A stretch of 40,806 bases of DNA from Clostridiaceae bacterium (GTDB lineage Bacteria; Bacillota; Clostridia; Oscillospirales; Acutalibacteraceae): NCBI GenBank assembly GCA_016282855.1, contig JAEELT010000001.1, forward strand, positions 1 through 40,806, written 5' to 3'. Numbering within the stretch: position 1 is the stretch's first letter; every line of letters begins with the position of its first letter. The notes under the pieces were generated by a model. That model was not told where the DNA came from. It saw only the letters and a program-made list of their open reading frames with translations, and made no database searches. A program made the position numbers and the translations under genes. Of this stretch, positions 1 through 40,806 are shown in pieces.

Positions 1-657
1 ATGGAGATGAAATCCGATTCCAAAGCAATTGAATACAGGAAGTATGATGCGCGTTTTGAGTCGGAAGTGCTTGAGATTTTTACTGCATCGTTTGTAAATT
101 ATCCGCTGTTTTACGGCATTTTCAAAGACGGCTTCAAGGACGAAAAAAGGTTCCTTGAATTCTACAGGTGCCTGATGAAAGTGATTTTCAGAGCGACAAT
201 CCGTCAATACGGATGCTATATCGGATTTAAGGGAGATAAAATTGTCAGCCTTGTAATCATTGAGTCGCCGGATGACAAGCCCGTTGGCGTATGGGATAAC
301 ACGGTATGCGGAATGATGAATGTCATTTTAAAGCTGGGTCTTAAAAAAACTTTCGGTTTTATGGATCTCTCAGATCAGACGGAGCGCGTTGTCAGAGGCA
401 TAACAGAGCCGCACTGGCATCTGTATTTTCTGTCGGTTGACCCTGAGCATCAAGGCGATGGCATAGGCTCACACGCGATTAAATCATTTATTATTCCCCT
501 GGTTAAAGAGAACGGCGGCAAGCTGATTACCGTTACCACAAACGCCTCGGGTAATGTGAATTTCTATCTTAACAGCGGGTTCTCGCTTGTTGAGGAAGAA
601 ACGCTTGAATATTGCGGAAAACCGGTGAGCAACTGGACCTTCAGAATGGATTTATAA
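1..657 (+). CDS. GNAT family N-acetyltransferase
   Basis: ORF 218 aa; C-terminal 'LYFLSVDPEHQGDGIGSHAIKSFI' resembles the GNAT acetyl-CoA binding motif A (Q/RxxGxG/A). Start may lie upstream of the window. Confidence 0.8.
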   Translation: MEMKSDSKAIEYRKYDARFESEVLEIFTASFVNYPLFYGIFKDGFKDEKRFLEFYRCLMKVIFRATIRQYGCYIGFKGDKIVSLVIIESPDDKPVGVWDNTVCGMMNVILKLGLKKTFGFMDLSDQTERVVRGITEPHWHLYFLSVDPEHQGDGIGSHAIKSFIIPLVKENGGKLITVTTNASGNVNFYLNSGFSLVEEETLEYCGKPVSNWTFRMDL

Positions 658-737
658 GATAATAAATTTCGTTTAGCGGGATTGACTGCGAAGAAAAGAT
701 TTAAATCAACATTTGTAAAAAACGGAAAGTGAGCATT

Positions 738-2237
738 ATGAATTTGAATTTAATACCCGCGCAGGCAAAAAATACTGGCAACTATTTCTGCACCTGGGAT
801 TCACAGTGTGACCATATAAACACTTGGAAAGATTGTCCCAATGACTTCACCTCCCGCGACGCTATGTGCGAAGAGTTTCTGTTTGGCGAAAGCGGACTTC
901 TAAATAGTTTCGACGGTGTCAGAAAAGACCTTATTGTTGTGCTTGATGACGGATGGGATGTTCCTTACGGCGCAAAAGACACCCGTGTTTTCGGCTCACT
1001 TGTAGCTGACCCGGAGCGTTTCCCCTCTTTAAGCCGTATGACACCCGCAGGACGGCTTAAAGCGCTGTCGCAGCGCATAAAATCGCTGGGCTACAAAGGT
1101 CTCGGCCTTTGGGTGCCGTCACAGTCACAGTTAATGACAGACAGCAAAGAAATCTCTCGCACTCCCGAAGAGGAACGTCACTTTTGGGAAGAACGGGCAA
1201 AGTGGTGCTATGAAGCAGACATTACTTATCTTAAAGTTGACTGGGGTGCGCACCATCATGACGCCGGTTACCGCGCAATGATGACGGAGTGTGTGCGAAA
1301 ATTTTCACCGGATACAGCAATAGAACACGCTTTTGCCGGTTACCCGCTGTTTGAAACGGACGGGTATGAAATCACACGGGAAAAAACGGATTATCTTAAA
1401 AATGTTTTGCCTGCAAGCGATTATCTAAGGACCTACGATGTGGTTCACGAGCTTAAATACGCCTCGACCGTCAACCGCGTTTCAATCTGTCTCAAAGCGG
1501 CAAAGGGCTGCGACTGCGAAACTGTTCTGAATATTGAAGATACCGCTCTCATCGGTGCGGCGCTAGGCTGCTCAATCGGTGTTATGCGTCACGAGCTTGA
1601 AAAGAAACGCAAATATCTTCCTCTCCCACCGAGACAGGTGTCAGAATCAGTCTGCGCTCTGCGCTGGCAGAGAATAGCACCTCCTTTTTCCGCCGGCAGC
1701 ACTGAGCTTCATATTTCCGCTGAACGATTAAAAGATGTCTGGCGCTGCCCGAAGCGTAAGCCGGGTTACTGGCCAGATGTGACCGAGGGTGACTATTATG
1801 TGACCGCACCCGCGGCGGTTTCCAGAAATATGCCTCTGCCGAAGGTTACATCAAAGGGCGAAAAGCCGTATGTGCTCTGCTCCGTTAACCCCGAAAACGG
1901 AGCGCTCTGTGTTGCAGTTACGCCACGCACTTTCGTTGAAGGCATCGATATAACCCCTCTTGCCGATATCAGAGTCAAAGGCGGATTGCCGGACAAACCG
2001 ATCGGAATTTTCGGCAGGTTCGAATCTCTTTGCATAGAATTTGAAGAAGATGCGCAGGGCAAAAAAGTTTTTGCGCAGAACATGCTTTCAGACACAGCGC
2101 AGGATATTACTTCGCTTGTTACCCTCTCCGGCAAGTGTCTTACCATCCCAGGCAGAGTTATGCTGAGCGTCGGCTCGCCCGAAGAGCCCGAAAAAGGAAT
2201 CCCTGCAGTCGTAATAAAACTGTTTAATAAGAATTGA
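738..2237 (+). CDS. Alpha-galactosidase-like glycoside hydrolase (GH36/GH27-like TIM barrel)
   Basis: ORF 729..2237; ATG at 738 preferred over GTG at 729. 'VVLDDGWDV', 'GYKGLGLWVPSQ' and 'YLKVDWG' resemble GH-D clan motifs. Confidence 0.6.
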   Translation: MNLNLIPAQAKNTGNYFCTWDSQCDHINTWKDCPNDFTSRDAMCEEFLFGESGLLNSFDGVRKDLIVVLDDGWDVPYGAKDTRVFGSLVADPERFPSLSRMTPAGRLKALSQRIKSLGYKGLGLWVPSQSQLMTDSKEISRTPEEERHFWEERAKWCYEADITYLKVDWGAHHHDAGYRAMMTECVRKFSPDTAIEHAFAGYPLFETDGYEITREKTDYLKNVLPASDYLRTYDVVHELKYASTVNRVSICLKAAKGCDCETVLNIEDTALIGAALGCSIGVMRHELEKKRKYLPLPPRQVSESVCALRWQRIAPPFSAGSTELHISAERLKDVWRCPKRKPGYWPDVTEGDYYVTAPAAVSRNMPLPKVTSKGEKPYVLCSVNPENGALCVAVTPRTFVEGIDITPLADIRVKGGLPDKPIGIFGRFESLCIEFEEDAQGKKVFAQNMLSDTAQDITSLVTLSGKCLTIPGRVMLSVGSPEEPEKGIPAVVIKLFNKN

Positions 2238-2438
2238 GCTTTTATGAAATCGGTAAACATCATGAACTTCGCGCGGCGATTACCACAGCGTCAATCTTTG
2301 CCGGAGATTTTCTCAGCAAAAGGCGCAAAAAGAAGCTGAAAGCCGCCAATATCCTACCTGTAAAAAAAGCTCAAACAAAATAAGCAAATTATCCGTGCTT
2401 TTTATTACGGGAAAAATTAAAATAAAAGCAAAAACATA

Positions 2439-2488
2439 TTGACACAGTGTCAGAATAGTTGTATAATGCAATTGCTGACACGGTGTCA
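2439..2488 (+). promoter_or_regulatory. Sigma-70-type promoter with two palindromic operators upstream of tetR
   Basis: TTGACA (2439-2444), 17 bp spacer, TATAAT (2462-2467); palindromes TGACACAGTGTCA (2440-2452) and TGACACGGTGTCA (2476-2488). Confidence 0.85.
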
Positions 2489-2511
2489 ATTTTGTTTTTG
2501 AGGTGATATTT

Positions 2512-3126
2512 ATGCCCAGAGGTTCGGCGGAATTAACCAACGCCCGCAGAGAAGAAATCATCAGCGCCTGCAAAGAACTTTATAAAACAATGAGTTTCAA
2601 GGATATCACGATTAAAGAAATTGCGAACTATACCTCCTTTACCCGCCCTTCGATTTATAACTACTTTGAAACAAAGGAAGAGATTTTTCTTGCCATTCTT
2701 CAAAAGGAATATGAGCTGTGGGTGAAAGAGATTGAAAATGTTATAGGTGAAAATGAAACGATGACCAAAGAACAGCTTGCCGAAGTGCTCGCCTCCTCCC
2801 TAGAAAACAGGGCGCTTCTCTTAAAGCTGATGAGTATGAACCACTATGATATGGAAGCAAACAGCCGCATGGAAAAACTGGTTGAGTTTAAAAAGGCATA
2901 CGGCGCTTCGCTGACCGTTGTTGAAAAGCTGATTGGGAAATTCCGGATAGAAGCCGACAGTGCTGCCTTTATCTATAATTTCTTCCCGTTCATTTACGGA
3001 ATTTATCCCTATGCCGTAGTAACCGAAAAACAGCAGGAAGCAATGAAACAGGCGGGAATTGAATACCGGTACCATACCATTTATGAGCTTGCATACGGTT
3101 GCGCGTTAAAGTTACTTGAAGTATGA
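2512..3126 (+). CDS. TetR/AcrR family transcriptional regulator
   Basis: N-terminal HTH 'FKDITIKEIANYTSFTRPSIYNYFETKEEIF'; ATG at 2512 preferred over the ORF-track start at 2503. Confidence 0.9.
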   Translation: MPRGSAELTNARREEIISACKELYKTMSFKDITIKEIANYTSFTRPSIYNYFETKEEIFLAILQKEYELWVKEIENVIGENETMTKEQLAEVLASSLENRALLLKLMSMNHYDMEANSRMEKLVEFKKAYGASLTVVEKLIGKFRIEADSAAFIYNFFPFIYGIYPYAVVTEKQQEAMKQAGIEYRYHTIYELAYGCALKLLEV

Positions 3127-3186
3127 AGGGCAGATTACTTTACAGTGACAAAAACAAAAATCTATGAAAAAACCGGAGGATAAAAA

Positions 3187-3831
3187 ATGAAAACAAAAAT
3201 TACAGCGCTTTTTACTATTGTAATACTTGTACTTTCACTTGCTGCCTGCGGCGCAAATACAGACACACAGACCCCTCAGGAGCAGCCCGATACATCCGCG
3301 GTACAGAATAAGCCGGATGAAACAACCGGCACCGCCGCGCAGCCCGTAACAAAAGCGGGCAAAACCCTTGTTGTATTTTTCTCCGCAACCGGCACAACAA
3401 AGGGCGTTGCCGAAAAAATAGCGAAAGTCACAAACGCCGATATTTATGAAATCAAGGCGGCGCAGACTTATACGGATGCCGACCTCAACTGGCACGACAG
3501 CTCCAGTCGCACAACAAAAGAGCAGAATGATAAATCCGTCCGTCCCGAAATAGCAAGTGAAAAGCTTTCACTTGACGGTTATACAACCATATTCATCGGT
3601 TATCCAATCTGGTGGGGCGAAGAGCCTCGCATTATGGATACCTTCGCGGAAAGCTATGATTTTGATGGTATTACAATGATTCCTTTCTGCACTTCGGGCG
3701 GCAGCGGAATCGGCAGAAGCGGCAAAAATCTTGAGGAAAACGCGGTCAGCGGCACCTGGCTTGACGGCGAGCGTCTGAGCGCCGGCGTTTCAGAAGCCGA
3801 GATTCAGACATGGATTGATTCATTACAATAA
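3187..3831 (+). CDS. Flavodoxin-domain lipoprotein (exported)
   Basis: Signal peptide with lipobox 'LSLAAC'; flavodoxin FMN phosphate loop 'FFSATGTTKGVAEKI'; 'IGYPIWWGEEP'. Confidence 0.88.
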   Translation: MKTKITALFTIVILVLSLAACGANTDTQTPQEQPDTSAVQNKPDETTGTAAQPVTKAGKTLVVFFSATGTTKGVAEKIAKVTNADIYEIKAAQTYTDADLNWHDSSSRTTKEQNDKSVRPEIASEKLSLDGYTTIFIGYPIWWGEEPRIMDTFAESYDFDGITMIPFCTSGGSGIGRSGKNLEENAVSGTWLDGERLSAGVSEAEIQTWIDSLQ

Positions 3832-3846
3832 CTGACGGAGATAAAA

Positions 3847-4524
3847 ATGCCGGTCAAACGTAAAAATATGATAAAGCGTATCGTTGACACCGGACTGACC
3901 GTGATTCTGCTTTGCCTTATGGCATATCAGGTGACGGGAGAAGCGCTTCACGAATGGCTCGGTATAGGTATGACGCTGCTTGTCATATTACACCAGGTAC
4001 TTAATATCAGATGGTACGGCGCTTTATTCAATGGTAAGTATCACGCCCTTCGCGTAGCGCAGACAGCGGTGAATCTGCTTTTGCTCCTGTCATTTGCGCT
4101 GACGGCCTTCTGCGGTATGGCTATGAGCAGCAAAGCGGTGCCGTTTCTTTACGGCATTGCTCCCGTATCCTTCGCAAGGCAGACTCATCTTTCGCTCTCT
4201 CACTGGTCGTTTGTGCTGATGGGACTTCACCTCGGCATTCACCTTACGGTTATGGTGTCAAAGATGCCGGGTAAAACGCGCAAAGCGATGACGGCGTTAT
4301 TCTGCGCCGCGGCTGCAGCGGGACTCTTCTTCTTCCTTAAAAACAGAATATACAACTATCTGTTTTTCAGGGTGCCTTTCGCGTTACTAGATTATGAAAA
4401 ACCCCCGGTAATCGTATTCATTGAAAATATACTGATGCTTCTGCTTTTTACCTTTGCGGGGCTGATGCTTGCGCGCCTCTGTAAAAAGGGCAAAAAGGCA
4501 AAAAGCGACATCACAAAGCAATAA
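3847..4524 (+). CDS. DUF4405-like polytopic membrane protein, putative b-type cytochrome
   Basis: Multiple TM segments; histidines in 'LHEWLG', 'LHQVLN', 'THLSLSHWSF', 'GLHLGIH' compatible with heme ligation. Confidence 0.7.
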   Translation: MPVKRKNMIKRIVDTGLTVILLCLMAYQVTGEALHEWLGIGMTLLVILHQVLNIRWYGALFNGKYHALRVAQTAVNLLLLLSFALTAFCGMAMSSKAVPFLYGIAPVSFARQTHLSLSHWSFVLMGLHLGIHLTVMVSKMPGKTRKAMTALFCAAAAAGLFFFLKNRIYNYLFFRVPFALLDYEKPPVIVFIENILMLLLFTFAGLMLARLCKKGKKAKSDITKQ

Positions 4525-4542
4525 CAAAAAGGAGAAATCAAA

Positions 4543-5013
4543 ATGAGCAAAAAACTGGTAGCATACTTTTCTGCAAGCGGTAAAACCGCATCAAAAGCAA
4601 AGGCGCTCGCCGAAGCGGCAGGCGCGGATTTATATGAAATCAAGCCGGGAAAGGCATACACAAAATCTGACCTCAACTGGATGAACCCGCTCTCACGCAG
4701 CAGCAAGGAAATGAAAAACAGCATTAAGCCTGCCCTTGCAGATAAAGACGCGAAAATTGAAAACTATGATGTTATATTTGTCGGATTCCCGATCTGGTGG
4801 TATGTTGCGCCGACGATAATAAACAGTTTTCTTGAAGCATACGATTTCAGCGGCAAAAAGATTGTTCTTTTCGCGACGTCAGGCGGAAGCGGCTTCGGCA
4901 AGGCAGCGCAGAATTTACAGCCAAGTGCGCCGAATGCAAAGATTGTTGAGGGCAAAATCTTAAACGGCTCAGTTTCAGCAGCAGAATTAAAAGCATTTGC
5001 AAATGCGTTTTAA
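4543..5013 (+). CDS. Flavodoxin (cytosolic)
   Basis: 'AYFSASGKTASKAKALAEA' FMN loop, 'FVGFPIWWYVAP', 'ATSGGSGFGKAAQNL'; no signal peptide; paralogous to 3187..3831. Confidence 0.9.
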   Translation: MSKKLVAYFSASGKTASKAKALAEAAGADLYEIKPGKAYTKSDLNWMNPLSRSSKEMKNSIKPALADKDAKIENYDVIFVGFPIWWYVAPTIINSFLEAYDFSGKKIVLFATSGGSGFGKAAQNLQPSAPNAKIVEGKILNGSVSAAELKAFANAF

Positions 5014-5044
5014 AAGATTTACTTAAAGAAAAAAGAGGATAAAT

Positions 5045-5800
5045 ATGAGCAAAAAAATAACACAGACTGCCGGCAGAGATCAGCTTGGCAATTTTGCACC
5101 GATATTCGCTCATCTGAATGATGATGTGCTTTTCGGTGAGGTTTGGAACGAGCCTGTTCTTGACACAAAAACAAAGTGTATGATAACCGTTGTTTCTCTT
5201 ATGGCAAGCGGTATAACTGACAGTTCACTTAAATATCATCTTGAAAACGCAAAAAAACACGGCGTTACAAAAGAGGAAATTGTAGCGATTATCACACACT
5301 GTACCATGTATACCGGATGGCCCAAGGGCTGGGCTGTATTCCGCCTCGCAAAGGAAATATGGGCGGATGGACAATCTGCTTCGACTGAAAAAGACAGGTT
5401 TCAAAGCAAAATTATGTTCCCTGTAGGCGAAGAAAACCCATACGGTGAGTTTTTCAGCGGAAAAAGCTACCTCGCCCCGGTTTCAACCGAACAGATTCCC
5501 GTTTACAATGTTACCTTTGAACCGGGTTGCCGCAATAACTGGCATATTCACCACGCAAAAAGCGGCGGCGGTCAGATGCTTATCTGCGTAGGTGGCAGAG
5601 GATTTTTTCAGGAGTGGGGAAAAGCTCCCGTTGAAATGACAGAAGGAACCGTAATCAACATTCATGCAGAGGTTAAGCATTGGCACGGCGCGGCTGAGAA
5701 TTCGTGGTTTGCTCATCTCGCTTTTGAAATACCCGGCGATGAAACAGTCAACGAATGGCTTGAGCCCGTAAGTGACAGTGAATACAACGCTCTTGTTTAA
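5045..5800 (+). CDS. Carboxymuconolactone decarboxylase-like / cupin fusion protein
   Basis: N-terminal CMD-like domain; C-terminal cupin with 'GCRNNWHIHHAKSGGGQMLICVGGRGFFQEWGK' and 'KHWHGAAENSWFAHLAFE'. Confidence 0.85.
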   Translation: MSKKITQTAGRDQLGNFAPIFAHLNDDVLFGEVWNEPVLDTKTKCMITVVSLMASGITDSSLKYHLENAKKHGVTKEEIVAIITHCTMYTGWPKGWAVFRLAKEIWADGQSASTEKDRFQSKIMFPVGEENPYGEFFSGKSYLAPVSTEQIPVYNVTFEPGCRNNWHIHHAKSGGGQMLICVGGRGFFQEWGKAPVEMTEGTVINIHAEVKHWHGAAENSWFAHLAFEIPGDETVNEWLEPVSDSEYNALV

Positions 5801-5834
5801 TGCTTTAAAATACAGCTTAGCAAACATTACAGAA

Positions 5835-5859
5835 AAGCCGCAAACAGAATGTGCGGCTT
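5835..5859 (+). terminator. Possible weak intrinsic terminator after the redox operon
   Basis: AAGCCGCA / TGCGGCTT stem with 9-nt loop, followed by a poor T-tract (ttgattta). Confidence 0.4.
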
Positions 5860-6003
5860 GATTTATGTAAATATAAAAGAAGAACACCAAATAATATTAT
5901 TTAATACTTAATAAGTTATTAATATCTCAGTAATTATATGCTATAATCATTGTATATTTAGGTATAGTTTTATTTTAAAAATAGTTTTCGGAGATGATTT
6001 TCA

Positions 6004-7041
6004 ATGAAGCTTAAATCCTTAATTAGCGCTATTCTGATTTTTGCGCTTATGTTTACGCTTGCATCGCCGGTATTTGCCGCAGCGCCTGCGTCGGAATCAC
6101 CGCAGGAAGAAACTTCTGATATTCTTAATGATTTTGTGTCGTTTTTTCAGAAAACATTCTATAAAATCAAATCATTCTTTGACAGCATAAGATACTTCTT
6201 TGAAGTCAAAGAAGAAGGTGTTGAGAACACAATGAACAAAAACGCAATTCATATGCTCAAGTCCGTTACGGATACTATCGGCGACAGTTTTATTATAACT
6301 ACCGAAGACGAAAAAGTCATAGTAGTTGACGGCGGATTTAAAAACGAAACGGATTACTTTATACAGTATCTTAAAGCGGTGACCGGGCAGAAAAAGCCCG
6401 TAATTGACGCGTGGTTCCTTTCTCACCCTCACACCGACCATGTAGAGCTTTTCAATGAAGTTGCTGAAAACCGTACAAATCAGGTCACATTCAACAAGGT
6501 TCTTCTTAATTACCCGCCTGTTGAGCTCTATGAGTCACGCTCTCAGGAAGAAGGCGCTCAGATGGCAGGCGAATTCTGCCGTATAAGCAAGGCGTTTCCC
6601 GAAAAAGTGCAGATACTCAACACCGGAGATATATTCAATATCGGCGCTGCAAAAATCACCGTTCTTTACACATGTGACACATCTTTTATTGATGTCAATG
6701 AGCACTCGGTAATATTCCGCATGGATCTCGGCGGTAAAAGCACCATGTTCACAGGAGACGCGCAGGTAAACGCAGGCAACAAAACAATTGAGATGTGGGC
6801 TGAAAGCGGCCTGCTTGACTGCGATATCTGCAAAATGGCTCACCACGGTCAGGACGGAGTTGACCGCAATTTCTATGAGGCGGTTTCACCGGAAATATGT
6901 CTGTGGCCTACCCCCTCATGGGTATGGGACAACAGGAACGGCAACCTTAAAACGCTCGAAGTTCGCGAGTGGATTCAGGAAATCGGCGTAAAAGAGAACT
7001 ACGTCGCGAAAGACGGTTCCAAAGTGCTGTATTTAAACTGA
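6004..7041 (+). CDS. Secreted MBL-fold metallo-hydrolase (ComEC/Rec2-like domain)
   Basis: N-terminal signal peptide; 'WFLSHPHTDHVE' HxHxDH motif; 'MFTGDAQ'; 'KMAHHGQDG'. Confidence 0.85.
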   Translation: MKLKSLISAILIFALMFTLASPVFAAAPASESPQEETSDILNDFVSFFQKTFYKIKSFFDSIRYFFEVKEEGVENTMNKNAIHMLKSVTDTIGDSFIITTEDEKVIVVDGGFKNETDYFIQYLKAVTGQKKPVIDAWFLSHPHTDHVELFNEVAENRTNQVTFNKVLLNYPPVELYESRSQEEGAQMAGEFCRISKAFPEKVQILNTGDIFNIGAAKITVLYTCDTSFIDVNEHSVIFRMDLGGKSTMFTGDAQVNAGNKTIEMWAESGLLDCDICKMAHHGQDGVDRNFYEAVSPEICLWPTPSWVWDNRNGNLKTLEVREWIQEIGVKENYVAKDGSKVLYLN

Positions 7042-7244
7042 AAGCAATCCGGTTTTGCTGATTATTCACGGCGGAGAAGATATGATATGCCCCGTAAGCG
7101 CGGCGCGTCAGTGGTTTGATAATCTCTGCGCACCGAAAAAAAGATTTTGAGGTTATAAAAGATGCCTCTCATATGGTAAACTTTGAACAGCCTGACAAAT
7201 GGAACAGGCTTCTTGAAAGCGTTCTGCCGGAAAACAATAAATAA
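7042..7244 (+). pseudogene. Degraded alpha/beta-hydrolase C-terminal fragment
   Basis: 'NPVLLIIHGGEDMICPVSAARQWFDNLCAPKK' continues in a second frame as 'FEVIKDASHMVNFEQPDKWNRLLESVLPENNK*'; the break is at an A7 run (7136-7142). No start or N-terminal domain. Confidence 0.7.
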
Positions 7245-7249
7245 GAACT

Positions 7250-7287
7250 CCCGCCCCATAGGTTTTACCTTTGAGGCGGGTTTCCGT
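7250..7287. terminator. Terminator hairpin downstream of the remnant and of ppa (convergent)
   Basis: CCCGCC (7250-7255) / GGCGGG (7275-7280) with inner AGGT/ACCT pairing, followed by TTTCCGTTT. Confidence 0.65.
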
Positions 7288-7295
7288 TTAAATAA

Positions 7296-7829
7296 TTACA
7301 TTTGGAAATTCTTTATATACGAATCTATGCAAGACTGAACGATCTCTTCGGCCACTGCACGGGGCTCAACCTCTGTTACAGTAGTATCCGTCTTATGCTC
7401 AAGCGATTTATAAACTTCAAAGAAATGCTTTATTTCTTCAAATCTGTGGGGAGGAAGCTTATCAATATCGTGATAAAAGCTGTAATTGGGGTCGTTGACA
7501 GGTACGGCAATTATTTTTTCGTCCCTCGCTCCCCCGTCTTCCATAATAAGCACGCCTATGGGAACGCATTCAACTATCGTCATCGGGCGTATGATTTCGC
7601 TGCAAAGCACAAGCACGTCAAGCGGGTCTCCGTCTGCGGCATAAGTGCGGGGAATGAAGCCGTAATTCGCGGGGTAATGAGTTGAAGTAAACAAAACTCT
7701 GTCAAGCTTGAGCATGCCGGTTTCTTTGTCAAGCTCATACTTGTTCTTACCGCCCTTGGAAATTTCTATAACAGCGTAAAACCTGTCTTTTTTAATCCTT
7801 TTTGGAGAAATATCATGCCATATATTCAT
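7296..7829 (-). CDS. ppa: Soluble inorganic pyrophosphatase (family I)
   Basis: 'NKYELDKETGMLKLDRVLFTSTHYPANYGFIPRTYAADGDPLDVLVL' family I signature. Confidence 0.95.
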   Translation of the reverse strand: MNIWHDISPKRIKKDRFYAVIEISKGGKNKYELDKETGMLKLDRVLFTSTHYPANYGFIPRTYAADGDPLDVLVLCSEIIRPMTIVECVPIGVLIMEDGGARDEKIIAVPVNDPNYSFYHDIDKLPPHRFEEIKHFFEVYKSLEHKTDTTVTEVEPRAVAEEIVQSCIDSYIKNFQM

Positions 7830-7850
7830 TATTAAGCACCTCTGAATTTT

Positions 7851-9059
7851 TTATCTGACTGCCGGCACATTGATTTCAAGGTCGGTCAGGGGGAAGGAAC
7901 AGCAGGGATGAATGCAACCGAAATCCTTATCCGCAAGCCTTCTGTAATCAATCTGTTTCGGTATATATACTTCACCGGATATTAAATGCGAATGGCAGAA
8001 TCCGCACTCACCGCTTCTGCAGCGTGAGGGAACGGCAATGCCGTTTTTTTCAAGAATCTGCATAACCGAGTCGCAGGAATTTCCGGTAACAGTTCTGGTT
8101 TCGTCCTGTATGGTAACGGTAATCTTAACCTCTTCGGGTACATCGGAGGGATAATCTGCCTGCGAAGAAGGATTATGCAATTCGCCGAACATTTCCCTGC
8201 GTATGAATTTTCTTTCTATGCCGAGTTTGTCTGTTTCTTTTTCAAGAAATTCATACATCTGCTGAGGTCCGCAGATAAACACAGAATAATCCCCGTTATC
8301 GGGAGCATATTTTTTAATCAGATCCGCGGTGATAAATCCTTTTTCGGCTCCCGCAGGCATTTCTTCCTCAGCGGTGTCACTGAGCACATGAACTACCTTG
8401 ATTTTGCCGCACTTCTTCTCAAGAGCCTCAAGCTCGTCCTTAAACAGAATATTAGCGGGATCTCTGCTGCCGTAAAGAAGGACAAGATTGAAATCCTCAT
8501 CTCCGTCACAAACCGCGTTTGCCATTGAAACAAACGGAGTGATGCCGCTGCCGCCGGCAAGGCAGATAACCGTGCCCGCATCTCTGAGCGGCTGATATTC
8601 AAAATTACCCGAAGGCGCGGAAACCTCTACGCAGGTGCCGACAGCCCAATTTGAGAGTATATGGTTTGACATAAGTCCGCCGTCAACGCGTTTAACGGTC
8701 AGCTCATAAAATCCCTCAAGCGAGTTTTTCGGCGATGAAGAAATGGAATACGCTCTGCTCAGCGGTATTGAACCGACATTTTCAAATACTGTAAGGTATT
8801 TGCCGGCGCCGAAATAAGCAAGCTTTTCGGTGCCCTTTTCAGTATCGGGCACAAGCCTGAAGCTTTTGCAGTCAGCGCTTCTTTCAATTATTTCGGCAAC
8901 TTTAAGATATTGCCTTACGGGATGCAAAGCAGCAGCGAGAGCCCTGGCGCTGTCAGTGCCCTCAGGAACCTCGGGCGAACCGCTTTTGAATCTGGATTGC
9001 CTGTTTCCGAGCATAGGAAGAAACTTACGGGCGCTTAATGATTTAATCGGGCTTGCCAT
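7851..9059 (-). CDS. FAD/NAD(P)-binding oxidoreductase with C-terminal 2Fe-2S ferredoxin domain
   Basis: 'SRAYSISSSP' FAD motif; 'LAGGSGITPFVSM' NAD(P) motif; plant-type cluster 'CRSGECGFC' plus a distal C. Start MASPIK at 9059 preferred over 9179, which overlaps the upstream gene. Confidence 0.9.
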   Translation of the reverse strand: MASPIKSLSARKFLPMLGNRQSRFKSGSPEVPEGTDSARALAAALHPVRQYLKVAEIIERSADCKSFRLVPDTEKGTEKLAYFGAGKYLTVFENVGSIPLSRAYSISSSPKNSLEGFYELTVKRVDGGLMSNHILSNWAVGTCVEVSAPSGNFEYQPLRDAGTVICLAGGSGITPFVSMANAVCDGDEDFNLVLLYGSRDPANILFKDELEALEKKCGKIKVVHVLSDTAEEEMPAGAEKGFITADLIKKYAPDNGDYSVFICGPQQMYEFLEKETDKLGIERKFIRREMFGELHNPSSQADYPSDVPEEVKITVTIQDETRTVTGNSCDSVMQILEKNGIAVPSRCRSGECGFCHSHLISGEVYIPKQIDYRRLADKDFGCIHPCCSFPLTDLEINVPAVR

Positions 9060-9060
9060 A

Positions 9061-10623
9061 TTATTTTCCCTCCCTGAATGCTTTAATTGTGAGTTTTGCG
9101 GCTTTTTCGCCTGTGTAGTATGCGCAGCCGTATCCGTCTCCGCGCTCCTGAGAAGCTCCGCAGAAAAGGAAATTATCAAACGGCTGATCCTGCATATACT
9201 GAATGGTTCTGGGTATCAGGCTGTCCCATTTCTCAAGCATATATCCGTAAGGTGTACCCATAGGCGTGTTCAGATATCTTGAAAATGTCGGCGGAAGAGC
9301 AATTTCAATCTCTTCTATATAGGGCCTGATTGAAATATTGAGCGCTTTCTCGCATGTATCAATAAGGAATCCGGCAACTTTTGTTTTGAGCTTTTTATAA
9401 TCCTGCGGCTTTACATCCTTGAGAGGATCGCCGAAAGTCATTGTTGTAAGGAAAAGCTGAGAAGTTCCCGGAGGTGTACAGTCCGGAATAACTTCATTAA
9501 GGCAGTTGATAATGCAGAAGCCGCTGTAGAAATCGCCGCACGCTTCATACTGCTTGTCAGAATCCGAATCCGGAGCGATAAAGATTGAATAATCCTTAAT
9601 GCCGAGCTCCTCTTTGGTTTTATTCATGCCGAGATAAACTGTTGTAAGCGAAACGGCGGTTTTCCTGGCGTTGGTCATCCTGATTTGCTTCTCCGGTATA
9701 TCATCTTTGCCAAACAAGTCGCTCAAGACGAATTTCGGGGATGCGTTGCAGATAAATCTGTCTGCGAATACTTCTTTGTTACCGTTCACTTTTACGCCGG
9801 CAGGACGTCCGTCTTTCATAATAACCGATGTTACCTCAGAATTATACCAGATGTCTCCACCGTTATCACGGATTGACTTATCAATTGCAAGGCTCATTTC
9901 GTGGCTTCTGTTGCGGGGCATTGAAGCGCCGTTTTTGATATATCCATTCAGAACGGCAAGATAATACTGAAAATCGAACTGAGATGCGGGGCTGCCCATA
10001 TAGCACCAGTAAGTGTTGAATATATCCTGCGCCTTTTTGGGCATACCGAGTGTGTCAAGGCCCTCTTTGATAGTGTGAGATGTGAGGCGCATAAAATCGG
10101 GCATATACTTGAGAGCCTTGAATATGCCTCCCATATTGTCACCCTCACCCATACATTCAAAAGCCTTTGTCATTTCTTCCGAAAGCTCAAAAGCTTTCAT
10201 GCAGCTGTCATAAGAGCCGGGAACAATCTCATCAAGCTTACGGCTGAACGCTTCAAAACCGACGGGCATTCTGGCGTCAACAGAAACACGCACTCCGTCT
10301 TCGTTTATAAAGCTGTCTTTGTCGCCTTCCTTCGCCGGAACAACAAGCCGGAAAGTGGAGTTATGCTTTACCCAGTTAACTTTTGCTTCCATATTGCCAA
10401 ACTGAATATCAAGAGGACCGGGGCTTTCGGGTGTACCTATACCGCAAAGCTCGTGAAGCGACGGCTCAAATTCAAATCTGCCTCTTACAAAAGAAGAGGC
10501 TGAGCCGCCGGGAATGTTGTGCCTTTCAAGCAAGAGCGTTGAAAGCCCGGCTTTTGAGCAGGTGGCAGCCGCTGCAAGACCGCCGTTGCCGGCACCTATG
10601 ACAATCACATCATATTTCTTCAT
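9061..10623 (-). CDS. Phytoene desaturase/CrtI-like FAD-dependent oxidoreductase
   Basis: 'YDVIVIGAGNGGLAAAATCSKAGLSTLLLERHNIPGGSASSF' dinucleotide-binding motif with the CrtI/retinol-saturase-like extension. Confidence 0.88.
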   Translation of the reverse strand: MKKYDVIVIGAGNGGLAAAATCSKAGLSTLLLERHNIPGGSASSFVRGRFEFEPSLHELCGIGTPESPGPLDIQFGNMEAKVNWVKHNSTFRLVVPAKEGDKDSFINEDGVRVSVDARMPVGFEAFSRKLDEIVPGSYDSCMKAFELSEEMTKAFECMGEGDNMGGIFKALKYMPDFMRLTSHTIKEGLDTLGMPKKAQDIFNTYWCYMGSPASQFDFQYYLAVLNGYIKNGASMPRNRSHEMSLAIDKSIRDNGGDIWYNSEVTSVIMKDGRPAGVKVNGNKEVFADRFICNASPKFVLSDLFGKDDIPEKQIRMTNARKTAVSLTTVYLGMNKTKEELGIKDYSIFIAPDSDSDKQYEACGDFYSGFCIINCLNEVIPDCTPPGTSQLFLTTMTFGDPLKDVKPQDYKKLKTKVAGFLIDTCEKALNISIRPYIEEIEIALPPTFSRYLNTPMGTPYGYMLEKWDSLIPRTIQYMQDQPFDNFLFCGASQERGDGYGCAYYTGEKAAKLTIKAFREGK

Positions 10624-10629
10624 TAACAG

Positions 10630-11385
10630 TTATTCCTCCTTTGATATTTCATTTTCAGCGTTAATCTGTTTTCTTTTTTTAACTTTATTCATAACAACGC
10701 TTGCCGCTATCGCAAACAAAAGAGCCGGCAGAGCATAAAGATATGAAAGAGGGTTTGATAAATCACCTTTTGATCCGACAACAGTCCAGAGAATATTCAG
10801 AATGAGCATGCCGAGATTTGCGGCGGCAAAATATTTGCCGAAGGGAATATCCATTGCTCCGAAAATAAGGCTGCTCAGATCAGAAGGCATAAAGCCGCCG
10901 GCCTTGAAAACAAAAACAAGTGAAAAGCTGTTAGCGTCAGCAAAATCATCTATCTTTTTAACTGCTTTGAACCTGGATGAAAGGGTTTCAATCATTGATT
11001 TGCCTGTGAATCTGCCCAGATAATACGGCAAAATCAAGCTGAGGGCTGTTGCAACGGCATTTACTGCAACCGCCACAAAAAAATTATCAAATACTATTCC
11101 CGAGAGTACAAAGAGCACCGCAGGGGGAAATATCAGGGCAAAAGATTTCACTATGCTGAACCCTGTCAGAATCAAAGCAATGGTAAAAGCTCCTCCGGTC
11201 AGATATTCGGCAAGTGTATCGGCGGTTTTGACCGAAATATGATTCTTTGACATAAAAACAATACACACGGTAAGCATTGCAGCCATAAACAGAAATGAAA
11301 GAATCTGAAGAATTCTGACCAGTTTACCGTATTTCTTTTCATTTGAGGCAATGTTTTTTTCCACTCTGAAATCACCTGCCTTCAT
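10630..11385 (-). CDS. TVP38/TMEM64 (VTT domain) family membrane protein
   Basis: 'PAVLFVLSGIVFDNFFVAVAVNAVATALSLILPYYLGRFTG' and 'FKAGGFMPSDLSSLIFGAMDIPFGKYFAAANLGML'; true start probably MKAGDF near 11385 rather than 11436. Confidence 0.75.
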   Translation of the reverse strand: MKAGDFRVEKNIASNEKKYGKLVRILQILSFLFMAAMLTVCIVFMSKNHISVKTADTLAEYLTGGAFTIALILTGFSIVKSFALIFPPAVLFVLSGIVFDNFFVAVAVNAVATALSLILPYYLGRFTGKSMIETLSSRFKAVKKIDDFADANSFSLVFVFKAGGFMPSDLSSLIFGAMDIPFGKYFAAANLGMLILNILWTVVGSKGDLSNPLSYLYALPALLFAIAASVVMNKVKKRKQINAENEISKEE

Positions 11386-11445
11386 TTTTTTATTATAAAT
11401 TAGTTTTTGCCGTATTGTCAACCGATAATAAACCAAATGTTATAA

Positions 11446-11474
11446 AAAAGCCCGCAGAAAACTGCGGGCAGATT
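11446..11474 (-). terminator. Intrinsic terminator of the SNF transporter gene
   Basis: GCCCGCAG (11450-11457) AAAA CTGCGGGC (11462-11469); minus-strand T-tract. Confidence 0.85.
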
Positions 11475-11475
11475 T

Positions 11476-12825
11476 TTATATTTTAAGGATTCCGAAGGAC
11501 TGAAGAATACCGGAAACAAGAATTGCGAAAATAAAAATCGGCGCAATCCATTTTACCATTACCGAGTAAAAGCCTTTTGACCTGAAATCACCGTTGATTT
11601 CAACCTCTTCTATTATTGATTTGGGTTTAATGATAAATCCGACCATAAAGCAGGTAAGCATACCTACAAGAGGCAGGAAAACATTATTTGAGATAAAATC
11701 AAGAAAATCGAGTATGCTGAAGCCGATTATTGAAACATTGCTCCAGATTCCGAAGCCGAGTGAACAAACAACTCCGAGGGCAACACCGTAAACGGCTACA
11801 ATAAGTGTAGCGCTTGTGCGTTTAAGACCCATATTATCTATAAGGCCGGAAACTATCGCTTCCAAAATGGAAATAGAGCTTGTAAGAGCAGCAAAAAGAA
11901 CAAGGAAAAAGAACAGCGGCCCGATTATTTTACCGGCAGGCATTTCATTAAACACTTTGGGAAGAGTGACAAACATAAGAGAAGGCCCGGTGCTCAGAGC
12001 GGATTTGTCTCCACCGGAAAACTCAAATACTGCAGGTATAATCATAAGCCCTGCAAGGAATGCTATTGCCGTGTCAAAAAGCTCGATTTTATGTGTTGCC
12101 CCGGTAATGCTCTCATCCTTTGAAAGATATGAGCCGTAAGTAATCATAATGCCCATTGCAAGTGACATGGAATAAAACAGCTGACCGAGAGCGGCAAGGA
12201 AAGTTTTGAAACTGAGCTCTTTGAAATTGGGTAAAAGATAATACTTTATTCCGGGCAGTGAGCCGGGTCTCGTAACCACATAAACAGACAGACCGACAGT
12301 GATAATAAGAAGAGCCGGCATAAGGATTCTGCTCAGCTTTTCAATACCGTTGTTTATACCGAAAATAACCACAAGAACTGTCGCTGCAATAAAAACAGCA
12401 AACCAGAGGAGCGGCTCGCCGGTTGATGAAACATAAGCGGAAAAATAAGAATCCGAAGCTGTGGCCGTGCTCTCGGCAAATGAAGCAAAAGTATATTTTG
12501 TTACCCAGCCGCCGATGAGGCAATAATACGGAAAAATAAGAACGGGCACAAATGTCGCCAGTTTTCCGAGCCAGCCCCATTTTTTGCTGAGCTTTCCGAA
12601 TGCCGCGAGCGGACTTAACTGAGTTTTTCTGCCGATTGATATTTCAGTTATCATCAGCACAGTGCCGAATGTGAGAGCAAGAATAATGTATACAAAAAGG
12701 AATGCCCCTCCCCCGTATTTTGCGGCAAGATAAGGGAACCTCCAAAGATTGCCCAAACCGACAGCAGAACCGGCTGCAGCAAGAATAAAGCCGAGTTTGC
12801 CGGTAAATGTGTTTCTTTTTTCCAT
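11476..12825 (-). CDS. Sodium-dependent transporter, SNF/NSS family
   Basis: 'LGFILAAAGSAVGLGNLWRFPYLAAKYGGGAFLFVYIILAL' signature of Na+:neurotransmitter symporters. Confidence 0.95.
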   Translation of the reverse strand: MEKRNTFTGKLGFILAAAGSAVGLGNLWRFPYLAAKYGGGAFLFVYIILALTFGTVLMITEISIGRKTQLSPLAAFGKLSKKWGWLGKLATFVPVLIFPYYCLIGGWVTKYTFASFAESTATASDSYFSAYVSSTGEPLLWFAVFIAATVLVVIFGINNGIEKLSRILMPALLIITVGLSVYVVTRPGSLPGIKYYLLPNFKELSFKTFLAALGQLFYSMSLAMGIMITYGSYLSKDESITGATHKIELFDTAIAFLAGLMIIPAVFEFSGGDKSALSTGPSLMFVTLPKVFNEMPAGKIIGPLFFFLVLFAALTSSISILEAIVSGLIDNMGLKRTSATLIVAVYGVALGVVCSLGFGIWSNVSIIGFSILDFLDFISNNVFLPLVGMLTCFMVGFIIKPKSIIEEVEINGDFRSKGFYSVMVKWIAPIFIFAILVSGILQSFGILKI

Positions 12826-12866
12826 AGTGACAACATCTCCGTGAGTATTAGTAAATATTATCGACT

Positions 12867-12894
12867 ATTATATCACAAAGAAAAACATTGTCAA
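12867..12894 (-). promoter_or_regulatory. Promoter for the SNF transporter
   Basis: Minus strand TTGACA - 16 bp - TATAAT (plus-strand TGTCAA 12889-12894, ATTATA 12867-12872). Confidence 0.75.
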
Positions 12895-12924
12895 TTTTAA
12901 TATAGTTTTATTATAAACATTAGA

Positions 12925-12953
12925 TTGACAAACAATGTGATTTTTCATACAAT
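12925..12953 (+). promoter_or_regulatory. Promoter for the glycoside hydrolase / ABC exporter unit
   Basis: TTGACA (12925-12930) - 17 bp - TACAAT (12948-12953). Confidence 0.75.
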
Positions 12954-12983
12954 ACACTTATAAACGACTATGGAGGAATTCAG

Positions 12984-15900
12984 ATGCTTTACAAGAAAAA
13001 CTCCGCTAATGAGCTGTCGGACGAATTATTCAGAAATCCTACTTCAGAATACAGAAGCACTCCGTTCTGGGCCTGGAATAACGAGCTTGAAATCGAAGAA
13101 CTCAAGCGACAGATAGAAATATTCAAAGAGATGGGATTCGGCGGATTCCATATGCATGTGAGAACCGGACTTACCACTCCCTATCTCAGCGATGAATTTA
13201 TGGAGCTGATTAAAGGATGCACCGAAAAGGCCAAAGATGAAAAAATGCTCGCGTGGCTCTATGACGAGGACAGATGGCCATCCGGTGCCGCGGGAGGGCT
13301 TGTAACCAAAGATGAAAAATACAGACAGAGATGTCTTATTTTCAGCAGTGCTCCTCAGCCCGAAGAAACAGACGGAAAATCTGAGCTGAGCGTAAAGGGC
13401 AAAAACGCCCTTCTGAGATGCTATGATATTTCGCTGGATGATGAAGGTAATCTTCTGTCTTACAGGCAAATCGGCAAAGACGAAGAGGCAAAAGGCAAAA
13501 AATGGTATGCTTATTTGTCTGTAAATGCCGGCTCAACCTGGTTCAATAACAAGACTTATGCCAATACCCTTGACAAGGCAGCAATAGAGAGATTTATTGA
13601 AGTGACTCATGAAAGATACAAGCAGTCTGTAGGCGACGAGTTTGACGCAACAGTTCCTGCTGTCTTTACAGATGAGCCTCAGTTTACACGAAAGGAAAAC
13701 TTCAAAAACCCGTTTGACTGCGATAAGGCTGAAATGCCCTGGACAGATGACTTTCCCGACACATTTAAAGAAGCTTACGGATTTGACATCTTTGATTATC
13801 TTCCCGAATTATTCTGGGAGAAACAGGATAACGGCATATCAAAAGCGAGATACCTGTATCACGATCACATCTGCGAAAGATTTACCGAAGCCTTTTCCGA
13901 CACAATAGGCAAATGGTGCGATAAAAACAGGATATCACTTACCGGACATATGATGGAGGAGCCGTCTCTGCGCTCACAGACAAGAGCAGTCGGTGAAGCA
14001 ATGAGGGCTTACAGAAGTTTCGGTATTCCGGGCATCGATATGCTTTGCGCAAATTTTGAATTCACTACCGCCAAGCAGGCCCAGTCCGCCGTTAATCAGT
14101 TTGGCAAAGAAGCAATGCTTTCCGAGCTTTACGGCGTAACCGGCTGGGACTATGATTTCAGAGGATACAAGCTGCACGGCGACTGGCAGGCTTGCCTCGG
14201 CGTAACAGTAAGAGTCCCCCATCTCTCCTGGGTATCAATGGAGGGAGAAGCAAAGAGAGATTACCCTGCTTCAATCAGCTATCAAAGCCCGTGGTGGAAG
14301 GAATATTCATACCTTGAGGATCATTTTGCAAGAGTAAACACGCTTATGACCAGGGGCAGACCGGTTGTGAAAGTAGGCGTAATTCACCCGATTGAGAGCT
14401 ACTGGATTCACTTCGGCCCGGAAAGCAAAACGAAGAAGATTCGTGACAGAATGGACAGCGACTTTTTCAGCATCACCGACTGGCTTCTTAAGGGCAGTAT
14501 AGATTTTGATTTTATAAGCGAATCACAGATTCCTTCTGTTTGCAGCATAAAAGACGGCAGATTCTGTATGGGTCAGATGAGCTACAGTGCTGTTCTTGTG
14601 CCCAACTGCGAGAGCCTCAGAAGCACCACAATTACCGCTCTTGAAAAATTCTGTAAAGCGGGAGGAAAAATTATATTCGCAGGCGACGCTCCTGCCATTT
14701 GCGACTGTGAATATTCCGACAAATGTGCCCCGCTTTTTAAAGATTCCGTAAAAGTTGCTTACACGAGAGAAGCTGTGCTAAGCGCTCTTGATGAATTCAG
14801 AATTATAAGAATCACTGAAAGCGGTGAGCTGACGGACGGTTTCATTTACAGGCTCAAAGAAGATAACGGTTCATATAATTTATTCATCAGCAGAGCCTGT
14901 GAACCCGAATCAAAGGCGTCTGTAAAAGCTCATAATCTTGAGATAGAATTAATCGGAAAACTTTACCCCGTTATTTATGATACTCAGACCGGAGAAAAAT
15001 ACTCTGCCTTATATGAGCATCGCGGCAATAAAACCGTCATTTTCAAAACGCTTTATGATTATGACAGCCTTCTGCTCAGGCTTTATAAAGATGACCCCGG
15101 TATATCTTACGCAGAAACAAAACAAATCCCGGCCTGTTCTCCTGTTTCAGTTCCCGATAGAGTTTCATATGAGACTGATGAAGAAAACGTGTTTCTGATT
15201 GATATATGCTCATTTTCACTTGACGGCGGCGAAACACACCCTGAAGAAGAAATATTGCGGCTTGACAATATATGCAGAATAGAGCTCGGTTTTGAAGAAA
15301 GGGGCGGCCGTGTTGCCCAGCCCTGGACTCTTCCCCCCGAAACCCCTTCGCACAGACTTACACTTATCAAAGAAATAGACAGCGAGATTTCTCTCAGCGG
15401 CGCATTTCTCGCTCTCGAAAAGCCGGAAGAAGCGTTCATTGAGTTTAACGGCAAAACGGTTGCGAACTCAGCGTGCGGATGGTTCACCGATAAGAGTATT
15501 AAGAAGGTTGCGCTGCCTGAAATCAAAGCCGGTAAAAACATACTGAAAGTTACAATACCCTTTGGCAAAAGAACAAACACCGAATGGATGTATATACTAG
15601 GCAATTTCGGAGTTAAAGTCAGCGGGCACAAAGCGGTTATCACCGAAAAGCCTCACGAAATATCTTTCGGCTCCGTTACTGCGCAGGGCTTCCCGTTCTA
15701 CGCCGGTAACATCACCTATAAAATACCGGTCTCAAAGCCGGGAAACTATACACTTATAGTTCCGGATTATTACGGCGCGCTTATCAGCGCGGAATACGAA
15801 GGCGTTAATGCCGGAAAGATTGTTTACCCTCCCTACAGTCTTGATTTCACGGCAGCAAAAGCGGGTATTCTCTATGTAAAGCTTTACGGCAACAGAGCAA

Positions 15901-16046
15901 ACGCATTCGGAGCGGTTCACAGAATCACGCCAAACGGCTGGATAGGTCCCGGCGCCTGGAGAACGGAAGGCGATGACTGGAGCTACTACTATATACTCAA
16001 AAACATCGGAATAATGACAAAACCCGAATTGAAAAACAATGATTAA
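12984..16046 (+). CDS. GH106-like (alpha-L-rhamnosidase-type) glycosyl hydrolase, no evident signal peptide
   Basis: 'RSTPFWAWNNELEIEELKRQIEIFKEMGFGGFHMHVRTGL' N-terminal motif; 'WLYDEDRWPSGAAGG'; 'HMMEEPS'; ~1000 aa. Confidence 0.75.
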   Translation: MLYKKNSANELSDELFRNPTSEYRSTPFWAWNNELEIEELKRQIEIFKEMGFGGFHMHVRTGLTTPYLSDEFMELIKGCTEKAKDEKMLAWLYDEDRWPSGAAGGLVTKDEKYRQRCLIFSSAPQPEETDGKSELSVKGKNALLRCYDISLDDEGNLLSYRQIGKDEEAKGKKWYAYLSVNAGSTWFNNKTYANTLDKAAIERFIEVTHERYKQSVGDEFDATVPAVFTDEPQFTRKENFKNPFDCDKAEMPWTDDFPDTFKEAYGFDIFDYLPELFWEKQDNGISKARYLYHDHICERFTEAFSDTIGKWCDKNRISLTGHMMEEPSLRSQTRAVGEAMRAYRSFGIPGIDMLCANFEFTTAKQAQSAVNQFGKEAMLSELYGVTGWDYDFRGYKLHGDWQACLGVTVRVPHLSWVSMEGEAKRDYPASISYQSPWWKEYSYLEDHFARVNTLMTRGRPVVKVGVIHPIESYWIHFGPESKTKKIRDRMDSDFFSITDWLLKGSIDFDFISESQIPSVCSIKDGRFCMGQMSYSAVLVPNCESLRSTTITALEKFCKAGGKIIFAGDAPAICDCEYSDKCAPLFKDSVKVAYTREAVLSALDEFRIIRITESGELTDGFIYRLKEDNGSYNLFISRACEPESKASVKAHNLEIELIGKLYPVIYDTQTGEKYSALYEHRGNKTVIFKTLYDYDSLLLRLYKDDPGISYAETKQIPACSPVSVPDRVSYETDEENVFLIDICSFSLDGGETHPEEEILRLDNICRIELGFEERGGRVAQPWTLPPETPSHRLTLIKEIDSEISLSGAFLALEKPEEAFIEFNGKTVANSACGWFTDKSIKKVALPEIKAGKNILKVTIPFGKRTNTEWMYILGNFGVKVSGHKAVITEKPHEISFGSVTAQGFPFYAGNITYKIPVSKPGNYTLIVPDYYGALISAEYEGVNAGKIVYPPYSLDFTAAKAGILYVKLYGNRANAFGAVHRITPNGWIGPGAWRTEGDDWSYYYILKNIGIMTKPELKNND

Positions 16047-17757
16047 AATTCTTAAGTATTCCAAGGGAAGCAAGCCGCTTTACGTGCTTGCTCCCCTGTT
16101 CAAGATGCTTGAAGCCGTTCTCGAGCTGACAGTACCGCTGATTATAGCTGAAATAATAGACAACGGCATTATAACGGGCAACAAACAGTATATCATAAAG
16201 CTGAGCATACAGCTTGTTATTCTCGGAGCGGTAGGACTTGTGTTTTCGATTACCGCTCAGTATTTTGCTGCCCGCGCCGCTGTGACAACAGTAAAAAAGG
16301 CTAAAAAATCATTGTTTGAGAAAATACAGTCGCTTTCGTTTTCTCAGCTGGACAAAACAGGCGGCTCTGCCTTGATTACAAGGCTTACTGCGGATATGGA
16401 CAGCGTTCAAAACGGTATAAACCTCACTCTGCGTCTCTTGCTTCGCTCCCCGTTTGTTGTCGCGGGAGCCTGCGTAATGGCTTACCGGGTGGACGGTGTT
16501 TCATCTCTTGTATTCGCCGGAACGGTACCTGTTCTTTGCATAATCATTATTGCGATTATGTCGGTTACTGTATCACTTTTCGGAAAAGTCAGAGGTGCTC
16601 TTGACAAAGTCCTGATTTCAGTCAGAGAAAGTGTAACCGGTGCAAGAGTTATCAGGGCATTCTGCAAAGAAGAAGAAACCGAAAAAGAGTTTAATATTCT
16701 TAATGATATCCTCACACACTTTCAGCTTGTAACAGGCAGGGTTTCGGCTCTGCTCAATCCCCTGACTCAGGCAGCGGTGAATATCGGTATAGCCGTTCTG
16801 ATTTACACCGGAGCTATAAGAGTAAACGCAGGTTTCATTACAGCCGGTGCCGTAGTTGCGCTGTATAACTATATGTCACAGATTCTCGTTGAGCTTGTCA
16901 AGTTTGCAAATCTTATCATTTCAATAACAAAATCCCTGGCCTGCGCAAAAAGAATCAGTGCAGTGCTTGATTTAACGGATGAAACCTCCGGCAACAGTCC
17001 TGAAGATTTCTTTTCAGACTCTTATATCGAATTCAGAAATGTTACATTTTCTTACAGCAAAGGCGCTGCCCCGGCATTAAAGAATGTATCGTTCAGGATA
17101 GACAAAGGAGACAAAGTAGGCATTATCGGCTCAACCGGCTCAGGCAAAACCACATTGATAAACCTCCTTTGCGGATTTTACAAACCGGACAGCGGCGAAA
17201 TATACATCGGCGGCAAAAGTATATCCGGCTACAGCCCGGAAGAGCTGAGAAGCTTAACATCCGTATGCGAGCAGAAGCCTTGCATTTTCAAGGGAACCGT
17301 ACGCTCAAACATCACTCTCGGCAACACAGACGCAACAGATAAAGAAATTGCCGACGCGCTTGAGATTTCGCAAGCAGCTTCTTTTGTGAATGAAAAAGAA
17401 GGTAAAACAGACGCTGTTTGTGAACAGGGCGGCATTAATTTCTCAGGCGGTCAGAGGCAGAGGCTTGCCATAGCAAGAGCCCTGCTTAAAAAGAGCGAAA
17501 TACTCATTCTTGACGATTCATTCAGCGCGCTTGACTATCAGACCGAAGCCAAACTGCGAAATGCGCTCTCAGGCGTTAAGGGTAAAACTTTATTTGTGAT
17601 TTCTCAGCGAACAGGGTCAATAACGGACTGTGATAAGATAATTGTGCTCGAAGACGGTGAAGCTGACACAGGCTCGCACGAAAGTCTGCTCGAATCAAAC
17701 GAAACATACAGAGAAATTCACCGTACTCAATTTGATGAGGAGGCGGAAGCTGTATGA
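16039..17757 (+). CDS. ABC transporter permease/ATP-binding protein (exporter half, degenerate nucleotide-binding site)
   Basis: Six-TM domain; Walker A 'GSTGSGKTT'; signature 'FSGGQRQR'; Walker B 'LILDDSFSALD'; overlaps the upstream gene by 8 nt. Confidence 0.93.
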   Translation: MIKILKYSKGSKPLYVLAPLFKMLEAVLELTVPLIIAEIIDNGIITGNKQYIIKLSIQLVILGAVGLVFSITAQYFAARAAVTTVKKAKKSLFEKIQSLSFSQLDKTGGSALITRLTADMDSVQNGINLTLRLLLRSPFVVAGACVMAYRVDGVSSLVFAGTVPVLCIIIIAIMSVTVSLFGKVRGALDKVLISVRESVTGARVIRAFCKEEETEKEFNILNDILTHFQLVTGRVSALLNPLTQAAVNIGIAVLIYTGAIRVNAGFITAGAVVALYNYMSQILVELVKFANLIISITKSLACAKRISAVLDLTDETSGNSPEDFFSDSYIEFRNVTFSYSKGAAPALKNVSFRIDKGDKVGIIGSTGSGKTTLINLLCGFYKPDSGEIYIGGKSISGYSPEELRSLTSVCEQKPCIFKGTVRSNITLGNTDATDKEIADALEISQAASFVNEKEGKTDAVCEQGGINFSGGQRQRLAIARALLKKSEILILDDSFSALDYQTEAKLRNALSGVKGKTLFVISQRTGSITDCDKIIVLEDGEADTGSHESLLESNETYREIHRTQFDEEAEAV

Positions 17758-19487
17758 AAAATAAAACAACTCTCCTAAAAGTACTCTCATCAATGAAAAA
17801 CTGCAGACTTCAGATTGCAGTTTCACTGCTATGCTCGGTTATTTCGGTATTATGTGCTCTGTATATTCCCGTCACAGCCGGAAAAGCCATTGATTTGCTG
17901 GTTTACAGCAAACCGGTTGATTTTACACAAATAAAAAAATATATTATTGTCATTGTCTGTCTTGCCGCAGCGGCCGGGCTGCTTCAGTGGATAATAAACG
18001 CCATCAACAACCGGGTTGCTTATATAACCGTGCGAGACCTCAGGAACAAGGCTGTTTCTAAAATCTGCGTTCTGCCCGTATCATATATTGACGGGGCTTC
18101 TGCGGGCGATATTGTCAGCAGAGTTATATCCGATGCAGATCAGCTTTCTGACGGTCTCATTATGGGCTTTTCACAGCTGTTCACCGGCATTTTCACCGCT
18201 GTTTGTACTCTTGTTTTCATGGTAAGGATAAATGTTACTATTGCTCTTGCAGTTGTTATACTTACCCCTCTCTCTCTGCTGATAGCAAGGTTTATTGCTT
18301 TCAGAACTCACTCAATGTTCAGAGCTCAGAGCGAATCGAGAGGAAAGCAAACCGCAATCATAGATGAATCAATCACCAACAGAAAAGTTATCAGCGCTTA
18401 CTCAGCGGAAGATAAATTCATCTCGGATTTTGACGAACTTAACGATGAATTCGCTGAGAATTCACTTAAAGCTGTTTTCTTTTCTTCAATTACAAACCCG
18501 TCAACGAGATTCGTAAACAATATGATTTACGCAGTTGTCGCGCTGACAGGAGCTCTCGGCTGTCTGACGGGAAATATAACGGTTGGCAGTCTTTCGGTTT
18601 TCCTTTCTTACGCCGGTCAGTACGCAAAACCATTCAATGAGATTTCAGGTGTGATTGCCGAGTTTCAGAATGCCCTTGCCTGCGCTGAGAGGCTGTTTGA
18701 AATAATAGAAGCCCGGCCCGATACTCCTGACCGGGAAAACGCAGCAGAGCTTATTCACGCCGAAGGCAATATTAAAGCTGAAAATGTATGCTTTTCTTAT
18801 GTGCCCGGAAGCAAGCTGATTGAAAACCTGAATATCAGTGTCAAACAAGGAGAGCAGATTGCAATAGTTGGCCCTACGGGCTGCGGTAAAACCACAATTA
18901 TTAACCTGCTGATGCGTTTTTATGATGTGCAAAGCGGCAGAATTACTCTTGACGGGCTCGATATCAAAGATATAAAACGCAAATCACTGAGAAGCAATTA
19001 CGGCATGGTCCTTCAGGAAACCTGGATTAAAACAGGAACTGTCAGAGATAATATAGCAATCGGGAAGCCCAACGCGACTGACGAGGAAATAATACTCGCG
19101 GCAAAATCCGCTCACGCTCATTCATTCATAATGAAACTTCCCGACGGTTACAATACAGTTATTTCCGATGACACCGGCGGGCTTTCTCAGGGTCAGAAGC
19201 AGCTGCTCTGCATAGCAAGAGTGCTTCTCTCGCTTCCGGAAATCATTATTCTCGATGAAGCAACATCATCAATTGACACAAGAACAGAACTGAAAATAAG
19301 AAAGGCATTCAAAAAGCTGACTGACGGCAAGACCAGTTTTATAGTAGCCCACCGGCTTTCAACAGTTAAAAATTCAGATCTGATTCTTGTTATGAAAGAC
19401 GGAAACATAATTGAGCAGGGTTCACATGATGAGCTTATGAAAAGACACGGGTTTTACGAGGAGCTCTACTCATCAAGAGTATACTGA
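17754..19487 (+). CDS. ABC transporter permease/ATP-binding protein (exporter half)
   Basis: Walker A 'GPTGCGKTT'; 'LSQGQKQLL'; Walker B 'IILDEATSSIDT'; H-loop 'VAHRLST'; 4-nt overlap with the preceding gene. Confidence 0.95.
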   Translation: MKNKTTLLKVLSSMKNCRLQIAVSLLCSVISVLCALYIPVTAGKAIDLLVYSKPVDFTQIKKYIIVIVCLAAAAGLLQWIINAINNRVAYITVRDLRNKAVSKICVLPVSYIDGASAGDIVSRVISDADQLSDGLIMGFSQLFTGIFTAVCTLVFMVRINVTIALAVVILTPLSLLIARFIAFRTHSMFRAQSESRGKQTAIIDESITNRKVISAYSAEDKFISDFDELNDEFAENSLKAVFFSSITNPSTRFVNNMIYAVVALTGALGCLTGNITVGSLSVFLSYAGQYAKPFNEISGVIAEFQNALACAERLFEIIEARPDTPDRENAAELIHAEGNIKAENVCFSYVPGSKLIENLNISVKQGEQIAIVGPTGCGKTTIINLLMRFYDVQSGRITLDGLDIKDIKRKSLRSNYGMVLQETWIKTGTVRDNIAIGKPNATDEEIILAAKSAHAHSFIMKLPDGYNTVISDDTGGLSQGQKQLLCIARVLLSLPEIIILDEATSSIDTRTELKIRKAFKKLTDGKTSFIVAHRLSTVKNSDLILVMKDGNIIEQGSHDELMKRHGFYEELYSSRVY

Positions 19488-19496
19488 TTCACAAGG

Positions 19497-19527
19497 CGGC
19501 GTAAAGAGCTGTTTACGCCGCTTTTTC
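19497..19527 (+). terminator. Intrinsic terminator after the ABC exporter
   Basis: GCGGCGTAAA gagctg TTTACGCCGC TTTTT. Confidence 0.9.
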
Positions 19528-19602
19528 ATATCTCTTTGGATTGACAAATGAGCCCCCGACGTATATAATTATTTTATTATTATTTAAAAAGGAGCTGATT
19601 CA

Positions 19603-21537
19603 GTGGGATACACAATCGGACAAAAGCTCATTAAAGCGCACCTGATTGAGGGAGAAATGACACCCGGCACGGAAATAGGTATCAGAATTGACCAGACCCT
19701 CACTCAGGATGCAACAGGCACTATGGCATATCTCGAGTTTGAAGCTATGGGAATAGACAGGGTAAAAACCGAGCTGTCTGTTGCTTATATCGACCATAAC
19801 ACTCTTCAAACCGGATTTGAAAACGCCGATGACCACAGGTTTATCCAGTCCGTAGCCAAAAAGCGCGGTCTTCTCTATTCGAAGCCCGGAAACGGAATAT
19901 GTCACCAGGTTCACCTCGAGCGTTTCGGCAAGCCGGGTAAAACGCTCATCGGTTCCGACTCTCACACTCCCACAGGAGGCGGCATTGGAATGCTTGCAAT
20001 CGGAGCCGGCGGCCTCGATGTTGCCGTTGCGATGGGCGGGGGCACATATTACACCACAATGCCGAAAATGACACTTGTAAGACTCAGCGGCAAGCTTTCG
20101 CCATGGGTAAGCGCAAAAGATGTTATTCTCGATGTGCTGCGCATTATGAGTGTTAAAGGCGGAGTAGGCAAGATTATCGAATACGGCGGAGAAGGCGTAA
20201 AGACCTTATCAGTACCCGAAAGAGCTACAATTACTAATATGGGTGCCGAGCTCGGAGCCACAACATCTGTCTTCCCATCAGATGAGATTACAAAAGAGTT
20301 CCTCAGGGCGCAGGGCCGCGAAAACGATTGGACAGAGCTCAGCAGCGATGCCGACGCGGAATATGATGAAATTATCGATATTGACTTATCGTCCCTGGCT
20401 CCCCTTGCGGCAATGCCTCACATGCCCGATAATGTAAAAACAGTCGAAGAAATCGGTAAGATTAAAATCAACCAGGTCTGCATAGGATCCTGCACAAATT
20501 CTTCACTCTCCGATATGATGAAGGTTGCCGCTATTCTCAAGGGCAAAAAGGTTGCGCCGAATGTGAGCCTGACAATATCACCGGGTTCAATGCAGGTGCT
20601 CAATATGCTTTCACTCAACGGAGCGCTTTCCGATATTATTTCATCCGGAGCCCGTCTTCTTGAATGCGCATGCGGCCCCTGTATCGGTATGGGTCAGTCT
20701 CCCAATTCAGCCGGCATCTCGCTCAGAACATTCAACAGAAACTTCGAAGGAAGATCCGGAACGGCAGACGCCGGCATTTACCTCGTAAGCCCCGAAGTAG
20801 CCGCCGCTTCAGCGCTGACCGGCGTACTCACCGACCCGAGGACACTCGGAGAGATGCCTGCAATAACCTTACCCGGCAGCTTCATAATCAACGATAACAT
20901 GATTGAAAAGCCCGCATCTCCCGACGAAGCGGACAGCGTTGAAATACTCTACGGCCCCAACATCAAGCCTTTCCCCTCAAGTACAGATCTGCCCGAAAGC
21001 ATTACCGCAAAAGCCGTGCTCAAGGTCGGGGATAATATCACCACAGACCATATTATGCCTGCAGGAGCAAAAATACTCCCCTATCGTTCCAATATACCTT
21101 ATCTTTCCAATTTCTGTTTCAGACAGTGCGATGAGAAATTTGCGGAGCATTGCAAAGAAGCCGGCAGCGGAATAATAATAGGAGGCTCCAACTACGGTCA
21201 GGGTTCATCAAGAGAGCATGCGGCTCTTGTTCCTCTTTATCTCGGAATCAGGGCAGTCATCACAAAGTCGTTTGCAAGAATTCATCTTGCTAATCTGATT
21301 AACGCCGGAATTATGCCTTTCACTTTTGCAAACCCCGATGACTATGACCGTATTGACACAAATGATGAGCTTGCGCTTGATGGAATAAGAGAAAAAATTA
21401 TTTCCGGCTCGGCCGTAACCCTCAAAAACATAACCAAAGGCGAAGAATATGCTTTGCTCAGCAATTATTCCGAAAGGCAGAAAGCTATGATTCTCGCAGG
21501 CGGTTTACTTAATTATACAAAGAACAACGCAAAGTGA
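19603..21537 (+). CDS. Aconitate hydratase (monomeric, short aconitase/homoaconitase-type)
   Basis: GTG start; 'IGSDSHTPTGGGIGMLAIGAGGLDVA', 'GSCTNSSLSDM', 'ACGPCIGMGQSP', 'GGSNYGQGSSREHAAL'. Confidence 0.95.
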   Translation: MGYTIGQKLIKAHLIEGEMTPGTEIGIRIDQTLTQDATGTMAYLEFEAMGIDRVKTELSVAYIDHNTLQTGFENADDHRFIQSVAKKRGLLYSKPGNGICHQVHLERFGKPGKTLIGSDSHTPTGGGIGMLAIGAGGLDVAVAMGGGTYYTTMPKMTLVRLSGKLSPWVSAKDVILDVLRIMSVKGGVGKIIEYGGEGVKTLSVPERATITNMGAELGATTSVFPSDEITKEFLRAQGRENDWTELSSDADAEYDEIIDIDLSSLAPLAAMPHMPDNVKTVEEIGKIKINQVCIGSCTNSSLSDMMKVAAILKGKKVAPNVSLTISPGSMQVLNMLSLNGALSDIISSGARLLECACGPCIGMGQSPNSAGISLRTFNRNFEGRSGTADAGIYLVSPEVAAASALTGVLTDPRTLGEMPAITLPGSFIINDNMIEKPASPDEADSVEILYGPNIKPFPSSTDLPESITAKAVLKVGDNITTDHIMPAGAKILPYRSNIPYLSNFCFRQCDEKFAEHCKEAGSGIIIGGSNYGQGSSREHAALVPLYLGIRAVITKSFARIHLANLINAGIMPFTFANPDDYDRIDTNDELALDGIREKIISGSAVTLKNITKGEEYALLSNYSERQKAMILAGGLLNYTKNNAK

Positions 21538-21548
21538 GGTATAAATAA

Positions 21549-22712
21549 ATGACAGAAGCTCAAGTTAAAGCTGCGGTAGAAAAATTCGAACAGCTTGTTA
21601 GAGAACAAAACGAAAGAAGCGAAAATATCAAAAAGCAGGGCGATTTTATTGACTATAACGCTCTTGACAAAATAACCATCGGAGTATGCGGCGGCGACGG
21701 CATAGGTCCCATAATCACACACGAAGCCGCAAGGGTACTCGCTTTTCTGCTTAAAAAGGATGTTGACAGCGGCAAAATCGAGTTCAGAGACATTGACGGG
21801 CTCACTATTGAAAACAGAGTTGCCGCCAACAAAGCGATTCCCGATGATGTGCTTGAAGAGCTTAAAAAATGTCCGGTTATCCTCAAAGGTCCCACAACCA
21901 CTCCCCAGGCAGGAGATCCATGGCCCAACATTGAGAGCGCTAATGTCGCTATGAGAAAAGCTCTCGATCTTTTCGCCAATGTAAGACCCGTTAAAGTACC
22001 CGAAGAGGGAATTGACTGGACTTTCTTTAGAGAGAACACCGAAGGAGCTTACGCAGTAGGTTCAAAAGGTATCAACATAACCGATGATCTTGCAATGGAT
22101 TTCGTTGTCACAACTACAGAAGGATCTGAAAGAATCGCAAGACTCGCTTATGAATATGCCAGAAAAAATAAAAAAGACAGGGTATCAATAATTCAAAAAG
22201 CAAACATAATCAAAACAACCGACGGCAAATTCCTCAACATAGCAAAGAACATCGGAAAAGATTACCCCGAAATAACAACAGACGAGTGGTACATTGACAT
22301 TACCACCGCGAAGCTCATTGACAAAAAACGCAGAACTGATTTCAAAGTATTTGTTCTTCCGAATCTCTACGGCGATATAATCACCGACGAAGCTGCTGAG
22401 TTTATGGGCGGTGTCGGCACTGCCGGCAGCGCTAACATCGGCAAGAAGTATGCAATGTTTGAAGCTATTCACGGCTCTGCGCCCAGGATGATAAAAGAAG
22501 GCAGAGGCAAATACGCAGACCCCTGCTCTATGCTCAGGGCTTCTGTTATGCTCCTTTCTCATATCGGCAGGCAGGATGAAGCAGACAAGCTTGAAAGAGC
22601 GCTTGACATTTGCATGTATGAGGAAAAGAAAATCGGCATAACCGGCAGGGATGACGGCTGCACCTGCGAAGAGTTCGGAAATTATGTAATGGAAACTCTT
22701 GAAACATTATAA
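21549..22712 (+). CDS. Isocitrate/isopropylmalate dehydrogenase family protein, probable isocitrate dehydrogenase
   Basis: 'GDGIGPIITHEAARVL', 'FRENTEGAYAVGSKGI', 'NLYGDIITDEAAEFMGGVGTAGSANIG', 'FEAIHGSAP'; immediately downstream of aconitase. Confidence 0.9.
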   Translation: MTEAQVKAAVEKFEQLVREQNERSENIKKQGDFIDYNALDKITIGVCGGDGIGPIITHEAARVLAFLLKKDVDSGKIEFRDIDGLTIENRVAANKAIPDDVLEELKKCPVILKGPTTTPQAGDPWPNIESANVAMRKALDLFANVRPVKVPEEGIDWTFFRENTEGAYAVGSKGINITDDLAMDFVVTTTEGSERIARLAYEYARKNKKDRVSIIQKANIIKTTDGKFLNIAKNIGKDYPEITTDEWYIDITTAKLIDKKRRTDFKVFVLPNLYGDIITDEAAEFMGGVGTAGSANIGKKYAMFEAIHGSAPRMIKEGRGKYADPCSMLRASVMLLSHIGRQDEADKLERALDICMYEEKKIGITGRDDGCTCEEFGNYVMETLETL

Positions 22713-22723
22713 GGAGAATTGAA

Positions 22724-24424
22724 ATGAAAAAAACAATTACTCTGACATGTGCGCTTATTGTTGCGCTCCTGTTTGTAACCAACGCTTTCGCCGAAGGTCT
22801 TCCTTCAAGGTACAGCTCTGTTGAGCAGGGTTATGTCACATCCGTAAAGGATCAGGAATATTCCGGAGCCTGTGAAGCCTTTTCAGCAATCAGCTGTATA
22901 GAGAGTGATTATATAATCAAAGGCTACGGTACAGTTGAAGATACTGATTTTTCCGAAACATATCTTTACTGGAACGCGAACATGCTTTACACCGATGATG
23001 AAGATTCCCGCATATACGGAGACGGAGTATATTTCGGTGATGACTATACTTTTTATGACTATTACAACAAAGGTCTTCAAAATAATGACCTTTTCTCAGT
23101 GCTTAAGACAGATTCCGCCATCGCTTACGAAAACGATTTTCCGTTTGACTCATTAAGAGAGGACAATCTCGATTACTATTCATCCGATAAAAGATTCGCA
23201 AGCGGCTGCAATGTAAGAGCAGATGAAGTTGTATATTTTGCAAGAGAAGACTTCGACTCCATCAAGCAGTGGATAATTGACCACGGCTCCGTATGCGTTA
23301 ATTTCTTCTCCGGGGAATACAGCAAAATTGACGGCAACACTGTTGCAACAGAAATCCTCGACCCAATGCCCAACCACAGCGTTGCAATAGTGGGCTGGGA
23401 TGATGATATAAGAACAAGCAGGGATTTCGCTTTTAAAGAAAAAAGAGGCGCCTGGCTTTGTAAAAACAGCTGGAGCGAATACTGGGGCGATAACGGATAT
23501 TTCTGGCTTCCTTACTCAAACAGTTCAATCGATGAAATGATCGGTATATCAATTGTAGTTGACGAAAGCTGCACAGATAAATACACATATAACGGCTATA
23601 CCCTTTATTCATTACTTGATGCTGAATCTGTCGCAAATTATTTCACTGCCGATTACAGCGGAACCGTCAGTCAGTTCTCCGCCATATGCGTTGAAGACTC
23701 CGACATCACAATAACCGCTTATGAGGATAACGGCGACAAGATTCCCGACTCCGGCAAAAAGCTTGCAAGCGTTACCGCGCATGCCGAAAAATTCGGATAC
23801 TATACATTTGATCTGGACACTCCGTTTTATATAAACGAAAACGAATCATTCTGGCTGGTTGCCGAATACTCAGAGTATCCCTTACTCGAGCTTGAATTAG
23901 GCGAATACACTTTCGGTAAAGAAAATGAATCTTATTATTATTATGAAGGCGAATGGTATGATTCGGCAGAAAACCCCAATTATGCAAACGCCGCCGTTGA
24001 CGCAATTATAACAGGCGAGCACGAATACGGTGAGCCCGTTACCGTAGAAGCCACTTGCGAACAGAACGGTTTTGAACTGACCACATGCGAAAAATGCGGC
24101 AAATCAACAAGAACCGAAACTCCGGCAAAAGGCCACGATTACGGCGAATGGGAAACAGCCATTCCCGCTGCGGGAGATCAGCCCGCACTGCTCGCAAGAG
24201 AATGCTCCGTTTGTGAAAAAACCGAACTAATGGTTGTCTACAGTGACGGAACCGAAGAGATAATTGATAATATAGACCAGTATTATCTTATAGTATCGGA
24301 AAATGATTCAGGCTTTAACATTTACAGATCTCTGACTGAAAACATAAACAGTTTTAATATTTTTACCGAAGCAGTAAGAGGAACGGCAGTCAAGACAATA
24401 CTTGAATTGGCAGAAGCAATTTAA
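22724..24424 (+). CDS. Secreted C1A (papain-like) cysteine protease with a C-terminal cysteine-pair region
   Basis: Signal peptide; 'VTSVKDQEYSGACEAFSAISCIES' (Q, C), 'PNHSVAIVGWDDD' (H), 'WLCKNSWSEYWGDNGYFWLPY' (N); C-terminal 'TTCEKCGKSTRT...RECSVCEKTE'. Confidence 0.87.
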   Translation: MKKTITLTCALIVALLFVTNAFAEGLPSRYSSVEQGYVTSVKDQEYSGACEAFSAISCIESDYIIKGYGTVEDTDFSETYLYWNANMLYTDDEDSRIYGDGVYFGDDYTFYDYYNKGLQNNDLFSVLKTDSAIAYENDFPFDSLREDNLDYYSSDKRFASGCNVRADEVVYFAREDFDSIKQWIIDHGSVCVNFFSGEYSKIDGNTVATEILDPMPNHSVAIVGWDDDIRTSRDFAFKEKRGAWLCKNSWSEYWGDNGYFWLPYSNSSIDEMIGISIVVDESCTDKYTYNGYTLYSLLDAESVANYFTADYSGTVSQFSAICVEDSDITITAYEDNGDKIPDSGKKLASVTAHAEKFGYYTFDLDTPFYINENESFWLVAEYSEYPLLELELGEYTFGKENESYYYYEGEWYDSAENPNYANAAVDAIITGEHEYGEPVTVEATCEQNGFELTTCEKCGKSTRTETPAKGHDYGEWETAIPAAGDQPALLARECSVCEKTELMVVYSDGTEEIIDNIDQYYLIVSENDSGFNIYRSLTENINSFNIFTEAVRGTAVKTILELAEAI

Positions 24425-24438
24425 ATTTTTAAGACCAA

Positions 24439-24472
24439 AATCCGGCAGTATATTTTAACTGCCGGATTTTTT
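24439..24472 (+). terminator. Intrinsic terminator after the protease gene
   Basis: TCCGGCAGT / ACTGCCGGA stem followed by TTTTTT. Confidence 0.9.
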
Positions 24473-24570
24473 GTCATATTTTTATAAAATTTATATTGAT
24501 TACTTGATTTAATAAACTGTAAGTGATAGATTATAGTTATTATATATACCGGAGAAAGGAGTGAAATGAT

Positions 24571-25398
24571 TTGAGCAAAAAGCGAAGGATAATCAGCATT
24601 ATCCTGTTTGTGCTGATTGTAGCCACGCTTGTTACCGGAATCATTCTGACATCCGACCCGTCCGCCGAAAAAGAACCGATTAAAGAAGCAATGAAGGATG
24701 CCGTACTTCACGAATCGGATAAAATCAGTCTATTCGGTATAATACAGGTGAATCCCGGGCTTATTTCCGCTTTAATCGTTAATGGTGTGCTGATTCTCGG
24801 TGCATTGCTGCTGCGAATATTTGTTATACCGAAGTTTTCAATGAATCCGGGAAAGCTCCAATATGTAATTGAGCAGATAACAGGGCTTTTTGCCGGTGTT
24901 TCAAAAACAAACAGTCCGGACAGGCCGGTGTTTATCGGAGGATATATATTTGCCGCGGGCACATATATATTTATGAGCACAATGTTTGAGCTGCTCGGCA
25001 TTCAGGCAGTAACGGTAAACGGACATTCTGTTTCTCTGCCCGCTCCGCTCGCTGACATCAACGGAGCTATTGCAATGGGCTTAATGTCATACGGCGTAAT
25101 TCTTTTCGGCGGGCTGATATGCAACGGTCCTAAAGGTATGCTTCACGCGCTCAAGGATTTCTCACTGCCGATTTCAATGAGCTTCAGGCTTTTCGGCGCA
25201 TTGCTTTCCGGAGCGCTTGTAACCGAGCTTGTTTATTATTACGCTCTTACCAGCTATGTGCTACCTGTAATTGTCGGAATATTGTTCACAATACTTCACG
25301 CATTTATTCAGTCCTATGTTCTGATAACGCTTGTTTCCATATTCTACGGTGAATCAACCGAAAAAAAAGAAAAAGAAAAGAGGAAAAACCATGAATAA
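24571..25398 (+). CDS. atpB: F1Fo ATP synthase subunit a
   Basis: TTG start after a GGAG-type RBS; 'SLPISMSFRLFGALLSGALVTELVYYY' contains the essential Arg; 'ILHAFIQSYVLITLVSIFY'. Confidence 0.92.
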   Translation: MSKKRRIISIILFVLIVATLVTGIILTSDPSAEKEPIKEAMKDAVLHESDKISLFGIIQVNPGLISALIVNGVLILGALLLRIFVIPKFSMNPGKLQYVIEQITGLFAGVSKTNSPDRPVFIGGYIFAAGTYIFMSTMFELLGIQAVTVNGHSVSLPAPLADINGAIAMGLMSYGVILFGGLICNGPKGMLHALKDFSLPISMSFRLFGALLSGALVTELVYYYALTSYVLPVIVGILFTILHAFIQSYVLITLVSIFYGESTEKKEKEKRKNHE

Positions 25399-25777
25399 AA
25401 AATTTAAAATCATTATCTCTGTTCTTACGCTCACTATTCTTATCCTTGCAATTTCAATTCCCGCCCTCGCTGCTGTAGACGATGATATCACAGAGAACGC
25501 TCAGCTCGTTGCTCAGCAGGAAGAAGACGCTGAGACTGAATCCGATAACAGCACTGTAAAATACAAAGCCTTATCCGCTGCGATCCTCGTAGCAATTGCG
25601 TCAACGGCCGGTGCCATTTCAATGGGTATTGCGGTTAAATCCGCATCGGACGGTATTTCCCGCCAGCCCGAAGCCGCAGGCAGCATCAGAACAAACACGA
25701 TGCTCGGTCTTGTTTTCATTGAAACAGCCATTATTTACGCGCTTATCGTTGCAATCATTATTATCTTCGTGCTTTAA
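25391..25777 (+). CDS. atpE: F1Fo ATP synthase subunit c with N-terminal signal-like/acidic extension
   Basis: ATG 25391 (ORF-track start 25331 lies inside atpB); 'SRQPEAAGSIRTNTMLGLVFIETAIIYALIVAIIIIF' includes the RQPE loop and carboxylate helix. Confidence 0.92.
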   Translation: MNKKFKIIISVLTLTILILAISIPALAAVDDDITENAQLVAQQEEDAETESDNSTVKYKALSAAILVAIASTAGAISMGIAVKSASDGISRQPEAAGSIRTNTMLGLVFIETAIIYALIVAIIIIFVL

Positions 25778-25792
25778 ACGGAGGGATTTTAA

Positions 25793-26281
25793 ATGCCACT
25801 CAATATTGATATTCAGCAGATTCTGCTGCATATGCTGAATTTTACCATCCTGTTTTTCGCTCTTTATTTTCTGCTGTATAAACCCATAAGGAATTTCAAC
25901 AGCAAAAGAGATAAATACTTTAAAGAGATGGAAAAAAAGACCGGCGGTGCAATGGAAGAAGCAAACAAAATAAAAAAAGAGTATGAAGAAAAAATTGCCG
26001 CTGTCGGCGATGAAGCTGAGAAAATAATCGCCGCAGCCGAGGAACAGGCATCGAAAAAATCAGACATGATTATTTCGAACGCCAAGCAGGAGGCTAACTC
26101 AATCATACTCAAAGCAAAAACGCGCGCCAATAAAGAAAAATCTGCAATTCTATCCTCCGCAAACAAAGAAATCAGGGAGCTTGCCGAGCAGGCAGCTGAA
26201 AAAATCGTTATTGAAGGTACGCTTGAGTCCTACGAAAGCTTCCTTGAAGCGGTTGAAAATACAAATGAAGAAAAGAACTGA
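25793..26281 (+). CDS. atpF: F1Fo ATP synthase subunit b
   Basis: One N-terminal TM, then a long charged coiled coil; position between c and alpha. Confidence 0.92.
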   Translation: MPLNIDIQQILLHMLNFTILFFALYFLLYKPIRNFNSKRDKYFKEMEKKTGGAMEEANKIKKEYEEKIAAVGDEAEKIIAAAEEQASKKSDMIISNAKQEANSIILKAKTRANKEKSAILSSANKEIRELAEQAAEKIVIEGTLESYESFLEAVENTNEEKN

Positions 26282-26286
26282 TTAAA

Positions 26287-28006
26287 ATGGATATTTCCGA
26301 AAACAAAGCAATTCTTTATTCAGATAAAACTCCGTCTGATACTCAGAGAGAACGGCTGCTCGCTTTTCTCAGATCAAAACACAACGTTGACGACTATGAT
26401 TTTATTGAAGACCTTTCCATAAAAGACGGTTTCAAGCTTATGGTCGGCGACGAAGTATATGACTGGACCAATGAAGGCAGACTCAGGCAGCTTAAAAACT
26501 TTATAGAAACACTCGGCGGCAAAGAGAACTATGTTCCCCTGCTCAGAGGCGCAGTTAACAAATGGAAGCCCGATGCGGTTGTTGAGGAGATCGGCAGAGT
26601 GACAAGAGTAGGTGACGGAATTGCAGCCGTTAGCGGGCTTGACAGCGCCGAATACGGTGAAATTCTCCTCTTTGAAAACGGCGTCAAAGGTATGGCTCTC
26701 GACCTTAAAGAAAATGAAATAGGCTGTGTACTGTTTGACAGGGATCAGGATGTTATGCAAGGCAGCACCGTTTCGAGGTCCGGGAAAGTCGCGGGTATGC
26801 CTGTTGGCGAGGAATTTATCGGCAGAGTTATAGATGCTCTCGGCAACCCGATTGACGAAAAGGGCGAAATCAAAGTTGAAAAATATTTTCCCATTGAGCA
26901 TCACGCTCCCGGTATAATTGACAGACAGAGTGTCAACACTCCTCTTGAAACAGGAATTCTTGCCATAGACTCTATGTTCCCCATAGGCAGAGGTCAGAGA
27001 GAGCTTATAATCGGAGACCGTCAGACCGGAAAAACATCAATTGCTATTGATACAATACTCAACCAGAACGGTAAGGGAGTTATTTGCATTTATGTAGCTA
27101 TCGGTCAGAAGGCCAGCTCCGTTTCCGGTATTGTAAACACACTTGAAAAATATGGAGCAATGAATTACACAACAGTTGTCAGTTCAACAGCTTCAGATCC
27201 GTCCCCTCTTCAGTATATTGCCCCCTATTCCGGCTGCACTCTTGCCGAGTATTTTATGAATCTCGGTCACGATGTGCTGATAGTTTATGATGACCTGTCA
27301 AAGCACGCTGTTGCTTACAGATCACTCAGCCTAATTCTCGGCAGGAAGCCGGGCAGAGAAGCATACCCCGGAGATATATTCTATCTTCATTCCCGTCTGC
27401 TTGAGCGCTCTGCCAACATGGCTGACAACAGAGGCGGCGGAAGCATTACCGCTCTGCCGATTGTTGAAACCCAAGCCGGTGACGTTTCCGCATACATACC
27501 CACAAACGTTATTTCAATCACAGACGGTCAGCTTTATCTTGAGAGCGATCTTTTCTTTTCCGGGCAAAGGCCGGCAATAAATGTTGGTCTTTCGGTTTCC
27601 CGTGTCGGCGGAAACGCTCAGTCAAAAGCTGTCAAATCAGCAAGCGGTTCACTAAGGCTTGATCTTGCTCAGTACAGAGAATTGGCGGCATTTATGCAGT
27701 TTGCCGGCGACCTGGATGAAAACACAAAGAAACAGCTTGATTACGGCTCCTGCCTTATGCGTATGCTCAGGCAGAAACAGCATATGCCCTATTCGCGGCA
27801 CAGGATAATAATCATTCTTATTGTTACGCTGTCTCATCTTATGTCGGCTGTAAAAGATGAAGACTATGAAGAGGTTATTTCATTGATTTGTACCGATATA
27901 GAACGCAACTATCTGCAGGTATGCCATTCAATAAATGAAGAGGGAAAACTTACTGAAGAAATGAAAAAGACAATTCTCTCTTCAGCCGCTGAAACCATTA
28001 AGAACT

Positions 28007-28014
<8 letters not shown>
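26287..28014 (+). CDS. atpA: F1Fo ATP synthase subunit alpha with an N-terminal delta-C-terminal-domain-like extension
   Basis: 'GDRQTGKTS' Walker A, 'FFSGQRPAINVGLSVSRVGG'; 575 aa, ~70 aa longer than a typical alpha. Residues ~1-75 resemble the C-terminal domain of delta/OSCP. Confidence 0.93.
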
Positions 28015-30514
<2,500 letters not shown>

Positions 30515-30523
30515 AATAATTGA

Positions 30524-30551
30524 AAAGGACATGCTTTAAGGCATGTCCTTT
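30524..30551. terminator. Bidirectional intrinsic terminator between the atp operon and the convergent gene
   Basis: AAAGGACATGC tttaag GCATGTCCTTT. Confidence 0.85.
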
Positions 30552-30558
30552 ATCTTTG

Positions 30559-30849
30559 TTATTTTGCAGCTTTCAGCTCTCTCTCAAGCCAGACGCTTCC
30601 TACATCAAGAGCATCAAAAAGACCTGTGCGTTCTGCTTTTTTGACTATTTTTTCTTTCATCTTGATAATAGTGGGATCTGTGCGGAAAAGCTGAAGATTA
30701 ATTTTCTCGGCTACTTCCTCGCCCTGAATTTCAGTGGTGCTCATTATCTGAAGAATTACAACCACGGGCTCATCCATATAGCCGTAGTAAATGGTATTGC
30801 CGTTTCTTACAAGGGGTCTGCCCTTGTACATAAGGAATTGATCAGCCAT
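30559..30849 (-). CDS. Conserved hypothetical protein downstream of ireB
   Basis: ORF 96 aa in tandem with ireB and well spaced; family not recognised with confidence. Confidence 0.65.
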   Translation of the reverse strand: MADQFLMYKGRPLVRNGNTIYYGYMDEPVVVILQIMSTTEIQGEEVAEKINLQLFRTDPTIIKMKEKIVKKAERTGLFDALDVGSVWLERELKAAK

Positions 30850-30866
30850 TATAATACTCCCAAAAA

Positions 30867-31115
30867 TTATTTAACATTCAGATAATTCTGAACCATGGCT
30901 CTGAGGAGCTCATCACGGTCAAGCTTTCTGACAAGGCTTCTGGCATTATTATGCGTGGTGATATAGGTCGGATCTTCGGAAAGAATATAGCCGACAATCT
31001 GGCTTATGGAATTGTAGCCCTTCTCGTTGAGAGCTTCATAAACAGCCTGAAGCGTCCTTTTCATCTCGGCTTCATTTTCATCTTTGATGGAAAACTTAAT
31101 TGTCTTGTCGGTCAT
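30867..31115 (-). CDS. ireB: IreB family regulatory phosphoprotein (UPF0297/DUF965)
   Basis: '[52 protein letters not shown]' is characteristic. Confidence 0.95.
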
Positions 31116-31221
31116 TTTATCGCCTCCGGACTCATATCTTTGCTTGAATTATAACGCATTTCGCATAATAATACAACAGTTTTTTTGAAATTAAGGCAAT
31201 TCTTAATAAAGTCTTAACAGT

Positions 31222-33585
31222 TTAAGCCTTAATAACTACGCCTATTTCAGAAAGATTATCAAGAATCTTATCTATCTTTTTCTGGACTTCTTCCATCTCA
31301 AGAGTTCTTTCCATATCAACAAAATTGAATCTGACTGTGATACTCTTGACACCTAGACGCTCAAATGTATCTATGATTTTGTAGCTCTCAAGCTCACTGA
31401 AGTTTTCGTTGACCCAACATTTCTCGAGCTCTGAAAATCTTGTGTTATCGGGAATAACGAGGGATAAATCATAATATACCGACTGCATATCGCTTGTCTC
31501 GGCAAACTCAATAGCATTCGCCCGAACGCTGTTGAATGAATCCATATCAAATTCAAAGCAAACAGCGGAACCGGTTTTATCAAATTTGAACTTATTGGAC
31601 GGGTGAAGTGCGCAGATTGTGCCGAAAGCAACACCGTTTGCCGATATTTCGGCTGTGTTCTTGGGATGCTGCCAATTATGCGCGGGAGCAATCTTTTTGT
31701 ATTCGGCTTTGGTCTGCTTGATTTCACTGACAATTGTGTTTATTACTTCAAGTGCCTTATAATAAAGCTCTTTTTCGCTGCCTGACTTGCTGTAAAGAAC
31801 GGCGCCGAGATGTTTTCTCTCGTTGCATGTGCCGTCTTCACGGGTACCGTCAACTACTCTGCCTATCTCAAAAACAGCGTAGCTTTCCGCAAAATCCTTG
31901 TTTTCATTAGATATAACAAGCAGAGTCGGAAGCATGGAGTTTCTCAGAACTCCGTTTTCGGAATTCTCAATATTGAGAACTTTAACATTATCCTCTACTT
32001 CTATACCGAGCTTTTTATACTTCCTGCCGTCGCACCATATATAAGAATTAACCTCGTGCATTGAGTATTTCTTGACAAGAATATCTTTGATTTCCTCATC
32101 TTCAGCTTTGGCATAGTCTGTTTTAACCGGCTTGAGAGGCATCATTGTTGTAGTGATATTGAAGTTATCATAGCCGTAAATTCTGGTGATTTCCTCAATA
32201 ATATCGGCTTTTATGGTAACATCCTTAGTTGCTCTCCAGGACGGCACCGAAACGGTGAACTCACCGCTGTTATAATCTACGCCGAAGCCGAGCGAAGTGA
32301 GAGTATGAATTATTCTTTCATCACTGATTTCAATGCCGGTGTATCTGTCTACATATTTCTTATCAAAAGAAAGAGTAATCTCAGGATACTTTCTGACATA
32401 CTTATCATTGACTTTTGAAGCGATTTTTGCGCCTGAGTCAATTGACTTGACTATGTAAGCAAATCTGCCGACAGCCTGAGCGCAGAGCTCGGGGTCAAGC
32501 ATTTTTTCATACCTTGCGGATGAGTCGGTTCTATGGCCGAGACGGGATGATGATTTACGCACGCTGATTCCGTCAAAGCAGGCTGATTCAAGCACAACAG
32601 CGCCTGTATCCTCAACTATTTCGGAATCGAGGCCACCCATAATGCCGGCAATCGCTACAGGAGTATCGTTGTTGTAAATCATCAGGGTGTTTTCATCGAT
32701 TTCTCTTTCTGTATTATCGAGTGTGGTAAATTTAATCTTTTCCTTGGGTGTACCTACTTTGATGCTGTCAATCATATTCGCGTTAAACGCGTGAGTCGGC
32801 TGACCGATTTCGAGCATAATATAGTTAGTAACATCAGCCAGAAGATTTATGGACCTCATGCCGCAGTAATAGAGACGGATCTGCATGGCAACAGGGCTCT
32901 CATTAACGGTGATATTATCCATCTTGAGAGCTTCATATCTGTAAACAAGGTCTTCTCTCTCGATTGTAACAGGCACCTGATAATCGCCGTCATAGCTCAG
33001 GTCATCAAGTGCAAGAGGCTTGAGTTCCCTGCCCGTAAGAGCGGCAAACTCCCTGGCAATTCCGTAATGGCCCCAAAGATCAGGCCTGTTTGTAAGAGAC
33101 TTGTTATCAACCTCAAACACGATATCTTCAATGGGATATAATTTTTTGATATCTTCGCCGCAGGGAGCGTCAGCCGGAAGCTCCAGTATGCCGGAATGAT
33201 CATCGCTCAGGCCGAGCTCTTTTGCAGAGCAGCACATACCTTCAGACTCATATCCGCCGACCGTGGCAACATTGATATCAGCTCCGGGTACTCTCGCGGG
33301 AGCAGCGGCAAGCGCAACCTTCATCCCTTCTCTGACATTGGGCGCACCGCAGACAATATTGTAAACTCTGTCTCCCCCGTCAACCTTAAGAAGATGGAGC
33401 TTCTTTGAATCGGGATGGTTTTCAACGGTAAGGATTTTGCCTACTATTACGTGATTTATATCCTTGCCTTTTTCATAAATATCTTCTACTTCAGCTGTGG
33501 CAAGAGTGAATTTGTTTATCAGTTCCTTGATATCAAACCCGCTGAGGTCCACATATTCTTTTATCCAGTTAATTGATACAAACAT
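31222..33585 (-). CDS. pheT: Phenylalanyl-tRNA synthetase subunit beta
   Basis: tRNA-binding domain 'VGKILTVENHPDSKKLHLLKVD', B3/B4 and B5 domains, FDX-ACB C-terminus; 787 aa. Confidence 0.97.
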   Translation of the reverse strand: MFVSINWIKEYVDLSGFDIKELINKFTLATAEVEDIYEKGKDINHVIVGKILTVENHPDSKKLHLLKVDGGDRVYNIVCGAPNVREGMKVALAAAPARVPGADINVATVGGYESEGMCCSAKELGLSDDHSGILELPADAPCGEDIKKLYPIEDIVFEVDNKSLTNRPDLWGHYGIAREFAALTGRELKPLALDDLSYDGDYQVPVTIEREDLVYRYEALKMDNITVNESPVAMQIRLYYCGMRSINLLADVTNYIMLEIGQPTHAFNANMIDSIKVGTPKEKIKFTTLDNTEREIDENTLMIYNNDTPVAIAGIMGGLDSEIVEDTGAVVLESACFDGISVRKSSSRLGHRTDSSARYEKMLDPELCAQAVGRFAYIVKSIDSGAKIASKVNDKYVRKYPEITLSFDKKYVDRYTGIEISDERIIHTLTSLGFGVDYNSGEFTVSVPSWRATKDVTIKADIIEEITRIYGYDNFNITTTMMPLKPVKTDYAKAEDEEIKDILVKKYSMHEVNSYIWCDGRKYKKLGIEVEDNVKVLNIENSENGVLRNSMLPTLLVISNENKDFAESYAVFEIGRVVDGTREDGTCNERKHLGAVLYSKSGSEKELYYKALEVINTIVSEIKQTKAEYKKIAPAHNWQHPKNTAEISANGVAFGTICALHPSNKFKFDKTGSAVCFEFDMDSFNSVRANAIEFAETSDMQSVYYDLSLVIPDNTRFSELEKCWVNENFSELESYKIIDTFERLGVKSITVRFNFVDMERTLEMEEVQKKIDKILDNLSEIGVVIKA

Positions 33586-33600
33586 TTCAGAACCTCCTTA

Positions 33601-34671
33601 TTATTTACTCTCGGGATTGACAAATGACTTTTCGGTAAACTGAGACAGCGATTTAAGATTGCCGCTGTTGAACACACGGATATCCTTAACTCCGTATCTC
33701 ATCATCGCGAGTCTGGTAAGACCGAGTCCGAACGCGAATCCGGTGTATTTTTCGGGGTCGATGCCGGCAGCGGTAAGCACATTGGGGTGAATCATTCCGC
33801 AGGGGCACAGTTCAAGCCAGCCGCTGTCCTTACAGGAGGAACAGCCTGTACCTCCGCAGATAAGGCACTGAATATCCAGCTCAAAACCGGGCTCAACAAA
33901 GGGGAAGAAACCGGGCCTTAAGCGCACGGTAATATCTCTCTGGAAGACCTCTGAAAGCATTGTCTTCATGAAATAAATCAGATTAGAAACAGATATATCC
34001 TTGTCAACCATTATGCCTTCCATCTGGAAGAAGGTGTTTTCGTGGCAGGCATCGATTTTTTCATTTCTGAAGCATCTGCCCGGGAAAATAGCCCTGATGG
34101 GATTGCCGTTTTCAAGATTGTTTTTATATTTCCTTAATATAGTATTCTGTGCGGCGGAAGTATGTGTTTTAAGAAGCTGATTTGAAGAGAGATAATAAGT
34201 ATCCTGCATATCTCTCGCAGGATGATGAGGAGGAATATTAAGAGCTTCAAAGCAGTTGTAATCATCGGTTATTTCCGAGTAATCCTCAACAGTAAATCCC
34301 ATAGAAGTGAAAATGCTTTCAACCTCTCTTTTTACAAGGGTAATGGGATGATAAGAGCCGAGGTCGTTGGATGAAGGCATTGATTCATCGTAACTCTCAG
34401 CGGCATCAATAAGAAGCTGCACTTCCTTTTTCTTGAGAATCTCAATTTTTTCTGCTATTGCAGATTCAATAAACTGCTTGAGTTCGTTAATAGTCTTTCC
34501 GGCTTCTTTCTTTTCCTCCGCAGAAGCATTTCTTAAATCCTGCATCAAGGCGGAAACATAGCCTTTTTTGCCCAGATACTCAATTCTGAGCTGATCTACA
34601 TCCGATACAGCTTTGAGCTCTTCACTTCTCTTTATGAATTTCTCGCGAAGTTCATCTGTTTTCAAAAACAT
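33601..34671 (-). CDS. pheS: Phenylalanyl-tRNA synthetase subunit alpha
   Basis: 'LLKTHTSAAQ', 'GRCFRNEKIDACHENTFFQMEGI', 'GFAFGLGLTRLAMMRYGVKDIR'. Confidence 0.97.
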   Translation of the reverse strand: MFLKTDELREKFIKRSEELKAVSDVDQLRIEYLGKKGYVSALMQDLRNASAEEKKEAGKTINELKQFIESAIAEKIEILKKKEVQLLIDAAESYDESMPSSNDLGSYHPITLVKREVESIFTSMGFTVEDYSEITDDYNCFEALNIPPHHPARDMQDTYYLSSNQLLKTHTSAAQNTILRKYKNNLENGNPIRAIFPGRCFRNEKIDACHENTFFQMEGIMVDKDISVSNLIYFMKTMLSEVFQRDITVRLRPGFFPFVEPGFELDIQCLICGGTGCSSCKDSGWLELCPCGMIHPNVLTAAGIDPEKYTGFAFGLGLTRLAMMRYGVKDIRVFNSGNLKSLSQFTEKSFVNPESK

Positions 34672-34689
34672 AGCAAAACATTCCTTTCA

Positions 34690-34935
34690 TAAAAAAAACC
34701 CCACTGTCAAATGACAATGAGGGACGGATATAACCGCGGTACCACCCTGCGTTCCCATAAAAACGGGCGCTCTGATGCCATAACGCGGCAAAACGTCAGC
34801 AGCTACTTCTGTTTCACTGCTGCCGCTCCGGGGTGAACTTCAGCAATAATCCGGTGCAGCCCGCTTACAGCCGATGACGGACTTTCTCTGGAAGCACGGA
34901 AATAATGCCTACTCTCCCCTTCTCAGCGTTTGATA
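34690..34935 (-). ncRNA. T-box leader (pheST)
   Basis: Minus strand contains the T-box core AGGGTGGTACCGCGG (plus CCGCGGTACCACCCT 34733-34747), a stem I-like 'GGAGAGTAG' and a terminator hairpin (CCCCACTGTCA/TGACAATGAGGG, 34699-34723) with a T-tract; directly upstream of pheS. Confidence 0.93.
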
Positions 34936-34957
34936 ATTATCGGTATAAACTGATAAA

Positions 34958-34974
34958 GGCAGGGATACCCTGCC
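34958..34974 (-). terminator. Terminator hairpin downstream of rpmF
   Basis: GGCAGGG ATA CCCTGCC, followed on the minus strand by TTTAT. Confidence 0.6.
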
Positions 34975-34979
34975 ATTAA

Positions 34980-35165
34980 TCAGTCTTCCTCAACTGTGAT
35001 GACCTGTCTGCCGTTGTAATAACCGCATTCGGGACAAAGTCTGTGAGATCTTTTGTACTCGCCGCAGTTGGGGCATTTCTCAAGCTGGGGAGCATTCATT
35101 TTCCAGACATTGGAACGTCTCTTATCTCTTCTTGCCTTGGAAACTCTTCTCTTAGGTACTGCCAT
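34980..35165 (-). CDS. rpmF: 50S ribosomal protein L32 (zinc-binding type)
   Basis: 'MAVPKRRVSKARRDKRRSNVWKM...CPNCGEYKRSHRLCPECGYYNGRQV'. Confidence 0.98.
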   Translation of the reverse strand: MAVPKRRVSKARRDKRRSNVWKMNAPQLEKCPNCGEYKRSHRLCPECGYYNGRQVITVEED

Positions 35166-35198
35166 CTTAATAGCACCTCCTTAAAATATGTTAAAAAA

Positions 35199-35696
35199 TT
35201 ATTCGAAATCTGAAAACTGAGCCAGCGCAGCAAGGCGCGGATCAATTTCTTTTTTGCAGCTGCACGGGCCTTCGTTGAGATTTTTGCCGCAATTCGGGCA
35301 GAGACCTTTGCAGTCTTCGGAGCAAAGAAACTTAACGGGAAGCTGGAGAAGGAAATCTTCTCTGATTATATCATCAAGCTCAAGCTGAGAACCCTCTGCA
35401 AGAATGAAGCTGTCGTTATCATCATCATTGAGTGACCTTACAATGATATGCTCAACATCTGCGCAGGCCGGATATTTCACCTTTGCAGCGCATCTGTCAC
35501 ACTCAACATCAAGCACAGAATCGGCTTTAGCATCAAGCCTGACTATGCCGGTATGATTTCTGATTTCTCCTTTAATATTAACGGGAGAAGAAAACGGATG
35601 TAAACCGTTTACTGTTTCGCCGCTCAAATCAAGGCTGTAATCAATCTCCTGAAAGGCGCCTTCAGCGCTGAAAATAGGATCTAAATTTATAATCAT
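35199..35696 (-). CDS. YceD/DUF177 family protein
   Basis: Adjacent to rpmF; 'CSEDCKGLCPNCGKNLNEGPCSCKKEIDPRLAALAQF' is typical of the family. Confidence 0.93.
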   Translation of the reverse strand: MIINLDPIFSAEGAFQEIDYSLDLSGETVNGLHPFSSPVNIKGEIRNHTGIVRLDAKADSVLDVECDRCAAKVKYPACADVEHIIVRSLNDDDNDSFILAEGSQLELDDIIREDFLLQLPVKFLCSEDCKGLCPNCGKNLNEGPCSCKKEIDPRLAALAQFSDFE

Positions 35697-35761
35697 ACAA
35701 AATCACGCAAATAGCATTATATATTTAAAAAAGGAATTTGTCAACAATTTTATTACCGTAA

Positions 35762-36178
35762 TCAGATTTTTTCACAATAATCAAATATCACGGCGGGAAG
35801 CTCCGATTCATCAGCAGAAACAGTGAATGTGAAATCCTGCTCAGTGCTGCTGCTCAGAGCTGAAACTTTTTTGAGAAAATCCGCAAGCGCATCATAATCC
35901 CTGCCACCGATTTTAAGCGTGGCATCAACAAGAATATCGGTAATATCATGGTCACCGGCAATCAGGCCGCTGAGGAAACCGTAAAACGCGTCATAACCGG
36001 AAATATTGTAATTATCTGTTTCAACAAGGCGTGCCCTGTAATTTACAGCATAAGTAAGCAGACGTTCTTTTTCAACACAGACAACATTGCCGTTCGATCT
36101 TTCAAGAGCCTCATTTACGTGATCGATAAGTCTCTTGGTTTTGCCGGAACCTTTGTTGCCGATAATAAGATAAACCAT
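35762..36178 (-). CDS. Small P-loop (putative NTP-binding) protein
   Basis: N-terminal Walker A 'MVYLIIGNKGSGKTKRLI'; family not recognised. Confidence 0.65.
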   Translation of the reverse strand: MVYLIIGNKGSGKTKRLIDHVNEALERSNGNVVCVEKERLLTYAVNYRARLVETDNYNISGYDAFYGFLSGLIAGDHDITDILVDATLKIGGRDYDALADFLKKVSALSSSTEQDFTFTVSADESELPAVIFDYCEKI

Positions 36179-36193
36179 GGGAAATTACCTCCG

Positions 36194-37555
36194 TTATATA
36201 AATCTTTTTTCAAGTATTTCTTTTTCCTGCTCATAGCCCGGTTTGCCGAGAAGAGCAAACATATTCTTTTTATAGCTTTCCACTCCGGGCTGATCAAAGG
36301 GATTTATGCCGAGAATGTATCCGCTTAAAGCGCAGACAATCTCAAAGAAATAGATAAGCTGACCGAGATTGTATTCATCCTGCCTGTCAAGCTCAATGAC
36401 AATATTGGGAACATCGCCGTCGGTATGTGCGAGTATGGTGCCCTGGAAAGCTTTTGAGTTAACATAGTGCATCGTTTTGCCTGCAAGGAAATTAAGGCCG
36501 TCACCGTTATCAGAATCAAACGGAACGTCAACGTCCTCAATCGGGCTGTTTACCCAGATAACCGTTTCAAACATCAGACGCTCGCCCTGCTGTATATACT
36601 GCCCCATTGAGTGAAGATCGGTTGAAAAAATAACCGATGAGGGGAAAAGCCCTTTGCCGTCTTTACCTTCGCTTTCGCCGTAAAGCTGCTTGAGCCATTC
36701 ATTCCACATAAGCATTGACGGCTCATATGAAACCATCAGCTCAATCTTTCTGCCGCTTCTGTAAAAAAGATTTCTGACCGCGGCATACTTGCAGGCATCG
36801 TTTTCGGGTGAATCGTCAGAAGCGTATTTTTCTCTTGCGTATGCGGCGCCGCTCATAAGAGCGTCAATGTCTATGCCAGCAACGGCAATAGGAAGAAGCC
36901 CGACAGCAGTGAGAACAGAATATCTGCCTCCCACATCATCCGGAACAACAAAAGTCTGGTAGTTCTCTTTATCTGCAAGAGCTTTGAGGGCTCCTCTGCT
37001 CTTATCGGTTGTGACATATATCCTTTTTGCCGCTTCTTCTTTGCCGTACTTGTCTTCAATAATCTTTTTAAGCACTCTGAAGGCAACCGCGGTCTCGGTT
37101 GTAGTGCCGGATTTTGAAATCACGTTAATAGAAAAATCTTTGCCTTCAACAAGTTTAATAAGTTCGGCTAAAGAATAAGAACTCAAAGTGTTTCCCCCGA
37201 AATAAATATCGGGAGTATCCTTGCTGATAAGGTTGTAATTGTTTGACTTTACAAACTCAATAACCGCTCTTGCACCGAGATATGAGCCGCCAATCCCAAG
37301 CACAACAAGCGCCTGAGAGTCACTCTTGATTTTTTCGGCGCAGGATTTGATTCTGGCAAATTCCGATTTATCATAGTTTACGGGTAAATCGAGCCAGCCG
37401 AGGTAATCGCTACCGGCTCCGGTGCCGTTTTTAAGCTTTCCGAAAGCGGCAGAAACTTCATCCTTCATTGAAGCGAGAGCTTCTTTTCCGGCAGAATCGC
37501 CCGCATACTTGAGATTAAGTTTTAAGGACATATTAACCAACTCCGAGTCACGCAA
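36194..37555 (-). CDS. pgi: Glucose-6-phosphate isomerase
   Basis: '[18 protein letters not shown]', '[19 protein letters not shown]', '[22 protein letters not shown]'. Confidence 0.96.
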
Positions 37556-37615
37556 ATAGTTTGAGTATTTATTTTACAATAATAAGCAAAATAATTCAAG
37601 AGAATAACACTATTT

Positions 37616-38827
37616 TCACAGAATTATTTTTCCGGATACAAGCGGCTTTTCACTTTTGGTATTCCAGAATGAACCCGCGTATATTTCCACGCGATATGTT
37701 CCTTTTTCAAGGCCGTCAAATGAAACCGACAGTCTTTCGGGTATATAGTAAAAATAGTATTCGCTCCAAAGGTTTTTTAGAGCCGCTGTCGTGCCGTCTT
37801 CATCACGTATTACATAAACATTATAATCATTTACATATTCTTTATCGGTTTTTGCCTGATCAAATGTTACGGTAAAGCCGTTATCGCAAATATCCGTAAT
37901 GGATACAGCGGCATCATCTCCGAAATAAGGCGCGTCAGTTGTTTTATACCTGTCGTCGGTATAAATAAACGATTTAGGATTCCACGGCTCATCAATTTTC
38001 CAAACAAACGGGAAGAAATTATCGGTTATCAAATCATAAGGATAAATGCGGACTCTGCCTTTTTCATCCGCCTCCACAATCAGCATCTGAGCGGCAATAT
38101 CGCAGCGCGGCGGAATTGTTCCGTAATACTTGTCAAATTCATCATTTTCAAAGTAAAGCAGAGTGCCGGTACCCAGGCAGGTGAAATGCCTCTGATGTAT
38201 TGAGCGCGGATCGTTTATCGGAGCGTGTGAATGGCCGGAGAAATCAATTATCTGAGGATAATTGCAGAGAATCTCATTCAGGTCATCCTGACCCCAGTTT
38301 ATGCTGCCGTATACAGTGCCTGAGATATGCGGATGCTGGAAGAAGAATATAGGTTTTGTATGGCTGTCTTTTGAGGCTTCTTTCAGTGCGGAAGAAGCAA
38401 ACTCCTTTTCGGGCTCATCAAAATCACATCTTTTTGTGCAGCTTAAGCTGATAAAATGAAATCCGTTTATAACCATATGAGTGTCAGGCTCAAGATTGAA
38501 AATTTCCCTGAGCCTTGATCTCGCCCCCTCGGGCGAATCGTAACCGAATTCATGAGAAGCGAGAGAAACATTGACATATGTTCCGGGCCTGATATAATCG
38601 TCAAGCGTTTTTTTGAAGCATCTCATCTGTTCGGGCGAGCCGCTGTTGGCAAAATCGCCCACAACATAGACGGCGTCAAGGTTTTTATAATCATCCTTTT
38701 CGCTCAGCTCATATGATTTTTCAATCGCGTGTTTCATACGGTCACGGGCAACAGTATTCTCATCCTTGTAGTGGACATCACTGCAGACCATAAACCTCAG
38801 AGCAGGTTTAAAATCGGGATCAAACAT
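37616..38827 (-). CDS. Calcineurin-like metallophosphoesterase
   Basis: 'MVCSDVHYKDE', 'VVGDFANSG', 'FQHPHISG', 'DFSGHSHAPI'. Confidence 0.83.
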   Translation of the reverse strand: MFDPDFKPALRFMVCSDVHYKDENTVARDRMKHAIEKSYELSEKDDYKNLDAVYVVGDFANSGSPEQMRCFKKTLDDYIRPGTYVNVSLASHEFGYDSPEGARSRLREIFNLEPDTHMVINGFHFISLSCTKRCDFDEPEKEFASSALKEASKDSHTKPIFFFQHPHISGTVYGSINWGQDDLNEILCNYPQIIDFSGHSHAPINDPRSIHQRHFTCLGTGTLLYFENDEFDKYYGTIPPRCDIAAQMLIVEADEKGRVRIYPYDLITDNFFPFVWKIDEPWNPKSFIYTDDRYKTTDAPYFGDDAAVSITDICDNGFTVTFDQAKTDKEYVNDYNVYVIRDEDGTTAALKNLWSEYYFYYIPERLSVSFDGLEKGTYRVEIYAGSFWNTKSEKPLVSGKIIL

Positions 38828-38845
38828 TTTTTATCACCTTTTAAA

Positions 38846-38877
38846 AAAGCCGCATTCAGTTTTCCGAATGCGGCTGA
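38846..38877 (-). terminator. Intrinsic terminator of the PPC-repeat protein gene
   Basis: AGCCGCATTC agttttcc GAATGCGGCT; minus-strand T-tract (TTTTTTAA). Confidence 0.85.
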
Positions 38878-38888
38878 TTTGGAATCTG

Positions 38889-40325
38889 TTATTGATTTCT
38901 GAACTTGATTATTGTGCCGAGTGAAAGATTGATAACATCTTTGAGAACTTTCATAACGCCGGCAAAACCGCCGATATTCTGGATAAGAGGCTTGAAGTTA
39001 TTGTTCCAGAATCCTTTCCAGTCCATAGCCGCGATTCTCTTCCAGATTCTCGCAAACATATTGCCATCAATTTCGGGGGTTGCGGGAGAATCGAATTTCT
39101 CACTAACGATTACATAGCCACCCTTTGTGGATGTACACTTGCTGATCTTGATATAGTATGTGCCTTCAGCGAGACCGTTCACATCAATTTCAAGAGGCTT
39201 TTGGGGAGTAACGGCAACATTATTGTATTTTTCAAGAGTTTTACCGGACTTGATAACAGAAACATACCAGCTTGCGGAATCGTCATTGCCTTCATCAGCC
39301 TTAACGGTAATCTTATATTTCTGATTATCGGATTTGACAGCGAACTTGAACATATCAATATCTTTGTCAAATGAAATTGTGCCGTAGATGGTCTTGCCGA
39401 GAGTCAGAGTGTTGGCATAATTGGTGTCGTAGTTGAACTCTTCTTCGCACTTGTCATTATTCTTTGTCCAGACTCTGATTTTGTAGAGCGCGCCCGATGA
39501 GGGAGCATTTGAAGAGCTGACGGTAATAAAGTATGTACCTTCTTTAACACCGACATCGGCACTGACGCAGAAGCCTTCGGGATTGCCGCTTGAAGGCTCG
39601 CAATCGGTTGAAGCAACATTGTACTGGCAGATGAGCTCTTTGTTGTATTCATCACCGGGAATCATATAAGCGGAAACGGTGTATGTAACGCCGGGTGTGA
39701 GTGCTACAAGTTCAATTGAGAAATAGCCCGTGGGAGAATGGAATTTGAAATAGTCCACATCGGAAGAGCCCGAAAGAGTGCCGTAAGTTGTTTTTGAATA
39801 ATAGCCCGCTGTTGCGCTGATTTCGTCAGCAGTGGCTTTATCGTTGTTGGACTCGGATTCGGTGATAAGGTTAGAGTCAAGGCTGACGGAAATTGAATAC
39901 TCATCACTTACATTGATTGAGCCGCTCTCAACTTTTACAAGGTAAATGCCGCCGGGAATAAGCACCTGTGAGGAGCTTGAATCCTTGGCATCGCCTTTTA
40001 CGCTGAAGGATGAAACTGCCTTTGCGGTGTCACCTTCGGCAAAAACGGAAACTTTGTAATAAACAGCGGACGTACCGGTGCCGGGATGTGAAAACTTGAA
40101 TGTGGCAAGACCCATGGAAGTGCCGAGATCGACTTTGAACCAGTCAATATCATCCACGTCATCAAGCTTACCCTTTATTTTGGACGAAATGGTAAAATCG
40201 TTTGCAGTGGCCGGTGTGTCATTATCTTCCTTTTCAACTGTATCAGCTGCCATAGCTACAGCAATACAACCGAAGGCAAGAATAACTGCCAGCAATACGG
40301 AAATCATTGTTTTTAATGCTTTCAT
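38889..40325 (-). CDS. Secreted protein with about three pre-peptidase C-terminal (PPC)-like beta-sandwich repeats
   Basis: Signal peptide 'MKALKTMISVLLAVILAFGCIAVAMA'; repeats 'EKEDNDTPATANDFTI..GKLDDVDDIDWFKV', 'ESNNDKATADEIS..GTLSGSSDVDYFKF', 'FNYDTNYANTLTLGKTIYGTISFDKDIDMFKF'. Confidence 0.75.
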   Translation of the reverse strand: MKALKTMISVLLAVILAFGCIAVAMAADTVEKEDNDTPATANDFTISSKIKGKLDDVDDIDWFKVDLGTSMGLATFKFSHPGTGTSAVYYKVSVFAEGDTAKAVSSFSVKGDAKDSSSSQVLIPGGIYLVKVESGSINVSDEYSISVSLDSNLITESESNNDKATADEISATAGYYSKTTYGTLSGSSDVDYFKFHSPTGYFSIELVALTPGVTYTVSAYMIPGDEYNKELICQYNVASTDCEPSSGNPEGFCVSADVGVKEGTYFITVSSSNAPSSGALYKIRVWTKNNDKCEEEFNYDTNYANTLTLGKTIYGTISFDKDIDMFKFAVKSDNQKYKITVKADEGNDDSASWYVSVIKSGKTLEKYNNVAVTPQKPLEIDVNGLAEGTYYIKISKCTSTKGGYVIVSEKFDSPATPEIDGNMFARIWKRIAAMDWKGFWNNNFKPLIQNIGGFAGVMKVLKDVINLSLGTIIKFRNQ

Positions 40326-40367
40326 CTGTTTTTCCTCCTTAATAATAAAAGCAGGTCGGTTTTCTGT

Positions 40368-40396
40368 ACTTTATCATATTTTTTAATATTTGTCAA
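40368..40396 (-). promoter_or_regulatory. Promoter for the PPC-repeat protein
   Basis: Minus strand TTGACA - 17 bp - TAAAGT. Confidence 0.6.
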
Positions 40397-40423
40397 AACA
40401 TTTTAATTATATTTAACAAATAT

Positions 40424-40806
40424 TTAAATATTAACTTCTTCCCGCGATATGAGTTTAATGCCCGTGACAATCCAGTCAAAGCTGTCTGTATTCAGAACAC
40501 AGCCGCAATATTCACATACCGATGAGTTGTTTATATTGACAGTCGCCCCGCAGTTAGGGCAGTTCTGAGCACTCAGAGAAAAAGAGTCGCCCGTTTTTTT
40601 GGAGGCCTCTCTCTCAAGGGTCCACTCAACTGTGATAAACTTTTCGGTATTCATCCCTGAAGTAACCGGTTTTCCCTCGGAATTGATTTTATAATCGGTC
40701 ATCCTCGAACGGATTTCCGCAATTATCACATCATTGTCCCCGTCGCTTTTCCAGCCGGAAACCGAGGAAGATAAAACGGTAAGCTTGTCATAAACGTGGG
40801 TCAGCC
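40424..40806 (-). CDS. Zinc-ribbon protein, possibly TIM44-like (truncated by window edge)
   Basis: Frame stays open to 40806 ('LTHVYDKLTVLSSSVSGWKSDGDNDVIIAEIRSRMTDY...'); 'CPNCGATVNINNSSVCEYCGCVLN' zinc ribbon. Confidence 0.65.
   Translation of the reverse strand, partial: LTHVYDKLTVLSSSVSGWKSDGDNDVIIAEIRSRMTDYKINSEGKPVTSGMNTEKFITVEWTLEREASKKTGDSFSLSAQNCPNCGATVNINNSSVCEYCGCVLNTDSFDWIVTGIKLISREEVNI

Follow-up and report, generated by a model that had tools for sequence, protein, structure and literature searches.

A delta C-terminal domain fused to the alpha subunit in Clostridia suggests F-type ATP synthases with more than one peripheral stalk

In its textbook form, the F-type ATP synthase is built with a single peripheral stalk and a single proton channel. 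An operon from which the delta gene is missing, and in which the alpha gene is unusually long, raises the question of what has become of delta and how many stalks the resulting enzyme would carry. We addressed this question for a 40,806-nucleotide stretch of DNA from a Clostridiaceae bacterium (hereafter the window; contig JAEELT010000001.1). Open reading frames together with Pfam and NCBIfam matches gave the gene order a-c-b-alpha-gamma-beta-epsilon, as a prior sequence-only reading had it, with all genes on the forward strand. The single operon copy of atpB (24571-25398; 275 aa, TTG start; PF00119, E 4.3e-12) encodes a subunit a that retains the FRLFG segment, including what we take to be the expected essential Arg. 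Subunit c, encoded by atpE (25391-25777; 128 aa from its ATG; PF00137, E 2.6e-12), has a signal-peptide-like N-terminus and an acidic linker ahead of the c hairpin; the Gln belonging to the Na+ signature is missing from it, which makes coupling of the enzyme to H+ likely. The b subunit, specified by atpF (25793-26281; 162 aa; PF00430, E 1.3e-15), is of canonical length with its C-terminus present, is the sole over-threshold b in its genome, and has its closest solved counterpart in Chloroflexus (9itj, E 2.6e-16). The fused atpA (26287-28014; 575 aa, the length originally claimed) is followed by atpG (gamma; 28007-28849; PF00231, E 3.6e-65), atpD (beta; 28849-30258; TIGR01039, 787.8 bits) and atpC (epsilon; 30251-30514; 87 aa), which matches PF02823 only and encodes the beta-sandwich alone, the C-terminal helices being absent.

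Subunits a, b, c, alpha (704 bits against TIGR00962), beta, gamma and epsilon of the F-type enzyme are thus all accounted for. A separate delta/OSCP with N- and C-terminal domains was not found in the operon, where the C-terminal domain alone occurs, inside alpha. As had been claimed, alpha opens with an ATG at 26287, only 5 nt beyond the b stop (last base 26281), which leaves no space for atpH. An Rfam scan of the operon returned no matches. We rejected assignment to the N-ATPases (alt_F1F0), since the scores for alpha (592.1 < 750.5 bits), beta (610.9 < 752) and gamma (61.4 < 282.4) all fell short, and the N-ATPase gene order, beta-epsilon-...-a-c-b-alpha-gamma, is not that of the window. 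Immediately upstream of the operon (22724-24424) lies a gene judged by eye to encode a 566-aa secreted papain-like (C1-type) protease, and elsewhere in the genome two adjacent frames are sized like V/A-type A and B subunits (G000:C57).

Several lines of evidence indicate that the N-terminal domain of the window alpha, approximately 72 residues followed by normal alpha, is the C-terminal, b-binding domain of delta. The fused segment proposed by the sequence-only reading is real; its quotation of the protein, however, ran from residue 8, the true start being MDISENKAILYSDK. The domain occupies residues 8-72 (26308-26502, forward strand) as an in-frame fusion and is followed by a junction and retained alpha N-terminal helix at residues 77-97 (26515-26577, forward strand); the match to the atpA model TIGR00962 begins at residue 80. 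PF00213 aligns to residues 8-71 at positions 105-170 of its 172 (E 5.4e-4), and although the score of 20.5 bits lies just below the cut-off of 22.3 bits, PF00213 is the best family for the segment. NCBIfam delta models likewise match this segment at their C-terminal ends. Across 29 genomes, mostly of the same genus, fused segments match only positions ~95-172 of PF00213, most of them above the cut-off (best same-genus segment, from a deltaC-alpha form, E 1.7e-10), and the full-length PF00213 matches in these genomes are separate delta genes.

Structural comparisons agree with the profile matches, and the lack of profile or structural similarity to delta that had been named as a refutation does not apply. 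A PDB search with the single window sequence found no delta match. When a profile built from 23 such segments (A2) was searched against all PDB sequences, the top match was 9jc1_I (E 7.4e-9), with positions 6-98 aligned to 5-101 across the junction, followed by the delta subunits of Bacillus PS3 (6n2y), 5dn6, Chloroflexus (9itj) and E. coli (5t4o). In the AlphaFold2 model of residues 1-100, which has a beta-alpha-beta-beta-beta-alpha fold, residues 11-60 make up a core predicted with high confidence (pLDDT about 90-95). Every one of the best 45 Foldseek matches of this model in the PDB belonged to an ATP synthase entry, with a probability of 0.99-1.00 in almost all cases, and the matched chains, where identifiable, were delta/OSCP or delta fusions, including 9jc1 over 94 columns. 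Comparison of the window with its ortholog in G007 gave pN 0.19 and pS 0.69 for the domain versus 0.18 and 0.66 for alpha, and the domain is therefore translated and under strong purifying selection, to the same degree as alpha.

The rest of delta appears to be missing from the organism as well as from the operon. No second OSCP was found in the window's own genome (85.6% complete, a draft in 140 contigs), and the single-contig genomes G453 and G697, which have the same fusion, contain the fused copy and no other delta, in keeping with the original claim that atpH is absent.

A natural stator fusion that contains the delta C-terminal domain is already known from mycobacteria, where b-delta has been described as a Rosetta-stone protein (PMC5709465; PDB 7jg5, 8j0s). 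There, however, delta is joined to b rather than alpha, is retained in full and is present in one copy per enzyme, whereas the window b is a separate 162-aa frame, a difference that had been recognized from the sequence alone. A canonical F-type synthase has the same other subunits and gene order and differs in its separate full-length delta and single stalk. The closest comparison among solved structures is an engineered enzyme. Ueno et al. (2025) argued that what holds the enzyme to one stalk is the N-terminal domain of delta, located at the threefold axis, and in Bacillus PS3 they deleted this domain, fused delta residues 105-178 to alpha and removed the epsilon C-terminal domain (PMC12229609). 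The resulting enzyme carried two stalks on average and up to three, each with its own a subunit, and its H+/ATP ratio nearly doubled, to 5.8 from 3.0, although triple-stalk particles were rare in cryo-EM (PMC12229609). The sequence-only reading, which proposed three b-binding modules per F1 and raised the matter of stalk number, agrees with this result for an engineered version. The construct (delta-DeltaN-alpha, PDB 9jc1) resembles the window in having the delta C-terminal domain on the alpha N-terminus, no delta N-terminal domain and no epsilon helices, and its boundary at delta residue 105 coincides with that of the window at profile position 105. It differs in being designed, and stalk number was measured for the construct and is inferred for the window. 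The same authors mentioned in passing a natural delta-alpha fusion without the delta N-terminal domain in Acidaminococcus fermentans (UniProt G4Q3K6 and A0A1I2C5T3 are cited with it) and predicted a multi-stalk enzyme (PMC12229609); our literature search found no follow-up of this prediction. By their description that fusion is like the window's, which comes from a member of the Clostridia, and the window, with the delta C-terminal domain in frame and neither a delta N-terminal domain nor another delta in a genome 85.6% complete, is a further case of the type noted in 2025.

We therefore favor, with reasonable though not full confidence, an H+-coupled F-type synthase that has dispensed with separate delta, bears the delta C-terminal domain on every alpha and probably assembles multiple stalks, at most three, each with its own a. 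In this mechanism the separate delta would have been lost together with its N-terminal domain, which normally occupies the threefold axis of the alpha3beta3 crown, where it limits the enzyme to one stalk. The C-terminal domain on each alpha N-terminus would provide three equivalent sockets for b2 dimers per F1 head, and each stalk would place a subunit a of its own against the c-ring. The number of protons moved in one turn would be the number of c multiplied by the number of a, giving a low-gear machine able to synthesize ATP at low proton-motive force or to pump many protons per ATP. We infer the stalk number, the a-subunit number and the raised H+/ATP of the window enzyme from the PS3 construct, because the fusion boundary is the same and epsilon is similarly truncated (87 aa). 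Multi-stalk F-type enzymes also look possible in nature, as PDB chain counts for Chloroflexus aurantiacus (9itj-9itu; four b chains with two delta chains in each entry; 72 b in 18 entries and 12 delta in 6) suggest two stalks without any fusion, delta being separate there, unlike in the window.

An unlikely but serious alternative is that the enzyme keeps a single stalk with delta tethered, one C-terminal domain binding b2 and the other two being spectators, and that the fusion chiefly saves a gene and fixes the ratio of delta to alpha. The operon has one normal gene each for a and b, and one a, c and b gene apiece counts against the multi-stalk reading in that it fits one stalk equally well. 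Moreover, fusion alone need not mean several stalks, because relatives with full delta-alpha fusions keep the symmetry-breaking N-terminal domain. In the window, however, that stalk-limiting domain is missing, and Bacillus PS3, given the equivalent change, formed several stalks with no history of co-evolution.

Least easily reconciled with a single stalk are relatives in which part of the stalk itself has joined alpha. We identified b'-deltaC-alpha triple fusions of 735-767 aa (L067-L075, in genomes G011, G034, G056, G055, G028, G002, G428, G411 and G299), each preceded by a separate b gene (about 140 aa), in which Pfam places ATP-synt_B at the N-terminus, OSCP positions 96-172 centrally and then alpha. 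The triple fusion is the sole F-type alpha found in six genomes (G011, G034, G056, G055, G428 and G299), and each of the five of these six that were checked has one more free b. Because each F1 contains three copies of alpha, such an enzyme would, barring cleavage of the chain, be tied to the membrane by three b' anchors, and we regard the triple fusion as the strongest argument from sequence in this set for multi-stalk enzymes. The AlphaFold model of a 736-aa example was poor (mean pLDDT 55), with helices at 2-50 and 65-119 and secondary structure of the delta domain at 158-231, and it was kept out of the fold search and of all claims about stalks.

It is much less probable that the organism also makes alpha without the delta domain, by internal initiation or proteolysis, leaving each F1 with only a single fused alpha in the role of delta. 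Some relatives do have an ATG about 17 codons ahead of the alpha barrel. In the window, however, the 32 codons leading up to the barrel contain no ATG, GTG or TTG in frame, so internal initiation cannot yield canonical alpha and we ruled out such a start; the downstream start that had been named as a possible refutation of the fusion finds no support here. The corresponding 32 codons are also free of in-frame starts in 29 other of the 77 fused loci. That mis-assembly or a wrong start joined unrelated sequence to alpha, conceivable in a draft of 140 contigs, can be set aside almost entirely, as the architecture recurs in dozens of independent genomes, some of them single-contig, and the selection on the domain at the protein level and the relatives already refute it.

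The survey of related Clostridia that the sequence-only reading had suggested found the fusion repeatedly. More than 60 fused relatives share the alpha fusion with the window, and in a class-wide sample an uninterrupted fusion is present in 35 of 391 genomes (27 deltaC-alpha, including the window, and 8 full delta-alpha), making it common in Clostridia; an order-wide sample has it in about 50 of 394 genomes. Elsewhere in the phylum, stop codons nearly always separate the delta gene from the alpha gene, G882 and G1073 being among the exceptions. Several genomes hold canonical and fused operons together (f52, f37). Canonical and deltaC-alpha operons were seen in one genome in G440, G477, G455, G605, G625, G645, G797 and G515.

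Arranged by architecture, the relatives form a series. Canonical operons with separate genes (L106) stand beside one with a free 72-aa gene for the delta C-terminal domain between b and alpha (L076:5008-5226; PF00213, E 1.1e-10), in a genome, G052, where no full delta was found. Full delta-alpha fusions of 668-697 aa (L078-L081 and L083) keep the delta N-terminal domain, the window's deltaC-alpha form is the commonest architecture, and one locus (L085/L060, G134:C17) encodes a tandem deltaC-deltaC-alpha with two PF00213 matches in one frame. The delta domain of L082 (G079:C26) is nearly eroded from alpha in an otherwise similar operon, and its genome has a separate full-length delta, a 179-aa frame, on another contig (G079:C6). 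As far as these searches reach, the tandem and triple fusions are undescribed variants.

A tree of 104 alpha-core sequences, rooted at the midpoint and with weak deep nodes, placed the window among 57 tips that form a clade made up solely of deltaC-alpha and its tandem or eroded derivatives (UFBoot 90), and the triple fusions in a clade of their own (100). L105, a deltaC-alpha, clusters with a pair of full delta-alpha fusions (100), pointing to more than one loss of the delta N-terminal domain, and L077 clusters with the free-deltaC lineage (100). Fitch parsimony required at least five changes between separate and fused states, and the fusion arose several times; the count of events is approximate, given the weak deep nodes, the midpoint root and the method-dependent placement of L104.

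To our knowledge, differences in H+/ATP between species have been thought due to c-ring size only. The relatives lead us to lean, somewhat less firmly than for the window enzyme itself, toward repeated natural evolution of F-type synthases with threefold stators and several channels, in the deltaC-alpha form and most clearly in b'-deltaC-alpha, where three stalks would be obligatory; genomes with both canonical and fused enzymes may then have two gear ratios per cell. If two or three stalks are indeed present, stator copy number would be a second, naturally evolved control of gear ratio, one that would suit fermenters living at low proton-motive force. What is new here is the commonness of the fusion across Clostridia, the series of architectures, the several origins and the triple fusion as the only alpha in six genomes. 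The series, from separate genes through full fusion and domain loss to tandem and triple fusions, offers a way to ask, in organisms instead of a designed construct, at which step stalk number changes.

Two other subunits vary among these operons. Epsilon is also short (about 80-96 aa) in same-genus deltaC-alpha and triple-fusion operons; many fused operons of other families keep an epsilon of 135-144 aa, and we therefore rejected the idea that fusion requires epsilon to have lost its C-terminal helices. Subunit c can have an extended, signal-peptide-like N-terminus with an acidic/Ala-rich linker, so that the RQP motif lies about 68-111 residues in, rather than about 35. This extension is found in none of 13 full delta-alpha and none of 7 triple-fusion operons, and in 1 of 15 canonical operons, where the single apparent case probably reflects an upstream start codon. 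It is common to the clade of the window and is present in 56 of 63 scored deltaC-alpha operons (the window, L087-L105 and others), as well as in the tandem and eroded forms.
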